DNA of 64,000 bases from Bradyrhizobium sp. SK17 (GTDB taxonomy: Bacteria > Pseudomonadota > Alphaproteobacteria > Rhizobiales > Xanthobacteraceae), in assembly GCF_002831585.1 (NCBI RefSeq), contig NZ_CP025113.1:1798001-1862000 (forward strand). Direction: 5' to 3'. The notes under the pieces are model-generated. The model worked only from the letters and a program-made list of their open reading frames with translations, was not told where the DNA came from and made no database searches. Of the stretch, positions 1 to 64,000 are shown piece after piece (the stretch's first letter is position 1; each line of letters begins with the position of its first letter). Made by a program: the position numbers and the translations under genes.

Positions 1-880
1 GGCCGGTATAATCGATGCGGCGCTGGTCGAGATCGACCGCGATCCGGCCGCCGCGCGCGGCGAGAACCGCGCGCCATACCTTGAAGCCCTGCAAGATCGC
101 CTGCTCCCACTCGCCCGTCGTGCACTGCTTGACCTCCAGATGCGAGGTCATGTCCTTGATCGTGCGCAAGAGCTGGAAGTCGAGCACGCTAACGCCCTCG
201 AGCATATGATGGCGCCGGGCATAATCGAAGGCGAGCGCGGCCACACCCTCTTCGATCACTGCGGCGCGCCCGCCATCCTCGACCTCGTCGAGCAGCGGGC
301 GGCTCTTGCGCTTGCGGCGGAGCAGCGCGCGCGTGATCGGCGACCAGCCCAGCACGGCGGCATATGCGAAATGGAAGACGTCGTGGAAGCGGTAGCCATC
401 CGGATCATAGGCGTTATCAGTCAGCTCCCCGCCGAACGGCTTGCCGTTGATCGACACGCGAACCCGCTGGCGATCTTCGCCTTCGACATCAACCAGTTCG
501 ACCTCGAACCGGCGCGGAAGGCGCTCGCCTTCGGGCAGGGTCGCATCGAAGCACAGCGGCTCGGTGCGCTCCGTCGCCCAGCGCGCCTTCACCTTCGCAA
601 GGTTCGAAACCGCTATCTCGTCGAGAGTCAGGTCGAACTTGCTGGCGACGTTCGCGATGTACCAGAGCAGATCGCCCAGCTCTTCGGACACGCGCTCCTT
701 GAAGAGCCGGTGCGCTTCGCCGTCGCGCAGATGTTTCTTGTATTCGCTCAGGAGCTGGCCGGTTTCGCCGGCGAGACCTAGCATGGGAACGATGAGGGAA
801 AGGACATCATCCGAGCCCTGGCGCGCCGGGACGCGATCAGTGCGCAGAGCCTCCTTCTGATAGCGGTCGAAATCCATCAT
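1..880 (-). CDS. MazG-like nucleoside triphosphate pyrophosphohydrolase family protein (3' end beyond window)
   Basis: Leftward gene cut by the left edge; about 293 residues are visible. The ATG at 880 follows a strong GAAGGAG about 4 bases upstream. Residues 1-105 read as an all-alpha MazG-like NTP pyrophosphatase: LAGETGQLLSEYKK followed by EELGDLLWYIANVASKF supply the acidic metal-binding residues of the family. A second acidic helical part follows (HDVFHFAY, then DEVEDGGRA and EEGVAAL). Such enzymes hydrolyse (d)NTPs to NMP and PPi. As the last visible gene of the putative base-modification operon it could trim the nucleotide pool or remove a modified dNTP; that role is inference. Confidence 0.75.
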   Translation of the reverse strand, partial: MMDFDRYQKEALRTDRVPARQGSDDVLSLIVPMLGLAGETGQLLSEYKKHLRDGEAHRLFKERVSEELGDLLWYIANVASKFDLTLDEIAVSNLAKVKARWATERTEPLCFDATLPEGERLPRRFEVELVDVEGEDRQRVRVSINGKPFGGELTDNAYDPDGYRFHDVFHFAYAAVLGWSPITRALLRRKRKSRPLLDEVEDGGRAAVIEEGVAALAFDYARRHHMLEGVSVLDFQLLRTIKDMTSHLEVKQCTTGEWEQAILQGFKVWRAVLAARGGRIAVDLDQRRIDYTG

Positions 881-896
881 CGTCTCCTTCGGCGCT

Positions 897-1140
897 TCAT
901 CCAGCGGCGGCCCTGGCCGCGTCGACTGCGCCAAGCGGCGTGTCGGCGCCGGCGCGTATCTTCTCGTTCAACTTCCATTTGGGAGGATAGAAGAGCTCGA
1001 TCGGAGTCAGAGTTGGCTCGAACTTCTGCTTGATCCGCGTGCGGCCGGTTCGCCCCGCGACCTGCGGGTGCGCGACGCGCGCATATTTGTCGACTTCGCA
1101 GAACAAATTCTGGCAGTCGATCAATTGGAGCCGCCGCCCC
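897..1140 (-). pseudogene. C-terminal fragment of the hypermodification-type kinase, displaced by a frameshift
   Basis: This reading frame continues the upstream gene after a one-base shift. It reads GRRLQLIDCQNLFCEVDKYA, then a conserved basic segment (GRTGRTRIKQKF) and FYPPKWKLN, ending with TGA at 897-899. The upstream frame stops at 1121 just after LDFQSLWG. One extra G in the G4 run (CCCC on the plus strand, 1137-1140) fuses the two into a protein of about 395 residues. The fragment has no start or ribosome binding site of its own. It is either a real inactivating mutation or a homopolymer error. It ends 17 bases before the MazG-like start. Confidence 0.75.
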
Positions 1141-2080
1141 AAAGCGATTGAAAATCTAGCCCAAGTCGCTCGAACTCCTGCTCCTGGAGATCTGCCATGA
1201 GCCGGATCAGTTCGGGCTCGTTGAGTCCTCCGGGATCGGCGAAGCATTTGCGCAGCCCGTCTCGCGCGCCGGGACCTGGCACGACGAAGTCCATCTCGCT
1301 GAAATCGGTGATTTCGCTGTAGTTGATGTCGGTGATGAACTGATAGGCGAGGAAATCGCCGATGGTCGGATAAGCGCGAAGCTTCTCGAAGCCCTCCTGC
1401 ATGGTGCGAGTTTGCGCCAACCGTTCTGGAAGCCGATCCTCCATCATGCGTTCAAGCAACAACAGATGGTTCTGATGCTTGGCGGGCCTGCCGAACGCGC
1501 TGCTTCCCGGCGGCATGATGTAGGCGGCCGAATAGATGCGGCGACCGTCACGCATCGCCCGTGCGAGCACCTCATCGTAGCGCGAGAAGTGGTAATCCTC
1601 GAACGTGATCGGTCCGAACGATCGTTCCAGCAGATCCCAGGTCTCGATCTTGTTGAACAGCTTGAACAGCAGAATGCGAAAGAAGACTTCTCGGGGCGAA
1701 TTCGGTAAATCGGCGCGATAGATGACGCGCCGAATCATATACTGGCTCGCCCGATCCGAAGCCCGATAGGCGTTGGTGAACTTGTAAGTCGTGAGCACCG
1801 CGTTGCCGGTCCAAGGACGCTCCTCGCCGCGTGCTCGTCGGAAGAAGACGTCCTGTCGTTCGGCGGCGAAGCGCCAATAGCTCTCATAGACCTCCGAGAC
1901 CTTGGCGGGCGCGAGATGGCGCAGAATGATCGGCGCCGGCGCGGCTGTGGCAGATGCCTCGTTCGCCCTCGGCACGACGGGTAGGTCGAGCGGTAGCGTG
2001 GCGGCTGTGGGATCGATGCGCTGTTTTGGCGGGCGGCCGCGCGGGCGTTTGGCGGCAGGCTTTGGGAGCTTCTTCCTCAA
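1121..2080 (-). CDS. HMUDK / base-hypermodification-type nucleotide kinase domain protein (C-terminus frameshifted)
   Basis: 319 residues as read, starting at a TTG that overlaps the stop of the thymidylate-synthase-like gene (TTGA). The N-terminus is lysine/arginine/proline-rich and contains KRPRGRPPKQ, an AT-hook-like DNA-binding motif. The core resembles, from memory, the helical domain of 5-hydroxymethyl-dU DNA kinases and thymine pyrophosphorylases: residues about 70-130 carry ERQDVFFRRARG, PWTGNAVLTTYKFTNAYRAS and IRRVIYRA; later come KHQNHLL, YPTIGDFLAYQ and VPGPGARDGLRKCF. Such proteins act on modified thymine in DNA in phage systems. The frame breaks after LDFQSLWG at a G4 run, and about 75 conserved residues lie in the next frame (897-1140). 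Chromosomal members have no known substrate. Confidence 0.68.
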   Translation of the reverse strand: MRKKLPKPAAKRPRGRPPKQRIDPTAATLPLDLPVVPRANEASATAAPAPIILRHLAPAKVSEVYESYWRFAAERQDVFFRRARGEERPWTGNAVLTTYKFTNAYRASDRASQYMIRRVIYRADLPNSPREVFFRILLFKLFNKIETWDLLERSFGPITFEDYHFSRYDEVLARAMRDGRRIYSAAYIMPPGSSAFGRPAKHQNHLLLLERMMEDRLPERLAQTRTMQEGFEKLRAYPTIGDFLAYQFITDINYSEITDFSEMDFVVPGPGARDGLRKCFADPGGLNEPELIRLMADLQEQEFERLGLDFQSLWGGGSN

Positions 2081-2931
2081 GACTCTGCCCCGATGGCCAT
2101 GACCGGAACTGCGGGCCGTGCCGGCGCCGCGACAGAGCCAGACACCAGTGCTTCGGCGGCGACGACGAGCGGCGCGAAATCGGGATCGCTCTTAGTAATG
2201 CGCTCCAGCTTGGCGACACCTACCATGACATTCAGCCGCGCCAGCGGTATATCCATTTCATGGGCCATGAAGGCGCCAAGCTGGGCGAGGCCGAGATAGT
2301 TGCCATAGGCTTTGTCGAAAACTTGCTGGGTCGCATAGAAGGCGTTCACGACCAAGCCGGCGGTGGTCGGCTCGAAGCTGACCTGTTGCAGGCAAGGAAA
2401 GCCGAGCTGCGCGCTCGCGACATGATCGCGGCCCGGGTCGAACGTCGTCGCCTGCAACATCGAGCGGCGCACGCCCGCTCGCGAACCATACTGTGACAAT
2501 ATCCACTCCAACTGATTTCCGTCGCACGGCCCGCGGCCGTACATAACCATGCGTTCGAAATATAGGCCGCGGCCATTGGCTTTCTTATTCATCGCCTGCC
2601 AGCGCGGGAATGTCGCACGATAGAGTGTAAAAAGGCGGGTGCGGTCGCCACGCGACATCTCCCAAAGGCGCTGAGGAAAGATGGTGAAGGCGACATCCTC
2701 GACCTTGAGACGTCCCTTGCGTTTGAGGAGCTGATCGACGGCTTGGCGCACGGCCGGATCTTCAGGCACTACACCATTGCCGTCGAATCCGGTCACGCTC
2801 AACACCAGCGGCGAGACCTCGGTGCCGGCGCCGTCGAGAACCCTGAGCAGGAGGCGCGACCAAGCACGCGACAGGTTGTCGTCGTTGATCATGACGGGCT
2901 CCGGCGCGGCCGATGTTTTCGACTTACTCAT
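2077..2931 (-). CDS. Thymidylate-synthase-like protein, putative pyrimidine (hydroxy)methylase
   Basis: 284 residues from the ATG at 2931, which has GGAGG nine bases upstream and overlaps the end of the peptidase gene; an in-frame start at 2973 lacks this signal. The C-terminal half has the thymidylate synthase fold pattern: RRSMLQATTFDP, then FPCLQQVSF with the candidate nucleophile Cys180, then a strand-helix block with YGNYLGLAQLGAFMAHEM. Thymidylate synthase superfamily members methylate or hydroxymethylate dUMP or dCMP. Next to a hmdU-kinase-like gene, dUMP hydroxymethylation is the simplest guess. Overall similarity to housekeeping ThyA is low, so the substrate is open. Confidence 0.62.
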   Translation of the reverse strand: MSKSKTSAAPEPVMINDDNLSRAWSRLLLRVLDGAGTEVSPLVLSVTGFDGNGVVPEDPAVRQAVDQLLKRKGRLKVEDVAFTIFPQRLWEMSRGDRTRLFTLYRATFPRWQAMNKKANGRGLYFERMVMYGRGPCDGNQLEWILSQYGSRAGVRRSMLQATTFDPGRDHVASAQLGFPCLQQVSFEPTTAGLVVNAFYATQQVFDKAYGNYLGLAQLGAFMAHEMDIPLARLNVMVGVAKLERITKSDPDFAPLVVAAEALVSGSVAAPARPAVPVMAIGAES

Positions 2932-3817
2932 CCGGGTCGTCCTCCAGATGGCGGTATTGGGCGAGCCCGACATAGGCCTCGGGTGCGATACGAACGAACA
3001 CCGCCCAAGCGCCGCTGTTGGCGCTTGCCTGAACGATTCCAGGCCGCACCGCGCGGAACAGACGACCGCTCGCTAGCTCGCACTCGTAGGCGAGGCTAGC
3101 GCCGGTCGTCTCCGTTCCCGGCGGAAGCAGCAACAGCATCTTCACCTCAGCGTCGAGGGTCGATCCCGCTCGATGGCGGTCGGCGATGATCAGGGGTTCG
3201 GGTGTCAGGGCACCGAGGATGTCGGCGCGTAGGGCCTTTGGCGTCACGCGCTGCAGGGCGGCGGCGCGCGCCCGCGATATCATGTTCACACCGGCCGAGA
3301 GGTGGGTGAGGAGCGTGCGGTAGCCGACGCCGAAGTCGCAGGCGATCATGAACATTTGCGCCGCCGTCGCGGTCTCAGGTTTCCAGCCGCGTGTGGCGAA
3401 TGCGCGGCGCAGACCCATGGTCGGCATCAGGGTGAAGCCCGCAAACGTATCTGCGAGGAATTCCTTGGGATCTTCCCAGGGGTTCTCCTTAGCACCTTCG
3501 CGCAACTCATCGATCGACGAGCCGTGGCCGAAGACGTGATGGCCAAGCTCGTGCGCGCAATTATAGGCGCGCCGAGGCAGCGGGCGGCGAGCCGAGAGGT
3601 GGATGCGCGGCGGCGCGGCGCGTTGGTACATCCCCTCCATGTTGATGTTATTGAAACGCACCGTGACGCCGAGCGTCTCGGAAAGCCCATAGATGCAGAT
3701 CGGGCCATGCTGATCGAGCTTGGCTTTCGCTCGGGTGGCAATGGCCGTGTGCATAGCTTGGGTCGCAAGCGCGCGACGATTGAAGCTGGGCTTGTTGGTG
3801 CGCATCAGGTCCATCAC
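2924..3817 (-). CDS. ImmA/IrrE-type zinc metallopeptidase
   Basis: 297 residues. The GTG at 3817 overlaps the repressor stop (GTGA) with GGGAGG six bases upstream; the ATG at 3814 is equally possible. The HExxH zinc motif HELGH lies at residues 89-93, followed by KEFLADTFAGF, the usual ImmA/IrrE continuation. This family cleaves or antagonises HTH repressors of mobile elements under stress. The XRE-type repressor is encoded immediately upstream in the same operon, so the pair probably forms a repressor/anti-repressor switch for the hypermodification genes. The C-terminal 150 residues are a variable domain that I do not recognise. Confidence 0.82.
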   Translation of the reverse strand: MMDLMRTNKPSFNRRALATQAMHTAIATRAKAKLDQHGPICIYGLSETLGVTVRFNNINMEGMYQRAAPPRIHLSARRPLPRRAYNCAHELGHHVFGHGSSIDELREGAKENPWEDPKEFLADTFAGFTLMPTMGLRRAFATRGWKPETATAAQMFMIACDFGVGYRTLLTHLSAGVNMISRARAAALQRVTPKALRADILGALTPEPLIIADRHRAGSTLDAEVKMLLLLPPGTETTGASLAYECELASGRLFRAVRPGIVQASANSGAWAVFVRIAPEAYVGLAQYRHLEDDPDE

Positions 3818-4185
3818 CGATCGCCTCCCTCGGCGTTCGGGGTGGAATCGCTGCGCATGGCTGCGAGGAGCTTCAGCAGGCGGTCGAGGTCGTCCGGCTT
3901 GAGCTTGGTGAGTTCACGGGCGGCGAGTTCGAGTCGGGGATCCTGAGCATCGAGGGTATCCGGTGCCTCGCCGAGCAGCCAGGCGACGCCCACATCATAG
4001 ATTTCGGCAAGGCGCGCGAGTTCGTCGGCCGAGACCCGGCGGTTGCCGGCCTCTATCTCCGAGACCGACGGCCGGTGTAAGCCGAGTATCTTGGCCACCT
4101 GGCCCTGCGAGAGCCCCGCGAGTTTGCGCGCCTCCTTAAGGCGTTCGGCGATCAGGGCGCGCTTGGCGGCTTCGGCGTCATTCAT
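3814..4185 (-). CDS. XRE-family HTH transcriptional repressor
   Basis: 123 residues from the ATG at 4185, which overlaps the stop of the upstream small gene (ATGA). A Cro/C1-type helix-turn-helix occupies residues about 12-65: LSQGQVAKILGLHRPSVSEI, then GNRRVSADELARLAEIYDV. A short helical tail rich in leucine and lysine follows. Its position before the ImmA-like gene, and the perfect palindrome at 4515-4529 in front of the operon, suggest autoregulation and control of both divergent operons. That is inference; the HTH itself is clear. Confidence 0.88.
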   Translation of the reverse strand: MNDAEAAKRALIAERLKEARKLAGLSQGQVAKILGLHRPSVSEIEAGNRRVSADELARLAEIYDVGVAWLLGEAPDTLDAQDPRLELAARELTKLKPDDLDRLLKLLAAMRSDSTPNAEGGDR

Positions 4186-4487
4186 GCGGCGGCCGCTTCT
4201 TTCTCGGTCTGCCTCTTCAGCAGTTCGCACACGAAGGCGGCTGTTTCGTCGATAGAGCGCGGCAACTTGGTCGTCTCGTCGACGAAGATGTTCACGTCGT
4301 TCGGGATCGACGCGCCGATCTCGGTCGACAGGATAGTCGTGGCGACAGGCCAGACTTTGCTGTCGAACCTCGGGATATTTTCGACCGGCTTGGTCGCGCC
4401 CGTCAGCGGCGGGCATTCGAGGCCGCTATCAGCCTGAATCTGGCCGAGGACGGCGATCAATTTCTCTTTGAGCTTGGCGGCATCCAT
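4182..4487 (-). CDS. Small hypothetical protein, first gene of the hypermodification operon
   Basis: 101 residues. The ATG at 4487 is chosen because AAGGAG lies eight bases upstream, whereas the in-frame ATG at 4511 would abut the palindrome at 4515-4529 and leave no ribosome binding site. The sequence is soluble, has no signal peptide, contains GLECPPLTG and a C-terminal helix ending in alanines. I recognise no domain. Its ATGA overlap with the repressor gene shows translational coupling, so it belongs to the regulatory front end of the operon. Confidence 0.65.
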   Translation of the reverse strand: MDAAKLKEKLIAVLGQIQADSGLECPPLTGATKPVENIPRFDSKVWPVATTILSTEIGASIPNDVNIFVDETTKLPRSIDETAAFVCELLKRQTEKEAAAA

Positions 4488-4514
4488 GCGGGTTGCTCCT
4501 TCATCCGACATATG

Positions 4515-4529
4515 GTAAGATAATCTTAC
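4515..4529. promoter_or_regulatory. Perfect 15-bp palindrome, candidate operator between divergent operons
   Basis: GTAAGAT-A-ATCTTAC is a perfect seven-base inverted repeat around one central base. It sits in an AT-rich patch inside the 97-bp gap between the leftward hypermodification operon and the rightward nuclease operon. TAAGAT within it resembles a -10 element. The size and symmetry suit an XRE dimer, and the operon encodes one. The site lies 28 bases before the leftward start chosen at 4487 and 56 before the rightward ATG at 4585. Confidence 0.6.
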
Positions 4530-4531
4530 AT

Positions 4532-4549
4532 GGCCTTCTCGTCAAGGCC
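4532..4549. repeat. Inverted repeat in the divergent control region
   Basis: GGCCTT and AAGGCC (six-base arms, six-base loop) lie immediately rightward of the palindrome. They could form a small hairpin in the 5' leader of the OLD/GajA-like transcript, or be a second half-operator. No other support. Confidence 0.3.
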
Positions 4550-4584
4550 TCTTTCGTCAAGGGGGCGGGTATGCCGCTGACTTC

Positions 4585-6552
4585 ATGTTCATCGAACGCT
4601 TGATCCTGACCAATTTCCGCTGCTTCGGTCCCGAACCCGGATCGATCGACCTGGCGTCCGGCTTGACCGCGTTTGTGGGGGTAAATGGTGCCGGCAAGAC
4701 AGCGGTCATGCAGGCACTGCAACGCCTGTTCGGGGTGACCGGCGACCAACGCCGCCTGCGGCGTCAGGACTTCCATGTGCCGGTCGCCGAAGCCGCACCG
4801 GCGCGACAGCGGGCCTTCGTGATCGAAGCGATCCTCGCCTTCCCCGAGCTCGATGCGGAAGGCGGCGACAACGCCGCCGTGCCAGAGTTCTTCCACCAGA
4901 TGGCCGCGGACGACGCTGGCAGGCTGAAATGTCGCCTACGCCTACAGGCGACTTGGACTGAAGACGGCTCCCTTGACGGCGCCATCGAACAGAAATTCTG
5001 GGCGATCCGAACATTCGGCGATTTCACCGAGACCGACTGCATCGAGTTGAAAGCGATCGACCGCGCCCGCGTTCAGATGATCTACGTTCCTGCGGCGCGC
5101 GACGGCGCTTCGCAGGTGACGGCGTTCCTGCGCGGGCGGCTTTGGCGCGCCATCGACTGGTCGCAGGAAGTGAGGGACGTTTTCGCCGAAGCCGGCGCCA
5201 CCTTGAACGGGGCGTTCGGCGGAGAGGCAGCCGTCGATCTGGTGGCCGCGGCGGTCAAGCGGCGCTGGCAGGAAGTGCATAGCGCGGGCACCGATACGAC
5301 TCCTGTCTTTCGACCGCTCGATCTGCGGTTTCAGGAATTCATCCGCAAGGTTGAGGTCGTCTTTCACCCCGACGAAGCTGGTCGCGAGCGCAGTCTCGAC
5401 GATCTCAGCGATGGGCAGCGTTCGCTTTTCCATCTCGCCATGACCGCCGCCATTCTTGATGTCGAAGCGCGAATCGCTGCGGACCCGGCTGGAATCGGCT
5501 TCCAGGCGGACGGTGTCTCGCTGCCTGCCCTGACTCTGATCGCAGTCGAGGAGCCAGAGAACAATCTCGCGCCGTTTTATCTGTCGCGGATCATCCGGCA
5601 GATCGAAGACCTGACACGCGGGAGGCGCGCACAAGCGGTGGTCTCCAGCCACTCGCCAAGCATTCTCGCGCGCATCGACCCGACACAAGTCCGGCATTTT
5701 CGCCTCGATCCGGCCGACCGCACGGCGAAGGTTCGTCCGATCCGGCTGCCCGAAGGTCAGGAAGCGGCATCGAAATTTGTGCGCGAGGCAGTGCGAACCT
5801 ATCCAGAACTATATTTCGCGCGCTTCGCGGTTTTGGGAGAAGGCGCTTCGGAGGAAGTCGTGTTGCCGCGGTTGGCAGACGCGCTCGGCTTCGCGATCGA
5901 TCGCTCGTTCGTGGCCGTCGTTCCGCTCGGCGGCCGGCATGTGAACCATCTCTGGCGCCTCCTAACGGACCTCGACATTCCCTACGCGACGCTGCTGGAC
6001 CTCGACTGGGGTCGGGCCGGGGGCGGCTGGGGTCGCGTCAAGACGGCGTGCACGCAATTGCTAGAAAATGGCGTCACGCCGCGTGCGTTGTTCGGTGAAC
6101 ACCTTCAAGCTGATGGCCCGGCCGCGAACCTCGCCGCGTTCGATCGCCTCGCTGCCGATGACTCCAACAATCTTGATGCTTGGGCAAAGTGGCTGCGCCA
6201 GTTTGGCGTGTTCTTCTGCGCGCCGCTCGATCTGGACTATTCGATGCTGCGCGCCTTCCCCGCCGCGTATCAGGTGGCGGAGCCCAATCGGCAGGGACCC
6301 TCGAACCGCGGCGATCCACGGACGGCGGTACTCGGCGACGACGGATTACCAGCGCTATATCCAGCTGATCAGGATGGGCTGCTACGTTGGTATCGCTACC
6401 TCTTCCTCGGCCGCGGCAAGCCGAGCACGCACGTCCGGGTGTTGAGTGGCATGGCGGCCGCGGATCTCGCGGCCGGCGCGCCGGAGGAGCTGCGCGCGCT
6501 GCTCACCGCGATCGTCGCACGGCTTGAGCCGCCGGCGCCGGTGGAAGCCTGA
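4585..6552 (+). CDS. OLD-family ATPase/TOPRIM endonuclease (GajA-like)
   Basis: 655 residues. The N-terminal half is an SMC/RecF-type ABC ATPase: Walker A GVNGAGKT at residues 32-39, signature LSDGQRSLFHLA, Walker B LTLIAVEEPENN and an SSHSPSIL switch. The second half has a TOPRIM nuclease pattern: VLGEGASEEVVLPRLA, then LLDLDWGR as the acidic metal-binding loop. This order is that of OLD nucleases and GajA of the Gabija system, with a UvrD-like helicase two bases downstream as in Gabija. GajA homologues cut DNA when nucleotide pools fall during phage infection. A weak G-rich ribosome binding site lies far upstream, so the start is moderately sure. Confidence 0.85.
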   Translation: MFIERLILTNFRCFGPEPGSIDLASGLTAFVGVNGAGKTAVMQALQRLFGVTGDQRRLRRQDFHVPVAEAAPARQRAFVIEAILAFPELDAEGGDNAAVPEFFHQMAADDAGRLKCRLRLQATWTEDGSLDGAIEQKFWAIRTFGDFTETDCIELKAIDRARVQMIYVPAARDGASQVTAFLRGRLWRAIDWSQEVRDVFAEAGATLNGAFGGEAAVDLVAAAVKRRWQEVHSAGTDTTPVFRPLDLRFQEFIRKVEVVFHPDEAGRERSLDDLSDGQRSLFHLAMTAAILDVEARIAADPAGIGFQADGVSLPALTLIAVEEPENNLAPFYLSRIIRQIEDLTRGRRAQAVVSSHSPSILARIDPTQVRHFRLDPADRTAKVRPIRLPEGQEAASKFVREAVRTYPELYFARFAVLGEGASEEVVLPRLADALGFAIDRSFVAVVPLGGRHVNHLWRLLTDLDIPYATLLDLDWGRAGGGWGRVKTACTQLLENGVTPRALFGEHLQADGPAANLAAFDRLAADDSNNLDAWAKWLRQFGVFFCAPLDLDYSMLRAFPAAYQVAEPNRQGPSNRGDPRTAVLGDDGLPALYPADQDGLLRWYRYLFLGRGKPSTHVRVLSGMAAADLAAGAPEELRALLTAIVARLEPPAPVEA

Positions 6553-6554
6553 CC

Positions 6555-8438
6555 ATGCCGCGCGTTCGGCCGGACGACTGGCGACCGCGAGGGATAGAGG
6601 ACCTCGAACCCCAGGCTTGGCGAGCGCTCCGTCAGGCCGGCTGCACCTGTGTCGTCGCCGGGCCTGGCGCCGGCAAGACGGAGTTCTTGGCGCAGCGTGC
6701 GGTTTATCTGCTCGAGACAGGCGCTTGTCCGCCGCCCTATCGGGTACTCGCCATTTCGTTCAAGACCGATGCGGCCGACAATCTCGCAGCGCGCGTGCGG
6801 CAACGGTGTCCGCCCGAGTTGGCGGGCCGCTTCGTCTCGCTCACCTTTGACGCCTTCACCAAGGGCTTGGTCGACCGCTTCACCACCGCCATCCCGCCCG
6901 ATTGGCGCCCAGGTCGGCCCTACGATATCGCGTTCCCGACACGGCGACAGGTTGAAGGATTCCTCGACCAGACGCGCCTCGGCGCCCCGCCGCAATGGCA
7001 GTCCGCGATTGCGGGCTTCGGGGTCGGAGATTTCGAGTCGCGACATGTGGGTGGTCACCGCCTGCCGGTAATTCGCGCCGAGCCGGCGTCTGGCGAGGAA
7101 TATGCTGTCGATCGTTGGTGGCACGGCCAAATTCGAGGGCGGGCGCGGGCGTCACTTACCTTCGTCAGCCTCAATCGCCTCGCCGAACTGTTGTTGAGGG
7201 CGAACCCGCAGATTCGCCACGCGTTGCGGGCGACGTATCCCTTCGTCTTCGTCGACGAATTCCAGGACACGACTTACGCGCAGTACGATTTCCTCCTCTC
7301 TGCTTTCGCCGACGGCCGGACGACCGTAACCGCAGTGGGAGACGATAAGCAGCGGATTATGGCGTGGGCTGGTGCGCGGCTGGACGCGTTTCAGCGGTTT
7401 GAGGCGGATTTTGGTGCCGTCCGGATTCCCTTGGCCTTCAACTTTCGGTCGTCGCCGGGCCTCGTGCGGATTCAGCATGTGGTCGCCCGCGCATTGGACG
7501 CGAACGCGATCGCAGGCGTGGCGCAGGCTGCTCAGCTCGTGGATGGCGATGTCGCTCAGGTCTGGAACAGTCAAACGCGAGATGGCGAAGCTGAATATCT
7601 CACCCGATGGCTCGCCGAGGACATGGCGCGTCGCGGTCGGTCGCCGCGCGACTACGCCTTACTTGTTCGACAGAAGTCGGACGACTACGAAGCGGAGCTC
7701 TCTGCGCCACTTGCCCAGGCGGGCTTGCGGCTACGAAATGAGAGTCATGCGCTCGGCCGCACCACGCTGCAGGATTTGTTGGCTGACGAGCTCGCTCGCA
7801 TCGCGATCGCGCTACTGCGCCTAGGAGCGCTCCGGCGCGCGCCCGACGCGTGGCGGCTGGCGTCGAACGCGCTCCAAAGCCTGCGTGCGGTCGATCCCGA
7901 CGATGAGCTGGCTTGCCATAGGGTCGAAGCGGAACTCACCGTGTTTCTGGGGGATCTTCGAGCAGAAATGGCGCGCGCCGCGCCAACAGTGGAGAACAGC
8001 CAGACCATTACTGGTCGTCTCTTTGGATTTCTCGATCTGGGTGCGGTCGCTCGAACCTTTCTTGAGTATGGAACGGGTGAGTTGCTGGCCATCATGGTCG
8101 AAGCGTTTGGGCTGCACCTGGCGGCGTCCGTTGCTGGAGCTGCGAGCTGGTCAGCATGCCTCGACTCATTCGAAGGCGTCGCACAGATTCCGTTGATGAC
8201 GGTACACAAGAGCAAGGGCCTGGAGTACGACACGGTCATCTTCGTCGGCTTGGACGATCAAGCTTGGTGGAGCCACACGCCCGGGAATCCCGAGGGTCTA
8301 GCGACGTTCTTTGTGGCGTTGTCCCGAGCTAAGCAGAGGGCGATCTTCGCGTTCTGCCAGGGACGGGGCCAGCGCAGGCGGGTAGCGGACCTCTTTCAAC
8401 TGCTGACCGACGCCGGCGTCCCGGAGATCGCCATATGA
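6555..8438 (+). CDS. UvrD/REP-family superfamily 1 helicase (GajB-like)
   Basis: 627 residues, starting two bases after the OLD-like gene. Motif I is AGPGAGKTEF near residue 35; motif II is VFVDEFQDT near 230; motif III lies near DDKQRIMAWAGA; the late motif LMTVHKSKGLEYDTVIFV near 545 is typical of UvrD/PcrA. The C-terminus carries VALSRAKQRAIF, the ATP-sensing motif VI region. In Gabija, GajB senses DNA termini and activates GajA. This protein is longer than my recollection of GajB (about 500 residues), so it is an analogous or divergent unit. It overlaps the next gene by ATGA. Confidence 0.87.
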   Translation: MPRVRPDDWRPRGIEDLEPQAWRALRQAGCTCVVAGPGAGKTEFLAQRAVYLLETGACPPPYRVLAISFKTDAADNLAARVRQRCPPELAGRFVSLTFDAFTKGLVDRFTTAIPPDWRPGRPYDIAFPTRRQVEGFLDQTRLGAPPQWQSAIAGFGVGDFESRHVGGHRLPVIRAEPASGEEYAVDRWWHGQIRGRARASLTFVSLNRLAELLLRANPQIRHALRATYPFVFVDEFQDTTYAQYDFLLSAFADGRTTVTAVGDDKQRIMAWAGARLDAFQRFEADFGAVRIPLAFNFRSSPGLVRIQHVVARALDANAIAGVAQAAQLVDGDVAQVWNSQTRDGEAEYLTRWLAEDMARRGRSPRDYALLVRQKSDDYEAELSAPLAQAGLRLRNESHALGRTTLQDLLADELARIAIALLRLGALRRAPDAWRLASNALQSLRAVDPDDELACHRVEAELTVFLGDLRAEMARAAPTVENSQTITGRLFGFLDLGAVARTFLEYGTGELLAIMVEAFGLHLAASVAGAASWSACLDSFEGVAQIPLMTVHKSKGLEYDTVIFVGLDDQAWWSHTPGNPEGLATFFVALSRAKQRAIFAFCQGRGQRRRVADLFQLLTDAGVPEIAI

Positions 8439-9769
8439 GCGTCGCAAGCAATCTTGCGCTTCGGATCGCCGGGGCGCTCAAGGACCGCTGCACCCACCAG
8501 GTCATGCCGAGCGTCGCGCTTGAAGCCGGCCTGATCATGGCGGCGGAGGCAGAGGGCATGAGCAAGCGTGATAGGGCGCTTGCTGCCCTCGACGGTAAGT
8601 CCCCTCGTGAGCTGGGTGAAGTCGCTCGCCGGCTGGGCGCGCACTGGGGTGACTATGCGCTCGAAGAGGCCGGCTCCGCGGTCCTTGAAGAGGGAGAGCC
8701 CCCGATCAGCGAGATCACCCGAAGGGACGCGGCCAAGTGCTTTGGCGACGATCTCTCTGGCGAGCAGAATGTCCTTGAACTCGTGCGCAGGTTCTTTCCC
8801 ATCGACACCTTGAGCGCAGACTTCTTCGCCGGGCGGTCGTTGGCGAGCGATATCGAGCGACACATGATTTCGAACTTCGGCGATTGGACCGTCGAATACC
8901 TCTTCGAGAGGATTGGCGCGTTCTCGTGCTCGCGCGATCGGTTCTCACGCGTGATAGAAGCGGCACTGCACCCTCTCGGCCGCCGCGGTCCAGCTCAAGC
9001 GACCTTGGCCGAGCACCTGAACGAGGTTTTTCGGCGCGATGGCTACATCCTCACCGTCGCGGGCGAGGAGTCCGGTTATCCGGTCTATTGGTTGAGATCA
9101 GCGACACGGGGTGTCACCGGCGCCCCGAAAAATCTCATCTTCGCGTCCAATGGGCCTAAGCCGGAGATCGGCTTCAGCGACGCCATCAACAACGACATAG
9201 TCATTCTCTCGAATGAGGAGAGTTGTCTGATCTTTGACCGTCCGATCCGGCGGGACGGCCTCCTGTGGTCCGAGTTGGTCGATTGGTGGGGCGCACAGGA
9301 GGGCGGGGTCTCGGGGGACTCTGCACGCGCGCTCGGCCTGCGCCTCCACGTCTCGCTTGCCTCGGACGCGGAGCGCAATCTGTTCGAAGCGTACTTCCGC
9401 GTCTACAAGCCGCGCCTTGGGTCAGCGCTGCCAGCGCTCATCCCGCAGGTCTACCTGCACTATGATCCAGCCGTCGTGAAGAACCTACGTCACCGCGCCG
9501 CGCTGCCGCGGCAGCGAATGGATTTCTTGATGCTCTTGCCGAACTATCAACGGGTCGTCATCGAGGTCGATGGCGCACACCATTTCAGTCGTGACGGGAA
9601 GCCCTCGCTGGCCGTCTATGCTGACATGGTTTCCGCTGACCGGGATCTGCGCTTGAACGGCTACGAGATTTACCGCTTCGGCGCGAACGAACTGGTTGGT
9701 GATGGCGCGCCAGATGTCATCGCGCGGTTTTTTGAACGACTCCTCAAGTTCCACAAAGTGCTCAGTTGA
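8435..9769 (+). CDS. AbiJ-NTD3-like abortive infection protein with C-terminal PD-(D/E)XK-type nuclease domain
   Basis: 444 residues, start overlapping the helicase stop (ATGA), so co-translated. Residues about 40-310 resemble AbiJ-related proteins: MSKRDRALAALDG, IERHMISNFGDW, HPLGRRG, LNEVFRRDGY, then NLIFASNGPKPEIGFSDAIN and a WW near the end of the block. The C-terminal 100 residues have RQRMDFLMLLPNYQRVVIEV followed by DGAHH, DRDLRLNGYEIYRFGANEL, the pattern of Vsr/DUF559-like nucleases (D, E-x-D, then a basic helix). A third effector-like nuclease tied to a Gabija-like pair is unusual. Family assignment is from memory; catalysis is inferred. Confidence 0.68.
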   Translation: MSVASNLALRIAGALKDRCTHQVMPSVALEAGLIMAAEAEGMSKRDRALAALDGKSPRELGEVARRLGAHWGDYALEEAGSAVLEEGEPPISEITRRDAAKCFGDDLSGEQNVLELVRRFFPIDTLSADFFAGRSLASDIERHMISNFGDWTVEYLFERIGAFSCSRDRFSRVIEAALHPLGRRGPAQATLAEHLNEVFRRDGYILTVAGEESGYPVYWLRSATRGVTGAPKNLIFASNGPKPEIGFSDAINNDIVILSNEESCLIFDRPIRRDGLLWSELVDWWGAQEGGVSGDSARALGLRLHVSLASDAERNLFEAYFRVYKPRLGSALPALIPQVYLHYDPAVVKNLRHRAALPRQRMDFLMLLPNYQRVVIEVDGAHHFSRDGKPSLAVYADMVSADRDLRLNGYEIYRFGANELVGDGAPDVIARFFERLLKFHKVLS

Positions 9770-9925
9770 CGCGAAGGTGAATCGGCGACCGGTCGGCGCC
9801 CTGCTCTTGTAGACTGGGGAGCACAGGCGCGGGTTGGCCCGCCGTTCCCCTGTCGTTGTACGCCACAGCACGATGCCTCGTCGTTGCACTTGCAGCGGGT
9901 GCAGCACATCGTTCCATGATGACGC

Positions 9926-10165
9926 ATGGCCGAGAAGCGACGTATGCGCCGGGTCCTGCCTGAATGGTCCGGCGATCCTGAAGACCTGTATGACTATGCG
10001 TATCCGCCGGCGCCGCGCGCGGGGCGGTCGCCCCTGCATTTGGAGGGGGCGATCACGGTGACGGACGACTGGCCCGAGATCGTGCCGATCACGGACGCCG
10101 AGTTGAGGGTCATGGAAGGCCATTTCGGCGAAGAGCTGGACGAGCTTTTCGGGCCGCGAGCCTGA
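9926..10165 (+). CDS. Small hypothetical protein
   Basis: 79 residues, basic at the start (MAEKRRMRRVLPEW) and acidic later (HFGEELDELFG). No signal peptide, membrane segment or known motif is visible. It lies 156 bases after the AbiJ-like gene and before the toxin-antitoxin promoter. No convincing ribosome binding site precedes the ATG, so the start could differ. Composition looks coding (aspartate-, glutamate- and proline-rich with few rare residues), but the call is modest. Confidence 0.5.
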   Translation: MAEKRRMRRVLPEWSGDPEDLYDYAYPPAPRAGRSPLHLEGAITVTDDWPEIVPITDAELRVMEGHFGEELDELFGPRA

Positions 10166-10185
10166 TGGGCGGCAGAAATAGGAAC

Positions 10186-10214
10186 TTGATTTGTTCGTCC
10201 ATATGACGTACATT
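10186..10214 (+). promoter_or_regulatory. Sigma70-type promoter of the tacA-tacT-recombinase operon
   Basis: TTGATT at 10186-10191 and TACATT at 10209-10214 are separated by 17 bases. Transcription would start near 10221, leaving room for a leader only if translation begins at 10251, which has GGGAG eight bases upstream. Confidence 0.5.
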
Positions 10215-10250
10215 GTTGGGGAAACGTAGACCATGTCGGGAGTGACCCCA

Positions 10251-10556
10251 ATGCCGCGCAAGCAGCCCAAGATCGAACGGGAAACGCCTAACCGCGTCGA
10301 GCGCCTCGGATTCCGGCTGGATGAAGAGACGAAGGACCTTATCGAGCGGGCCGCGCATCTGTCACGGCGCAAGGTCAGCGACTTTTGCGTGACCGCGCTC
10401 ACTGACACCGCGCGCCGGACGATCGCCGAGCATGAAACGCTAGTGCTGTCCGATCGCGACCGCGCGGCATTCTTCGACGCGCTGGTCAATCCGCGTGAGC
10501 CGAGCGAGCGGCTGGTCCGCGCCCTGGCAGAGCATAAGCGCCGGGTCGCTTCCTAA
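10251..10556 (+). CDS. tacA: TacA/DUF1778-type antitoxin
   Basis: 101 residues. The N-terminus is a ribbon-helix-helix DNA-binding region (RVERLGFRLDEETKDLIERA, then RKVSDFCVTALTDTA), followed by an acidic toxin-neutralising tail (LVLSDRDRAAFFDALVNP) as in TacA/AtaR antitoxins. The ATG at 10251 is preferred over that at 10233 for its GGGAG site and because the promoter leaves no leader for the earlier one. The GNAT toxin gene begins three bases after the stop. It should neutralise the toxin and repress the operon. Confidence 0.85.
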   Translation: MPRKQPKIERETPNRVERLGFRLDEETKDLIERAAHLSRRKVSDFCVTALTDTARRTIAEHETLVLSDRDRAAFFDALVNPREPSERLVRALAEHKRRVAS

Positions 10557-10558
10557 GC

Positions 10559-11080
10559 ATGACGGCGTCTCGGCCAGATTTGAAGATCGAGGCGCTCGCG
10601 TCGCATCACGATCGGGACAGCTTTACCTGCGGCGTCGACAGCCTCGACAGGTATCTCCGGACGCAGGCGAGCCAGGATGTGCGGCGCAAGGCAAACGGGG
10701 TCTTCATTCTGGTCGAGCCGGACAGGCCGGAGGTTGTGCTGGGCTACTATACGCTATGCGCGACGGGCGTGGCGCAGGGCAACGTGCCCGCCGCTGCCCG
10801 CAAGCACATCCCGCGCTATCCGCTGGTCAGCGCCACGCTGGTCGGACGGCTGGCGGTCTCGGAAGCGCGGCAGGGCGAGCGCCTTGGCGCGATGCTTCTC
10901 GCCGACGCGGTGCAGCGCGCGTATGCGAGCGCCGCCACGGTCGGTTCCTCGATGCTGGTGGTGGACGCCATCAGCGAGCGCGCCGCCGCCTTCTATGAGG
11001 GAAATGGTTTCGTGCGCCTCCCGGATTCGCTTCGGTTGGTGCTGTCGATGCACGCGATCCAGCGACTGGTGGAACCATGA
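10559..11080 (+). CDS. tacT: GNAT acetyltransferase toxin (TacT-like)
   Basis: 173 residues. TacT-type toxins acetylate the amino group of charged tRNAs and halt translation. Visible landmarks are the family start (HHDRDSFTCGVDSLDRYLRT), the acetyl-CoA loop RQGERLGAMLLADAVQRA near residue 105-125 (R/Q-x-x-G-x-G/A form), and YEGNGFVRL with the catalytic-region tyrosine near residue 143. It follows its antitoxin by three bases. Its stop overlaps the ATG of the recombinase (ATGA), so toxin and recombinase are translationally coupled, which is not the usual end of such a module. Confidence 0.85.
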   Translation: MTASRPDLKIEALASHHDRDSFTCGVDSLDRYLRTQASQDVRRKANGVFILVEPDRPEVVLGYYTLCATGVAQGNVPAAARKHIPRYPLVSATLVGRLAVSEARQGERLGAMLLADAVQRAYASAATVGSSMLVVDAISERAAAFYEGNGFVRLPDSLRLVLSMHAIQRLVEP

Positions 11081-12759
11081 CCGACGCAGCACCTGCATCG
11101 CCTGACGCCACGCCTGGGACTGCGCTTGCCAAGGCGGCCCTCTACTTGCGCGTCTCGACCGGAAGGCAGGCGGAGAGCGATCTGTCGATTCCCGATCAGC
11201 GGCGGCAGATCACCGCCTATTGCGTAGCCAAAGGCTGGGACGTCGCGGCCGAGTTCGTTGAGCCGGGCAACACCGCCACCGACGATCGCCGGCCAGCGTT
11301 CCAGGCGATGATTGACGCCGCGTTGGTGAAGCCGCCGACCTTCACCGTCATCATCGTCCACTCCTTCTCGCGCTTCTTCCGCGATCAGTTCCAGTTTGAG
11401 TTCTACGTTCGCAAACTGGCCAAGAACGGCGTGCGGTTGATCTCGATCACGCAGGACCTCGGCGACGATCCGATGAGCGTGATGATGCGTCAGATCATGA
11501 CGCTGTTCGACGAATACCAGTCGAAGGAGAACGCCAAGCACACGTTGCGCGCCATGAAGGAGAATGCACGTCAGGGCTATTGGAACGGCGCTTTGCCGCC
11601 GATCGGCTACCGCATCGTCGCCGCCGAGCAACGCGGTGCGAAGATCAAAAAGAAGCTGGAGGTCGATCCGATCCACGCCGACACAGTGCGCTTGATCTAC
11701 AGGCTGGCGCTCAATGGTGACGGCGACAGAGGCCCGATGGGGATCAAGTCGATCACCACCTATCTCAACGAGCGTAACATCCGTACCCGCGACGGCGGGC
11801 GGTGGGGCATCGCCTCGGTGCATCAGATACTCACGCGGACCACCTATATCGGCGAACATCGGTTCAACACGCGCGACCACAAGACGCGCACGGCAAAACC
11901 CGAGGCCGAGCATGCGGTCATGGACGTTCCGCCGATCGTCACCGAAGTGGAATTCGAGGCAGTCCAGGCGGCGCTGAAGGCGCGCAGTCCGAAATGGATG
12001 CCGCCACGCGCGGTGAGTGGTCCGACTTTGCTGACCGGGATTTGCTTCTGCGCATCCTGTGGCGGTGCGATGACGCTACGGACTGGCAAGGGCAGCGCCG
12101 GCGGCATGTATCGCTACTACACCTGCTCGACGAAGGCGCGGCAGGGCGAGCGTGGCTGTCGCGGTCTGACAGTGCCTATGGACAAACTCGATCGTGCTGT
12201 CGTCGATCACCTGGAGTGGCGCCTGCTCGATCCGGTGCGTTTGGAGACGATGATGGATCAGTTACTTGAGCGACGAGAGGAATGGAATGAACGGCGTCGC
12301 GGGCACATCGCGGAGCTACGCAAGCGCGCCGCGGAAGCGGAAGCGAAGTTGAAGCGCCTTTACGAAGCGATCGAGAACGGCGTGGTCGATGTAGCCGACC
12401 CATCGCTGAAGGATCGCATCGCAGAACTAACCGCCGTGCGCGACCAGGCGCAGGCCGACGCGGAGCGCGCAACTTCCGCTGTGGAGCGGCTCGGGCCTGC
12501 TATCACGTCGGACAGTTTGCGCCGGTTTGCGCTCGCTGCCCGACGCAAGCTGCGGAACGAAGATGGAACCTATCGGCGGGACCATTTGCGGGCGCTCGCG
12601 CAACGCGTCGAGGTCGTCGATCCGAGCGAAATCCGTATCCTCGGCACGAAAACCGAACTGCTACGGACACTTGTCGCCGCCGCCGGCGTAGAATCGGCGG
12701 CTGGTGGCGTTCGCAGTTTTATACCGAAGTGGCGCGCCCGACACGATTCGAACGCGTGA
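11077..12759 (+). CDS. Large serine recombinase (resolvase/integrase)
   Basis: 560 residues. An N-terminal resolvase domain has YLRVS with the catalytic Ser27 and SFSRFFRD near residue 97. A recombinase domain follows (LPPIGYRIV, then SITTYLNERNI and HQILTRTTYIG). A zinc ribbon is visible near residue 320 (CFCASCGGAM, later YYTCS and GC), then a long coiled coil at about 390-470. This is the standard layout of phage and island integrases. The last residues (ARHDSNA) are encoded within the tRNA-Arg fragment at 12730-12790, placing the gene at an element end. Confidence 0.9.
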   Translation: MTDAAPASPDATPGTALAKAALYLRVSTGRQAESDLSIPDQRRQITAYCVAKGWDVAAEFVEPGNTATDDRRPAFQAMIDAALVKPPTFTVIIVHSFSRFFRDQFQFEFYVRKLAKNGVRLISITQDLGDDPMSVMMRQIMTLFDEYQSKENAKHTLRAMKENARQGYWNGALPPIGYRIVAAEQRGAKIKKKLEVDPIHADTVRLIYRLALNGDGDRGPMGIKSITTYLNERNIRTRDGGRWGIASVHQILTRTTYIGEHRFNTRDHKTRTAKPEAEHAVMDVPPIVTEVEFEAVQAALKARSPKWMPPRAVSGPTLLTGICFCASCGGAMTLRTGKGSAGGMYRYYTCSTKARQGERGCRGLTVPMDKLDRAVVDHLEWRLLDPVRLETMMDQLLERREEWNERRRGHIAELRKRAAEAEAKLKRLYEAIENGVVDVADPSLKDRIAELTAVRDQAQADAERATSAVERLGPAITSDSLRRFALAARRKLRNEDGTYRRDHLRALAQRVEVVDPSEIRILGTKTELLRTLVAAAGVESAAGGVRSFIPKWRARHDSNA

Positions 12760-12790
12760 CATTTGCCTTCGGAGGGCAGACGCTGCTCAA
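12730..12790 (-). tRNA. 3' fragment of tRNA-Arg(CCG), probable attachment site remnant
   Basis: On the minus strand the sequence has an anticodon arm with loop CTCCGAA (anticodon CCG at 12770-12772), a T-arm with TTCGAAT flanked by pairing ACGCG/CGTGT, then CGGGCGC, G and an encoded CCA ending at 12730. The matching 5' acceptor strand (GCGCCCG) and a normal D-arm are absent upstream, so this is not a complete gene. Such tRNA ends are left by site-specific integration; the serine recombinase gene terminates inside it. The intact gene would be at the other end of the island. Confidence 0.6.
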
Positions 12791-13436
12791 GCCCCACCGT
12801 ACCACGTAACCGTACGTCGCGCTGTCCTACGAAGCTATGCTTGATGCCACAGGACGACGCGGAAGAGCTTTATCAGTGGCGGAACACCGATATACCGGCG
12901 TAGGTCAAGCCGTGGGTTTTGGTCCGGAAAACTCGAAAATGTGTTATCTTTCAATGGGGATTGACTGACACTCTCTCCGCCATCCGGTCAAAAAACACTT
13001 CTTCCCGGCATTGCCGGCACGGCCCAGCCGAGCGTTACGAGCGGCGGTGTCGAAGCGGTGCAAGGCCCAGTTCGCGGCGTGGCACGATGGCCGGCTCTTT
13101 CGAGCCGGGCACAGCCCTCCGCATTCCCTGAGGTTCGCTCATCACTGCGCCGGTTCGCGCAGCAAGTTGCGAACCGCATGTCTGCGCCAGAAGCCGGAAT
13201 ACGGTTCGAGCATTGGTCATGCGGCTGCGACGTCGTGGGGCGCGCGTGTCCAGCTCGAGCAATTCCCTTGGCAGGCCATTCAGCGATTCCGCGAAATCCT
13301 GCACCGGTCGATCCGGATTTGACTCGGAGGGGGCGTGGCATAAGATTGAACCAACAGCGCCTTGTCGCGCGGTGCCCATCTGCTGTGATTTTCGCGAGGC
13401 GTCGGCCCGCGCGATGGGAAGTCGAAACAGGGGGAG
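12791..13436. other. Gene-free stretch after the island boundary
   Basis: About 650 bases. Short open frames exist on both strands, but their proteins are arginine/proline/serine-rich and unlike real products. No RNA gene, repeat or convincing terminator is visible. It may hold degraded island sequence. Confidence 0.4.
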
Positions 13437-14351
13437 TTGTTGGGCGCGCAAGGCCAGGGAGCGTGGCATACCGCAGCCTTTGCCGAGGATTTCCGCGAGG
13501 ATGTCTTTGCAGAGCAGCGGAAGCTGCGTGCACGGCTTCTCGATCATGGTGCGATTCGCCTTGCCCCTGCACGCGATCTGGCCGCCCACATGCTTCTCCA
13601 TCTTGATGACCTGCCGGGTTGCTGGTCGATTGCGACCAATTGGCTGCGGGCCGAACTGCGATGCCAGCGCGTCGACACCGGTTTCGGGATGCGTCAGGCA
13701 AGGGACTATTTCCCGGGTTTTGCGGAAGCAAAGGACGCAGACTACGACGTGCCCTCGTTCGGCGGCAAAGCCGTCGACAATCGGGATGCGGCGATGCAGG
13801 CAATGTGGCTGGATCCCCACCCGGTGATCTTTGCCGATATCAAGCAGGACAGCCGAATCACGATGCGGCTGCGCCAGAGACTTTCGGGGGCACGGACGAA
13901 GTCAAAGTTCGCCTGGGCGCTTCGCAGCGGACAGGGCAGCTACGGTCTGATCTGCGCCGACTGGACCGAGCATTTTGCCCCTTGGGAATCCGGCCTGTAT
14001 GATTGTTTCGAGCAGACGGTGGTCGATGTCCTCAACCCGATCGTTGCGGTTGCCAAGGAGATTGCCGATCGGGACCCGACGCGTCGGAATGGAGCGACAC
14101 GGGGTCGCGATCCATTGACCCTGTCCATAGGCCTTTCCGCGACGGCCTGGCTGGCCACCCTTACGGCTTCGGAAATCGAGGTTGCCAGGCTGGTCGCGAA
14201 AGGCCTGAGCTACAAGGAAATCGCCAGGATTCGCCGCAGATCGTTTTCCACGATCGATCATCAACTCAGGAGCATCCGACAGAAGACCGGAGCTTCGAGC
14301 ACCTCCGCCTTGGTCAGCCTGCTTGCACGGACCGACTTTCCGCAGGCCTGA
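13437..14351 (+). CDS. LuxR-family transcriptional regulator
   Basis: About 304 residues. The C-terminal 60 residues form a LuxR/GerE helix-turn-helix: LTASEIEVARLVAKGLSYKE, then RSFSTIDHQLRSIRQKTGAS. The N-terminal 200 residues look like a GAF/PAS-type sensor (HMLLHLDDLPGCWSIAT, later IICADW-like GLICADWTEHFAP). The start is uncertain: TTG codons at 13437 and 13440 have GGGGGAG directly against them and the frame stays open to 13389. No autoinducer-binding signature is evident. The gene stands alone upstream of the HbpS/ABC genes, which it might control. Confidence 0.72.
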   Translation: MLGAQGQGAWHTAAFAEDFREDVFAEQRKLRARLLDHGAIRLAPARDLAAHMLLHLDDLPGCWSIATNWLRAELRCQRVDTGFGMRQARDYFPGFAEAKDADYDVPSFGGKAVDNRDAAMQAMWLDPHPVIFADIKQDSRITMRLRQRLSGARTKSKFAWALRSGQGSYGLICADWTEHFAPWESGLYDCFEQTVVDVLNPIVAVAKEIADRDPTRRNGATRGRDPLTLSIGLSATAWLATLTASEIEVARLVAKGLSYKEIARIRRRSFSTIDHQLRSIRQKTGASSTSALVSLLARTDFPQA

Positions 14352-14595
14352 GGAGCCGCCGGAGTAGCGCCGGCGAAAGTCGGATTCACGCCGGCGGACG
14401 CGGAATTCGCCGCTTGACGAAAACAGTATTCGAAGATGTCGGGCCGATGAAGCCGTGCCTCATCGATCCTGATCTGTATCGCGAACCTTCGCGATAGATG
14501 GCCGCGCACGTCTCTTGGTAGACCCGTGTTGCACGTGAACCAGCGTGCCACGTTGAACCATCCCGGATGGGTGGTTTTGCGAAGGGGGAGGGGAG

Positions 14596-15108
14596 ATGGC
14601 CAAACAATTGCTTGCGGCAACGATGCTTATCGCTTGCTTGCCAACGCTCGGCGCGGCCGAGGGCTTGAAGAACAAGCCTCTGCTTACCTACAGCGCAGCC
14701 GAGAAGATGATCGCAGCCTGTTTCGCGGCGCAGGCGGCCGCCGGGTACGCGAAGGTCAACGTCGTCGTGGTCGACGACGGGGGGCGGTTGATTGCTGCCG
14801 CGCGGCAGGATGGGGCGTGCAAGGCCTGCACCGACATTGCGCAGAACAAGGCGATCACGTCGTCGCTCTATGCCGCGCCGACCCGGGCATTTGCCGATCT
14901 GTCCTTTGGTGTGAAGCGCGACGGCGTTAATGCCGGATTGCCGGGTGCGGCCTTTGTTCCCGGTCTGGTGGCCTTCGCAGGTGGTCTCCCCATCAAGACT
15001 GCGACGGACGATGTCATCGGCGGCATCGGTGTCAGCGGCGGCAGCGAGGATCAGGACGAAAGCTGTGCGCAGGCTGGCCTCAACGTAGTCTCCAAAAGCC
15101 TGAACTGA
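14596..15108 (+). CDS. Secreted GlcG/HbpS-family protein
   Basis: 170 residues with a Sec signal peptide (hydrophobic LLAATMLIACLPTLGAAEG, cleavage near residue 21). The body follows the GlcG/HbpS (DUF336) pattern: LLTYSAAEKMIAAC, VNVVVVDDGGRLIAAAR, KAITSSLYAAPTRAF and the glycine-rich C-terminus DDVIGGIGVSGGSEDQD. Members bind haem or small cofactors and often sit near oxidative catabolism genes. The ATG has GGGAGGGGAG-type sequence upstream. It precedes a MetX-like gene by eight bases and probably shares its transcript. Confidence 0.82.
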   Translation: MAKQLLAATMLIACLPTLGAAEGLKNKPLLTYSAAEKMIAACFAAQAAAGYAKVNVVVVDDGGRLIAAARQDGACKACTDIAQNKAITSSLYAAPTRAFADLSFGVKRDGVNAGLPGAAFVPGLVAFAGGLPIKTATDDVIGGIGVSGGSEDQDESCAQAGLNVVSKSLN

Positions 15109-15116
15109 GTGATGGC

Positions 15117-16166
15117 ATGATCGAGAACCCGTTCTACGGCCGCGAAACGCAAGGCGAGTTCAATCTCCATGAGCTCGGCAACCTCATCCTTGAAAGCGGC
15201 GAAACGCTCCGCGGTGCAAAGCTGGCTTACCGTACCTTCGGGAAGCTGAACGCAACGAAGTCCAACGCCATCCTGGTGACGACCTGGTTCTCGGGAACCG
15301 GCAAGGTGATGGAGGACGTCTATGTTGGTCAGGGCCACGCACTTGATCCCGATCGCTACTTCATCGTCATCGTGGATCAACTCGGCAGTGGCGTGTCATC
15401 ATCGCCGCAGAACACGCCCGCGCCTCAGGCGATGGCGAAGTTTCCGAAGCTTGCCATCGGCGACGATGTCCGCGCGCAACGCCAGATGCTGACAGACCTG
15501 TTCGGGATCGAGCGGCTAGCCCTCGTGATCGGTGGATCGATGGGCGGCCAGCAGGTTTATGAATGGGCCGTCGCCTATCCGATGATGGTTGAACGAGCCG
15601 CGCCGATCGCTGCGACAGCGCGCATTTCGCTGCACCAGCAGGTCTTCATTGAAACCCTCAAGGAAGCGATCACGTCCGACCCGAGCTGGAATGCCGGCTG
15701 GTACGCCTCGGGCTTCGCTGTGCGCGAGGGCATGGACCGGATGGCGCGGATCGTCGCGATACTCGGCTGGTCTGCGCAGTTCTACCAGGAGGAACGTTGG
15801 CGCAGCGTCGTTGGCATGTCGTCGCTGGACGATTTCATCAACGGCGTGATGAAGGCTTACTTCGAGCCGATGGATCCCAATGTCCTGCTGTGCGAGATGC
15901 ACAAGTGGCAACGGGCAGACGTATCGCGGCATACCGCGGGTGACCTCCCCCGGGCGCTGGGGCGCGTCAAGGCAAAGACGATGGTCATGCCCATCAGCCA
16001 CGACGGTTTCTTTCCCCCGCAGGAATGCGAGGCCGACTATCGACTGCTACCGGACGCCTTGTTCCGGGTGATCGAATCCCCTGAAGGCCACATGGGGCTG
16101 AACGGATTCGAGCCCGGATACATGGAGCAGGTCGATCGTCATCTGAACGAGCTGCTAGCCACCTGA
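15117..16166 (+). CDS. Alpha/beta-fold hydrolase of the MetX (homoserine O-acetyltransferase-like) family
   Basis: 349 residues. The fold is that of MetX-like acyltransferases: LAYRTFGKLNATKSNAIL, GTGKVMED, then the nucleophile elbow VIGGSMGGQQVYEWA with Ser near residue 141, an Asp candidate in ISHDGFFPP and the catalytic His in SPEGHMGLNGFEPGY. It lacks the longer lid region of true MetX and lies beside a secreted HbpS-like protein and an ABC transporter rather than methionine genes. A hydrolase of the transported ester, or an acyltransferase, is more likely than methionine synthesis. Confidence 0.75.
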   Translation: MIENPFYGRETQGEFNLHELGNLILESGETLRGAKLAYRTFGKLNATKSNAILVTTWFSGTGKVMEDVYVGQGHALDPDRYFIVIVDQLGSGVSSSPQNTPAPQAMAKFPKLAIGDDVRAQRQMLTDLFGIERLALVIGGSMGGQQVYEWAVAYPMMVERAAPIAATARISLHQQVFIETLKEAITSDPSWNAGWYASGFAVREGMDRMARIVAILGWSAQFYQEERWRSVVGMSSLDDFINGVMKAYFEPMDPNVLLCEMHKWQRADVSRHTAGDLPRALGRVKAKTMVMPISHDGFFPPQECEADYRLLPDALFRVIESPEGHMGLNGFEPGYMEQVDRHLNELLAT

Positions 16167-16262
16167 CGATTTCCAAACCCGGTCCTAGATCGCCCCCGAG
16201 TCCTGTCGTTTCGGGGAACGGATGGGCATGTCCCGACGACCGCGCCTGAGGACGCGTGCAAG

Positions 16263-17060
16263 ATGCAACAGAGCAAGGGCAAGGCGCTCAACGTGAGAGG
16301 CGCCACCAAGACCTACCGAACGCAATCGGGTGAAGTTCACGCATTGAAGGACGTCGACCTGACCGTGCGGCAGGGCGAATTCATCGCCGTCGTTGGACCC
16401 TCCGGTTGCGGCAAGACCACGTTGCTCTGGTCGATCGCCGGATTGCACAAGCTGACCTCAGGTGCCATCGCCCTTGGCGAGGAATGGATCACTGGTCCAC
16501 ATCCGAGCATCGGCATGATGTTTCAAGAAGCGAATCTTCTGCCCTGGCGGACGATCCGCAAGAACATCGAGCTTCCGTTCGAGATCCGGGACATGCGGCC
16601 GGACGCAGCGCGGATCGATACGTTCTTGCAGCGGGTAGGGCTGAGCGGTTTCGGCGACAGGATGCCGCGCGAACTGTCGGGAGGGATGCAGCAGCGCGCG
16701 TCCATCGTGCGTGCGCTGGCAAGTGACCCTGCGGTCCTGTTGATGGACGAACCGTTCGGGGCGCTCGACGCCTTCACCCGCGACGAGATGAACAAGCTGG
16801 TGGAGGAGATCTGGCTGGAGTCCCGCAAGACGGTCGTCCTGATCACCCATTCGATCGCGGAGGCCGTGTTCCTGGCCGACAAGGTCTACATCATGAGCGC
16901 ACGGCCGGGCCAAATCGCGCGAATGGTGGACGTTCCATTTGCGCGGCCAAGGTCGCTGGACCTGATGGAATCGCGCGAGTTCTTCGATCTCGTCAACACG
17001 ATCAAGCACGACATTCAGCACCAGCGGCCGGCCACGCCGGCTGCCGTCATGGCAAGATGA
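16263..17060 (+). CDS. ABC transporter ATP-binding protein, nitrate/sulfonate/taurine type
   Basis: 265 residues. Walker A GPSGCGKTT lies near residue 45-53, signature LSGGMQQRASIVRALA near 140, Walker B VLLMDEPFGALDAFTRDEM near 160 and the switch histidine in VLITHSIAEAVFLAD. This is the SsuB/TauB/NrtD subgroup (SIAEAVFLAD and IRKNIELPFEIR are typical). It forms a transporter with the permease 11 bases downstream and the binding protein at 17963. The start ATG at 16263 has no strong ribosome binding site. Confidence 0.92.
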   Translation: MQQSKGKALNVRGATKTYRTQSGEVHALKDVDLTVRQGEFIAVVGPSGCGKTTLLWSIAGLHKLTSGAIALGEEWITGPHPSIGMMFQEANLLPWRTIRKNIELPFEIRDMRPDAARIDTFLQRVGLSGFGDRMPRELSGGMQQRASIVRALASDPAVLLMDEPFGALDAFTRDEMNKLVEEIWLESRKTVVLITHSIAEAVFLADKVYIMSARPGQIARMVDVPFARPRSLDLMESREFFDLVNTIKHDIQHQRPATPAAVMAR

Positions 17061-17070
17061 GGGAGCCACC

Positions 17071-17886
17071 ATGAGCCAGCCGACGCAGACCGGTACCGGC
17101 ATCGCGGGCGCAACGGGAATTGCGAGCGGGCTCAGCGACCAGGGAGGCAAGGAAGTCGCCGCGATCATCGCGGTGGCCCTGCTCGTCATCGGCGGCGGAG
17201 AACTGCTGCTGCGCCTGTTCGAGGTGCCGCGATACATCCTGCCGACTCCTTCGGCCATCGCCAGCGTGTTCTTCTCGCACGAGATCGCGACCATCTGCGA
17301 ACACTACTCCTACACGTTGATCGAGCTCTTTGCAGGCTATGCCGTCGGAGCCTCGATCGGGTTGGTGCTGGCCGCGGTCATCACGCAATTCCCGTTCGTG
17401 GAGAAGGTGATCACGCCCTACATCCTGTTGCTGGTGACGACGCCGATGCTGGCACTGGTGCCACTCTTGATCCTGAACTTCGGTTTTGGGTTCACGCCGC
17501 GGATCATCGCCGTCGCTCTCGCGTCCGGTCCGATGGTGATGATCAACGCAGCCACCGGATTTCGGCGCGTCGACGCGATGAAGATTGCGCTGGCGCGATC
17601 CTGCGGGGCGTCGACCCTCCAGATCTTCACGAAGATCCGCATTCCGATGGCCATGCCGATGGTGATCGTAGGCCTGATGATCGGGGCGATCTTCGGCATG
17701 ATCACCGCGGTTGGCGCCGAGATGTCGGGCGGCGGATTCGGGCTTGGCAGCCGCCTGACAACCTATTCTTCAACGCTTCGAATGCCGGAGTTCTTTGCGT
17801 GCATCGTGATCCTCGCTGTCACCGGGATCACGATCTACGCCTTCTTTTTCTGGCTCGGGAAGCGGCTGGCCGGCTGGGAAAGCTAG
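17071..17886 (+). CDS. ABC transporter permease, nitrate/sulfonate/taurine type
   Basis: 271 residues with about six hydrophobic segments (for example VAAIIAVALLVIGGGELLL, YILLLVTTPMLALVPLLIL, MVIVGLMIGAIFGMITAV, FACIVILAVTGITIYAFFF). The cytoplasmic coupling loop is ARSCGASTLQIFTKIRIPMA, the EAA motif of BPD permeases. GAGGGAGCC precedes the ATG. A single permease gene implies a homodimer, as in SsuC/TauC. Confidence 0.92.
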   Translation: MSQPTQTGTGIAGATGIASGLSDQGGKEVAAIIAVALLVIGGGELLLRLFEVPRYILPTPSAIASVFFSHEIATICEHYSYTLIELFAGYAVGASIGLVLAAVITQFPFVEKVITPYILLLVTTPMLALVPLLILNFGFGFTPRIIAVALASGPMVMINAATGFRRVDAMKIALARSCGASTLQIFTKIRIPMAMPMVIVGLMIGAIFGMITAVGAEMSGGGFGLGSRLTTYSSTLRMPEFFACIVILAVTGITIYAFFFWLGKRLAGWES

Positions 17887-17962
17887 ACGGAAACGGGCGA
17901 AACGCCGCGCTCGACCCGGAACATACGAACATCGCGGCCCAACCAACGAGGGAAGAAACTCC

Positions 17963-19126
17963 ATGACTCAGCAAACGATGACGCGTCGGCGGCTGCTGCA
18001 AATCAGCGCCACCGGCCTTGTGACCACCACCGTTCTCGGCGACGGCCTGCTGACCACGGGCGCGGCTCAGGCCAAGCCCTACAAGTCCCGCTTCACCTGG
18101 ATTTCGCCGCGCGGCACGATCGAGGTGATGGACGACTACCCTTACTGGGTGGCCAAGAAAATGGGCTATTTCGGTGATCTCGGGGTGGAGACCGATATGG
18201 AGCCGGGCCCCTCAGACGGGACTGCGGTGGTGAAATTCCTGGCGGTGCAGCAGGCCGATATCGGCTTTCCCTCGCCGGGCGTCCTGTCATTTGCGGTCAA
18301 TGCGGGGATGGACCTCGTCTCGGTGTTCGGCAGCGGCTTTCTCGACCTCTTCAACGTCGCTTTCCGCAAGGGCGAGGGAGTCAAGGATCTGAAGCAACTC
18401 GAAGGCAAGACCGTGCTTCTGGGGTCGGCGGCCTGGCAATCGATCTGCGACCCCATGTTCGCCGCCGTCGGCGTCAATCCCAAGAAGATCACCTACGTCG
18501 AGGCCGGCTGGCCGACCTGGACGACCGCACTGGCCAGCGGACAGGGCAATGCCTGCCTTGCCTGGGAGGGCCTGCGCGCCGATCTGGGCGCGAAGGGCCT
18601 CAACTTCGACTACTGGCTTGGCATGCGCGGCTCGCCTTTGCCGTCGAATTCGCTGGTCGTGCGGAGGTCCGATCTGGAGGATCCCGATCGGCTCAAGTTC
18701 CTGAAGAAGTACCTGAGGGGCTGGGCCATGGGCAGCGAGTTCGCCGACCGTAACCCGCGCGCAGCCGCAGACATCGTGTTCAAGGCATTGCCGACGACCA
18801 AGGCAAACTACGGTCCGCGTGCAGGCACGGAAAGCCTCATGCAGATCCACCGCACCTTCAAGGGCAATATGGCAACACGCGCCGGCTGGGGAGAGCACAA
18901 CATTCCGGCCTGGGACGGTTTTTTCAAGATACTGAAGACGATTGGCCAGTCGAGCATCGACATCGATACGGCCCGCTATGTCACCAATGAATTCGTCGCC
19001 GGCGCGAATGACTTCGACAAGGCGAAGGTTCATGCCGATGCCGATGCTTATGTACTGCCCGCCGACCTCGCGGCGATCGACATGGCCGACGTTGAAGCAA
19101 AATTCTACAACAACGTGATCAATTGA
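17963..19126 (+). CDS. ABC transporter substrate-binding protein (SsuA/NMT1-like), Tat-exported
   Basis: 387 residues. The N-terminus has a twin-arginine pattern (TRRRLLQISATG) followed by a hydrophobic stretch and an Ala-Gln-Ala cleavage site near residue 37. The mature part has the SsuA/TauA/NMT1 arrangement: YWVAKKMGYFGDLGVETDM, VKFLAVQQADIGFPSPGVLS and LEGKTVLLGSAAWQSICDPM. It is the periplasmic receptor of the adjacent ATPase and permease. The substrate (sulfonate, aromatic or another acid) cannot be read from sequence. Confidence 0.88.
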   Translation: MTQQTMTRRRLLQISATGLVTTTVLGDGLLTTGAAQAKPYKSRFTWISPRGTIEVMDDYPYWVAKKMGYFGDLGVETDMEPGPSDGTAVVKFLAVQQADIGFPSPGVLSFAVNAGMDLVSVFGSGFLDLFNVAFRKGEGVKDLKQLEGKTVLLGSAAWQSICDPMFAAVGVNPKKITYVEAGWPTWTTALASGQGNACLAWEGLRADLGAKGLNFDYWLGMRGSPLPSNSLVVRRSDLEDPDRLKFLKKYLRGWAMGSEFADRNPRAAADIVFKALPTTKANYGPRAGTESLMQIHRTFKGNMATRAGWGEHNIPAWDGFFKILKTIGQSSIDIDTARYVTNEFVAGANDFDKAKVHADADAYVLPADLAAIDMADVEAKFYNNVIN

Positions 19127-19211
19127 TAGAACCAGCGGCGCTGGCGGACACTTGCCGAAGTGTGGCTATCTTGGTCACCCGAAGGGTCGAGCTCAGCTCT
19201 CGGCGCTGCTG

Positions 19212-19247
19212 CCTCGCCGGGCACTTACCTCGCGGTGCCCGGCGAGG
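19212..19247. terminator. Thirteen-base perfect hairpin after the ABC operon
   Basis: Arms 19212-19224 and 19235-19247 are perfectly complementary (CCTCGCCGGGCAC on the left) with a ten-base loop. It lies between the binding-protein stop and the kinase start. The following TATTGCATTG is only weakly T-rich, so it may be a stabilising 3' hairpin rather than a strong intrinsic terminator. Confidence 0.6.
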
Positions 19248-19289
19248 TATTGCATTGGGCCTGATGTTCCGAACAAAGAGACAGTCAGA

Positions 19290-20702
19290 ATGGCGCAGTT
19301 CATCAACTCCAGGGAACACATCGTTCAAGAGGCGCTTGACGGTTTGATTGCCACTTCTGGTGGCCAGCTTGTCCGGCTGGACGGTTACCCATTCATACGC
19401 GTGGTCGCTCGCTCGGATTGGGATCGGTCCCGCGTCGCGGTGATCTCCGGCGGCGGATCCGGTCATGAGCCGGCGCATGCTGGCTTTGTCGGCCCGGGCA
19501 TGCTGACGGCGGCGGTATGTGGCGACGTCTTTGCCTCTCCGTCCGTCGACTCGGTGCTGGCGGGAATCCTGGCCGTGACGGGAGAGGCGGGGTGTGTCCT
19601 CATCGTCAAGAACTACACCGGCGATCGCCTGAACTTCGGCCTTGCTGCCGAACGGGCACGAGCACTTGGCCGGAAGGTGACCATGGTCATCGTCCAGGAC
19701 GATATCGCCATCCCGGACATCAACCGTCCTCGCGGCATCGCAGGGACGCTCTTCGTCCACAAGCTCGCCGGAGCAGTGTCCGAGCGCGGCGGCGATCTGG
19801 ATGCCGTGACTGCCGCCGCGCGTCGCGCGGCCTCGAATGTCATGAGCATCGGGATGTCGCTGGACACCTGCACCGTGCCTGGTTCGCCCAAGGAAAGCCG
19901 AATCCGATCGGGCGAGATCGAGCTGGGGCTTGGCATTCATGGCGAAGCCGGTGCTGCGAAGCTTCCCTATCTTGGCGCACGTCAGGCCATGGCCGATGCC
20001 GTCGCAAAGTTTCTCCCAAGAATGAACGGGAAGAGTTATGCGGCGCTTCTGAACAATCTTGGTTCTACGACGGCGCTTGAAATGTCGGTCCTTGCGGAAG
20101 AATTGCGGCAGTCCGCGATCGGGCCCGCGGTGTCCCATATCGTTGGTCCTGCCTCGATGATGACGGCGCTCGACATGCATGGCTTTTCGCTCACGCTCTA
20201 TTCGCTGAGCGCCGAGGACGAAAAACTGCTGGCCATGGAAACGCCACTGCGTAGCTGGCCGGGGCTTAGAGCTTTCGTGGTGCCCCGCGTCGTGCCGTTG
20301 CCCGATGGATTGGCTCGCGTGCGGCCGACTCCCTCTGCCGACCCAGCAACCGAAGAATTGCTCATCCGGTGTTGCAAGGCGTTGATCGGCGCGGAGGCCG
20401 ATCTGAACGCGCTCGATGCCAGAGCAGGAGACGGCGATACCGGATCGACGCTCGCCAGCGCAGCGCGCAACTTGATCCAGAACATTGGTCAGCTTCCGCT
20501 GTCGAACCACGCGCAACTCTATCGGGCATTGGGGCAGGAACTGAGCCAGACCATGGGAGGCTCTTCGGGTGTTCTGCTTGCGATATTCTTCGCTGCGGCA
20601 GGGGACGCGGTATCTAACGGGCATAGCCCGATCGATGCGCTCAGGGTTGGACTGGCAAGGATGCAGGAGATCGGTGGCGCGCAACCGGGGACCGGACCAT
20701 GA
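19290..20702 (+). CDS. Fused dihydroxyacetone kinase DhaK-DhaL (frameshifted in the DhaL part)
   Basis: 470 residues in this frame from the ATG at 19290; the longer upstream extension looks non-coding. The DhaK half has VISGGGSGHEPAHAGFVG and LGLGIHGEAGA, whose histidine forms the hemiaminal with dihydroxyacetone in known enzymes. The DhaL half has LDARAGDGDTGSTLA, with three aspartates for ATP-Mg, and QTMGGSSGVLLAIFF. The frame ends with GAQPGTGP, whereas the conserved continuation is in the next frame (20699-20905). One extra G in the G4 run at 20687-20690 restores a protein of about 538 residues. Role: ATP-dependent phosphorylation of dihydroxyacetone or a similar short-chain ketose. Confidence 0.85.
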   Translation: MAQFINSREHIVQEALDGLIATSGGQLVRLDGYPFIRVVARSDWDRSRVAVISGGGSGHEPAHAGFVGPGMLTAAVCGDVFASPSVDSVLAGILAVTGEAGCVLIVKNYTGDRLNFGLAAERARALGRKVTMVIVQDDIAIPDINRPRGIAGTLFVHKLAGAVSERGGDLDAVTAAARRAASNVMSIGMSLDTCTVPGSPKESRIRSGEIELGLGIHGEAGAAKLPYLGARQAMADAVAKFLPRMNGKSYAALLNNLGSTTALEMSVLAEELRQSAIGPAVSHIVGPASMMTALDMHGFSLTLYSLSAEDEKLLAMETPLRSWPGLRAFVVPRVVPLPDGLARVRPTPSADPATEELLIRCCKALIGAEADLNALDARAGDGDTGSTLASAARNLIQNIGQLPLSNHAQLYRALGQELSQTMGGSSGVLLAIFFAAAGDAVSNGHSPIDALRVGLARMQEIGGAQPGTGP

Positions 20703-20905
20703 TCGACGCGCTGCTGCCCGCGCTCGATGCCTTGCCGCAGGGGCTGACCGAGGCAGCCCGCGCAGCAAGAAAGGGGGCACGTCTGACGGCCACCATGTCC
20801 AAGGCAAATGCTGGACGGGCCGCCTACATCGGTGCGGAACAGTTGCAGGGGCATGCCGACCCCGGCGCGGAGGCCGTCGCGAGATTGCTTGAGAGCCTGT
20901 GCTAA
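20699..20905 (+). pseudogene. C-terminal DhaL fragment displaced by a frameshift
   Basis: 68 residues beginning MIDALLPALDAL and ending with GRAAYIGAEQLQGHADPGAE, the normal last 65 residues of DhaL (the G-D-R-T-M-x-D-A-L-x-P segment and the M-x-x-x-x-G-R-A-x-Y nucleotide region). It overlaps the stop of the main kinase frame. With one added G at 20687-20690 the junction reads PGDRTMIDA as in the family. It is therefore the tail of that gene, not a separate one. Confidence 0.82.
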
Positions 20906-20941
20906 GCCGGCGTCGGACGCGCATATGCGCGATGCGCCGCC

Positions 20942-21556
20942 TCAGGGATCGATGATGATCCTGCGGAAGGCACGCAGCAGTTCGGGCTCGAGGTTTTCGT
21001 CGTCGAGTTGCAGCGGGCCCGGCGCGATCAGGACCGCGTTGTTCAGCGTCCCGTACAGCATCTGGCAGGCGAAACGAACCCGGTGTTCGAGATTCGGATC
21101 GTCGGGAGAGCTCAGCGAAAGCCGCGCCACCAGACGGTCGGCGTGCTCTTGTCCGCGTTTCCTGGACGGCTCCCACAAGGCGGGCTCGACCATGCTGCGG
21201 CGGATGGTTGCGCGGATCAAACCGCGGCGCTTGCGGTAAGCGGCAAGAGTTGCGGCGATGACCTCCGCCAGAATGTCGTCGATCGGCTGGTTCGGATCGC
21301 TGGCCGGTGGTGTCAGGACTGGGTCGTGCTCGGCGGCTTCGCCGACGAGCGCGCGAAAGAACCCGTCCTTGTCGGCGAAGCGGCTGTAGAACGATCCGAC
21401 CGAGCAGCCGGCAGCCAGCGCGATTTCTGCGACCGACAGATCGTCGAAATCCTTGATCTCGCAAAGCTTTTTTCCGGCGCGCACCAGCGCGTCACGGGTC
21501 GCGCGGCTGCGCGCCTGCTTGGCTGGCAAAACGTCGGTGGGCTCAGCGTGGCTCAT
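20942..21556 (-). CDS. TetR-family transcriptional regulator
   Basis: 204 residues. The helix-turn-helix spans about residues 15-60: QARSRATRDALVRAGKKLCE, then LSVAEIALAAGCSVGSFYSR, followed by F-x-x-KDGFFRALV. The remainder is an all-helical ligand domain. It is divergent from the TauD-like dioxygenase, with a perfect palindrome at 21569-21580 between them, so it probably represses that gene and itself. Its 3' end converges on the dihydroxyacetone kinase. Confidence 0.88.
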   Translation of the reverse strand: MSHAEPTDVLPAKQARSRATRDALVRAGKKLCEIKDFDDLSVAEIALAAGCSVGSFYSRFADKDGFFRALVGEAAEHDPVLTPPASDPNQPIDDILAEVIAATLAAYRKRRGLIRATIRRSMVEPALWEPSRKRGQEHADRLVARLSLSSPDDPNLEHRVRFACQMLYGTLNNAVLIAPGPLQLDDENLEPELLRAFRRIIIDP

Positions 21557-21561
21557 TGTCC

Positions 21562-21591
21562 TTGACCGAAATTCGAATTTGAGTTCATATT
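21562..21591 (+). promoter_or_regulatory. Dioxygenase promoter with TetR-type operator in the spacer
   Basis: TTGACC at 21562-21567 and CATATT at 21586-21591 have an 18-base spacer. The perfect 12-bp palindrome AAATTCGAATTT lies at 21569-21580 inside it, five bases from the -35. Binding there would block polymerase. The TetR start codon is 13 bases to the left, so one site could control both directions. Confidence 0.55.
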
Positions 21592-21659
21592 CATATTACA
21601 AGATCGATCTACCACTCTGAAGAGTGTTTGGCAAAAGAACCAAAAACAGGGAGCAGCCC

Positions 21660-22499
21660 ATGTCATACGACACCCTCACCGTCTCCAAACTCACCGGTGG
21701 ATGCGGCGCCGAAGTGCACGGCCTCGATCTGGCGCGCGATCTCAGCAACCGCCAATGGGACGAACTTCGCCACGTCTTCTTCGACCATGGCGTGATCTTC
21801 TTCCGCGATCAACAACTGACGCCGGAGCAGCACATCGCGTTCGCGCGCCGGTGGGGGACGATCGACGTCAACAAGTTCTTCGTGCCGGTGCCCGGCTATC
21901 CCGAGATCGCCGAGGTGCGCAAGGAGAAGGAGCAGAAGACCAATATCGGTGGCGGCTGGCACACCGATCACAGCTACGACGCCGAACCCGCGATGGGATC
22001 GATCCTGCTGGCGCGCGAAGTGCCGGAGGAGGGCGGCGATACGCTGTTCTCGAACATGTACCTTGCCTACGACGCGCTCTCGGACGGGCTGAAGCAGACC
22101 CTGGGCAGTCTGCGTGCCATCCATTCCTCCGAACATGTCTTCGGCGCCAAATCCGTCAGGTCGAATGCCGAGCGGCCGAAGCGCAACGAGCATCTCGCGG
22201 TCGGCGAGGTGTCGCATCCGGTTGTCATCACCCATCCGGACAGCGGCAAGAAGGCGCTCTACGTCAATTCGGGCTTCACCTTGCGCTTCGAGGGGTGGAC
22301 CGCCGACGAGAGCCGGCCGCTGCTGGAGATGCTCTATCGGCATGCAGTCCGTCCGGAGTTCACCTGCCGCTTCCGCTGGCGCGCCGGCTCGATTGCGTTC
22401 TGGGACAATCGCTGCACGTGGCACTACGCCGCCAATGATTATCACGGGCATGACCGGCTGATGCATCGCATCACGGTGGCCGGCAGCAAGCTGTCCTGA
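21660..22499 (+). CDS. TauD/TfdA-family Fe(II)/2-oxoglutarate dioxygenase
   Basis: 279 residues from the ATG at 21660, with GGGAG seven bases upstream; an earlier in-frame start at 21624 lacks a site. The Fe(II) ligands are in GGGWHTDHSYDAEPA (His-x-Asp) and the distal His in RLMHRITVAG; the 2-oxoglutarate arginine is probably in the same C-terminal block. Family members hydroxylate the carbon next to a sulfonate, sulfate ester or aryloxy group, releasing sulfite, sulfate or a phenol. The nearby ABC transporter and arylsulfatases suggest an organosulfur substrate. Divergent TetR regulator. Confidence 0.88.
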   Translation: MSYDTLTVSKLTGGCGAEVHGLDLARDLSNRQWDELRHVFFDHGVIFFRDQQLTPEQHIAFARRWGTIDVNKFFVPVPGYPEIAEVRKEKEQKTNIGGGWHTDHSYDAEPAMGSILLAREVPEEGGDTLFSNMYLAYDALSDGLKQTLGSLRAIHSSEHVFGAKSVRSNAERPKRNEHLAVGEVSHPVVITHPDSGKKALYVNSGFTLRFEGWTADESRPLLEMLYRHAVRPEFTCRFRWRAGSIAFWDNRCTWHYAANDYHGHDRLMHRITVAGSKLS

Positions 22500-22777
22500 C
22501 TGAAGAGCCAAGCTGGGACCGGCATCGCATGGATCGTCCAGGCGATGCCAACTCGCACGCCGTCAGGCCGATTTGGAGCGACGGTCCTCGGCGATTGTAG
22601 CAAACATCACTCGAAGGCAATCGGTGGCGGACAAACGTCCGCATCGAGCGCTGCGAATGCTCGCACCCGATCGCCCGGCGCCGCGCGAGCGGCCATCCAT
22701 TGATGCCAAGCGAAACAGGTAGCCCGCCCCCTCGATGAGAACGGAGAAAGACGCGATCGGCCTGTTGCGTCGCGTTT

Positions 22778-22804
22778 TAATATCAAGTATTAGATCGAGT
22801 ATCA
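22778..22804 (+). promoter_or_regulatory. Operator-like site matching the one before the TetR gene at 31872
   Basis: TAATA-N5-TATTAGATC, two bases, then GTATCA. The same layout and bases recur at 31831-31857. It sits 52 bases before the acyl-CoA dehydrogenase start in an otherwise gene-free 356-base gap (22500-22855). It probably binds the TetR regulator encoded at 31872. Confidence 0.6.
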
Positions 22805-22855
22805 ATTGAAGGTTCCGATGGATTGCCCGCTGTACCGTGGGCAGGACGACGCCAG

Positions 22856-24094
22856 ATGCAGTTTCGTTTCTCTGACAAATCGCTCGCATTGCAGGACAGC
22901 CTCGAACAGTTCTTTCGTGCGGAGATCCTGCCTCGCAATCGCGAGTGGCATGCCCATACGTCCAAGCACGGCGCCGCGCCGCCCTTCCTTGCCGCGCTGA
23001 AGGCGGAAGCGCGCAAGCGGGGCCTTTGGAATCTCGGGCTTCCGGACCTCAGGGACGACCAGCCCGGCACCCGATTGACCAATCTCGAATTCGCGCCACT
23101 GGCCGCGATCATGGGCCGACTGCCGTGGGCGCCGATCGTCTTCAACTGCAATGCGCCGAATGTGCCGAACATGGAGATGTTGCAGAAGTTCGGCAGCGTC
23201 GACCAAAAGCGGCAATGGCTTGATCCCCTGCTCGAGGGCAGGATCTGGACCGCCTTCGGCATGACCGAGCCGGACGTCGCCTCGTCCGACGCACGCAACA
23301 TTCGCACGTCGATCCGAAAGGATGGCGGCGACTACGTGATCGACGGTCGCAAATGGTACATCTCCGGCGCCAACCATCCGGATTGCAAGATGCTGCTCGT
23401 CGTCGGCGTCATCGATCCGGACGCCAGCAGCGCCGCCAAGCACTCCGTCGTCATCGTTCCGATGGGAACGCCGGGTCTCGAAATCGTGCGGCCGGTGCCG
23501 GCCTTCGGCCGCGACAGGGAATTCGCCGCCGAAACGGTGCTGCGCAATGTTCGCGTGCCGCAATCGAATCTCCTGGGTGAGGAAGGCGCCGGCTTCGCCA
23601 TGGGGCAGGCCCGGCTCGGGGTCGCTCGCGTGCATCATTGCATGCGCAGCCTCGGCAGTTGCGATGTGCTGATCCAGCTGATGCGCGGCCGCGCGTCAGG
23701 CCGGCGCGCATTTGGTCGGCCGATCGGCGAGTTCGCCAACATCCAGGACATGATCGCGCTGTCGCGCATCGAACTCGAGCAGGCAAGGCTGCTGGTCTAC
23801 AAGACCGCCTGGCTGCTCGACGAGGGCGGGGCCGCCGCCGCGCGTCGCGAGATCTCGATGATCAAGGTGGCCGTCGCGCGCACCTTCAGCGCGATCGCGG
23901 ATCGCGCCGTACAGGTTTTCGGCGCAATGGGCGTCTCCGACGACACGCCGGTTTCGTCTGCCTATACCGCCGCCCGCGCCATGCGCATCTACGACGGTCC
24001 GGACGAGGTTCATCTGCGCACGCTGTACCGGCTCGAGCCAGATGAGGTCGCTGGCGACAGCGCGCATTATCTGCTCGGTGAAAGAGGGCTCTGA
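22856..24094 (+). CDS. Acyl-CoA dehydrogenase family protein
   Basis: 412 residues from the ATG at 22856 (a TTG at 22823 gives an unlike extension). The order is that of acyl-CoA dehydrogenases: N-terminal helices with FRAEILPRNREWH, the middle beta domain WTAFGMTEPDVASSDARNI and DGRKWYISGANHPDC, and C-terminal helices with GRRAFGRPIGEFANIQDM, QVFGAMGVSDDTP and ARAMRIYDGPDEVH. It oxidises an acyl-CoA to the enoyl-CoA with FAD. It leads the sulfatase cluster, followed after eight bases by an acyl-CoA synthetase, so it probably acts on the acyl-CoA made there. Confidence 0.9.
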   Translation: MQFRFSDKSLALQDSLEQFFRAEILPRNREWHAHTSKHGAAPPFLAALKAEARKRGLWNLGLPDLRDDQPGTRLTNLEFAPLAAIMGRLPWAPIVFNCNAPNVPNMEMLQKFGSVDQKRQWLDPLLEGRIWTAFGMTEPDVASSDARNIRTSIRKDGGDYVIDGRKWYISGANHPDCKMLLVVGVIDPDASSAAKHSVVIVPMGTPGLEIVRPVPAFGRDREFAAETVLRNVRVPQSNLLGEEGAGFAMGQARLGVARVHHCMRSLGSCDVLIQLMRGRASGRRAFGRPIGEFANIQDMIALSRIELEQARLLVYKTAWLLDEGGAAAARREISMIKVAVARTFSAIADRAVQVFGAMGVSDDTPVSSAYTAARAMRIYDGPDEVHLRTLYRLEPDEVAGDSAHYLLGERGL

Positions 24095-24102
24095 CTGGAT
24101 CA

Positions 24103-26205
24103 ATGACCACACGCCAGGCCAATTCGCTCGACAATTTGTTTCGCCCGAAATCGATCGCCGTCATCGGAGCATCGGCAACGCCGACCAAGATCGGCGGGGT
24201 GCCGATCGCGCATCTGCTCCGCTACGGCTATCGGGGTGACATCTTCCCGATCAACCCGCAGCATCAGACCATCCAGGACTTGCGCGCCTATCCGGATGTG
24301 AGGGCCGTCGGCAAGGACATCGATCTGGCCATCGTCGCGGTGCCCGCCGCCATCGCGCTCAATGCGTTGAAGCAGGCGGCCGAGGCGAACGTGAAGTCGG
24401 TCGTGCTGTTCACCTCGGGCTTTGCCGAGGTCGGTGAAACCGGTGCGATGGTGCAGCGGCAGATCGGCGAGCTTGCGCGCACGAGCGGGATGCGCGTCCT
24501 CGGTCCCAACTGCCTCGGCGTGATGAGCGGCGAGAGCGGCGTTTACGCCACCTTCAGCCCCGTCGCCGGCACCGGCATCGTGAAGCAGGGCAATATCGGC
24601 CTCGTCAGCCAGTCCGGTGCGTTCGGCGGCTTTGCCTATTCGCTGGCGCGTGAACGCGGAATCGGCCTCAGCCATTGGGTGACGACCGGCAACGAGGCCG
24701 ACGTCGACATGTCCGACTGTTTCGATTGGATGATCGACGACGCATCGACCAGGGTCATCCTTGCCTACATGGAGGGCTGTCGGGACGGCGCGAAACTGGT
24801 CCGGGTGCTGGACAACGCGCGCGCAGCAAGGAAGCCGATCGTCATCGTCAAGGTCGGCCGTACCGATCTCGGTGCGGCGGCCGCGGCGTCGCACACGGCG
24901 GCGCTCGCCGGAGCGGATGCGATCTATGACGCGGTGTTCAAGCAATACGGCGTGCACCGCGCCACCACCATCGATGAGGCGTTCGACGTCGCCTACGCCG
25001 TATCGGTCGGCGGACTGCCGCGCGGCCGCTCTATCGGCATGCTGACCGCGTCGGGCGGTGCGGGCGTGCTGATGGCGGACGAGGCCGCGAGCCTCGGGCT
25101 GGATGCGCGTGAGATGCCCGAGCATGCACAGAAGCAGATCCTGGCGCGCGTGGCGTTCGCGTCCGCGCGGAATCCGGTCGACGTCACGGCGCAGATCACC
25201 ACCGACGAGGAATTGTTGCCGCTGTCCTACAGGCTCATGCTGGAGGACGCGAACTACGACAACCTCGTCATCTTCCAATCCGCCGCGGGACTTTCACCGC
25301 GAGGGCCTGAACTCGTGCAGCAAGCCGTCGAGATGCGCGCGAAGTATCCGGATCGCGTCATCGCCCTGTCGAGCCTGTTCACGCCGGAGCTTCATCGGCA
25401 ACTCGACGACGGCAAGGTGCTGGCATTCGCCGATCCGAGCCGCGCCGTGCGCGCGATCGCCGCATTGGCCGGTTTTGCCGCGAGCAGTGTGTCCGCCGAG
25501 AAGGTGGTCGCCTCACCCGCGGTGCAGCTTGCCGATGCGACGCTCAGCGAAGCCGGAGCTCTCGCGGCATTGCAAGCCGCCGGCATCCCGGTCATGCCGC
25601 ATCAGGTGGCAACCAATGGCGCTGAAGCCGCCGCGGCCGCTGAACGGCTCGGCTTCCCCGTGGTGGCCAAGATCGTCTCGCCGGACATCCTGCACAAGAC
25701 CGAGATCGGTGGCGTGCTGCTCAATTTGCAGGACAAGGACCAGGTCGCGAAGGCATTCGATGAACTGACGGCACGGGCCAAGCAGGCGAAGCCGCATGCC
25801 AGGATCGAGGGCGTGCTGATTGCGTCGATGATCAAGGGCGGCGTCGAGTGCATCCTCGGTATGCAACGCGATCCGGTGTTCGGTCCCGTCGTCATGTTCG
25901 GCCTCGGCGGCATTCTGGTCGAGGCGCTGCGCGATGTCAGCTTCCGCCTCGCTCCGTTCGGCAAGGCCGAGGCACACCGCATGATCGACAGCATCAAGGC
26001 GCGCGCCGTGCTCGACGGCTGGCGCGGTGCGCCGGCCGCCGACATCGACGCGTTGTCGGACGCCTTGGTCGCGCTGTCGCGCTATGCGGCCGCCGCCGGC
26101 GACAAGCTCGAGAGCATCGACATCAACCCGTTCGTGGTGCTGCCGAAGGGCAAGGGCGCGATGGCCCTCGATGCGGTGCTATTGATCAAGCAATCGAAAC
26201 CCTGA
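24103..26205 (+). CDS. NDP-forming acyl-CoA synthetase (acetate-CoA ligase family)
   Basis: 700 residues. The N-terminal CoA-binding Rossmann domain starts FRPKSIAVIGASATPTKIGG; the succinyl-CoA-ligase-like middle contains LVSQSGAFGGFAYSLARERG and ASHTAALAGADAIYDAVF; the C-terminal ATP-grasp domain has VVAKIVSPDILHKTEIGGVL and GPVVMFGLGGILVEALRDV. This is a single-chain ADP-forming acyl-CoA synthetase. It would activate a carboxylic acid for the dehydrogenase upstream, with the sulfatases downstream in the same direction. Confidence 0.9.
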   Translation: MTTRQANSLDNLFRPKSIAVIGASATPTKIGGVPIAHLLRYGYRGDIFPINPQHQTIQDLRAYPDVRAVGKDIDLAIVAVPAAIALNALKQAAEANVKSVVLFTSGFAEVGETGAMVQRQIGELARTSGMRVLGPNCLGVMSGESGVYATFSPVAGTGIVKQGNIGLVSQSGAFGGFAYSLARERGIGLSHWVTTGNEADVDMSDCFDWMIDDASTRVILAYMEGCRDGAKLVRVLDNARAARKPIVIVKVGRTDLGAAAAASHTAALAGADAIYDAVFKQYGVHRATTIDEAFDVAYAVSVGGLPRGRSIGMLTASGGAGVLMADEAASLGLDAREMPEHAQKQILARVAFASARNPVDVTAQITTDEELLPLSYRLMLEDANYDNLVIFQSAAGLSPRGPELVQQAVEMRAKYPDRVIALSSLFTPELHRQLDDGKVLAFADPSRAVRAIAALAGFAASSVSAEKVVASPAVQLADATLSEAGALAALQAAGIPVMPHQVATNGAEAAAAAERLGFPVVAKIVSPDILHKTEIGGVLLNLQDKDQVAKAFDELTARAKQAKPHARIEGVLIASMIKGGVECILGMQRDPVFGPVVMFGLGGILVEALRDVSFRLAPFGKAEAHRMIDSIKARAVLDGWRGAPAADIDALSDALVALSRYAAAAGDKLESIDINPFVVLPKGKGAMALDAVLLIKQSKP

Positions 26206-26223
26206 GACAATTGGGAAGCAGCG

Positions 26224-28488
26224 ATGTCAAACGAGTTCAAGGGCCGGATCGGACGCACGGTCTCCGAGTCGAAGCCCTGGTGGCCCGATTATCCGCGTCC
26301 GCGCGATGGTGCGCCGAACGTCCTGGTGGTGCTGTTCGACGATCTCGGCTTCTCGCATCTCGGCTGCTACGGTTCCTCGATCGAGACCCCGAACATCGAC
26401 CGGCTCGCGGCGGGCGGTCTTCGCTTCACCAATTTTCACACCACCGCGCTGTGCTCGCCGACACGGGCGTCGCTATTGACCGGCCGCAACCATCATTCGG
26501 TGGGCATGCGCGGCCTCGCCAACTGGAACACCGGCTTCCCGAACTGCACCGGCACCGTCGCGAAGAGCGCGGGGACGCTGGCGGAAATGCTGCGGCCGGG
26601 AGGGTATTCCACCTTCGCGGTCGGCAAATGGCATTTGACGCCGATGGAAGAGACCTCGGTCGCGGGACCGTTCGACCAGTGGCCGCTGTCGCGCGGGTTC
26701 GATCGCTATTACGGCTTTCTGCAAGGCGAGACCGATCAGTTCACGCCGGAGCTCTACTGCGACAACCATCCGGTCAACGCGCCGCGCTCGCCGGAGCAGG
26801 GCTATCACCTCACTGAAGACCTGGTCGATCAGGCCATCACCATGGTGCGCAGCCAGAAGTCGGCGATCCCCGAGAAGCCGTTCTTCCTCTATCTCGCCTT
26901 TGGCGCGACGCACGCCCCGCATCAGGCGCCGCAGAGCTACGTCGACAAGTACAAGGGCCGCTTCGACGCCGGCTGGGATGCGATCCGGCAGCAATGGTAC
27001 GAGCGCCAGAAGGAGCTCGGCATCATTCCGCCGAATACCGAGCTTGCACCGCGCAACCCGGGTGTCGCGCCCTGGGACGAACTGCCCGACACCCAGAAGA
27101 AGCTGGCGCTGAAGTTGCAGGAGGCGTTTGCCGCCTTCCTGGACCATACCGATGCGCAGATCGGCCGCCTGGTGTCCTTCCTGGAGGACATCGGCGAACT
27201 CGACAACACGCTGATCCTCCTGATGTCCGACAATGGCGCCAGTCAGGAGGGCGGACCGCTTGGCGTGATCGACACCTTCAAATACTTCAACGGCATCCCC
27301 GAGACGCTGGAAGAGATCAGCGCCCGGATGGACGACATCGGCGGACCGAAGTCGCAGACCAACTATCCCTGGGGATGGGCGCAGGCCGGCAACACGCCGA
27401 ACAAGCGCTACAAGCAGAACACCCACGGCGGCGGCATCCGCGATCCCTTGATTGCGCACTGGCCGAACGGCATTTCCGACAAGGGAGGCATCCGCGACCA
27501 GTTCCACCATGTCACCGACATCACGCCGACCGTGCTCGACATCGTTGGCGTCGCGCCGCCGGAGAACGTCAACGGCATCGCGCAGATGCCGATCCATGGT
27601 GTCAGTCTCGCCTACACTTTCCCGGCGCAGGCGAAGGCCGAGCCGTCGCGCAAGGGCGCGCAGTATTTCGAGATGTTCGGTCATCGCGGCATCTGGGCCG
27701 ATGGCTGGAAGGCCGTCACCTTTCATCCCGCCGGCAAGCCGTTCGATGAAGACCGGTGGGAACTCTACAATCTCGCGAACGATTTCTCCGAATGCCGGGA
27801 TCTCGCAAAGGATAACCCTGCGAAGCTGAAGGAGATGGTCAATCTGTGGTGGTCCGAGGCGGGGCGCTTTGGCGCGTTGCCGCTGGACGATCGCAGGGAG
27901 GAATTGTGGCGGCCGACGCCGCGACAGGGCACGCCGCGCAACCGGCGCCGGTTCGTGCTGTATCCGCCGGTCGCGCACATGACCGGCGAGGTGTCGCCGC
28001 CGCTCGGCAATCGCAGCTTCGTTGCGACGGCGGAGGTCGAGCGACCGACCGCGACGTCGGAGGGCGCCATCTTCGGTCTCGGGACGCGCAATAACGGCCT
28101 GGCGTTCTACGTGCTCGGCGACAGGCTGGTGTTCGACTACAACCTGTTCACGCATCACTACAAGGCGATCTCGAGCCGTCCGATCCCGGCCGGCAAGTCG
28201 ACGCTGTCGGTCCATCTGGAAAAGCTGGGCGAGCGCGGCAGGGCGACGGTCTCGATCGACGGCGTCGCCTGCGGCAGCGTCGAGATCCCGAAAATCCTGC
28301 GCATGATCTCGTCCAACGGGATGGATGCGGGCTGTGACGGCGGCTCGGCGGTCAGTGACGACTACGAGGCGCCGTTCGTCTTCCAGGGCAAGATCAGCCG
28401 GCTGGTGATCGAGCTTCCGGATCGCTCGAAGAAGGATGAAGCCGAGGCCGCTGCCGTGAAGGCCAAGGTGGAGATGTCGCGGCAATGA
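26224..28488 (+). CDS. Arylsulfatase (formylglycine-dependent), first copy
   Basis: 754 residues. Metal-binding Asp39-Asp40 are in VVLFDDLGFSHLGCYG. The formylglycine motif CSPTRASLLTG starts at Cys77, with Arg81. Later catalytic and metal residues appear in FAVGKWHLTP, FGATHAPHQAP and LMSDNGASQEGG. The protein is long for a sulfatase; a C-terminal beta-rich domain from about residue 560 may bind substrate or partner. No signal peptide is visible, so it acts in the cytoplasm, where the aerobic FGE encoded next (ATGA overlap) would mature it. Confidence 0.93.
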   Translation: MSNEFKGRIGRTVSESKPWWPDYPRPRDGAPNVLVVLFDDLGFSHLGCYGSSIETPNIDRLAAGGLRFTNFHTTALCSPTRASLLTGRNHHSVGMRGLANWNTGFPNCTGTVAKSAGTLAEMLRPGGYSTFAVGKWHLTPMEETSVAGPFDQWPLSRGFDRYYGFLQGETDQFTPELYCDNHPVNAPRSPEQGYHLTEDLVDQAITMVRSQKSAIPEKPFFLYLAFGATHAPHQAPQSYVDKYKGRFDAGWDAIRQQWYERQKELGIIPPNTELAPRNPGVAPWDELPDTQKKLALKLQEAFAAFLDHTDAQIGRLVSFLEDIGELDNTLILLMSDNGASQEGGPLGVIDTFKYFNGIPETLEEISARMDDIGGPKSQTNYPWGWAQAGNTPNKRYKQNTHGGGIRDPLIAHWPNGISDKGGIRDQFHHVTDITPTVLDIVGVAPPENVNGIAQMPIHGVSLAYTFPAQAKAEPSRKGAQYFEMFGHRGIWADGWKAVTFHPAGKPFDEDRWELYNLANDFSECRDLAKDNPAKLKEMVNLWWSEAGRFGALPLDDRREELWRPTPRQGTPRNRRRFVLYPPVAHMTGEVSPPLGNRSFVATAEVERPTATSEGAIFGLGTRNNGLAFYVLGDRLVFDYNLFTHHYKAISSRPIPAGKSTLSVHLEKLGERGRATVSIDGVACGSVEIPKILRMISSNGMDAGCDGGSAVSDDYEAPFVFQGKISRLVIELPDRSKKDEAEAAAVKAKVEMSRQ

Positions 28489-29486
28489 GCGGTGCTGCGA
28501 CATCGTGCTGTGGTCCAGGCAGCAGCGCGGCGAGGGCGTCGCGCGGCTGCGACCTGGCAATGCCTTCGCCCGGCGTTGCGGGCGAAGGCGACGATGACAT
28601 GGCGGTGGTGCCGTCCGGCAGCTTTGCCTATGGCTGCGACCGTCGCGAGGGCAATCCTGCCGACGGCGAAGGGCCGTCACACCGGGTTGACGTCGATGCG
28701 TTCCGGATCGACCGTTGCGCGGTGACGAATGCGCGCTTCGAACGCTTCGTCGCCGCGACCGGATATATCTCCGACGCGGAACGGATCGGCTGGTCGTTTG
28801 TATTCGCGGGCCTGTTGCCCGATGATTTCGAGGAGACGCGTGGCGTTGCCGCCGCGCCCTGGTGGCGCCAGGTCCATGGCGCCAGTTGGCGGCATCCCGA
28901 AGGAAGGCATTCCGATCTCGCATCGCGATCGGATTTGCCGGTGGTCCACGTGTCGCATCACGACGCCCTCGCTTTCTGTACCTGGGCGGGCAAGCGCCTG
29001 CCGACCGAAGCGGAGTGGGAGAAGGCCGCGCGCGGCGGCCTTGAAGGCCAGCGCTTTCCCTGGGGCGATGATGAAACGCCGAATGGCGAGCACCGTTGCA
29101 ACGTCTGGCAGGGCACCTTTCCGAGCCGCAACAATTCGGACGACGGATATTACGGGCTCGCACCGGCGGATGCCTTCGCGCCGAACGGCTTCGGCCTGCA
29201 CAACATGGCCGGCAATGCGTGGGAGTGGTGCAGCGACTGGTTCGCCAGCAACCGCTTTGCGGATGGCGCAGCGGCAGGGCTCGTCAATCCGCGCGGTCCC
29301 GTTCAGGGGACCCATCGCGTAATGCGCGGCGGCAGCTATCTCTGCCATCCGTCCTACTGCTGGCGCTATCGCAACGGGGCGCGGTCGGCCTCGACGGCGG
29401 ACAGCACGACGGGGCATGTCGGCTTCCGCTGCGTGCGCGATTTTACGACTGAAACAAGCGTGTCGCCGACAGGAGAGTTTCAATGA
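28485..29486 (+). CDS. Formylglycine-generating enzyme (sulfatase-modifying factor, SUMF1/FGE family)
   Basis: 333 residues, start overlapping the first sulfatase (ATGA). It converts the sulfatase cysteine to formylglycine with oxygen and copper. FGE-sulfatase domain landmarks are FRIDRCAVTNARFERFVAAT, RLPTEAEWEKAARGG, FPWGDD, NMAGNAWEWCSDWF, and RVMRGGSYLCHPSYCWRYRN, whose cysteines 287 and 292 match the catalytic pair of FGE. Its stop overlaps the second sulfatase (ATGA). The coupling puts the modifying enzyme between its two probable clients. The first 30 residues are poorly conserved. Confidence 0.93.
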   Translation: MSGAATSCCGPGSSAARASRGCDLAMPSPGVAGEGDDDMAVVPSGSFAYGCDRREGNPADGEGPSHRVDVDAFRIDRCAVTNARFERFVAATGYISDAERIGWSFVFAGLLPDDFEETRGVAAAPWWRQVHGASWRHPEGRHSDLASRSDLPVVHVSHHDALAFCTWAGKRLPTEAEWEKAARGGLEGQRFPWGDDETPNGEHRCNVWQGTFPSRNNSDDGYYGLAPADAFAPNGFGLHNMAGNAWEWCSDWFASNRFADGAAAGLVNPRGPVQGTHRVMRGGSYLCHPSYCWRYRNGARSASTADSTTGHVGFRCVRDFTTETSVSPTGEFQ

Positions 29487-31747
29487 GTTCCGCATTTCAG
29501 GGCAAGATCGGTCGTACCGTCCATGAATCGACGCCGCATTGGCCGGAGTGGCCGCGGCCGCGCGCCGATGCGCCGAACGTGGTCGTCGTGCTGTTTGACG
29601 ACCTCGGATTCTCCCACCTCGGCTGCTACGGCTCCTCGATCGCAACCCCGAACATCGACAAGCTCGCCGCCGGCGGATTGCGCTACACCAATTTCCATAC
29701 CACCGCGCTGTGTTCGCCGACCCGCGCTGCGTTGATGACCGGATGCAACCACCACTCGGTCGGGATGCGCGGCCTCGCCAACTGGAATACGGGCTTTCCC
29801 AACTGCACCGGCACGGTGTCGAAGAGCGCGGCGACCATTGCCGAGGTGCTGCGCCCCTCCGGCTATTCGACGTTTGCAATCGGCAAATGGCACCTGACGC
29901 CGATCGAGCATACCTCGCCGGCGGGTCCATTCGACCAGTGGCCGCTGGCCCGTGGCTTCGACCGCTACTATGGCTTCCTTGATGGCGAGACCGACCAATG
30001 GCATCCGGAACTCACCAGCGACAACCGCTCGGTGGCGCCGCCGAAGACGCCGGAGCAGGGGTACCACCTCTCGGAGGACCTGATCGACAACGCCATCGAG
30101 GTCGTGAAGTCGCAGAAGGCCGCGGTCGCCGACAAGCCGTTCTTCCTCTATGTCGCCTTCGGCGCGACCCACGCGCCGCATCAGGCGCCGAAGCCATACA
30201 TCGACAAGTACCGCGGCAAGTTCGACGCCGGGTGGGACGTCGTCCGGCAGCAATGGTACCAGCGGCAGAAGCAGCTCGGGATCATTCCCGAGGATACCGA
30301 ACTCGCGCCGCGCAATCCGGGCGTCAAGCCGTGGGCCGAGCTGTCGCCGGATGAGCAAAGACTGGCGCTGCGGTTGCAGGAGGCTTTCGCCGGCTTCCTC
30401 GAGCATACCGACGCGCAGATCGGCCGGTTGATGGACCACCTGCGTGAAACCGGCGAGCTCGACAACACGCTCTTCATCCTGACGTCGGACAACGGCGCCA
30501 GCCAGGAGGGTGGACCGCGCGGCATGGTCAACTACTCGCGCTACTTCAACGGCCGGCTGGAGGATCTCGCGGAGAGCATCGCGCGCCTCGACGACATCGG
30601 CACGCCGAACGGATTCAACAACTATCCGTGGGGCTGGGCGCAGGTCGGCAACACGCCGGGCAAGCGCTACAAGCAGAACACCCATGGCGGCGGTATCCGC
30701 GATCCCCTGATCATCCACTGGCCGAAGGGGCTGGCCGAGAAGGGCGGCGTCCGTCACCAGTTTCATCATGTCACCGACATCGCACCGACGATCTTCGAGC
30801 TCGTCGGTGCCGACAGGCCGCAGACCGTCAACGGCGTGCCGCAGATGCCGATGCACGGAACGAGCCTCGCCTACACGTTCCCGCCGGAGGCAAAGCAAAC
30901 GCCGACCACCAAACAGGTGCAGTATTTCGAGATGTTCGGGCACCGGGGCGTCTGGGCCGACGGCTGGAAGGCCGTCGCCTATCACGAGCCGGAAACGCCG
31001 TTCGAATCCGACAAGTGGGAACTCTATCACCTCGACAAGGATTTCTCGGAATGCCGCGACCTGGCCGGCGAGCAGCCCGAGAAGCTCAGGCAGATGATCG
31101 AGCTGTGGTGGAGTGAAGCCGGTCGCAACGGTGTCTTGCCGCTCGATGATCGCCGCGCCGAGCTCTGGCGCGCGGGCACCGGATGGGCGGACCCGCGCAG
31201 CCAGTCGCGCTACGTCTACCGGCCGCCACTCCCCGAGATGCGCATGTCGGTGGCGCCCGCGCTCGGCAATCGCAGTTTCACGATCACCGCAGCGATCGAG
31301 CGCGAAACGGCCGATCAGGACGGCTGTGTCGTCAGCTTCGGCGATGGGCGCGGCGGTCTTGCGCTGTACCTGCTGCGGGGCCGTTTGCACTTCGATTACA
31401 ACGTGTTCGGCCAGCATTTGAAGCTGGTCTCGAACCGGCAGGTGCCCACCGGCAAGACCACCGTGAGCGTCGCCGTGGAGCGGCTCGGCAAGGTCGGTCG
31501 CGCCACGGTGCTGATCGGCGGCGAGCCGTGCGGCAGCGTCGAGATTCCGTTCCTGGTGCGCCGCTTCTCGACGGGCTCCTTCAATCTCGGTTCCGATCCT
31601 GGCGTCGCCGTCAGCGACGACTACGCGGCGCCGTTCGTCTTCCAGGGCAAGCTTGGCGAGGTCGTGATCGAGATTCCGGAGCGGACGTCGGCCGAAGCCA
31701 GGCAGGCGTCGCGGGCCGATGTGCTGGCCGACCTGGCGAGGCAGTGA
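29483..31747 (+). CDS. Arylsulfatase (formylglycine-dependent), second copy
   Basis: 754 residues, the same length as the first copy and collinear with it. It has Asp39-Asp40, Cys77 in CSPTRAALMTG, Arg81, FAIGKWHLTP, FGATHAPHQAP and LTSDNGASQEGG. The residue after the TG of the motif is Cys rather than Arg. Most differences fall in the substrate-facing loops and C-terminal domain, so the pair looks like an old duplication with diverged specificity. Start overlaps the FGE stop. No signal peptide. Confidence 0.92.
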   Translation: MSSAFQGKIGRTVHESTPHWPEWPRPRADAPNVVVVLFDDLGFSHLGCYGSSIATPNIDKLAAGGLRYTNFHTTALCSPTRAALMTGCNHHSVGMRGLANWNTGFPNCTGTVSKSAATIAEVLRPSGYSTFAIGKWHLTPIEHTSPAGPFDQWPLARGFDRYYGFLDGETDQWHPELTSDNRSVAPPKTPEQGYHLSEDLIDNAIEVVKSQKAAVADKPFFLYVAFGATHAPHQAPKPYIDKYRGKFDAGWDVVRQQWYQRQKQLGIIPEDTELAPRNPGVKPWAELSPDEQRLALRLQEAFAGFLEHTDAQIGRLMDHLRETGELDNTLFILTSDNGASQEGGPRGMVNYSRYFNGRLEDLAESIARLDDIGTPNGFNNYPWGWAQVGNTPGKRYKQNTHGGGIRDPLIIHWPKGLAEKGGVRHQFHHVTDIAPTIFELVGADRPQTVNGVPQMPMHGTSLAYTFPPEAKQTPTTKQVQYFEMFGHRGVWADGWKAVAYHEPETPFESDKWELYHLDKDFSECRDLAGEQPEKLRQMIELWWSEAGRNGVLPLDDRRAELWRAGTGWADPRSQSRYVYRPPLPEMRMSVAPALGNRSFTITAAIERETADQDGCVVSFGDGRGGLALYLLRGRLHFDYNVFGQHLKLVSNRQVPTGKTTVSVAVERLGKVGRATVLIGGEPCGSVEIPFLVRRFSTGSFNLGSDPGVAVSDDYAAPFVFQGKLGEVVIEIPERTSAEARQASRADVLADLARQ

Positions 31748-31826
31748 GGCGGACGCGGGACGCGCCTGGGCGTGCCGAAAGGATACGGTTTTGCGACACG
31801 TCGCTGTCTCAAGGCCGTTGCGCTGC

Positions 31827-31857
31827 GATCTAATATAGGATATTAGATCGCGTATCA
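31827..31857 (+). promoter_or_regulatory. Palindromic operator before the cluster's TetR gene
   Basis: GATCTAATAT, three bases, ATATTAGATC: a perfect ten-base inverted repeat at 31827-31849, followed by GTATCA at 31852-31857. The core and the trailing GTATCA recur at 22778-22804. It lies 15 bases before the TTG start at 31872, as expected for autoregulation. Confidence 0.65.
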
Positions 31858-31871
31858 GGGGAGGATGCAGC

Positions 31872-32558
31872 TTGGCCGTCGACAGCACAGAGACGATCAA
31901 TGAGTTGTTGAACGTCGCGGAGCGGCTGTTTGCCGCCGAAGGCGTCGAGCAGGTCGCGCTCACCCGGATCGTCAGTGTCAGCGGCAAGAAGAACCGATCT
32001 GCCCTGCACTATCATTTCGGAACGCGCGAGGCGGTGGTTGCCGCGGTACTGGACCGCAGGCTCGCGCACATCAACCAAACCCGTCATCGCCTGCTCGACG
32101 AGATCGAAGGCTCCGAGGGCGAGCTGTGGGCGCTGATGGAGGCGCATGTCGCAGCGCTTGCGCTGGTCGTGGTCGACGAGCCCTGGGGCGCGGACTACGT
32201 GAAAATTCTCGCGCAAGTCACGTTCCGGCCCCATCTGCTCGGCGACGTCGGCGTGAGCGACGCCAACCTGTCGTCGGTTCGCCGTTTCAGGCGGCTGGTG
32301 GAGAAAAGCCTGCCGGACATCCCGCGCGTGATTCTGTCCGCGCGTCGTCGCTGGTTCGGCGACAGTATCGTCCATGCGCTGGCGCGCTGGACATATCGGA
32401 CGCCGCGGTCGCGCCAGACGCGCGAAAACATCCAGACTCTCATCGTCGGTCTCGTCGATTACGGCGTTGCCGCGATGTCCGTTCGCCCAAGCGAAGCCGG
32501 TCGCGTGCAGCATCCGAGTTTGCGCATGCCGAGCAAGGTCGTGCGTCGCGAGGAGTGA
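31872..32558 (+). CDS. TetR-family transcriptional regulator, probable regulator of the sulfatase cluster
   Basis: 228 residues. TTG start supported by GGGGAGG seven bases upstream. The helix-turn-helix region is INELLNVAERLFAAEGVEQV, then LTRIVSVSGKKNRSALHYHF and GTREAVVAAVLDRR. A long helical effector domain follows. A perfect inverted repeat just upstream is echoed before the acyl-CoA dehydrogenase gene 9 kb away, so it probably represses both itself and the catabolic genes until a CoA thioester or sulfate-ester metabolite appears. Confidence 0.87.
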   Translation: MAVDSTETINELLNVAERLFAAEGVEQVALTRIVSVSGKKNRSALHYHFGTREAVVAAVLDRRLAHINQTRHRLLDEIEGSEGELWALMEAHVAALALVVVDEPWGADYVKILAQVTFRPHLLGDVGVSDANLSSVRRFRRLVEKSLPDIPRVILSARRRWFGDSIVHALARWTYRTPRSRQTRENIQTLIVGLVDYGVAAMSVRPSEAGRVQHPSLRMPSKVVRREE

Positions 32559-32739
32559 TCCGGCACCGCCGCACGGGATCTGCCGATCGCGGTGAACCGG
32601 AGACATCTTCACTCAATCGCCGGCGTGTCGGGTCGACTGAAGTCAACCGTGGCAGTCGGAAGAAAGGTGCTTACTCGGATACGCGGCATGACGTGATTTG
32701 TGACGTTCTACAATTCGAAGAAAAAACACCAAGGGGGGA

Positions 32740-34299
32740 ATGATGAAGTTCGTTGGAAGCCTGTTGCTTTCATCGGCCGCGGTGATCGCCGTGGCCGGCG
32801 CCGCTCAGGCGGCAGATCTGCCCGTCAAGGCCAAGGCCATTCAGTATGTGAAAATCTGCTCCGCCTATGGTCCAGGTTTCTACTACATCCCCGGCACCGA
32901 TACCTGCATCAAGCTGGGAGGCTTCATTCGTGCCGACATGCTGGTGAACAGCAACACCGACAATGTCGGCAACACCGGCGGGCCGGCCGGCGCGAACAAT
33001 CGATTCACCAACGGCTACACCACCAAGACGACCTCGAACGTCCGGATCGATACCCGCACCGAAACCGAGTACGGCACGGTGCGGACCTACATGGAGTCGG
33101 TCTTCGTCTGGATGGGCAGCAGCTACACCGCCAACCCGGCTGCGCCGGGCTCGACGATCTATTCCGCGATCGGCACGGTGCCGGCGCCGAACAATGCGAC
33201 CACGGGCAACGTGGCGGCCGGAGGATTCGCGCTCTACAACGCGTTCATCCAGTTCGCAGGCTTTACGATCGGCCGGGCGGTTTCGCAGTTCAGTGCGCCC
33301 TGGATCAACTACCCCGGCAACAACTTTGACGGACTTGTCGGCGGTGGCGGCACCGTCACCGGCGTCAACCAGTTCTCGTATACTGCCGACTTCGGTCAGG
33401 GAGTTGCGGCGACGATTTCCGCGCAGGATCCGACCGCATATTATCAGGCCGGCGTCAACAATCTCAGCGCAGGCGGCGCGTACGGCGTCAGCGATTACGC
33501 CGGAACGACCGTTCCCGATATCGTGGCGATGTTCCGCGTCGATCAGGCCTGGGGCCTGTTTCAGGCTTCGGCCGCGGCGCACGATAACAATGTCGCGTAT
33601 TACGGCGGCGCCGGCTTGCCCAACGGTGGCACCGAATTGGCGGGCCATCCGGACGACAAATGGGGCTGGGCCGCTCAACTGGCGCTGTCGATCAAGAACA
33701 TCCCGACCGGACCCGGCGACACGATCAACCTTCAGGCCGTCTATACCGACGGCGCCACGCGCTACAACATCCAGGATCTCTCCGCCTTCTCGACCGCCAA
33801 CACGGTGTATGGCGGCTCGAGCCTGCCAGGGGCTTACCAGAGCGTAGGTCTCGGCATGGCGCCCGACACCATCTTCGCAAACGGCACCCAGCAGCAACTC
33901 ATCCAGACGTGGGGCCTCAACGGAGCCTACACCCACAACTGGAACGAGGATTGGAACACGGCGGTGTACGGTGCGTATGCGAAGGTCTCGTACAACGCTG
34001 CGGCCAAAACCCTGATCTGCGGCGGTGGCGCGGGGATCGGCTCGTTTCAGGCAACGTTCGGTGCCGGCGTGACAAGCTGCAACCCGGATTTCTCCCTCAC
34101 GCAGTTGGGCACCATCACGCGCTGGACGCCGGTGAAGAACCTGACGTTCTCGGCTGATCTGACCTACACCCATCTCGATCAGAACTATGCCGGGACGGCG
34201 GTGATGTCGAGCGGAGCGCTCGGCAAGCCGCTTGCAACATATGAGCTCAAGAATCAGGACACGTTTCTGCTGCTGCTTCGGGCTCAGCGGAACATGTAG
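32740..34299 (+). CDS. Outer membrane porin (Porin_2 family)
   Basis: 519 residues with a Sec signal peptide (KFVGSLLLSSAAVIAVAGAAQA, cleaved before ADLPV). The mature start YVKICSAYGPGFYYIPGTDT with a paired cysteine (TCIKLGGFIRAD) is the usual opening of alphaproteobacterial Porin_2 proteins, followed by alternating aromatic/glycine strands and an end FLLLLRAQRN. AGGGGGG precedes the ATG pair at 32740/32743. It may admit the sulfate esters used by the neighbouring cluster; such porins are also common housekeeping genes, so that link is weak. Confidence 0.93.
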   Translation: MMKFVGSLLLSSAAVIAVAGAAQAADLPVKAKAIQYVKICSAYGPGFYYIPGTDTCIKLGGFIRADMLVNSNTDNVGNTGGPAGANNRFTNGYTTKTTSNVRIDTRTETEYGTVRTYMESVFVWMGSSYTANPAAPGSTIYSAIGTVPAPNNATTGNVAAGGFALYNAFIQFAGFTIGRAVSQFSAPWINYPGNNFDGLVGGGGTVTGVNQFSYTADFGQGVAATISAQDPTAYYQAGVNNLSAGGAYGVSDYAGTTVPDIVAMFRVDQAWGLFQASAAAHDNNVAYYGGAGLPNGGTELAGHPDDKWGWAAQLALSIKNIPTGPGDTINLQAVYTDGATRYNIQDLSAFSTANTVYGGSSLPGAYQSVGLGMAPDTIFANGTQQQLIQTWGLNGAYTHNWNEDWNTAVYGAYAKVSYNAAAKTLICGGGAGIGSFQATFGAGVTSCNPDFSLTQLGTITRWTPVKNLTFSADLTYTHLDQNYAGTAVMSSGALGKPLATYELKNQDTFLLLLRAQRNM

Positions 34300-34300
34300 A

Positions 34301-34340
34301 GCATGATCTGGAAGCGTACGGAGCGGTCGTCCGAAAGCCT
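34301..34340. repeat. Degenerate copy of the dispersed GCATGATC repeat
   Basis: GAGCATGATCTGGAAGCG and the following AGCGGT..TCCGAAA resemble the start of the repeats at 37087 and 54012, with several changes. The rest of the 311-base gap (34300-34610) shows only short non-coding frames. Confidence 0.4.
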
Positions 34341-34610
34341 GGTTGCCGACCATCGCGCGATCCACGGCTTGGCCCCGTTGCGCTTCGCCATGCGGGCCTG
34401 CCGTTTCCCGGGCCTGAGCGCCTTCCACGATCGCACTGCCGGCATGCGGAAATGCCGGCGGGCAATGACGATTTCTGTAGCGACGGCTTCCGGCGCGTCG
34501 CGCGGGAGACCGGCGGACTTGAATGCCTGGCGCGTCACGACGCGAGCGATGTGGCTGCGCCGACAAGCCAGGGAGGAACCGATGATGGGAAATGCACGAA
34601 GGATTCGCGG

Positions 34611-35711
34611 ATGAGCTCCCTAGCGACATCATTGTCGCGTCGCCTCGGTGTCGCGTATCCGATCTTCGGCTTTGCCCATTCCATTGATGCCGTGGCGGCG
34701 GTCAGCAATGCCGGCGGCATCGGCATCTACGGCGCGACCCGCGACACGCCCGAGGAAATTCGCGAACGCCTCAAGCGGCTGCGCAAGCTGGTCGGCGACC
34801 GGCCATTCGGGGTCGATCTGGTGCTGCCGAACGGGATGCCGCCGCGCGACGACCGCGAAGCGATCGAGCGCGAGTTGCCCGAGGCCCATCGCCGTTTCGT
34901 CGCCGGGCTCTATCAGCAGTATGGGGTGCCGCCGGCCACCAAGGCCGGCATGCGCTCGCGCTTCGTGCGTTCGGTCGAGATGGCCGAGCAGCAGATCGAG
35001 GCCGTGCTTGGCTCCGACGTCAATCTGTTCGCGTGCGGGATCGGTGCGCCGCCGGCGGCCGTCGCTGAAGCGAAGGCACGCGGCAAGCTGACCGTTGCAC
35101 TGATCGGTTCGCCGCGCCATGCCAAGGGCGCGCTCGACAGCGGGATCGACGTGCTGGTCGCGCAGGGCTACGACGCCGGCGCCCATACCGGATCGATCGG
35201 CACGTTCTCGCTGGTGCCGCAGGTCGTCGACATCGCCGGCGGCGTCCCGGTGGTGGCTGCCGGAGGCGTCGCCACCGGCCGGCACATCGCGGCCGCGCTT
35301 GCGATGGGCGCCGAGGGCGTTTGGCTCGGCACCGCCTGGCTCGCAACCAAGGAGCATGCGCTGGCGCCGACCGCGCTGAAGAAGGTACTTGCGGCGCGCA
35401 GCGAGGATGCCGTCATCAGCCGTGCGGACAGTGGCAAGACCTTGCGCCAGATCCGCAGTGCCTGGAGCGACGAATGGAGCGCGCCGGATGCGCCCAAGCC
35501 GCTGCGCATGCCCTACCAGGACATCCTGGTCGGAGATCTGCTCGGCGCCATCGACGAGCACGACATCGAGCCGCTGGTCCACGTCCCGGCCGGCCAGAGC
35601 GTCGGCTACTTCGACAAGCTCACGACGGTCGCGGACACCATGCAGAAGCTCGTCGGCGAAACAGACGCCGCGTTGCGGCGGCTCGCGACAGGAGCCCGAT
35701 TCCGCGAGTGA
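34611..35711 (+). CDS. Nitronate monooxygenase (2-nitropropane dioxygenase family)
   Basis: 366 residues from the ATG at 34611, with AAGGA nine bases upstream; the earlier in-frame start at 34452 adds an unlike 53-residue segment. FMN TIM-barrel signatures: YPIFGFAHSIDAVAAVSNAG, GFAxG-like VLVAQGYDAGAHTGSIGTFS with the active-site histidine, and VPVVAAGGVATGRHIAAALA then GAEGVWLGTAWLAT for phosphate binding. Such enzymes oxidise propionate-3-nitronate or act as flavin enoyl reductases. It lies with the MFS gene downstream of the porin. Confidence 0.9.
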   Translation: MSSLATSLSRRLGVAYPIFGFAHSIDAVAAVSNAGGIGIYGATRDTPEEIRERLKRLRKLVGDRPFGVDLVLPNGMPPRDDREAIERELPEAHRRFVAGLYQQYGVPPATKAGMRSRFVRSVEMAEQQIEAVLGSDVNLFACGIGAPPAAVAEAKARGKLTVALIGSPRHAKGALDSGIDVLVAQGYDAGAHTGSIGTFSLVPQVVDIAGGVPVVAAGGVATGRHIAAALAMGAEGVWLGTAWLATKEHALAPTALKKVLAARSEDAVISRADSGKTLRQIRSAWSDEWSAPDAPKPLRMPYQDILVGDLLGAIDEHDIEPLVHVPAGQSVGYFDKLTTVADTMQKLVGETDAALRRLATGARFRE

Positions 35712-35754
35712 TCGCGCGCCACCAAAGCAAAAAAGAACAGAGCCGGAGGAGTTC

Positions 35755-37086
35755 ATGAACGCGCAAGAGACTGGAAGGAAGGGGTGGATCATCGTCCTGA
35801 TGATGTTCCTGTTCATGCTGATCAACTTCGCCGACAAGGCCGTGCTCGGCCTGTCCGCGGAGTCGATCATGAAGGAGCTCGGCCTCACCCATGCCGAATT
35901 CGGGCTGATCGGAACCAGCTTCTTCGCGTTCTTCTCCATCGGTGCGGTGCTGGTCGGCTTCGTGGTCAACCGCATCAGCACCAAATGGGTGCTGCTGGCG
36001 ATGGGCCTGGTTTGGGCGATATGCCAGTTGCCGATGATGGTTTCCACGGGACTCGCGATGCTGTTTGCCAACCGCATCGTGCTCGGAGCCGGCGAGGGGC
36101 CGGCCTATCCTGTCGCCGTCCATGCAGTCTACAAATGGTTTCCCAGTGCGAAGCGCGCGCTTCCGACCAGCATCATTGCGCTCGGCGGGGCGGTCGGCGT
36201 CGGTGTCGTCGCGCCCGTGGTCAGCTACATCATCGTGCACTATTCGTGGCACATGGCGTTCGGCGCGCTCGGCCTGGCAGGTCTCGTCTGGTGCCTGGTC
36301 TGGCTCGTCGTCGGTGCCGAAGGTTCCTTGACCTCGAACGAAGCCTATGGCGGCGGCGATCATGCGCATGTCGGTTACGGCACGCTGCTGACGTGCCGCA
36401 CCTTCGTTGGCCAGACCATCGTCGGCTTCAGCGCCTACTGGATGCTGACGCTCGGCATCGTGTGGCTGCCGGCCTATCTCGAAAGGGGCGCAGGATTCTC
36501 GCCATGGGCGGTGGGATGGATCGTCACGCTGCCGTCGCTGGTCCAGATCGTGTTTACCCCGACAATCAGCATGATCGCGGGACGGCTGCGGCAGCGCGGG
36601 TTCTCGGCCCGCTTGTCGTTCGGCGTCGTCGCGGTCATCTGCTGCGCCATCGCCGGCATCGCCACCGTGCTGCTGTCGCGCTCCTCGGATCCGGTGATGT
36701 CGATCGCCTGCACGGCGATTGCCTTCTCGGTCGGCTCGGCCATCTTCGTGCTGGCTCCCGTCGTCACCGCCGAGATCGTGCCGGGCCGGCAGCGCGGCGC
36801 CATGCTTGCCATCGGCACCGCGGTGACCACGCTCGCCGGTCCGACGGCACCGATCGTCATGGGCCGCATCATCGACGCCAGCGGAACCGCGGTCGACGGC
36901 TTTCGCGTCGGCTTTCTGATCGCAGGCATGATCGTCATCATCAGCGCGTTGATCGGCTTGATCCTGATCAATCCGGAAGCCGACATTCGCAGGTTCCGGA
37001 AGCTCGCCGAGGGCTCGGCGTCGCCGGCAGACCTGCAAGGCGACGGCCGCATGATGGGCCTGGCCGCGGGCGAAACGCGAAGCTAG
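35755..37086 (+). CDS. Major facilitator superfamily transporter
   Basis: 443 residues from the ATG at 35755, with GGAGGA just upstream; a longer frame from 35389 is an artefact overlapping the previous gene. About twelve membrane helices are visible, beginning WIIVLMMFLFMLINFADKAV, the opening of the anion:cation symporter subgroup. The loop between helices 2 and 3 has FVVNRISTKWVLLAMGLVW; later NRIVLGAGEGPAYPVAVHAV is the helix-4 signature. It likely imports an organic acid linked to the cluster. Confidence 0.9.
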   Translation: MNAQETGRKGWIIVLMMFLFMLINFADKAVLGLSAESIMKELGLTHAEFGLIGTSFFAFFSIGAVLVGFVVNRISTKWVLLAMGLVWAICQLPMMVSTGLAMLFANRIVLGAGEGPAYPVAVHAVYKWFPSAKRALPTSIIALGGAVGVGVVAPVVSYIIVHYSWHMAFGALGLAGLVWCLVWLVVGAEGSLTSNEAYGGGDHAHVGYGTLLTCRTFVGQTIVGFSAYWMLTLGIVWLPAYLERGAGFSPWAVGWIVTLPSLVQIVFTPTISMIAGRLRQRGFSARLSFGVVAVICCAIAGIATVLLSRSSDPVMSIACTAIAFSVGSAIFVLAPVVTAEIVPGRQRGAMLAIGTAVTTLAGPTAPIVMGRIIDASGTAVDGFRVGFLIAGMIVIISALIGLILINPEADIRRFRKLAEGSASPADLQGDGRMMGLAAGETRS

Positions 37087-37190
37087 GCATGATCCGGAAA
37101 AGTGCGAAGCGGTTTTCCGAAAAGATCATGCGCAAACAGGAAGCTAAAGCGAGATGAGATGACGATTCAACCTCATCTCATCTGCTTTAG
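37087..37190. repeat. Dispersed intergenic palindromic repeat, copy 1
   Basis: Starts GCATGATCCGGAAAAGTGCG, contains the inverted half AAAGATCATGCGCAAAC and ends with a second hairpin (GAGATGAGATGACGATTC, then CATCTCATCT). About 100 bp; a close copy lies at 54012-54117. The rest of the gap to 37414 contains a possible small frame that I could not support. Confidence 0.8.
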
Positions 37191-37414
37191 CAGGGAAGGA
37201 CGATTGCCACGGCTTTGACATGATTGCCGGGCACATGCTGCCCGATCGATTCCCACTGATCCCAGCGGATCGGCGAACCAGGAGGGCCCGCAAAATGACA
37301 GATCTTGCTCGCGTCGCCCTTCGAGGCGTCGCCGACTAGGCCTGTGCGCGCTTGATGGCGCGGCCTTCATGTCGGCGGCGAAACACGCCAATTCCGACCT
37401 GAAGGATCTCTCCC

Positions 37415-38497
37415 TTGATCAATCTCTATGGCTGGTCTGACCGCGACGGTCAGGCCTTCGCGCCCTATGAGGCGCAAGGCTACGTGCCGGGACGCGTCGT
37501 CGTCCAGCAGCGCGGCCTCTATACGCTCGTTACCGCCCACGGCGAACTGCGGGCGCAACTCGCCGGACGTCTGGTTCACGAAGTCCAGGAAGGTGGCCGC
37601 GACGGCGACCTTCCGGTCGTCGGCGACTGGGTTGCCGCCGCGGCTCGCCCGGAGGAGGGCTCGGCCACCATCCAGGCCCTGCTGCCGCGCCGAACCGCGT
37701 TCGTTCGCAAGGCCGCCGACACCGTGCAGACGGTGCAGGTGGTCGCGGCGAATATCGACATGGCCTTGCTCGTCGCCTCCATGAACGCCGACTTCAATGT
37801 CCGGCGGCTCGAACGTTATCTGGCAACCGCCTGGCAGAGCGGTGCGCGGCCGGTGATCGTCCTGACCAAGGCCGATCTGTGCGATCGCCCGGATGAAGTC
37901 GTGGCGGCGGCCGAGGCCGTGGCATTTGGCGCGCCGGTGCTCGCGGTGTCCGCCATGACCGGCGCCGGCATGGCCCAACTCGCGGCGCAGCTTCGGCCCG
38001 GCGAGACCTGCGTGCTGGTCGGCTCCTCCGGTGCCGGCAAATCGACGCTGGTCAATGCCTTTGCCGGCGCCGAGCTGATGGCAACCGCCGGGATCCGCGA
38101 GGACGACGCACGCGGCCGCCACACCACCACGCATCGCGAACTGGTACGGCTGCCTGGCGGCGCGCTGATCCTCGATACGCCCGGCATGCGCGAGCTCGGG
38201 CTGATCGATGCCGAGGAGGGGTTGGGCACAGCCTTCGACGACATCGAGGCGCTGGAGCGCGATTGCCGGTTCAGCGATTGCGGCCACGGCAACGAGCCTG
38301 GTTGCGCGGTGCGCGCGGCGTTGGAGTCGGGGCAACTCGACCCGGATCGCTGGCGTAGCTTCCAGAAGCTGCAACGCGAGCTGGCGCATCTGGACCGCAA
38401 GGATGATCGTGTTGCGCGCGCCGCCGAGAAACGCCGATGGATCGTCCGCAACAAGGCCTATCGCGCCAGCCTGAAGAACAAGAACAGGGATCCGTGA
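37415..38497 (+). CDS. rsgA: Ribosome small subunit-dependent GTPase RsgA
   Basis: 360 residues, probable TTG start. RsgA is a circularly permuted GTPase that checks late 30S assembly. Order seen: OB-fold N-terminus (GRVVVQQRGLYTLVTAHGEL, VGDWVAA), G4 LTKADLC, then G5, then P-loop GSSGAGKSTLVNA near residue 210, switch GRHTTTHRELVRL, G3 DTPGMREL, and a zinc-binding C-terminus CRFSDCGHGNEPGCAV. Complete. It stands alone between a repeat-containing gap and the Bug-type binding protein. Confidence 0.96.
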   Translation: MINLYGWSDRDGQAFAPYEAQGYVPGRVVVQQRGLYTLVTAHGELRAQLAGRLVHEVQEGGRDGDLPVVGDWVAAAARPEEGSATIQALLPRRTAFVRKAADTVQTVQVVAANIDMALLVASMNADFNVRRLERYLATAWQSGARPVIVLTKADLCDRPDEVVAAAEAVAFGAPVLAVSAMTGAGMAQLAAQLRPGETCVLVGSSGAGKSTLVNAFAGAELMATAGIREDDARGRHTTTHRELVRLPGGALILDTPGMRELGLIDAEEGLGTAFDDIEALERDCRFSDCGHGNEPGCAVRAALESGQLDPDRWRSFQKLQRELAHLDRKDDRVARAAEKRRWIVRNKAYRASLKNKNRDP

Positions 38498-38604
38498 CCG
38501 GGATCGTTCGGCGGCCCGAGCGGATATTCGCGCTCGCCGAATGATGCTATCGATCGTGCAACCCGTCATGGGGCCGCTGCGCAGCGGCGGCCCGATGACG
38601 ACAT

Positions 38605-39606
38605 ATGGGGGAACGCACATTGCCCGGCATCTCTCGGCGGCCATTCCTGCAACTCGCGTTCGGCGCGGCGACGCTGCCATTTGCATCGCCGGGTGCAGAT
38701 GCGGAAACCATCGCGCGTCCGGTCACGTTGATCGTGCCGTTCGCGGCCGGTGGGCCAACCGACGTGCTGGCGCGGATCCTCGCCGAGTATATGCGCGGCA
38801 CGCTCGGTCACCCCGTCATTGTCGAGAATGTCACGGGCGCCTCGGGTACGGTCGCGGGGCTGCGCGCTTCGCGCGCGGCGCCGGATGGCTCCACGATCAC
38901 CATCGGGCATTGGGGCACGCATTGCCTCAACGGCGCGATCTATCAGTTGCAATATGACGTACGCGAATTCGCGCCGGTTGCGCTGATCGCGAGCGGCCCG
39001 CAGCTCGTGATCGGCCGACCTGATCTGCCGGCGCAGAATCTGAAGGGGCTGATTGCCTGGCTCAAGGCCAATGGCGGCAAGGCGACGTCGGGCACCGCGG
39101 GTCCCGGTTCGGGTGCGCATGTCGCCGGCGTGTTCTTCCAGCAGCTCACGGGCACCGACTTCTCCTTCGTGCCGTATCGCGGCGCCGGCCCCGCGCTGAA
39201 CGATCTGATGGCCGGGCATATCGACATCATGTTCGATCAGGCATCGAACTCGCTGCCTCAGGTGAAGAGCGGAACCGTGAAGGCGTTTGCAGTGACTCAA
39301 TCCTCGCGTCTCGCATCGGCGCCGGAGATTCCGACGGTCGATGAAGCCGGACTGCCCGGTCTCTACATTGCCTATTGGCACGGCATCTGGGCCCCGAAGG
39401 GCACGCCCGCCGAGATCGTGTCGACACTGTCGAAGGCGGTGATGGCTGCGCTCGCCGAGCCTGTGGTCCGGCAACGTTTTGCCGAGCTCGGGCAGGAGAT
39501 TCCGCCGCCGGACAAACAGGGCTCGGCTGCGCTGCGCGATCATCAGGCTGCCGAGGTCGAAAAATGGTGGCCGATCGTCAAGTCGGCCAACATCAAGGCG
39601 GAATAG
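38605..39606 (+). CDS. Bug-family (TctC-like) periplasmic substrate-binding protein
   Basis: 333 residues. The N-terminus has a twin-arginine-like SRRPFLQLAFGAATLPF and an Ala-Asp-Ala cleavage region near residue 33. The mature protein matches the Bug/TctC family: VTLIVPFAAGGPTDVLARIL, VENVTGASGTVAGLRASRAA, DGSTITIGHWGTHCLN and FVPYRGAGPALNDLMAGHID. These bind small carboxylates for tripartite carriers or sensing. No TctA/TctB membrane genes lie nearby, so it is an orphan receptor. Confidence 0.9.
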   Translation: MGERTLPGISRRPFLQLAFGAATLPFASPGADAETIARPVTLIVPFAAGGPTDVLARILAEYMRGTLGHPVIVENVTGASGTVAGLRASRAAPDGSTITIGHWGTHCLNGAIYQLQYDVREFAPVALIASGPQLVIGRPDLPAQNLKGLIAWLKANGGKATSGTAGPGSGAHVAGVFFQQLTGTDFSFVPYRGAGPALNDLMAGHIDIMFDQASNSLPQVKSGTVKAFAVTQSSRLASAPEIPTVDEAGLPGLYIAYWHGIWAPKGTPAEIVSTLSKAVMAALAEPVVRQRFAELGQEIPPPDKQGSAALRDHQAAEVEKWWPIVKSANIKAE

Positions 39607-39691
39607 GTTCCTGCATCACGCTCTCGCGATAGAAAATGGCAGAAACCCTGCCGTTTTCGGACTTTCGATGTAGGCCGAAGGTTAGCCGCTG

Positions 39692-39709
39692 CTGTCATCC
39701 CATCGTCAC
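39692..39709 (+). promoter_or_regulatory. Pho box before pstS
   Basis: CTGTCAT, four bases, TCGTCAC: the first half is a perfect PhoB heptamer and the second matches four of seven positions. It lies 79 bases before the pstS ATG. It implies induction under phosphate starvation by PhoB. Confidence 0.6.
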
Positions 39710-39787
39710 CGGCGTTCGAAAAAACGTTGCGACTGCTAACGAGAGCATTGAGCACGCGAGACCACTCGCGTTTCCACGGAGATCAGC

Positions 39788-40798
39788 ATGAAATTCGTCA
39801 AGACGATCGTGGCTGCCGGCATGGTGGCCATGGCTACGCCCAGCTTCGCAGCCGACATCACCGGCGCCGGCTCGACCTTTATCTTCCCCGTCCTCTCGAA
39901 GTGGGCCGATGCCTACAAGAAGGACGCGGGCAGCAGCGTGAACTACCAGTCGATCGGTTCGGGTGCCGGCATCAAGCAGATCGAGGCCAACACCGTGACC
40001 TTCGGCGCGACCGATGCTCCGCTGAAGTCCGACCAGCTTCAGAAGGACGGCCTTGCGCAGTGGCCGATGATCATGGGTGCGATCGTTCCGGTGGTGAACC
40101 TCGACGGCGTGAAGGCCGGCGATCTCGTCCTCGATGGCCCGACGCTCGCCAACATCTTCCTCGGCAAGATCACCAAATGGGATGACGCGGCGATCAAGAA
40201 GCTCAACCCGAAGGCCAAGCTGCCGTCGGAGGCGATCTCGGTCGTGCACCGCGCCGACGGTTCGGGAACGACCTTCAACTTCACCGACTATCTGAGCAAG
40301 GTCAGCCCGGACTGGAAGAGCAAGGTCGGCTCCGGCACCGCGGTGGAATGGCCGGTCGGCGTCGGCGCCAAGGGCAACGAAGGCGTTGCCGGCAATATCG
40401 CGCAGGCCAAGAACTCGATCGGTTACGTCGAGTATGCCTACGCCAAGCAGAACAAGCTGACCTACACGGCCTTGATCAACAAGACCGGCAAGACCATCCA
40501 GCCGACCAACGAAGCCTTCCAGGCTGCGGCCTCGAACGCGGACTGGACCAACGCGCCCGGCTACTACCTGATCCTGACCGACCAGCCCGGCGACAAGTCC
40601 TGGCCGATCGTGGCTTCGACCTTCATCCTGTTGCACAAGGATGCGACCGACAAGGCGGCCTCGAAGGAAGCGCTCAAGTTCTTCAAGTATGCCTTCGAGA
40701 AGGGCGCCAAGAGCGCCGAGGAACTCGACTACATCCCGATGCCGGACAGCGTCGTGAAGCAGATCGAGAAGACCTGGGCTGCCGACGTGAAGAGCTAA
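39788..40798 (+). CDS. pstS: Phosphate ABC transporter substrate-binding protein PstS
   Basis: 336 residues with a signal peptide ([20 protein letters not shown], cleaved before ADITGAG). PstS captures periplasmic phosphate for PstCAB. Phosphate-binding segments are [35 protein letters not shown] and [15 protein letters not shown] Pho box precedes it and a strong terminator follows, so it forms a single-gene unit; pstCAB are not in the downstream position normally seen and must lie elsewhere. Confidence 0.95.
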
Positions 40799-40828
40799 CT
40801 CTCTCTTCGCGAGATCGCGCGATGGCTG

Positions 40829-40857
40829 AAGCCGGCGTCAATTGACGCCGGCTTTTT
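40829..40857 (+). terminator. Rho-independent terminator of pstS
   Basis: Eleven-base perfect stem, arms 40829-40839 and 40844-40854 (AAGCCGGCGTC on the left), AATT loop, then TTT. It lies 30 bases after the pstS stop. Confidence 0.9.
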
Positions 40858-41021
40858 CGTTTGGGGCTCAGCGGGCTCTGTCTCCGGTCGGGTGATGCCG
40901 GGAGGGGGTGCCGGTGCCGACCAGGAAAGTGATCTGCGTCTGGCCTAATATATTGATTAGAAGGGGATTCTCGAATAATTCCGGCCGCTTCGATCGCTTC
41001 TTGAATAGCTTGTTCTCGCGC

Positions 41022-41045
41022 CTATATGTGCAATTGAACATATAG
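41022..41045. promoter_or_regulatory. 24-bp palindrome, operator of the TetR gene at 41054
   Basis: CTATATGT and ACATATAG flank GCAATTGA; only one of the twelve base pairs is mismatched. It ends eight bases before the ATG at 41054, where a bound TetR dimer would block transcription of its own gene. Confidence 0.6.
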
Positions 41046-41053
41046 AGCAAACG

Positions 41054-41769
41054 ATGATCGATACCAGCAAAGCGGCACCCGCGCCGGTCTCCCGGCCCAG
41101 GGGCGCCGCAGCAAGGACATGCCGGATGGCCGCCAGGCGTTGCTGATCGCAGCGACGGAGGCCTTTGCGGCCCAAGGCTTCGACGGCGCCGACCTGCGCA
41201 GTGTCGCAGCGGCGGCTGGCGTGGCGCCGAATCTCATTCGCGTCCATTTCGGCAACAAGGCCGCGCTGTGGGAAGCCTGCCTCGACCGCATCGTCGTGCT
41301 TGCAATGCCGGTGATGGCCGAGGTGCAGGCGATCGCGGCCGACACGGAACGCTCGCTGGGTGACCGGCTGCGCGATCTCATCGTCCGCGTCGCCACGTTC
41401 TACGCCGCGCATCCGCAACTGAGGAATTTCGTGGTTCGCCATGGTGCGGAGACGCCCGAGCGGTCTACGCGGGTGACCGAGAAGCTGCTGCGTCCGGCCT
41501 ACGAGAGTGCGCGTGAGCTGTTTCAGGCCGGCATCGCGGCGGGAATCATCCGCAGCAGCCATCCGGCGCTGTTCTTCGCGCTGCTCAACGCCGCACTCAA
41601 CCAGCCGCCGACCTTTCCGATGCTGCTCGGCCGGTTCGCGCCCGAGATCGATCCCGAGACCGCGTGGGCGCAACTGCTCGACACCACGATCGCAACGCTG
41701 CTGCATTTGCCGTCGGCGCAAATCGAGGCCGAGCACGCCTCCCGTGATCGCAACAAGCCTGCGATCTGA
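41054..41769 (+). CDS. TetR-family transcriptional regulator (start region frameshifted)
   Basis: The natural start appears to be the ATG at 41054 (MIDTSKAAPAPVSRPRG), which has GAGC upstream. The helix-turn-helix lies in another frame from about 41104: RRSKDMPDGRQALLIAATEA, then ADLRSVAAAAGVAPNLIRVH and FGNKAALWEACLDRI. One extra G in the G4 run at 41100-41103 joins them as PRGRRSKDMPDGRQ, the normal basic lead-in of this TetR group. Without it, translation could only start at 41119 and would lack the N-terminal arm. Total about 238 residues after repair. A palindrome at 41022-41045 suggests autoregulation. Confidence 0.82.
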
Positions 41770-41816
41770 CGCCCGGCCTCGGCCGACACTTCAACCTGCC
41801 AGTGAGAGAGTGATCC

Positions 41817-42068
41817 ATGAAACTTCGTCTAGCCATTGTCCTTGTTGGTGCAACCATGATGCCTGCGATGGCCCAGTCCGGCCCCAACGAGTCCATGCAG
41901 CGCCAAGCCTGCATGGGTGACGCGATGCGGTTGTGCAGCGCCTACATCCCGAACCGCGGCAGGATCCGGGATTGCATGGCCGCCCGGGTCGAGCAGCTCA
42001 GCCCATCATGCCGTGCGGTGTTCGATGCCTCCGTGCAGGCCGAGCGATCGCCATTGGGTCGGCGCTAA
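41817..42068 (+). CDS. Small secreted cysteine-rich-repeat protein
   Basis: 83 residues. A signal peptide (KLRLAIVLVGATMMPAMAQ, cleaved near residue 20) is followed by one cysteine-rich repeat: ACMGDAMRLCSAYIPNRGRI, then RDCMAARVEQLSPSCRAVF, giving four cysteines in the C-x7-C ... C-x10-C pattern of Cys-rich/GLG1-like repeats common in rhizobial periplasmic proteins. Function unknown. GAGAGAGTG precedes the ATG. It converges on the hydrolase gene. Confidence 0.75.
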   Translation: MKLRLAIVLVGATMMPAMAQSGPNESMQRQACMGDAMRLCSAYIPNRGRIRDCMAARVEQLSPSCRAVFDASVQAERSPLGRR

Positions 42069-42075
42069 ACAAATG

Positions 42076-42861
42076 TCAGCGCTCCCGCAGCGAAGCGCAG
42101 AAGCCCTCGATGAGCGGGACCAGCGCATCGGCCGATTCCAGCATCGACAAATGTCCGGTGCCCGGCAGGACATGCATGACGGCCTGCGGTACGCGTGAAA
42201 TCATTTCTGCGCGCAGCAGCTCGGGGCTGTCGATGCGGTCGAGTTCACCCGCAATGACCATGGTCGGTACGCCGATGGCGCCGACCTGTTCCGTGATGTC
42301 TTCCAGGCTGGTGGCTCTCGGCCACGCAATCTTCGCCGGTGACGCACCGCGCAGGCTATCTGCGATCACCTGCTCGCGGTCCTCAGCGGTGAGCGGCTTG
42401 GCTGTCAGTACGTTATCGATGGTTGCCTCGACGGTGTCGCGGGTGGCGTAGGCGCCCGCCATCATCTCCCGCGCCTCTGCCGGTATCGACATCGGCTGCG
42501 GCGGGGACGGAGCGACGAGAATCAGGCCGGCCAGACCAGCCGGTTGGCGCGATGCCATGAGCTGTGCGACCTTGCCGCCCATGGAATGGCCGACGAGGAT
42601 ATAGCGCTTCAGGTCCAGCGCCTTGACCACGCCTTCGGCGTCGGCGGCGAGATCGGCCAGCGCGTAGCCGCTGGCCGGGGCGTCGGACTCGCCCCAGCCG
42701 CGATGATCGATCGCAATGGTGTGGAAGTCGGGAGCCAGTCCGGCGGTGACATGCTTCCAGGTCCGGGACGAGCCACCCCAATAATGCAGGAAGACGAGCG
42801 ACAGATCGCCCTCGCCCTGTTCCTCGACATGGATAGCAAGGCCATTCGACGCGACTTTCAT
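42076..42861 (-). CDS. Alpha/beta-fold hydrolase
   Basis: 261 residues from the ATG at 42861, with GGGAG seven bases upstream; an earlier in-frame ATG at 42951 lacks one. Motifs: oxyanion region LVFLHYWGGSSRTWKHV, DHRGWGESDAP, nucleophile elbow YILVGHSMGGKVAQLMAS (Ser near residue 97), Asp in VIAGELDRID and catalytic His in LPGTGHLSMLES. It resembles esterase/haloperoxidase-type hydrolases. Divergent from a LysR gene that may regulate it. Confidence 0.87.
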   Translation of the reverse strand: MKVASNGLAIHVEEQGEGDLSLVFLHYWGGSSRTWKHVTAGLAPDFHTIAIDHRGWGESDAPASGYALADLAADAEGVVKALDLKRYILVGHSMGGKVAQLMASRQPAGLAGLILVAPSPPQPMSIPAEAREMMAGAYATRDTVEATIDNVLTAKPLTAEDREQVIADSLRGASPAKIAWPRATSLEDITEQVGAIGVPTMVIAGELDRIDSPELLRAEMISRVPQAVMHVLPGTGHLSMLESADALVPLIEGFCASLRER

Positions 42862-42935
42862 CGTGAGTCTCCCGTTTCGGAACCAACCGGGCGATCCGGT
42901 TGGAATGAAGCAGAGATACCTTCTCGACCTTTGAT

Positions 42936-42980
42936 CGATAATTGCCGTCATTCTATCAGTATCTGATAATCACATTATCG
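42936..42980. promoter_or_regulatory. Dyad-rich LysR-type control region
   Basis: Nested inverted repeats: CGATAAT at 42936 with ATTATCG ending at 42980, and ATCAG-TAT-CTGAT at 42955-42967, in the AT-rich gap between the divergent hydrolase and LysR genes. Typical of LysR binding regions. Confidence 0.45.
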
Positions 42981-42993
42981 AATTGGAGTGGAT

Positions 42994-43932
42994 ATGGACC
43001 GGCTGGTCAGCATGGCGGTGTTCGTCGCCGCGGTGGAGGAGGGCAGTCTCGTCGGCGCTGCCCGGCGATTCGGCCTGTCGCCTTCGATGGCGGGCAAGCA
43101 TGTTGCCGCGATCGAGGAGCAACTGAATGTGCGTCTGCTTCAGCGCAGCACGCGGATGCTGAAGCCGACCGACGTGGGGCAGGTCTACTACACGCGGTGC
43201 AAGCACATCCTGGAAGAATACGAGGACGCGAACCGGGAAGCCGGCGACGCGCAGCAGACGGTGCGCGGCGTGCTGCGCGTTGCGGCGCCGGCCACTTTCG
43301 GGGCGATGCATCTCGGCAATGTGGTGGCGAGTTATCTGGCCGCACATCCCGGCGTCGCAGTCGAGACCACGCTGAGCGACCGCTATGTCGATCTGCTGGC
43401 GGATGGCATTGATGTGGCGATCCGAATTGGGCGGCTGGCTGATTCCGACCTCGTCGCTCGACGACTTGCTCCTTGCAGGATGGCGTTCTGCGCAGCCCCG
43501 TCGTTTCTGGCTCGGCACGGCGTGCCTCAGACCGTCGAACAACTCCGCCAGGCGCCACGCCTCGCGTTCAGCGAAGCGGTTTCAGCCGGCGATTGGACGC
43601 TCGTCGATCCAGAGGGCAGGACTCACGTCATCGATGGCCCGGTGCGGCTGGCGGCCAACAGCATGCAGATGCTGCTCGCCGCGGCATTGGCGGGCGCCGG
43701 CGTTGCGTATGGACCAAGCTTCGTGTTCGGGGAATCCATTGCGAGGGGAGATCTGGCTGTTCTGATGCCAGATCATCAGACGTCAGAGCTGGCAATTCAT
43801 GCCGTGTACCCGACGAAGCGGCACGTGTCCCTGAAGCTCCGCCGATTTATCGAGCATCTGAACTCGAGCTTCGGCGACATGCCGCCCTGGGACCTCATGC
43901 TTGCGGCCGGCGCGCCGGAGACGGTGCGATAG
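42994..43932 (+). CDS. LysR-family transcriptional regulator
   Basis: 312 residues. The ATG at 42994 has TTGGAG just upstream; a GTG at 42988 is an alternative. The winged helix-turn-helix is at residues 1-60: FVAAVEEGSLVGAARRFGLS, then PSMAGKHVAAIEEQLNVRLL and QRSTRMLKPTDVG. The periplasmic-binding-like effector domain follows (LRVAAPATFGAMHLGNVVAS, LLADGIDVAIRIGRLADSDL), of the subgroup often encoded divergently from the gene it controls, here the hydrolase. Confidence 0.92.
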   Translation: MDRLVSMAVFVAAVEEGSLVGAARRFGLSPSMAGKHVAAIEEQLNVRLLQRSTRMLKPTDVGQVYYTRCKHILEEYEDANREAGDAQQTVRGVLRVAAPATFGAMHLGNVVASYLAAHPGVAVETTLSDRYVDLLADGIDVAIRIGRLADSDLVARRLAPCRMAFCAAPSFLARHGVPQTVEQLRQAPRLAFSEAVSAGDWTLVDPEGRTHVIDGPVRLAANSMQMLLAAALAGAGVAYGPSFVFGESIARGDLAVLMPDHQTSELAIHAVYPTKRHVSLKLRRFIEHLNSSFGDMPPWDLMLAAGAPETVR

Positions 43933-44041
43933 ACCGCATAGCGGTCGTCGCAAATCCGTGAAAACCCCTACCCTTGTTAACCAATGATTAACCATGCGGG
44001 CCGATTGTTAACCATTCGACAAGACAACCGAGTCAGGGGCG

Positions 44042-44758
44042 ATGGACGCAACTCAACAGGCCGTACGTCAGCAGGTCCGCATGCGCGGCCGTTCCTATGT
44101 TGCGTTCGTTTTCTCGCCCGTGGTGCCGGTCGTGTCCTGGCTTGCCGAGATCGACGCAACGCTGGCGAAGTCGCCTGGCTTTTTCACCGGCAAGCCAGTC
44201 GTGCTCGACCTCTCGGCGGTCGATCTCAGCCAGTCCGCCATCGCGCACCTCGTCGGCAGCCTCGGTGAGCGCAACATCCGCATCCTCGGCATCGAGGGCG
44301 TCGACGAATCGAGGCTCGCCGCCAATATGCCGCCGCTTCTGACCGGCGGCCGCGCCTGCGCGATCACCCATGTCGAACCGAAGACGCCGCAGCCGCAGGA
44401 AAAAAACAAAGACAAGGACAAGACCAAGCTGCCGTCCTTGCTGCTGGAGACCCCGGTTCGTTCCGGCCAGTCGATCGTGTTCGCCGAGGGCGACGTCACC
44501 GTGCTGGGCTCGGTCGGCTCCGGCGCCGAGGTCGTCGCCGGCGGCTCGATCCATGTCTACGGCACGCTGCGCGGCCGTGCGATGGCCGGCATCAACGGCA
44601 ACTCGGCGGCCCGGATCTTCTGCCAGAAGATCGAAGCCGAGCTGCTCGCCATCGACGGCTACTACCAGACCGCGGAACAAATCGCTGACAGCTTGCGCAA
44701 CCGGCCCGCCCAGGCGTGGCTCGAGGGCGAAATGCTGCGCATCACTGCATTGAACTGA
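44042..44758 (+). CDS. minC: Septum site-determining protein MinC
   Basis: 238 residues. MinC inhibits FtsZ polymerisation away from mid-cell. The N-terminal domain (residues 12-105) is followed by a charged linker (EKNKDKDKTKLP) and the C-terminal beta-helix with VRSGQSIVFAEGDVTVLGSV, AGGSIHVYGTLRGRAMAG, the MinD-binding R-G-R-A region, and FCQKIEAELLAIDGYY. First gene of minCDE, 21 bases before minD. Confidence 0.96.
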   Translation: MDATQQAVRQQVRMRGRSYVAFVFSPVVPVVSWLAEIDATLAKSPGFFTGKPVVLDLSAVDLSQSAIAHLVGSLGERNIRILGIEGVDESRLAANMPPLLTGGRACAITHVEPKTPQPQEKNKDKDKTKLPSLLLETPVRSGQSIVFAEGDVTVLGSVGSGAEVVAGGSIHVYGTLRGRAMAGINGNSAARIFCQKIEAELLAIDGYYQTAEQIADSLRNRPAQAWLEGEMLRITALN

Positions 44759-44779
44759 CCGACGATAAGGAGAAAGAGA

Positions 44780-45595
44780 ATGGCCAAGGTTTTGGTCGTG
44801 ACGTCCGGAAAGGGCGGGGTCGGCAAGACGACCTCCACCGCTGCGCTCGGCGCGGCACTCGCGCAAATGGGCCAGAGCGTCGTCGTGATCGATTTCGATG
44901 TCGGTCTGCGCAATCTCGATCTGGTGATGGGCGCGGAGCGGCGCGTGGTGTTCGACCTCATCAACGTCGTGCAGGGGGTCGCAAAACTGCCGCAGGCACT
45001 GATCCGCGACAAGCGGCTGGAAAATCTCTGGCTGCTGCCGGCGTCGCAGACCCGCGACAAGGACGCGCTGACCGAAGAGGGCGTCAAGCGCGTGATCGGC
45101 GACCTCAAGACCAAGTTCGACTGGATCCTGTGCGACAGCCCGGCCGGCATCGAACGCGGCGCGACGCTGGCGATGCGCTACGCCGACGAGGCCATCATCG
45201 TCACCAACCCGGAAGTGTCGTCGGTGCGCGACTCCGACCGCATCATCGGCATGCTGGACTCCAAGACCGTCCGCGCCGAGCGCGGCGAGCGGGTCGAGAA
45301 GCATCTGCTGGTCACCCGCTATGACAGCGCCCGCGCCGCGCGCGGCGAGATGCTGTCGATCGACGATATCCTGGAAATCCTCGCCACACCGCTGCTCGGC
45401 ATCGTGCCGGAAAGCCAGGACGTGTTGCGCGCCTCCAACGTCGGCTGCCCGGTGACGCTGAACGCCGCGGGCAGCGCGCCGGCGCGGGCCTATACCGATG
45501 CGGTGCGGCGCCTGATGGGCGAGGCGGTCGAGATGGTCGTGCCGGTCGAGCGCAAGGGGCTGATGGACCGGTTGCTGCGACGGAGGGCGGCATGA
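44780..45595 (+). CDS. minD: Septum site-determining protein MinD
   Basis: 271 residues. ATPase that recruits MinC to the membrane. Deviant Walker A SGKGGVGKTTSTAALG at residues 9-24, VVIDFDVGLRNLDLVMG, CDSPAGIERGATLAMRYAD, TNPEVSSVRDSDRIIG and a C-terminal amphipathic membrane helix KGLMDRLLRRRAA. AAGGAG precedes the ATG. Its stop overlaps minE (ATGA). Confidence 0.97.
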   Translation: MAKVLVVTSGKGGVGKTTSTAALGAALAQMGQSVVVIDFDVGLRNLDLVMGAERRVVFDLINVVQGVAKLPQALIRDKRLENLWLLPASQTRDKDALTEEGVKRVIGDLKTKFDWILCDSPAGIERGATLAMRYADEAIIVTNPEVSSVRDSDRIIGMLDSKTVRAERGERVEKHLLVTRYDSARAARGEMLSIDDILEILATPLLGIVPESQDVLRASNVGCPVTLNAAGSAPARAYTDAVRRLMGEAVEMVVPVERKGLMDRLLRRRAA

Positions 45596-45873
45596 TGAAC
45601 GTGATGCGGCTGTTCGGCGGCCGCGCTGCATCGGCGCCCGTCGCACGGGAGCGGTTGCAGATCCTGCTGTCGCATGAGCGCGGCAGGACCGGTGCGCCCG
45701 ACCTTCTGGAAACGCTCCGCTCGGAGATCCTGAGCGTGGTGTCGAAGCATATCGATGTCGATCCCGACAAGGTGGTGGTCCGGATGGACCGCGGCAAGTT
45801 CGTCTCGATGCTCGAGGTCGACATCGAGGTTCCCAACGGCGTGCAACGATCAAAGATGGTGGCGGCCACATGA
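45592..45873 (+). CDS. minE: Cell division topological specificity factor MinE
   Basis: 93 residues. MinE stimulates MinD ATPase and drives pole-to-pole oscillation. N-terminal membrane/MinD-binding part VMRLFGGRAASAPVARERLQ then ILLSHERGR; C-terminal dimer part ILSVVSKHIDVDPDKVVVRM. Start overlaps minD; stop overlaps the next small gene. Confidence 0.96.
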   Translation: MMNVMRLFGGRAASAPVARERLQILLSHERGRTGAPDLLETLRSEILSVVSKHIDVDPDKVVVRMDRGKFVSMLEVDIEVPNGVQRSKMVAAT

Positions 45874-46166
45874 CGGCAGACAGCGACAGTCACATTGCAT
45901 GGCAGCGCGCACAGCTGAAGAAGCTGCGCGCGGCGCTGAAGGAGATCGAGGCCGATCAGCTCGGCAAGGCCAATTGCGGCCGCGCGACGCAGATGACGAT
46001 CGATCAGTTGCAGCGCAAGATCGGCGAGTCGGGCCGCTGCATCGCCGAGTATGAGCGCCGCACCCGCCGCCCGCTGGCGACGGATCTCGGCAGCCTCGCC
46101 AGCGTTAGCTGGACGAACTGGAACGCCAATCTTCCGATGGCCAAGGCGCCGCGCCATCGGGCATAA
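45870..46166 (+). CDS. Hypothetical protein coupled to minCDE
   Basis: 98 residues, start overlapping minE (ATGA). Charged helical N-terminal two thirds (WQRAQLKKLRAALKEIEADQ, MTIDQLQRKIGESGRCIAEY) likely form a coiled coil or helical hairpin; the tail is disordered (NLPMAKAPRHRA). No signal peptide or known domain. The fourth place in the min operon suggests, but does not prove, a cell-division or envelope role. A strong hairpin follows the stop. Confidence 0.75.
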   Translation: MTADSDSHIAWQRAQLKKLRAALKEIEADQLGKANCGRATQMTIDQLQRKIGESGRCIAEYERRTRRPLATDLGSLASVSWTNWNANLPMAKAPRHRA

Positions 46167-46172
46167 GCGGGC

Positions 46173-46214
46173 ACAGCTTCGTCGTTGCGACCATTGGCTC
46201 GCAACGACGGCTGT
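46173..46214. terminator. Bidirectional hairpin between min operon and Sir2 gene
   Basis: CGTCGTTGCGA (46180-46190) and its complement (46199-46209) form an eleven-base stem with an eight-base loop; ACAGC/GCTGT extend it after a two-base bulge. It lies between convergent genes. Confidence 0.7.
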
Positions 46215-46215
46215 C

Positions 46216-47028
46216 TTACAGCAAGAACGCCAGCGCGCTTTCGCACTGGTCCTCGACCTTGAGGGTGAGCAAATCGTCGGCACGGGTGCGGCCGAGATTG
46301 ACGGCGGCGATCGGCAGGCCGCGCTGCTCCGCCATCCGGACGAAGCGAAACCCGGAATAGACCATCAGCGACGAGCCGACGACCAGCAGCGCGTCGGCCT
46401 GTTCGAGGTGTGCCTGCGCCGTCGCCACCGTATCGCGCGGTACATTCTCGCCGAAGAACACCACATCCGGCTTCAATACGCCGCCGCAGGCAGCGCAGGC
46501 CGGCACCACGAAGGATGAAAAATCCTGTTCGAGGTCGGCGTCGCCGTCCGGCGCATCGGCGGCATCGAGCGTAAGCCAGATAGGGTTCAGCAACGCCAGT
46601 TCCCCTTGAAATTGCTCGCGCGGCATCGTGGCGCCGCAGCCGAGGCAGCGAACGACGTCGAGCCGGCCGTGCAAGTCGATCACGCGCTGGCTGCCCGCGG
46701 CCTGGTGCAGCCGGTCGACGTTCTGGGTCAACAGCAGCTCGCAGCGCCCTTGCTGTTCCAGCCGTGCCAGCGCGCGATGCGCACCGTTCGGCGCTGCGCG
46801 CCCGAACCGCCGCCAGCCGACCATGCTGCGCGCCCAATAGCGCTGCCGCGTTGCCGCCTCGCCCAAAAACGCCTGGATGGTGACCGGCCGGGTCCGCTTC
46901 CAGTTGCCGTCGCTGTCGCGATAGTCGGGAATGCCGGAATTGGTGCTGCAGCCGGCCCCGGTCAGGACAAACAGGCGCTGGTGGCCGGCGATGAAATTCT
47001 CGAGGGCATTGTCTGGCATGGCGCACAT
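46216..47028 (-). CDS. Sir2-family NAD-dependent protein deacylase
   Basis: 270 residues. NAD-binding GAGCSTNSGIPDYRDSDG near residues 24-41, TQNVDRLHQAAGS, catalytic His in DLHGRLD, zinc cysteines CLGC and CAAC, then KPDVVFFGENVP and VVGSSLMVYSGF. The long form with GCSTNSGIPDYRD is the bacterial class II/SIRT4-like group, which includes lipoamidases and deacylases. Removes acyl groups from lysine using NAD+. Two in-frame ATGs (47028 and 47019) are possible starts. Confidence 0.92.
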   Translation of the reverse strand: MCAMPDNALENFIAGHQRLFVLTGAGCSTNSGIPDYRDSDGNWKRTRPVTIQAFLGEAATRQRYWARSMVGWRRFGRAAPNGAHRALARLEQQGRCELLLTQNVDRLHQAAGSQRVIDLHGRLDVVRCLGCGATMPREQFQGELALLNPIWLTLDAADAPDGDADLEQDFSSFVVPACAACGGVLKPDVVFFGENVPRDTVATAQAHLEQADALLVVGSSLMVYSGFRFVRMAEQRGLPIAAVNLGRTRADDLLTLKVEDQCESALAFLL

Positions 47029-47202
47029 CTAGTGCGTCGGGTTCCTCCGCGCCAGATCGCCAGATCGTGAGCGCGGCTGGTCAAACGCCGGCCAGGCATT
47101 CATGCTGGGTTAAGCGACCGCCCGGCAATTTGCATCGGCGATCGGGTCCGCGGGCATCGTCTCGACGGCCCGGATGCAGCCTTGCAGGTTGGAAGGAAGC
47201 TC

Positions 47203-48234
47203 ATGTCCCGCAATCCGCTGCGGCGCTGGCTCTGCCAGGGACTCATGCTCTGCCTCGCATTCTCGTCATCCGCCGCCGTCGGCCCACAGGCATGGGCGCA
47301 AACGCCATCGCGCAGCGTGCCGCCGCAAATCTGGTTTCACATGGGCGGCTACCAGGATCCGGAAGCGCACCGCAGCTGGGACACGCTGTTCTTTGCGGAG
47401 AAGGCGCCCTGGCCGGAGTTCATGAACCACGTGCAGGTGGTCGAACTGCTGACGCAGCACCTGTTGCTGCTCTCCGACGCCGAACTGGCCAAGGTCGCGG
47501 CGCGGCTGAAGGAGCACCACATCGCGCTCGCGGTCGCGATGCTCTCGCAGGCTTACGACAATGACAAATCGCCGTCGTGCGGGCAGGGCGTCGAGGGCTA
47601 TTTCGCCTCCTATCAAACCGCCAATCTGGCGGCCAAGCTGAAGCGCGCCGGCGCCACGTTGCAATACATATCGATGGATGAGCCGCTCTGGTTCGGCCAT
47701 TACTACAATGGCCCGCATGCATGTCACTCGTCGATTGCCGACGTCGCGCAGCGCGTCGCAGCGAATGTCCGCGCTTATCAGAGCGTATTTCCCAATCTGA
47801 TCGTCGGCGAGTCGGTGCCGATTCCATCGCTGACCAATGAGCCGCACTGGCAGGACGACTATCGCGCCTGGCGTAGTGCCTTCAAGGCGGCGACCGGCCG
47901 GCCGATCGCGTTCGCGGCGATCGACATCGATTGGTACCGGCCGAACTGGACACAAAGCCTGAGCGCGATCGCGGGCTTCGTGCGCAACGAGCACATGCAG
48001 CTCGGCATCATCTACAACAGCGCCGCGACCAGCAGCGCGGAGACCAATGAGCAATGGCTCAACAGCGCGGTCGACAAGTTCACTGCGATCGAGACGCGCC
48101 AGCACGTCGTGCCCGACCAGGCGATCTTCGCATCATGGGTCAAGTTTCCGCCACGCAGCCTCACCGACGAGACCGGGCTTGGCGAGGACTATCTCGTGAA
48201 GCGCTATTTGCAACTGCACGCAGCGGCGAAGTAA
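47203..48234 (+). CDS. Secreted hypothetical protein, TIM-barrel-like
   Basis: 343 residues from the ATG at 47203, with GGAAGGAAG upstream. Signal peptide (LCQGLMLCLAFSSSAAVGPQ, cleavage near AQA). The body alternates strands and helices with clustered acidic and aromatic residues: IALAVAMLSQAYDNDK, TLQYISMDEPLWFGHYYNG, NLIVGESVPIPSLTN and FAAIDIDWYRPNW. The MDEP and DID elements at strand ends are reminiscent of a glycoside hydrolase barrel, but I do not recognise a family. Twelve bases before an SGNH hydrolase, with which it is probably transcribed. Confidence 0.72.
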   Translation: MSRNPLRRWLCQGLMLCLAFSSSAAVGPQAWAQTPSRSVPPQIWFHMGGYQDPEAHRSWDTLFFAEKAPWPEFMNHVQVVELLTQHLLLLSDAELAKVAARLKEHHIALAVAMLSQAYDNDKSPSCGQGVEGYFASYQTANLAAKLKRAGATLQYISMDEPLWFGHYYNGPHACHSSIADVAQRVAANVRAYQSVFPNLIVGESVPIPSLTNEPHWQDDYRAWRSAFKAATGRPIAFAAIDIDWYRPNWTQSLSAIAGFVRNEHMQLGIIYNSAATSSAETNEQWLNSAVDKFTAIETRQHVVPDQAIFASWVKFPPRSLTDETGLGEDYLVKRYLQLHAAAK

Positions 48235-48245
48235 CGGGCACAGGA

Positions 48246-48968
48246 ATGAAGCTGACGCGACATCTGCTGATCCTGCTGGCAGTCTTGCTGGGTCTGTCGA
48301 CCGCTGCATCCGCCGCAACCTGCCCGGCGGCGCCCGCAGCCCCCGTGGCAACGACAACGCCGGCCGCACGCCCTGACGCCTGGGTGCCGCAGCAGGAGGA
48401 GCTGCGGCGACGGCTTGCCGCGCAAAGCTTCGATGCCATCACATTCGGCGATTCGATCATGCAGGGCTGGAGCGAGGCCCGGCTGCAACAGGCGATGGGC
48501 ATGTCGGTGCTGAACGCCGGCTTCGGCCAGGACGGCACCGAGCACCTGTTGTGGTGGCTCAAGACCTATGACTGGCAGAAGCAGTCGCCGCACGACGTGC
48601 TGCTTCTGATTGGCACCAACGACATCGGCTATCCGACCTGCGATATCGCCTGGGGTATCCTGACTGCGGTCAAGACCGTGCACGCTACATTCCCGAAGGC
48701 GCATGTCATGGTGGTCAGCATCCTGCCCCGGGGCACCAATCTGATGGGCGCGGATGACAAGATCCGCGCGGTGAACGCCACGTTGCACCAGGCGTCGGCC
48801 TCCGCCAGGTTCGCCTTTCTCGACGTGCACGATGCCTTCGAATGCGGGCACAAGACGCCGTGTCCGCTGTTTCAGCCCGACCTCAATCTGCATCTGACCA
48901 GCGCCGGCTATGACCTGCTCACCGAGCTGCTGCGGAAGTCGGTGGCCGCCGAGCCGCATAGAAACTAG
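48246..48968 (+). CDS. Secreted SGNH/GDSL-type hydrolase
   Basis: 240 residues with a signal peptide (LLILLAVLLGLSTAASAATC). SGNH blocks: ITFGDSIMQGWSEA (nucleophile Ser), LNAGFGQDGT (Gly), LLIGTNDIGYP (Asn) and PDLNLHLTSAGYDLL (Asp-His). This is the platelet-activating-factor acetylhydrolase-like subgroup. It would remove acyl or acetyl groups from a carbohydrate or lipid in the periplasm. The ATG at 48246 is nearly abutted by AGGA; the preceding secreted protein ends 12 bases upstream. Confidence 0.85.
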   Translation: MKLTRHLLILLAVLLGLSTAASAATCPAAPAAPVATTTPAARPDAWVPQQEELRRRLAAQSFDAITFGDSIMQGWSEARLQQAMGMSVLNAGFGQDGTEHLLWWLKTYDWQKQSPHDVLLLIGTNDIGYPTCDIAWGILTAVKTVHATFPKAHVMVVSILPRGTNLMGADDKIRAVNATLHQASASARFAFLDVHDAFECGHKTPCPLFQPDLNLHLTSAGYDLLTELLRKSVAAEPHRN

Positions 48969-49070
48969 CGCGTGATTTTCCTGCGCCTTCTGCGCCAGCG
49001 TGCGTTCCGCGAACGATCCGCCAGGATCGTGCGCTGCTGAAGCTTCGGCAACTGACCGGGCCTGCTGACT

Positions 49071-49568
49071 TTACCGTGCCGGCAGAACGAAGACCTGGCC
49101 GGGATAGATCAAATTCGGATTGCGGATCTGCTGCGAGTTGGCGCGATAGATCACCGCGTAGCGCTGCCCGGCGCCCAATGCGCGCTGGCTGATGCGCCAC
49201 AGGCTGTCGCCGCGGGTCACCGTGGTCGTGGTGATGTTCGGCACGATCACCGCGGACGGCGAGCTCACATCAGGCGCGGTGGTTGCTGCCGCCGCAAGCT
49301 GCGGCGAGCCTGCACCGGTGGACGACGCTGCCGGCGCCGGGATCGATGCCGTCGTCGTGTCCGGAACGTTGAACGGCACCTCGGCGCGTGCACGCACCTT
49401 GCCGGAACTCGGGTCGACGTCGTCAAGCCGGATCCGATAGTCGCCGGGCGTCACGCCCTTGTTGATCGTGACCGAGAGGCGTCCGGCCTGGTCGGCCGTG
49501 CCTGACGTGATCAAGCTGCCGTTGAGATAGAGCCTGACGGTCGCGCCGGGAGCTGCCTGAGCACTCAC
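49071..49568 (-). CDS. LysM-domain C-terminal half of a frameshifted envelope protein
   Basis: 165 residues in this frame. It begins in the middle of a beta-sandwich segment (PGATVRLYLNGSLITSGTAD, DYRIRLDDVDPSSGKVRARA), then a Ser/Thr/Ala-rich linker, and ends in a LysM peptidoglycan-binding domain: VTRGDSLWRISQRALGAGQR, YAVIYRANSQQIRNPNLIYP then GQVFVLP. The upstream half is in another frame at 49565-50224. One extra G in the G5 run (CCCCC at 49579-49583, plus strand) makes GGKLHVSAQAAPG, joining the two into one protein of about 385 residues. It has no ribosome binding site of its own. Confidence 0.8.
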   Translation of the reverse strand: MSAQAAPGATVRLYLNGSLITSGTADQAGRLSVTINKGVTPGDYRIRLDDVDPSSGKVRARAEVPFNVPDTTTASIPAPAASSTGAGSPQLAAAATTAPDVSSPSAVIVPNITTTTVTRGDSLWRISQRALGAGQRYAVIYRANSQQIRNPNLIYPGQVFVLPAR

Positions 49569-50224
49569 ATGAAGCTTGCCCCCGGTTCGGTCTCGACTGT
49601 CTCGACAGCCATCTTCCCCGCAGCCGATGCCGTGGCCGCGGGTTGCGACAGCACCCGGACCGGCGTGTCCGGCGTCATCAGTGCCACCACCGGGCGCTCC
49701 CTGGCTGCGGCCTCGAGCGCCACCGCCACGCTCTGCTTCGAGGTCACCTGCTTGCCGTCGCGCGTGATGCGCAGGGTCAGGTCATGGTTTCCCGGCGGAA
49801 GCGGGCGCGGGACGATGACGAACTGGCCCGATTTGTCCGCCACGGCGCGATCGTACACCTCGCCATTGCGCAGCAATTCCACCGTCGCGTCGGGCAGCGC
49901 CCGGCCGGCGACGACAGTCTCGCCGGTCGGCTCGACGTTGACGATGTCGAACTCCGGCAACGCGTTGCCGTCAGGTGCTGGCGTCGGCCCTGCCAGCGCG
50001 TCGGTCAAGGCCGCGGTCTCGGTCTGCACCTTCGCCAACGCAGCCTGGTGCTGGTCTCGTGCGGAAGCCTCCGGCGCGGACGGCGCCGCCGCCATCAAGG
50101 GCGTGCTCGCGCCCGGACTTTGCTGGCTCTGACGGACGCCGAAGACGAACATCGCAGTGCCGCCGGCCGCAAGTGCCAGCAACGCTATGACCAGTTTCAT
50201 CGCCGTGGCGTTCATGATCGTCAT
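49565..50224 (-). CDS. N-terminal half of the frameshifted LysM envelope protein
   Basis: 219 residues from the ATG at 50224 (50215 is an alternative; the frame upstream to 50458 looks non-coding). One N-terminal membrane anchor (KLVIALLALAAGGTAMFVFG) is followed by an Ala/Pro-rich linker and an Ig-like repeat: FDIVNVEPTGETVVAGRALP, DATVELLRNGEVYDRAVADK and NHDLTLRITRDGKQVTSKQS. A second such repeat is split by the frameshift near 49580, and the LysM domain lies at 49071-49568. Membrane-anchored LysM proteins of this type bind peptidoglycan in the periplasm. Confidence 0.78.
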   Translation of the reverse strand: MTIMNATAMKLVIALLALAAGGTAMFVFGVRQSQQSPGASTPLMAAAPSAPEASARDQHQAALAKVQTETAALTDALAGPTPAPDGNALPEFDIVNVEPTGETVVAGRALPDATVELLRNGEVYDRAVADKSGQFVIVPRPLPPGNHDLTLRITRDGKQVTSKQSVAVALEAAARERPVVALMTPDTPVRVLSQPAATASAAGKMAVETVETEPGASFM

Positions 50225-50454
50225 CCGCGGATGAACCCCCGCGTGATCCAGCACCCCGTGGAAGTTCCTGGAGAGACTGCGCTCGTTTGCACCACCCATC
50301 AAGTCGGATGAAAGGATTACTCTTCTCGGGGAGCCAGGCTTGCTCTGAAGCTCACCGCCGCTCCGCGCCAAGGCATGCCGACGTCGGCGCTCGGCGTGAC
50401 GCGTGAGACCGCAGTCGATGACGCGCGGCGCCATGGGCAGCTTCTGATGCAGGC

Positions 50455-50934
50455 TCAAAACTCCAGCGCCGCATTGTCCACCACCTCCTTCATCACGAAG
50501 AAGGTTCGGGTCTGCCGCACGCCGGGCAGCGCGATCAGCTGGTCGCCATGGATCCGGTTGAAATCCTCCATGTCGCCGACGCGGATCTTCAGGAAGTAGT
50601 CGAAGTCGCCGGCGACGAGGTGACAGTCGAGCACGAAGCTCAGCTTGGCCACCGCCTGTTCGAAGCTCGCAAAGCTTTCCGGGGTCGAGCGGTCGAGCAC
50701 GACGCCGACCATGACCAGCGTGCCCTTGCCGAGCTTGCGCGGTGCCACCATGGCACGGACGCCGCTGACATACCCGTCGTCGAACAGCGCCTGGGTCCGG
50801 CGATGGCAGGTGGCGGGGCTGACGCCGACCTGATCGGCCAGCTCGGCATTGCTGAGCCGGCCGTCCTTTTGCAGCAATCTCAGTATCTTAAGATCGGTAC
50901 GATCGAGCCGGGCAGGCATGGAAGAATCTTTCAT
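50455..50934 (-). CDS. acdR: Lrp/AsnC-family regulator of ACC deaminase (AcdR-like)
   Basis: 159 residues. N-terminal winged HTH: DRTDLKILRLLQKDGRLSNA, then ELADQVGVSPATCHRRTQAL; C-terminal RAM ligand domain with VLDCHLVAGDFDYFLKIRVG and VRQTRTFFVMKEVVDNAAL. Divergent from acdS across an AT-rich 146-base gap, the standard acdR-acdS layout in which AcdR activates acdS when ACC or leucine levels change. The start is either the ATG at 50934 or that at 50919. Confidence 0.88.
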   Translation of the reverse strand: MKDSSMPARLDRTDLKILRLLQKDGRLSNAELADQVGVSPATCHRRTQALFDDGYVSGVRAMVAPRKLGKGTLVMVGVVLDRSTPESFASFEQAVAKLSFVLDCHLVAGDFDYFLKIRVGDMEDFNRIHGDQLIALPGVRQTRTFFVMKEVVDNAALEF

Positions 50935-51080
50935 TAATAATCAAACTAGTGAGAGAAAATATATCATTAGACTAGAGATCAGCAATATTCAGTAGCTCAG
51001 GAAGCCAAGTTAGAGAGCACCTTTCGCGCCGGTGATGATAGGTCTTGCCGCTGTTCCAGACCATCAAAGAGGATGCCAGC

Positions 51081-52094
51081 ATGCTGGAAAAATTCGCGCG
51101 CTATCCGCTCACCTTCGGGCCGACTCCGATCGAGAAGCTCGATCGGCTATCCAAGCATCTCGGCGGCAAGGTCGAGCTCTATGCCAAGCGCGAGGATTGC
51201 AATTCCGGGCTCGCCTTCGGCGGCAACAAGCTGCGCAAGCTCGAATACATCATCCCCGACGCGATCGCCTCCAACGCCGACACGCTGGTCTCGATCGGTG
51301 GCGTGCAGTCGAACCACACCCGCATGGTTGCCGCGGTCGCGGCCAAGATCGGCATGAAGTGCCGGCTGGTGCAGGAAAGCTGGGTGCCGCATGAGGACGC
51401 GGTCTATGACCGCGTCGGCAACATCCTGCTCTCGCGCGTGATGGGCGCGGATGTGCGCCTGGTCGATGAAGGCTTTGACATCGGCATCCGCAAGAGCTGG
51501 GAGCAGGCGATCGAGGAAGTGAAGGCGGCCGGCGGCAAGCCTTACGCGATTCCGGCAGGCGCTTCCGTGCACAAATATGGCGGGCTCGGCTATGTCGGCT
51601 TCGCCGAGGAGGTGCGCGCGCAGGAGCGCCAGCTCGGCGTCAAGTTCGACTACATCATCGTCTGCACGGTGACCGGCTCGACCCATGCCGGCATGCTGGT
51701 CGGCTTCGCCGCCGACGGCCGCGCCCGCAACGTGATCGGCATCGACGGCTCGTTCACACCCGCCCAGACCAAGGCGCAGGTGCTGTCGATCGCGCAGAAC
51801 ACGGCCGGGCTGGTCGAGCTCGGCCGCGACATCGTCGCGGATGATGTCGTGCTGATCGAGGACTATGCCTATCCCGCTTATGGTGTGCCCTCGGAAGAGA
51901 CCAAGGAGGCGATCCGCCTCAGCGCGCGGCTGGAAGGCATGATCACCGACCCGGTCTACGAGGGAAAGTCGATGCAGGGCATGATCGACCTGGTGCAGAA
52001 GGGGTTCTTCCCGGCCGGGTCGAAGGTGCTCTATGCCCATCTCGGCGGCGCGCCGGCGCTCAACGGTTACGCCTACGCGTTCCGCAACGGCTGA
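51081..52094 (+). CDS. acdS: 1-Aminocyclopropane-1-carboxylate deaminase AcdS
   Basis: 337 residues, the normal AcdS length, from the ATG at 51081 with AGAGGA upstream. It cleaves the ethylene precursor ACC to 2-oxobutyrate and ammonia, lowering plant ethylene. The PLP lysine is Lys50 in [11 protein letters not shown]. The residues that separate true ACC deaminases from D-cysteine desulfhydrases are present: Tyr293-Glu294 in DPVYEGKSM and Leu321 in [11 protein letters not shown]. Divergent AcdR regulator. Complete and apparently functional. Confidence 0.97.
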
Positions 52095-52199
52095 CGCCTT
52101 GCTCCATCCGGGCTACGGGCTCTTACGGGCTGCCGCGTAAGGTCCGCGTCAGCTTGGCTCGCTACTTTCGTCGAACCGGGCGAGTCGGGAGACCATCGT

Positions 52200-52445
52200 G
52201 TGAAGATGAATGCGGCCGGCCGGGCCCTTGCCGCGCTCGGCATTGGCATCGTCGCTGTCGGGCATTGGTTCTGGGTTTCCGGGACCCATGGCATCGTGCC
52301 GCGCGTGCGCCTGCTGGCGATGGACAGCGCGGTCGAACTCTATGCCGGCATCTTCCTGATCGGCGTCGGCGTCCATGCTCTCGCAACCTGGTACTGGTTC
52401 AGCGATCCAAATCCGCCGACCCCGTCCTCCGTCCGGGAACAGTAG
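52200..52445 (+). CDS. Small membrane protein
   Basis: 81 residues, GTG start at 52200 with GGGAG six bases upstream. Two hydrophobic helices: ALAALGIGIVAVGHWFWVSG and AGIFLIGVGVHALATWYWFS, with a charged loop RVRLLAMDSA between and a Pro/Ser tail. No known domain. Probably an inner-membrane protein of unknown role. Confidence 0.65.
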   Translation: MKMNAAGRALAALGIGIVAVGHWFWVSGTHGIVPRVRLLAMDSAVELYAGIFLIGVGVHALATWYWFSDPNPPTPSSVREQ

Positions 52446-52644
52446 CCCTTCGGGGCCTGGCCGAATGTGTCTGGATTGACATCTTGGGAACATAATGGGA
52501 ACATGCGCTCTGTAACCAGAGGGTGTGGCGATAGCCTCATCCGCAGGGGCATTGCCGGCCGCAAGTGCTGAAGATCGGGCCGCGCACCACTTGTGGGTGA
52601 ATCTCTCCGCCTCCCGGGTTGGGTTGTGGCTGGGAGTGCACGTC

Positions 52645-53910
52645 ATGCGAGTTGCGATCTGGGCGGCCGTTGCGGCCGCATGGTTGTTTGCGTCTGCAAC
52701 TCCAACAAGTGCCCGCGGTCCCTACGGCTCGATCACGGTCGGCAATTGGAAAGGCGGCGCGTTCACCAACGACAAGGACGGCGCGTTCACGCATTGCTCG
52801 GCGGGCACGGTCTATCAGAGCGGCATCTACTTCGTGGTGGCGATTACCGCGAATGGCAGTTGGCGGCTCGGCTTCGCCCATGAGAGCTGGCGCCTGACGC
52901 CGGGCGAGGCCTTTCCGCTCACGCTGACCTTCGACGGCCAGCCCGCGTTCAATGTCTACGGCATGCCGCTCGGCACCCAGCTCGTCAATGTCGAGATGCC
53001 GGTGACCTCCAACCTGATCAATCAGTTCCGCAAGGCGCGCCAGATGACGGCGTTCGCGCAGGGACAATTGTTCCAGTTCAACCTGAATCAAACCGGACAA
53101 TTGCTGCCCGCGCTGGTCAACTGCGTAGCTTCGGTGAAGAGGAACGGCATCGCCAATGCCGGGGAATTCGCGGTTGCCGCGAAGCCCGCGGCCGCACCGC
53201 CGCCGCAGCAGGCGGCTCCGAATCCGGCGCAGAAGCAGGCAAAGTCCGGCACCGGGACCGGCTTCGTGGTCAGCAGCAGCGGTCACGTCGTCACCAACCA
53301 TCATGTCATCAATGGGTGCAGCGAGATCACCGGCAATTTGAGCGGCGAGGCACCGGTCAAATTGCGGCTGGTGTCTGGCGACGAGACCAACGATCTCGCG
53401 CTGCTGCAAGCGCCGTCGCCGTTCAAGGATGTCGCCAAGATCCGGCAGAATGCGATTCCGGTCGGCAATGGCGTGGTGGCGATCGGGTATCCCTATCACG
53501 GGCTGCTGACGTCCGATTTCACCGTGACCACCGGCATCGTCAGTTCGTTGAGCGGCATCCTGAACGATACCCGCTTCCTGCAGATCAGCGCCGCCGTGCA
53601 GCCGGGCAACAGCGGCGGCCCGCTGTTCGATCTCGGCGGCGGTGTGGTGGGCGTCGTGGCCGCGAAACTCGATGCCGTCACGGTCGCGCGGGCGACCGGA
53701 TCGATTCCGGAGAACATCAATTTCGCGATCAAGACCGGTGCGTTGCGCGACTTCCTCGACAATAGCGCGGTGCAGTACCAAACCACCGAATGGCACGATG
53801 CGTCAAAGCGGGAGACGTCCGAGATCGCAAAGGACGCGCGCGGCTATACGCTTCTGATCACCTGCAAGGTCAATGAACAGAGCGCGGGCGCGAAGAAGCC
53901 GAAAAGCTGA
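52645..53910 (+). CDS. Secreted trypsin-like serine protease (HtrA-like catalytic domain)
   Basis: 421 residues from the ATG at 52645, with GGGAG upstream; the longer frame from 52525 is unlike. Signal peptide (IWAAVAAAWLFASATPTSA). Residues about 25-180 form an unrecognised beta-rich domain; after a Pro/Gln linker comes a trypsin fold with the triad in VTNHHVINGCSE (His), ETNDLALLQAP (Asp) and AVQPGNSGGPLFDLGGG (Ser). No PDZ domain follows. Likely a periplasmic protease. Confidence 0.88.
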   Translation: MRVAIWAAVAAAWLFASATPTSARGPYGSITVGNWKGGAFTNDKDGAFTHCSAGTVYQSGIYFVVAITANGSWRLGFAHESWRLTPGEAFPLTLTFDGQPAFNVYGMPLGTQLVNVEMPVTSNLINQFRKARQMTAFAQGQLFQFNLNQTGQLLPALVNCVASVKRNGIANAGEFAVAAKPAAAPPPQQAAPNPAQKQAKSGTGTGFVVSSSGHVVTNHHVINGCSEITGNLSGEAPVKLRLVSGDETNDLALLQAPSPFKDVAKIRQNAIPVGNGVVAIGYPYHGLLTSDFTVTTGIVSSLSGILNDTRFLQISAAVQPGNSGGPLFDLGGGVVGVVAAKLDAVTVARATGSIPENINFAIKTGALRDFLDNSAVQYQTTEWHDASKRETSEIAKDARGYTLLITCKVNEQSAGAKKPKS

Positions 53911-53930
53911 GTTTGGCAGTTCAGCTCGCA

Positions 53931-54006
53931 GGATGGGTAGAGCGCAGCGAAACCCATCATCGTTCCGCGCATGAGATTGATGGGTTTCGCTGCGCTCTGC
54001 CCATCC
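53931..54006. repeat. 29-base-arm inverted repeat after the protease gene
   Basis: Arms 53931-53959 and 53978-54006 pair throughout except one G-U, with an 18-base loop. The left arm starts GGATGGGTAGAGCGCAGCG. I know similar GGATGGGTAGAGCGCAGCGAA units as dispersed repeats in Bradyrhizobium. It lies between convergent genes and may also end transcription. Confidence 0.8.
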
Positions 54007-54011
54007 TACGG

Positions 54012-54117
54012 TCTAAAGCATGATACGGAAACGTGCGAAGCGGCTTTCCGGAAAGATCATGCGCAAACGAGAAGCCAAATCGAGATGATGATTCAACCTT
54101 ATCTCATCTCGCTTTAG
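54012..54117. repeat. Dispersed intergenic palindromic repeat, copy 2
   Basis: GCATGATACGGAAACGTGCG to GAAAGATCATGCGCAAAC, then GAGATGATGATTCAACC and CTCATCTCGCTTTAGG. It matches copy 1 at 37087-37190 over its whole length. Its end supplies the TAA stop codon of the phosphoesterase gene. Confidence 0.8.
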
Positions 54118-55055
54118 GTCAGCCGCCGTAGCATATGCAGCGTGATCTCTGCCGGGCAATTCAGCCGCACCGGCGCGAGGCTGGTGCCGGCGCCGGCCGA
54201 TGTATATCCGGCAAGTTCGCCGAAGCGCCATGCACCCCTGCCCATCCGGCGCGGCAACCGCGCTTCCAGCTTGATCGCGACGCCGCCGGGCAGGCAGAGC
54301 TGGCCGCCATGGGTATGCCCGCTCAGCATCAGGTCGAAGCCGCTTGCTGCCGCCTCGCGATAGGATTCCGGCGTATGTGCGAGCAGGACCGAGAATGCAT
54401 CGCGCGGGATCGCCGTTGCGGCCCTTGGAATGTCGTCGGTGCGATAGAAATGCGCATCGTCGATCCCCGCGAGATGGATCGTTGCGCCATCGCGCGTGAT
54501 CGGCTCCTGCTCATTGAACAGCATGCGGATGCCCATCGCTTCGAGTGCGGGCGTCATGCGGATGCTGTCGTGGTTGCCGAGGATGCCGTAGAGCGGCCGC
54601 TTGATCCGCGCGCAGACATCCCGCATCAGCGCGAGGCTCTGCTCGAACGCGCCGAACGTCTTGCCGCGATAGTCGCCGGTCAGAACGCAGATGTCGCAGT
54701 CGATGTAGCGCACGATATCCATCAGATGGCGCATCGCACCCTGGCTGATATCGGCATGAAGATCGCTGAGCTGAAGGATGCTGAAGCCGTCGAACGCCGT
54801 GGGCAGCCGCGTCGATGTCACCAGGTTGCGCCGCACCTCGACCCGATCGGCGTTACGCCGCGCGCGGCCATGGAGGCCGGCCAGCTTGAGCGCGGTCTCG
54901 ACGATCCAAGGTGCCAGGCTCAAATTCTCGACGTTGAACAGCAGCGTGCCTTGGCCGATCAGCTGCTTCTCATGTTCGGTCTCGACAGCAAGCCGACGCG
55001 CGACATGGTCGGCGCCGATCCGCTCGATCAACTCTTGCAAAGCCGTGTCGGCCAT
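54114..55055 (-). CDS. Calcineurin-like metallophosphoesterase
   Basis: 313 residues. Metal motifs in order: LQLSDLHADIS (D-x-H), VLTGDYRGKTFG (GD), YGILGNHDSIR (GNHD), VLLAHTPESY and LMLSGHTHGGQLCLP (GH-x-H). This is the YkuE/YaeI-type group, whose members hydrolyse phosphodiesters such as UDP-diacylglucosamine or lipids. About 70 N-terminal residues precede the catalytic domain without a signal peptide. The stop codon lies inside the dispersed repeat. Confidence 0.9.
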   Translation of the reverse strand: MADTALQELIERIGADHVARRLAVETEHEKQLIGQGTLLFNVENLSLAPWIVETALKLAGLHGRARRNADRVEVRRNLVTSTRLPTAFDGFSILQLSDLHADISQGAMRHLMDIVRYIDCDICVLTGDYRGKTFGAFEQSLALMRDVCARIKRPLYGILGNHDSIRMTPALEAMGIRMLFNEQEPITRDGATIHLAGIDDAHFYRTDDIPRAATAIPRDAFSVLLAHTPESYREAAASGFDLMLSGHTHGGQLCLPGGVAIKLEARLPRRMGRGAWRFGELAGYTSAGAGTSLAPVRLNCPAEITLHMLRRLT

Positions 55056-55133
55056 CGTCCCCCGTGCGAACCCGCGGTGCGAAACGCGAGTCGGCGCGAC
55101 ACTAGCATGCGTGATCCCGGTGCGGGATACCGC

Positions 55134-56882
55134 TCAGACCATAGGAACGCGCTTGGCGGCGACCGCGGCCGGCGAGATCACCTCGACGTCGAGCGGCACC
55201 TGCCAGCGCTCGGTGAAGCGGACTTGCGGCGGCGCGTTGCCGTTGCGCCCACCCTCCAGCACGAAGCCGTCATAGCCGGAGTTCATCACCGCATTGCACT
55301 TCTGCACATAGATCGGGAAACCGCCGATATACGGCATGAACACGCGAGGCCGGCCGGGAATGTTGGTGCCGACATACCAGGAGCTGCAAGTCGAGCGCAG
55401 CGAGACCGTGGAGACGTCGTTGACATGGGCGACCCAGGCGTCCTCGTCATCGCGGACCGCCTCGATCGTGCCGGCGCCGATGTCGCGCATGTGAGCGATG
55501 CAATCGGCCAGCCAGTCGACATGTTGCTCGATCGCCTGGATCATGCTTGCGAGCACCGACGGGCTGCCGGGACCGGTGATCATGAACAGGTTCGGAAAGC
55601 CCTCCGAGGCGAGGCCGAGATAGGCGCGCGGACCGGCGCGCCATTTCTCCGCCAGCGTCCGTCCGCCACGGCCGGTGATCGCGATCTTGTCGAATGAGCC
55701 GGTCATGGCGGCAAAGCCGGTGGCGGAGACGATCGCGTCGAATTTGTATTCGGTGCCTTCGACCACGATACCTTCGCTCGTGAAACGCTCGATCGGCGTC
55801 TTCGAGACGTCGACCAGCTTCACATGCGGCTGGTTGTAGGTCTCGAAGTAATTGGTGTCGACGCAGAGCCGCTTGCAGCCGAACACGTTCTGCGGGCACA
55901 GCAACTCGGCCGTCGCGGGATCCTTGACGATGCCGCGGATCTTCTCCCGCGCAAAATCGGCGATGGTGTCATTGGCCGCCTTCTCGAACAGCAGATCGCC
56001 GAAGGAGCCGAGGAAGGGCAGGCCGCCGCGCTGCCAGGCTTCCTCATAGAGCCGTTCGCGCTCTTCCTCGCTGGCCTGTAGCGCCGGCTGGGCGTTGAAC
56101 AGAAAATAGAAGCCGGTCGGCCGTGCGCGCGCTTTCGCGCGCAGCTCCGGATAATGCGCCTTGGCTTCCTTCAGATAGTCCGCGGTCAGCCGCTCGTTCC
56201 ACGCCGGCACCGACCAGGTCGCGGTGCGCTGGAACACGGTCAGCTCGGATGCCTGTTGCGCGATGATCGGGATCGACTGGATCGCCGACGAGCCGGTGCC
56301 GATCACGCCGACGCGCAGGCCGGTGAAGTCGACGCCCTCATGCGGCCATTCGCCGGTGTGGTAGATCGGCCCGCGGAAATCCGCCATGCCGGGAAAGGCG
56401 GGCCGGTTCGGCGCCGACAGGCAGCCGACCGCCATGATGCAGAATTTCGCGGTGACCCTGTCGCCGCGGTCGGTCTCGATCAACCAGGTGCCGTCGGCCT
56501 CGTCGAAGGTCGCCGCAGTGACGCGGGTGTCGAACACGATCTGGCTGCGCAGGTCGAAGCGGTCGGCGACATGGTTGGCGTAGGCGAGAATTTCGGGCTG
56601 CGGAGAATATTTCTCCGACCAGCTCCACTCTTGATCCAATTCCTCGGAGAACGAGAAGGAATATTGCAGGCTCTCGACGTCGCAGCGCGCGCCGGGATAA
56701 CGGTTCCAGTACCAGGTGCCGCCGACGCCACCGCCCGCCTCATAGACCCGCGCGGTGAAGCCGAGCCCGCGCAGCCGGTGCAGCATGTACATGCCGGCGA
56801 AGCCTGCGCCGATCACCACGGCATCGAACGATCCGGTTTCCGCAGGGCGCGCAGTTGTAAGCGCGGCGCTCTCCTGAGCCAT
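55134..56882 (-). CDS. Flavin-containing Baeyer-Villiger-type monooxygenase
   Basis: 582 residues. FAD Rossmann motif VIGAGFAGMYMLHRLRGLG near residue 23, then GGVGGTWYWNRYPGARCDV; Baeyer-Villiger fingerprint FRGPIYHTGEWP near residue 168; NADPH Rossmann motif GVIGTGSSAIQSIP near 190; FQRTATWSVPAWN follows. This matches cyclohexanone/phenylacetone monooxygenase-like enzymes, which insert oxygen next to a ketone. Native substrate unknown. Monocistronic. Confidence 0.93.
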   Translation of the reverse strand: MAQESAALTTARPAETGSFDAVVIGAGFAGMYMLHRLRGLGFTARVYEAGGGVGGTWYWNRYPGARCDVESLQYSFSFSEELDQEWSWSEKYSPQPEILAYANHVADRFDLRSQIVFDTRVTAATFDEADGTWLIETDRGDRVTAKFCIMAVGCLSAPNRPAFPGMADFRGPIYHTGEWPHEGVDFTGLRVGVIGTGSSAIQSIPIIAQQASELTVFQRTATWSVPAWNERLTADYLKEAKAHYPELRAKARARPTGFYFLFNAQPALQASEEERERLYEEAWQRGGLPFLGSFGDLLFEKAANDTIADFAREKIRGIVKDPATAELLCPQNVFGCKRLCVDTNYFETYNQPHVKLVDVSKTPIERFTSEGIVVEGTEYKFDAIVSATGFAAMTGSFDKIAITGRGGRTLAEKWRAGPRAYLGLASEGFPNLFMITGPGSPSVLASMIQAIEQHVDWLADCIAHMRDIGAGTIEAVRDDEDAWVAHVNDVSTVSLRSTCSSWYVGTNIPGRPRVFMPYIGGFPIYVQKCNAVMNSGYDGFVLEGGRNGNAPPQVRFTERWQVPLDVEVISPAAVAAKRVPMV

Positions 56883-57085
56883 GGTCCGTCTCTTCCCTAT
56901 GTCGTGTCGTTATGTCTTGGCCGCACCTCGTTGGACGCGACGACCGAAAGATTAGGGCGAGGGCGGTGCAGCCCGCAAGCGCATGGGCTGCCGCGTCGGG
57001 TATAGCTCCTATGCCGCGGTGCCGAGCGCTGCGGTATCCGGGCGCTGCCTCACTCCAGCCGCCGAGCGGATAGGAGGCGTTGTGC

Positions 57086-57784
57086 TTACACTCCGGCCAG
57101 GCTGGTTGCGGCCTCGTCGATGAAGGCGCTCACTTCGTCTGGCTTCGAGGCCAGCGACGCGTGGCCGGCTGCGAGCGTGATGATCTTGCGAGGATTCATC
57201 CGCTCCGACATCCGCTTCTGATTGTCGGGGTTGATCATCCGGTCTTCGCTGGAGATCTGATACCAGACCGGCTTTTTCCTCCAGGCCGGCGCGGTGATGT
57301 TGTCGCCGAACGTGCTGGCGAGCGGCGCCTTCTGGGTGACCGCCATCACCAGCGCTTCATCGGCGGGCAGGTCCTGGCAGAAGCTCTCGTGAAACTTGTC
57401 GGGCTTGATCCAGAGATATCCGTCGCTGTCCGGCGCCACGTTGGCAATCGCGGCCGGCGGTAGGCCTGCCGTGATGCCGCCGGGGCTCTCGCCGGCGTCG
57501 GGCGCGAAGGCCGCGATGTAGACGAGGCCGGCCACGTTCGGAAGATCGCCAGCCTCGGTGATCACAGCGCCGCCGTAGGAGTGACCGACCAGCAGCGTCG
57601 GGCCGGCCTGCTGCTTGACCATCTTGCGCAGGCGTTCGGCATCGTCGGCGAGCGAAGTGAGCGGCATCTCGACCGCTTGCAGGCCGGTGTGCCCTTTGTG
57701 CGAGAGCGCGACGATCACCTTGCTCCAGTGCGCCGCGCCTCCCCAGAATCCGTGAACCAGAATGATCGTCGGCTTGCTGCTCAT
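57086..57784 (-). CDS. Alpha/beta-fold hydrolase (EstB/salicylate-esterase-like)
   Basis: 232 residues from the ATG at 57784, with AGAGGAG six bases upstream; the frame from 57850 overlaps the divergent gene. IILVHGFWGGAAHWSKVIVA is the oxyanion region, LLVGHSYGGAVITEAG the nucleophile elbow (Ser near residue 73), and AAGHASLASKPDEV the catalytic His. YQISSEDRMINPDNQKRM carries the probable Asp. This pattern fits small rhizobial esterases of unknown substrate. Confidence 0.88.
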   Translation of the reverse strand: MSSKPTIILVHGFWGGAAHWSKVIVALSHKGHTGLQAVEMPLTSLADDAERLRKMVKQQAGPTLLVGHSYGGAVITEAGDLPNVAGLVYIAAFAPDAGESPGGITAGLPPAAIANVAPDSDGYLWIKPDKFHESFCQDLPADEALVMAVTQKAPLASTFGDNITAPAWRKKPVWYQISSEDRMINPDNQKRMSERMNPRKIITLAAGHASLASKPDEVSAFIDEAATSLAGV

Positions 57785-57848
57785 GTTCGGCTCCTCTGGG
57801 GGACAGATTGCATGCTGTCGTCTGATCGCCGCCCGCAAAGAAGTAATC

Positions 57849-58294
57849 ATGAAACCCGGATGGAAGCCACAGACGTGGCTGGAAAAGAAGAGCAGATCAG
57901 GCTTTCGGGGCTACCCGGTTGGCACGGTCGCGTTCTATGGACCCGACGACCTTCGCGTCAGCAAGGTCGCCGTCGCGGTGGTCACCGCCGAGGGAGTAGC
58001 TCCATTCGCGTTGCGCAGATGGTTCCCCGAGGCCGGCGATGTTCGCAAGGATTCGACGATCACGGAGGAGGTTGCCGCCTTCCTTCGCGGGAGGGGGCGC
58101 GCACGGTTGCCCTGGTGCCGACCATGATGGGGGGCCCGCATGAGGAGGGGATCGACTATCCTGAAGGGCAGGTTTGTCCGCAATGTCCGTATCGGGCCAA
58201 CCAGGAACGCCCCTGCCGCGTTGAGAGCGATCAGGGCGTTCGAAGACGACTTCGCCATTGCGCAGCGGTTGGCGCTGGCAGAATTTCGGAATAA
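57849..58294 (+). pseudogene. Conserved small CPxCP protein, frameshifted
   Basis: The gene starts MKPGWKPQTWLEKKSRSGFR then GYPVGTVAFYGPDD, and in the first frame runs to AAFLRGRG before losing conservation and stopping at about 58127. The conserved continuation is in the next frame: ARTVALVPTMMGGPHEEGID then YPEGQVCPQCPYRANQERP, ending at 58294. One added G in the G5 run at 58093-58097 joins them (about 149 residues). I recall this protein, with its HEEGIDYPEG and CPxCP metal-like motif, in many rhizobia; its function is unknown. The 180 bases that follow, up to recQ, show no gene. Confidence 0.7.
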
Positions 58295-58437
58295 TGGAAA
58301 AGTACCCTTGATTTGCCCGACGCGTCAAGCGCTTTTCGAGGTGCCCGCGGCTGCCTGCTGCTTTGCATGGGGTTGTTTTCGATATTTTCGGAGCGCGTCG
58401 CTGTGCTTCGTCGCTTCAGCGCAAACTGCCCTGCATG

Positions 58438-58473
58438 CTGTCGCGCGCCCCTCGCAATGAGGGAGCGTGACAG
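58438..58473 (-). terminator. Imperfect hairpin downstream of recQ
   Basis: CTGTC and CCCTC pair with GAGGG and GACAG around a five-base loop, with an unpaired middle. It begins just after the recQ stop on the minus strand. No T-tract, so weak. Confidence 0.35.
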
Positions 58474-58478
58474 CAGGA

Positions 58479-60347
58479 TTAGCCCTCCGTCTTGCTCACG
58501 ATCCGGATCAACTCGTCGCCGTAATGCTCGAGCTTCTTGTCGCCGATCCCGGCAATGTTGCGCAGCTCGTTCAGCGTGTCCGGACGCATCGCGGCGATGC
58601 CGTCGATGGTGGAATCGTGCAGCACCACATAGGCCGGCACGCCGCGCGCCCGCGCGACCTCCGAGCGCCAGGCGCGCAACGCCGCATGCAGCGCGGGGTT
58701 TGCGACGCCGCCCGGACTGTCGGCCGCGGGCGCGAGATCACCGCGGCGCGACTTGCCGCGGACCGCGCGGTTGCGCGCGCCTTCCGGCTGCTCGCGCAGC
58801 ATCACCGCGGTCTCGCCCTTCAGCACGCCGCGGGCGCTGTCGGTCAGCTTCAGCGCACCGAAGGCGTCGCTGTCGGCGCGCAGATGACCCATCGCCACCA
58901 GTTGCCGCAGCACCGCGCGCCATTGCTTCTCGTTGAGCTCGCGGCCGATGCCGAACACCGATAATTTGTCGTGGTTGAACTGCTTGACCCGCTCGGTCAA
59001 CCGTCCGACCAGCACGTCGATCAGGTGCATGGCGCCGAAGCGCTGCCCGGTGCGATAGACGCAGGACAGCAGCTTCTGTGCCAGCACCTTGCCGTCGCGA
59101 ACCTTCGGCGGCGTCAGGCAGTTGTCGCAATTGCCGCAGCTTTCCTCGGTCCGCGCCTCGCCGAAATAGCCGAGCAGCCGCTGCCGCCGGCAATGCACCG
59201 TCTCGGCCAGCGCGACCAGCGCATCGAGCTTGCTGATCGAGACGCGCTTGAAGGCATCGGAGCCAGTCGATTCGTCGATCATGCGGCGCTGCTGCACGAT
59301 GTCGGAGAGTCCATAGGCCATCCACGCCGCCGATGGCTTGCCGTCACGCCCGGCGCGTCCGGTCTCCTGGTAATAGGCCTCGATGCTCTTCGGCAGGTCG
59401 AGATGCGCGACGAAGCGCACGTCCGGCTTGTCGATGCCCATGCCGAACGCGATCGTGGCGACGATCACGATGCCGTCCTCGTTGAGGAAACGGTCCTGAT
59501 GCCGGGCGCGCACGCCGGCATCGAGCCCGGCATGATAGGGCAACGCGGGAATGCCGGCCTCGCTGAGCGCCGCCGCGACGTCCTCGACCTTGGCGCGCGA
59601 CAGGCAATAGACCACGCCGGCGTCGCCGGCATGGCGTTCCCTGATGAAATTCTTCAGCTGCGTGGTCGCGTTCTGCTTGTCGACGATCTCGTAGCGGATG
59701 TTGGGCCGGTCGAAGCTTGCGACGAACTCCGGCGCGTCGGCAAGTGACAGCCGCTCGGCGATCTCCTTCCGCGTCAGCGCGTCCGCGGTCGCGGTCAGCG
59801 CGATGCGCGGCACCTTGGGGAAGCGTTCGGCGAGCGCGGACAGGCCGATATATTCCGGGCGGAAGTCGTGGCCCCATTGCGACACGCAATGCGCCTCGTC
59901 GATCGCAAACAACGCGATCTGCGCCTGGCCGAGCAGATTGAGGCAGCGCGGCGTCAGCAGCCGTTCCGGCGCCACATAAAGCAAATCGAGATCGCCCGCG
60001 ATCAGCCGCCGCTCGACCTCGGACGCCTCCTCGTAGGACAGCGTCGAGTTCAGCACCGCGGCGTTGACGCCGGCCTCGGTGAGGCCCGCGACCTGGTCGC
60101 GCATCAGCGCGATCAGGGGCGATACCACGATGCCGCAGCCGTCACGCAGCAGCGACGGCAGCTGGTAGCACAGCGACTTGCCGCCGCCGGTCGGCATCAG
60201 CACCAGGCAGTTGCCGCCCTCGGTGACGTGGCGGATGATCTTCTCCTGCGCGCCGCGGAAGCCCGACAGGCCGAACACGGAACTGAGCACGGATCGCGCG
60301 TCGCGAGATAGATCGGATGTGCGATCGAGGGCGGGCTGGGCAGTCAT
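58479..60347 (-). CDS. recQ: ATP-dependent DNA helicase RecQ
   Basis: 622 residues. Motif [15 protein letters not shown] near residue 51, DEAH box [13 protein letters not shown] near 148, [15 protein letters not shown] and [15 protein letters not shown] of the second RecA domain, zinc cysteines [11 protein letters not shown] with upstream CRRQR, winged helix, and a C-terminal HRDC domain ([33 protein letters not shown]). Unwinds recombination and fork intermediates. Full-length and monocistronic. Confidence 0.97.
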
Positions 60348-60606
60348 GATCCCTTGCGATTTCCCCTGATTTTCTTGGGGTCAGCAGGCGGTGTTCGAAC
60401 TCGTCCGGGCGAACGATACCGGAACGGAGCGTGTTAATACACGTCCCAACGGCAAACTCAATTCGAGACTCGAGGCCTGGTCGGGTTGCCGCGGATCATC
60501 GCAGATATTTGCCGCGGTCGCCGGCGCGGCAGCGAGCCGTGCCGGTCCAGACGCCACTCGCGCCAGCGCCTTGTCGGAATTATCCCGGTGACCGAGAGCG
60601 GTACCT

Positions 60607-61827
60607 TCAGGCGATCGGAGTTGGTGGCGCCGGCGGTGGCGTCATGGGTTCGACCTGGTAGCTCTTCGGCAGGTTGATCGGCCTGTAAGTCGGAACCTGC
60701 TCGATGCGTTCCAGCACCGAGGCATGGATGGTCGCGCCTTCGGGAATTGGCCGCGGCTCGCCGCGCGGCAGATAGAAGCCGAAAAAGGACTTTCGCGCCG
60801 GCCATTCCTTCCACTTGTCGCTCTTCGGAATCCACTCCAGGATTTCCCAGGCGCCGGTCAGCGAATTGTGCAGCGGGGCCGTCGCGCTCGGCGGCACATA
60901 TTCGTGGCTGTGTGGCGGCAGCGGCAGCCCCCAGGCGAGATGGTCGATCAGTGCCTGATCCATATGCAGCCCGGCGGCCTTGGCCTGCTCGAGCATCCAG
61001 ATCAGTGGAAACTTCGACGGCCCGCTCTCATCCTCCGGATAGCCGCCGCCGACGTCGGAGTGCACGCCGGCGAACCAGACCTGGCGGATGTCCTGGGGCA
61101 CTTCTGTCTGCGGATCGAACGGATTCGACCGGTAGGGCTGCGGCTCCTTCCACTGGTTGAGGCGGAACATGCGCCGCCGCTCGTCGATCGAGATCGCCTG
61201 GCGGAAGCGCTTGACGCTGGAGTTGGTGCGGGTGAACAGCAGGGTCTGCATGTCGAACAGGAAGTTGTCCTGCCGCGGCACGATGATCGAGGCGACGGTG
61301 TCCCAGACGCCGACGAATTCGATGTCGATGTTGCGGCCGCCGGCGATCTGGCTGAAATGCCAGGCCTCCTTCAGCGGCGCATCGTCGAACGTGCCGTCGG
61401 GCTTCTGGGCGTCCGCGCTGGCCTTCTTGTAGGTCGAGAACGCATAGCCCGCGAGGTCGATCTGGTCGACCGGCAGCAGGCCCATCACGCGAACGAAAGC
61501 CGCCAGCACCCGCACGGTATAGGCGCCGCGGCTGAAGCCGAACATCCAGACCCGGTCGCCGGGCTCCCAGAGCCGGCACAGAAACTGGTAGGCGCCGAGC
61601 GTGTCCTCGTCGAGACCGGCGCCGAACGCCAGCCCGAACAGGCCGCGTACCTCCTGCTTGAAGCGGCCCCAACTGTTTTGCAGGCCGATCGTGCCGAGAC
61701 CCGGATGATAATAAATCCGCTGCCGGTCATCCTTGTCGGTGACACGAAACAGCTTCAGCACGTTGGAAATATTGGCGCCGATCTCGTTGCCGGTGCCGTC
61801 GCAACAAATCACAATATCCTTCGGCAT
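60607..61827 (-). CDS. DUF2235 alpha/beta hydrolase (Tle1-like phospholipase family)
   Basis: 406 residues. ICCDGTGNEIGANISNVLKL opens the DUF2235 domain; the nucleophile elbow is VWMFGFSRGAYTVRVLAAF (G-x-S-x-G), the Asp is in FVGVWDTVASI, and the His in WFAGVHSDVGGGYPE. These form the Tle1-type triad of phospholipases delivered by type VI secretion. No VgrG, PAAR or immunity gene lies beside it, and no signal peptide is visible, so a housekeeping or orphan role is as likely. The C-terminus is proline-rich (EPMTPPPAPPTPIA). Confidence 0.88.
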   Translation of the reverse strand: MPKDIVICCDGTGNEIGANISNVLKLFRVTDKDDRQRIYYHPGLGTIGLQNSWGRFKQEVRGLFGLAFGAGLDEDTLGAYQFLCRLWEPGDRVWMFGFSRGAYTVRVLAAFVRVMGLLPVDQIDLAGYAFSTYKKASADAQKPDGTFDDAPLKEAWHFSQIAGGRNIDIEFVGVWDTVASIIVPRQDNFLFDMQTLLFTRTNSSVKRFRQAISIDERRRMFRLNQWKEPQPYRSNPFDPQTEVPQDIRQVWFAGVHSDVGGGYPEDESGPSKFPLIWMLEQAKAAGLHMDQALIDHLAWGLPLPPHSHEYVPPSATAPLHNSLTGAWEILEWIPKSDKWKEWPARKSFFGFYLPRGEPRPIPEGATIHASVLERIEQVPTYRPINLPKSYQVEPMTPPPAPPTPIA

Positions 61828-62167
61828 CCGTTTCCTCGCGGTCGCCGTGAAATTCGTGGCCCCAATCTATGGCAGGATGCGCGGAGGGTTCAATCTCCAA
61901 TTGAAGACGGTTTAGTGTACGCGGTGTGACCGCCGTGCCGCCGGCGCAGCCCCGATCCGATTGCCGCCATTGGCACCAGCTGCATACTCGCTCTCCGCGC
62001 TATCCGTAGAATTCAATTGCCACACCCCGGAAAAGGTGGGAATCTGAATGTCGATCATTGCTGTGATGCGTTGACATTCTCTCCCGTTCGGGGACTTCGC
62101 CGGTGCGCGCGATCATTTTACCTGCGGGTTGCCGCAGTTTTCTCATCATCGGCAGGAACGGATCGGC
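61828..62167. other. Gene-free intergenic stretch
   Basis: 340 bases between divergent genes. No supported coding frame, repeat or RNA gene is visible; promoters for both neighbours presumably lie here, but no clear -35/-10 pair stands out. Confidence 0.4.
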
Positions 62168-62695
62168 ATGAGCCATCAAGCCCTCGTGACGGTCATTCTC
62201 GCGGGTCTGGTGGTGATTGCGTTCGGATTGTTCTGGTGGGTCGGTGTCTATTCCGATCGCGTCTTTGCCAAGCGATTTCGCGCTCGCTTTCCCGAGAGGA
62301 CGTTGAGCTACACCGGCGACCAGCTTGGCGAACTGGTGCAGTCCGATCTTCGGATGAAATATGTCTTTCCGATCCTGTTCCCGCTCGATCTCATCGTCAT
62401 GCTAGCGCTGGCGGGCGCGTTGGGCGCGGCGTCATCGCACCTGCTCAAGCAGTTCTATCCGGCCGCGGCGCCGCTCGGCCTGGTGGTGCCGGCGGTTTAT
62501 CTGCTCAGCGACCTGATCGAGGACTGTCTGCTGGCATGGCTGTTGCTGCGCGGCGACCGGCACGAGGCCGCGCGCTCGGTTTCGGTCCTGAAGGCGATCA
62601 CGACGATCAAGTTCGCGAGCATCTTCGCATCGATCGCGCTGACGCTGATCGCCTTCGTCGGCTGGCTGTTCCACAACGAAGCGATTGCGATCTGA
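62168..62695 (+). CDS. Four-helix membrane protein of unknown function
   Basis: 175 residues from the ATG at 62168; an upstream TTG at 62129 gives an unlikely extension. Hydrophobic segments: LVTVILAGLVVIAFGLFWWV, PILFPLDLIVMLALAGALGA, GLVVPAVYLLSDLIEDCLLA and IFASIALTLIAFVGWLF. A conserved-looking acidic pair (DLIEDC) lies in the third helix. No recognised domain. It converges on the VWA protein gene. Confidence 0.78.
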   Translation: MSHQALVTVILAGLVVIAFGLFWWVGVYSDRVFAKRFRARFPERTLSYTGDQLGELVQSDLRMKYVFPILFPLDLIVMLALAGALGAASSHLLKQFYPAAAPLGLVVPAVYLLSDLIEDCLLAWLLLRGDRHEAARSVSVLKAITTIKFASIFASIALTLIAFVGWLFHNEAIAI

Positions 62696-62726
62696 GACGG
62701 GCTGAGACCGTCATCGGCGCTGCCGT

Positions 62727-64000
62727 CTATTGATAGGTCGCCACGATGTCGGACACCGCACGCTCGAGCTGCCGTGCGGTGGCGCATTGGCGCACCACGG
62801 TGCAGAAGGTCGCGTAGCGCGGCATCTCGGAATCGCCAAAGCCCCAGACCATGCGGCCCTCGGGATTGAGCCACACCAGCCGTTTGGAGCGCTCGCCGAT
62901 GCGGCGCAGGATGTCGGCGCGCGGATCGAGGTTGTTGCTGCGGGCGTCGCCGAGCACGATCACCGTGGTCTGCGGCGTGATCGCGCTCATCCAATTGTCC
63001 TCGAAATCGGCGAACGAGTTGCCGTAGTCGGACGAGCCGAAGCCGACCTTGGACATGATCTCCTTCATCGCCTCTTCCGGCGACATCGATTCCAGGATGT
63101 CGCTGACCTCGATCAAATGGCCCGAGAAGGCGAACGAACGGACGTCGTCGACCACCTCATGCAGGCTGTGGATCAGGAGCAGGAAGAAGTCCGAGACGCG
63201 GGCGACCGAGCCCGAAACGTCGCACAGCGCCACGATCTTCGGTCGGTCGCGGTGCTTGCGCTTCCACGCGGTCAGGAACGGCACGCCGCCCCAGGCCGCA
63301 TTGCGCCGCAGCGTGCGGCGGACATCGAGATGGCCGCGACGTTGGCGCTTGCGCGGCTTGGAATAGCGTTCGCGCAGCCGCCGCGCGATCTGGCGGATCA
63401 GCGCGCGCATCTGCTCGACCTGCCGCGGCTCGATCCGCGCCAGCGGCGCGTTGCGCAGGATCTCGTTGCGCAGGTTCTCCGCTTCCTCGCGGCCGTAGAG
63501 CAGCAGCGCCTGCGAGACCGCGTCGCGAACCGTGCCGCGCAGGCCGTTGAGCGCCTCCTGCAAACGTTCGGCGAGCGCCGGATTGCGCGTGGTCTGCTCG
63601 TCGATGTCATCGCGCAGGCGCTGGATGCCCATCGCGTCGAGGATACGGGTCTGGAAGATGCCGCGCTGGGTGAAGTAGCGGATGTCGGGCAGCGAGGCGG
63701 CGCCGGAGGCGTTGGCGATCGCCGTCGAGATCGCGGAACGATCCTGCGACAGCAGCATCTGCGCCAGCGAGCCGATATTCTCGTTGGCCGCGCCGCCCGA
63801 CGTGTCGCCATGCTCATCGGCCGAGGGGTTGGCGCCGGATGCGCTGCTGTCGTCAGCCTTGTTCTGCTCGGCGCTCTCCTGCTGCGGCTCGGGCTGGCTG
63901 AAGAACAGGTCGAAGCATTCGCCGAGCGAGCGCTTCTCGTCCTGGGTCTTGGCGAGTGTCAGCAGGAAGGTGTCGCGCAGGACATCGCGGTCGGCAAAGC
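62727..64000 (-). CDS. VWA domain-containing protein, CoxE-like (5' end beyond window)
   Basis: Leftward gene entering from the right edge; 424 codons are visible and the frame stays open to 64000. The first visible part (DVLRDTFLLTLAKTQDEKRS, CFDLFFSQPEPQQ, then a Ser/Asp/Gly-rich acidic stretch) is the usual N-terminal region of CoxE-like VWA proteins. The VWA domain has the MIDAS motif in IVALCDVSGSVARVSDFFLL and VIVLGDARSNNLDP. Such proteins pair with MoxR-type AAA ATPases, expected just outside the window, to mature metal enzymes or complexes. Confidence 0.9.
   Translation of the reverse strand, partial: FADRDVLRDTFLLTLAKTQDEKRSLGECFDLFFSQPEPQQESAEQNKADDSSASGANPSADEHGDTSGGAANENIGSLAQMLLSQDRSAISTAIANASGAASLPDIRYFTQRGIFQTRILDAMGIQRLRDDIDEQTTRNPALAERLQEALNGLRGTVRDAVSQALLLYGREEAENLRNEILRNAPLARIEPRQVEQMRALIRQIARRLRERYSKPRKRQRRGHLDVRRTLRRNAAWGGVPFLTAWKRKHRDRPKIVALCDVSGSVARVSDFFLLLIHSLHEVVDDVRSFAFSGHLIEVSDILESMSPEEAMKEIMSKVGFGSSDYGNSFADFEDNWMSAITPQTTVIVLGDARSNNLDPRADILRRIGERSKRLVWLNPEGRMVWGFGDSEMPRYATFCTVVRQCATARQLERAVSDIVATYQ

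Follow-up and report, generated by a model that had tools for sequence, protein, structure and literature searches.

Genes and proteins of the locus

At the start of the window (i.e., the whole 64,000-nucleotide stretch of Bradyrhizobium sp. SK17 DNA that we analyzed), six genes, all on the minus strand, form one conserved unit. The features of this operon are as follows.

4515..4529, no strand: palindrome GTAAGATAATCTTAC, a likely operator, upstream of the carrier gene
4182..4487, minus strand: acyl/peptidyl-carrier-protein-like, 101 aa; attachment-site Ser43, motif FDSK
3814..4185, minus strand: XRE/CapH-like repressor; PF01381, 2.6e-15; PADLOC capH, 2.5e-18
2924..3817, minus strand: ImmA/IrrE (CapP-like) metallopeptidase, probable repressor protease; PF06114, 8.8e-14; capP, 3e-9
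2077..2931, minus strand: divergent thymidylate-synthase (TS)-fold enzyme; Cys180, Asn211; Ala at the ThyA Arg166 position
1121..2080, minus strand: HMUDK_hel protein, main frame, with an AT-hook-like N-terminus; PF18723, E 1.5e-95
897..1247, minus strand: HMUDK_hel C-terminal part, other frame; HMM positions 302-376, E 2.9e-42
2..880, minus strand: MazG + MazG_C protein; PF18722, 5.4e-78

The six tightly packed genes of the preliminary description were thus all present, with overlaps of 4 to 8 bases from HMUDK_hel through the 101-aa protein. The last 41 bp of the MazG/MazG_C gene lie beyond the window start, and the MazG match of its product (PF03819, 21.1 bits) is just below the cut-off of 22. 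A seventh gene, acpS (PF01648, 1.4e-15), is located 13 bp outside the window. The immediate divergent neighbor is Gabija (GajA/GajB; 4585-8438), a separate, merely adjoining system that shares with the operon only the intergenic region containing the palindrome. AcpS, the likely operator, the Gabija genes, and the frame slip reported below were absent from the preliminary description.

The TS-like protein had no Pfam match, and its match to TIGR03283 (E 1.5e-7) was below the cut-off. Structure comparison indicated a confident TS fold resembling TS/hydroxymethylases (a family missing from the match lists of the structure searches does not count as excluded), and at E <= 0.1 the TS-like profile matched, by sequence, only the MilA CMP hydroxymethylase in the PDB (E 0.0024). 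Cys180, singled out in the preliminary description, corresponds to the TS nucleophile and is Cys in all 81 aligned relatives (82 sequences); the TS Asn (Asn211 in the window) is kept in 81 of 81. The position of ThyA Arg166, the residue that binds the 5'-phosphate, was taken from the MilA alignment and is Ala in 75 of the 81 aligned relatives, including the window protein, and Arg in 3. Because this position is mostly Ala, we describe the protein as a TS-fold enzyme and not as a canonical ThyA; given that most relatives have no phosphate-clamping Arg, a nucleotide substrate is not certain.

The HMUDK-like gene that had been placed at 897-2080 does belong to this family (320 bits against a cut-off of 25) but does not occupy one frame: 1121-2080 spans model positions 7-308, and the remainder lies in the other frame. 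All 80 relatives reach at least model position 366 in one frame. The window gene is frame-slipped around the main-frame end, and this genome's copy of the operon may therefore be inactive, unless the slip is a sequencing error. The window protein contains the helical domain only and no P-loop kinase domain; we therefore rejected the idea that this copy works as a 5-hmdU kinase, and its earlier designation as hmdU-kinase-like is not supported. In four of seven unusual proteins scanned, the PF18723 domain was fused to a thymidylate-kinase-like domain. The best solved-structure match of HMUDK_hel was a phage DNA-base glycinyltransferase, of glycinyltransferase/HhH-glycosylase-type fold; the match was modest (Foldseek E 0.12), and the protein is at most a candidate PUGT-type amino acid:DNA transferase. 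The structural matches anticipated earlier were recovered in part (the TS/hydroxymethylase fold and, modestly, a DNA-base glycinyltransferase fold). The AT-hook noted earlier scored below the Pfam cut-off; a like motif was found in only 19 of the 80 relatives, and we rejected it as a defining part.

The 101-aa protein, previously listed as having no known function, is carrier-like. Carrier proteins made up almost all PDB matches of its profile (55 distinct sequences at E <= 1), although these matches were remote (best, 3.4e-4, with a Streptomyces row included in the profile), and the phosphopantetheine-attachment Ser was kept in 73 of 74 relatives. The window protein had no Pfam match and is thus below the curated cut-off of PF00550; among nine relatives, one passed (Streptomyces L011; 1.2e-7), three were below the cut-off, and five had no match. 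For these reasons, we call it a carrier-like, remote member. Searched against the genome, the profile gave two weak matches, both beside ORFs that were ketoacyl-synthase-like when read by eye. A database search matched 711 proteins, some possibly ordinary carriers; none of the 120 listed had a Pfam domain, and their names, where given, were "hypothetical protein" save one misname. A toxin, an antitoxin, or a DNA-binding factor was rejected, given that no such match was found in Pfam, PADLOC, NCBIfam, or PHROGs and that the profile matched carriers. Lipid, polyketide, and peptide synthesis are the usual home of carrier proteins and of the enzyme that arms them. On the basis of profile and residue conservation, the protein appears to be a remote acyl-carrier protein, with predicted pantetheinylation by the linked AcpS; no recognizable cargo-loading enzyme was found within the operon.

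Conservation, regulation, and mobility

We found 484 HMUDK_hel loci and kept the 80 nearest for analysis. The carrier, XRE, ImmA/IrrE, TS-like, and HMUDK_hel genes were together in 69 of these 80 loci; this survey of gene neighborhoods, proposed earlier, supports an operon of base-modification type that encodes a repressor and protease of its own. The order carrier-XRE-ImmA-TS-HMUDK_hel-MazG_C followed by a convergent AcpS was present in 37 of the 80 loci, and the carrier-to-MazG_C order without AcpS in 14; MazG_C was not found in 13. AcpS was located <=4.5 kb from HMUDK_hel in 53 of the 80 nearest loci (of 484), mostly at the MazG_C end of the operon, and was not found in 27, some of which were cut by contig ends. 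In most loci, the carrier gene, the first of the operon, either overlaps xre or directly adjoins it. Distance correlations between families were 0.70 to 0.92 over 48 complete loci (near-duplicate loci included). We rejected a chance gene cluster on the basis of this co-occurrence and these correlations, i.e., the families travel together.

The XRE and ImmA/IrrE genes form the same tandem as the CapH-CapP regulators of CBASS, and the HExxH motif was kept in all 79 ImmA/IrrE relatives; cleavage of the repressor is predicted. Unlike CapH-CapP of CBASS, this pair sits with base-modification genes and its own conserved palindrome. The exact form of GTAAGATWATCTTAC occurs at one site in the whole 8.3-Mb genome, beside the carrier gene, and 59 of 74 loci had a like palindrome near their carrier gene, as scored with a regular expression written after the sites had been seen and with shuffles (20 per locus) that kept base content alone. 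It was missing in the other 15 loci and in all of the sister operons described below. Given the 59 loci and the single exact site, the palindrome is probably a dedicated operator.

A sister operon on five plasmids encodes a uracil-DNA glycosylase (UDG) in place of HMUDK_hel. XRE, ImmA, and TS-like genes were kept and UDG was annotated in all five, a DSL/DSM-type carrier-like ORF was recognized by eye in each, and no HMUDK_hel match was found in any. Variant loci carry thymidylate kinase, dCTP deaminase, Nmad2, second TS, and radical SAM genes (the last in L088 and, by eye, L103), as well as a TIR.

The operon is spread over proteobacteria, cyanobacteria, planctomycetes, and acidobacteria, and the one remnant observed (L105), in a congeneric genome, contains the carrier and XRE genes only. 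All four plasmids with a carrier match (tblastn) were typed as conjugative. In a viral scan with the TS-like alignment as the query, the TS-like gene was on three viral contigs, two of which had phage structural genes by eye; that some loci are on phage-like contigs fits self-protection as well as defense. The HMUDK_hel family was present in 236 phage records, all at <60% identity, and the TS-like and ImmA/IrrE proteins had no match in 50,697 phage records. Neighboring genes, called with a crude longest-ORF caller (150 to 750 aa only), matched 44 PADLOC families at 1e-20 among 145 proteins, compared with 17 families among 131 control proteins; these are counts of families, several of which can match one protein. 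Of 186 eligible neighbor ORFs, 148 were chosen under a size limit and 145 scanned (two of L031 and one of L052 were left out), and the control proteins came from 14 stretches of the study genomes, which had 185 ORFs (131 used), with species not matched. The operon, although chromosomal here as first described, is mobile, with copies on conjugative plasmids, on phage-like contigs, and at sites beside defense genes.

Comparison with known systems

Phage thymine hypermodification (i.e., TS-type dUMP hydroxymethylase, 5-hmdU DNA kinase, and amino acid:DNA transferase, e.g., PaMx11 PUGT) is among the known systems most like the operon. These pathways and the operon have in common a TS-fold enzyme, the PF18723 helical domain, a possible glycinyltransferase-like fold, and radical SAM (L088 and L103), whereas the operon differs in being bacterial and mobile, in its own XRE/ImmA pair, in its carrier and AcpS, and in the window copy without a kinase domain. 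The nearest precedent that we found for carrier-type chemistry on uracil, by description and not by sequence, is Bacillus phage SP-15, the DNA of which contains 5-(4,5-dihydroxypentyl)uracil, a C5-alkylated uracil (PMC5977210). Its gene 129, "acyl carrier protein reductase," is listed with the genes proposed to take part in the modification, and gene 130, numbered next to it, is the proposed hydroxymethyluridylate synthase (PMC5977210). Its two TS proteins, unlike that of the operon, are of the Thy1 (flavin) type, and no carrier protein or AcpS is named in the available text (PMC5977210). A review counts ACP among cyanophage genes (2 of 153; PMC10452541).

The DefensePredictor systems include thymidylate synthase, 5-hmdU DNA kinase, dNMP kinase, and NMAD domains; for the TS and 5-hmdU-kinase domains, also common to the operon family, anti-phage activity has been validated in E. 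coli (PMC13092281). Nmad2, TIR, thymidylate kinase, and dCTP deaminase of the variant loci are a further likeness, and MazG-C and UDG are among the predicted domains (PMC13092281). The terms "acyl carrier," "carrier protein," "ImmA," and "IrrE" are absent from the main text available (PMC13092281), and the E. coli systems gave no DNA-level match to the operon in the E. coli genomes searched. Our literature search returned no report of a carrier/AcpS core in such systems, although prior mention is possible. Anti-phage systems of the related TS/5-hmdU-kinase type are already on record; a carrier/AcpS core would not be expected in DNA chemistry.

Proposed function and alternatives

We propose, with about even confidence, that the operon encodes a horizontally mobile conflict system under its own control, which uses a dedicated carrier protein, produces a modified pyrimidine (uracil/thymine-type), and acts on this base in DNA. 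At the sequence level, this is supported by seven co-travelling families, a palindrome before the first gene, conserved catalytic residues, and frequent defense neighbors. XRE would hold the operon off at the palindrome until a DNA-damage or invasion signal led ImmA/IrrE to cleave it. MazG_C may then make or clear nucleotides, the TS-fold enzyme would form a C5-modified uracil nucleotide, and AcpS would load the carrier with a phosphopantetheine arm holding a group or nucleophile for the C5 chemistry. A DNA-glycosylase-fold protein (HMUDK_hel here, UDG in the sister class) would act on the base in DNA, and the likely purpose would be to harm or mark invading DNA.

Alternatively, a plasmid, phage, or integrative element might modify its own DNA against host restriction or defenses, like thymine-hypermodified phages. 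The conjugative plasmids, the three viral contigs, and the phage records of HMUDK_hel are in line with such self-protection, which we nevertheless consider unlikely in view of the defense genes among the neighbors, the phage records without TS-like or ImmA/IrrE matches, and the excising UDG of the sister class, which fits poorly. It is similarly doubtful that the carrier is a regulator only, sensing CoA/acyl status with XRE and ImmA/IrrE while the enzymes run ordinary hypermodification. Housekeeping ACP binds regulators such as SpoT, and both the position of the carrier gene next to xre and the remnant with these two genes alone would suit a regulatory role; however, AcpS is mostly at the opposite, MazG_C end, and all 69 carriers in the 80 nearest loci are accompanied by a TS-like gene, so that position cannot separate regulation from catalysis.

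The TS-fold enzyme, carrier, and AcpS could instead make a nucleoside or nucleotide (a signal or an antibiotic) and not a DNA base. MilA, the sole PDB sequence match noted above, acts in the mildiomycin pathway, a small-molecule parallel, and carriers with AcpS are typical of natural-product pathways. The DNA-glycosylase-type fold of HMUDK_hel, its AT-hook-like motif in some relatives, and UDG in the sister class make a small-molecule product very unlikely.

Within the conflict system that we propose, the TS-fold enzyme might join a carrier-held acyl/malonyl-type chain or the pantetheine thiol to uracil C5. TS chemistry runs via a reactive exocyclic methylene, which such a nucleophile could trap. 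If this were true, the product would be either DNA with a base derived from an acyl group or from pantetheine or a nucleotide bound to the carrier, and the glycosylase-fold partner would install or excise it, i.e., a carrier-protein-dependent bacterial DNA base modification. We regard this particular chemistry as quite unlikely, having rated it slightly higher than before because an acyl-carrier-protein reductase is listed for the alkylated uracil of SP-15 (PMC5977210). The presence of a carrier and AcpS in a mobile operon with TS-fold and DNA-base enzymes suggests that bacterial conflict involves a new chemistry of DNA or nucleotides.

The operon and its surroundings

Six closely spaced genes occupy positions 1 to 4487 of the window (G000:C1:1798001-1862000; genome size, 8.29 Mb) on the minus strand, in the reading order carrier-like, XRE, ImmA/IrrE, TS-like (a divergent thymidylate-synthase-fold protein), HMUDK_hel, and MazG_C. 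This bears out the tight cluster of the preliminary description. The MazG_C gene ends 41 bp past the window edge, overlapping the convergent acpS, whose product is expected to arm the carrier with phosphopantetheine.

Features adjoining the operon (window positions, except where L002, a stretch of the own genome, is named)
4515-4529: palindrome GTAAGATWATCTTAC; one occurrence in the own genome, in the gap common to the carrier gene and gajA
4585-8438, plus strand: Gabija gajA-gajB (PADLOC, 6e-243 and 5e-217)
L002:17574-17987, 13 bp outside the window, convergent to MazG_C: acpS (PF01648, 1.4e-15)

Elsewhere in this genome there are one PF00303 thymidylate synthase and two other PF01648 genes; a genome search found no second MazG_C. 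The HMUDK-like gene described at 897 to 2080 (minus strand) is present as HMUDK_hel but is divided between two frames, in contrast to 80 of 80 relatives examined, reflecting either a sequencing error or decay. The Gabija pair looks complete and diverges from the operon, sharing the palindrome-bearing intergenic region with it. An integrated mobile element is suggested by the neighbors of the operon at L002:7334-17248 (recombinase, ParB-like, DUF932-like, and toprim-like genes; mostly assigned by eye).

Conservation and variant loci

Scanning a collection of 84,980 species for HMUDK_hel yielded 484 relatives, the best 80 of which were retained. Within 4.5 kb of HMUDK_hel in these 80 loci, we detected carrier (69 loci), XRE (70), ImmA/IrrE (70), TS-like (74), MazG_C (67), and AcpS (53) genes. 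This survey of gene neighborhoods, proposed in the preliminary description, established that the homologs co-occur, with the first four families and HMUDK_hel all together in 69 of the 80 loci. Among the 11 loci lacking the full set, five are flagged as truncated close to the left end of the contig (L029, L045, L072, L074, and L085), and L057, L069, L085, L086, and L091 were different operons, with dCTP-deaminase-like, TIR, Nmad2-like, thymidylate-kinase, or second-TS genes by HMUDK_hel (Pfam confirmed three L091 genes and like genes of other loci; the remainder were assigned by resemblance). Inter-family distances correlated at 0.70 to 0.92 across 48 complete loci, near-duplicates included.

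Hosts include alpha-, beta-, and gammaproteobacteria, cyanobacteria, planctomycetes, and acidobacteria. The operon of L019, titled Bacillus sp. 2B10, ranks with sphingomonad ones, perhaps through contamination or mislabelling. HMUDK_hel also matched 21 plasmid records; of 13 inspected, five had the carrier-containing operon (L003, L004, L005, L007, and L011), one was a hybrid (L008), and seven were without it. Other hybrid loci combined the operon with ThsB-type TIR and Nmad2 (L084), a metallophosphatase with a TS stretch (L028), or dCTP deaminase-like and second TS genes (L092). A radical SAM gene immediately after HMUDK_hel (L088:11002-12063 and, by eye, L103:10494-11543) hints at more chemistry on the base.

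Five more plasmids (L109 to L113) define a sister class, in which a carrier-like ORF, XRE, ImmA/IrrE, C1 peptidase, and TS-like genes are followed by uracil-DNA glycosylase (UDG). HMMs detected MazG_C in four and AcpS in two of the five, and Pfam confirmed UDG, C1 peptidase, and MazG_C in L112. By eye, the carrier-like ORFs show DSL or DSM as their motif; they gave no match to the carrier HMM of the operon, and HMUDK_hel had no match in the five plasmid stretches. Because the sister operons pair a carrier-like ORF with UDG and have no HMUDK_hel match, the carrier-like gene is independent of HMUDK_hel, and judging from gene content, the DNA-base enzyme looks exchangeable between classes.

The carrier-like protein

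The 101-residue protein, previously described as unknown, is instead carrier-like, on the basis of PDB profile matches, a conserved serine, and homolog annotation. The window protein itself had no Pfam match; homologs in Allocoleopsis and Streptomyces are annotated as acyl carrier proteins, and the latter passes PF00550 (1.2e-7). At E≤1, a seven-row profile including the Streptomyces row matched 55 distinct PDB sequences (best, 3.4e-4), nearly all of them carrier proteins. The conserved serine of the family aligns with the DS motif of carriers in the alignments listed, and this attachment-position serine is retained in 73 of 74 operon relatives.

A 21-row profile, with the Streptomyces row left out, gave strong matches in two genomes of a 385-genome set and three of a 398-genome set (own genome in both), and weak matches in four and one, respectively. 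The three strong non-own loci lie inside the operon (L107 of G185 and L106 of G646) or in a remnant (L105 of G560); two of the weak loci (L095 and L096) adjoin a beta-ketoacyl-synthase-like ORF (by eye). The carrier profile had 711 protein database matches; no Pfam domain was found among the 120 listed. In L105 (positions 7910 to 8577; same-genus genome), what appears to be an operon remnant consists of the carrier and XRE genes alone, together with a sequence closely matching the palindrome; a Wadjet-like ATPase (by eye) is nearby.

Regulation and genomic setting

Upstream of the carrier gene, palindrome arms reached at least 7 bases in 48 of 74 loci, versus approximately 4 loci in shuffles. 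In 59 of the 74 loci, the motif GTAAG[AC]NNN[TG]CTTAC fell between -200 and +60 relative to the start of the carrier ORF; the same loci (1.31 Mb) had five more sites elsewhere, and the sister operons had none. XRE and ImmA/IrrE match the PADLOC CapH and CapP models, and HExxH of ImmA/IrrE is retained in 79 of 79. We take the two to be a repressor/protease pair from the usual role of such pairs; XRE would bind the palindrome, and ImmA/IrrE would cleave the repressor upon a DNA signal.

At a PADLOC threshold of 1e-20, 145 proteins flanking 52 core loci matched 44 families; the matches listed (25 of the 44) include AbiEi, AbiEii, HamA, GajA, GajB, KwaB, SoFic, and type IIG, each with one to three members. 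The 131 control proteins matched 17 families, with one or two members apiece: methyltransferases, mad3, and a GlgB-like model. The TS-like gene was present on three viral contigs, two of which have phage structural genes (by eye).

The DefensePredictor paper reports validated anti-phage systems with thymidylate synthase and 5-hydroxymethyluracil kinase, and it counts MazG, MazG-C, and NMAD among the domains predicted to be defensive; "acyl carrier" is absent from its main text (PMC13092281). The genes thought to be involved in making the dihydroxypentyl-uracil of SP-15, a phage, include one for an acyl carrier protein reductase (PMC5977210), which we regard as a lead for carrier chemistry on uracil.

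As a unit, a conflict operon of the base-modification type is well supported; its chemistry and purpose we infer. The carrier/AcpS core, the palindrome, the UDG-bearing sister class, and the breadth of spread appear to be new.
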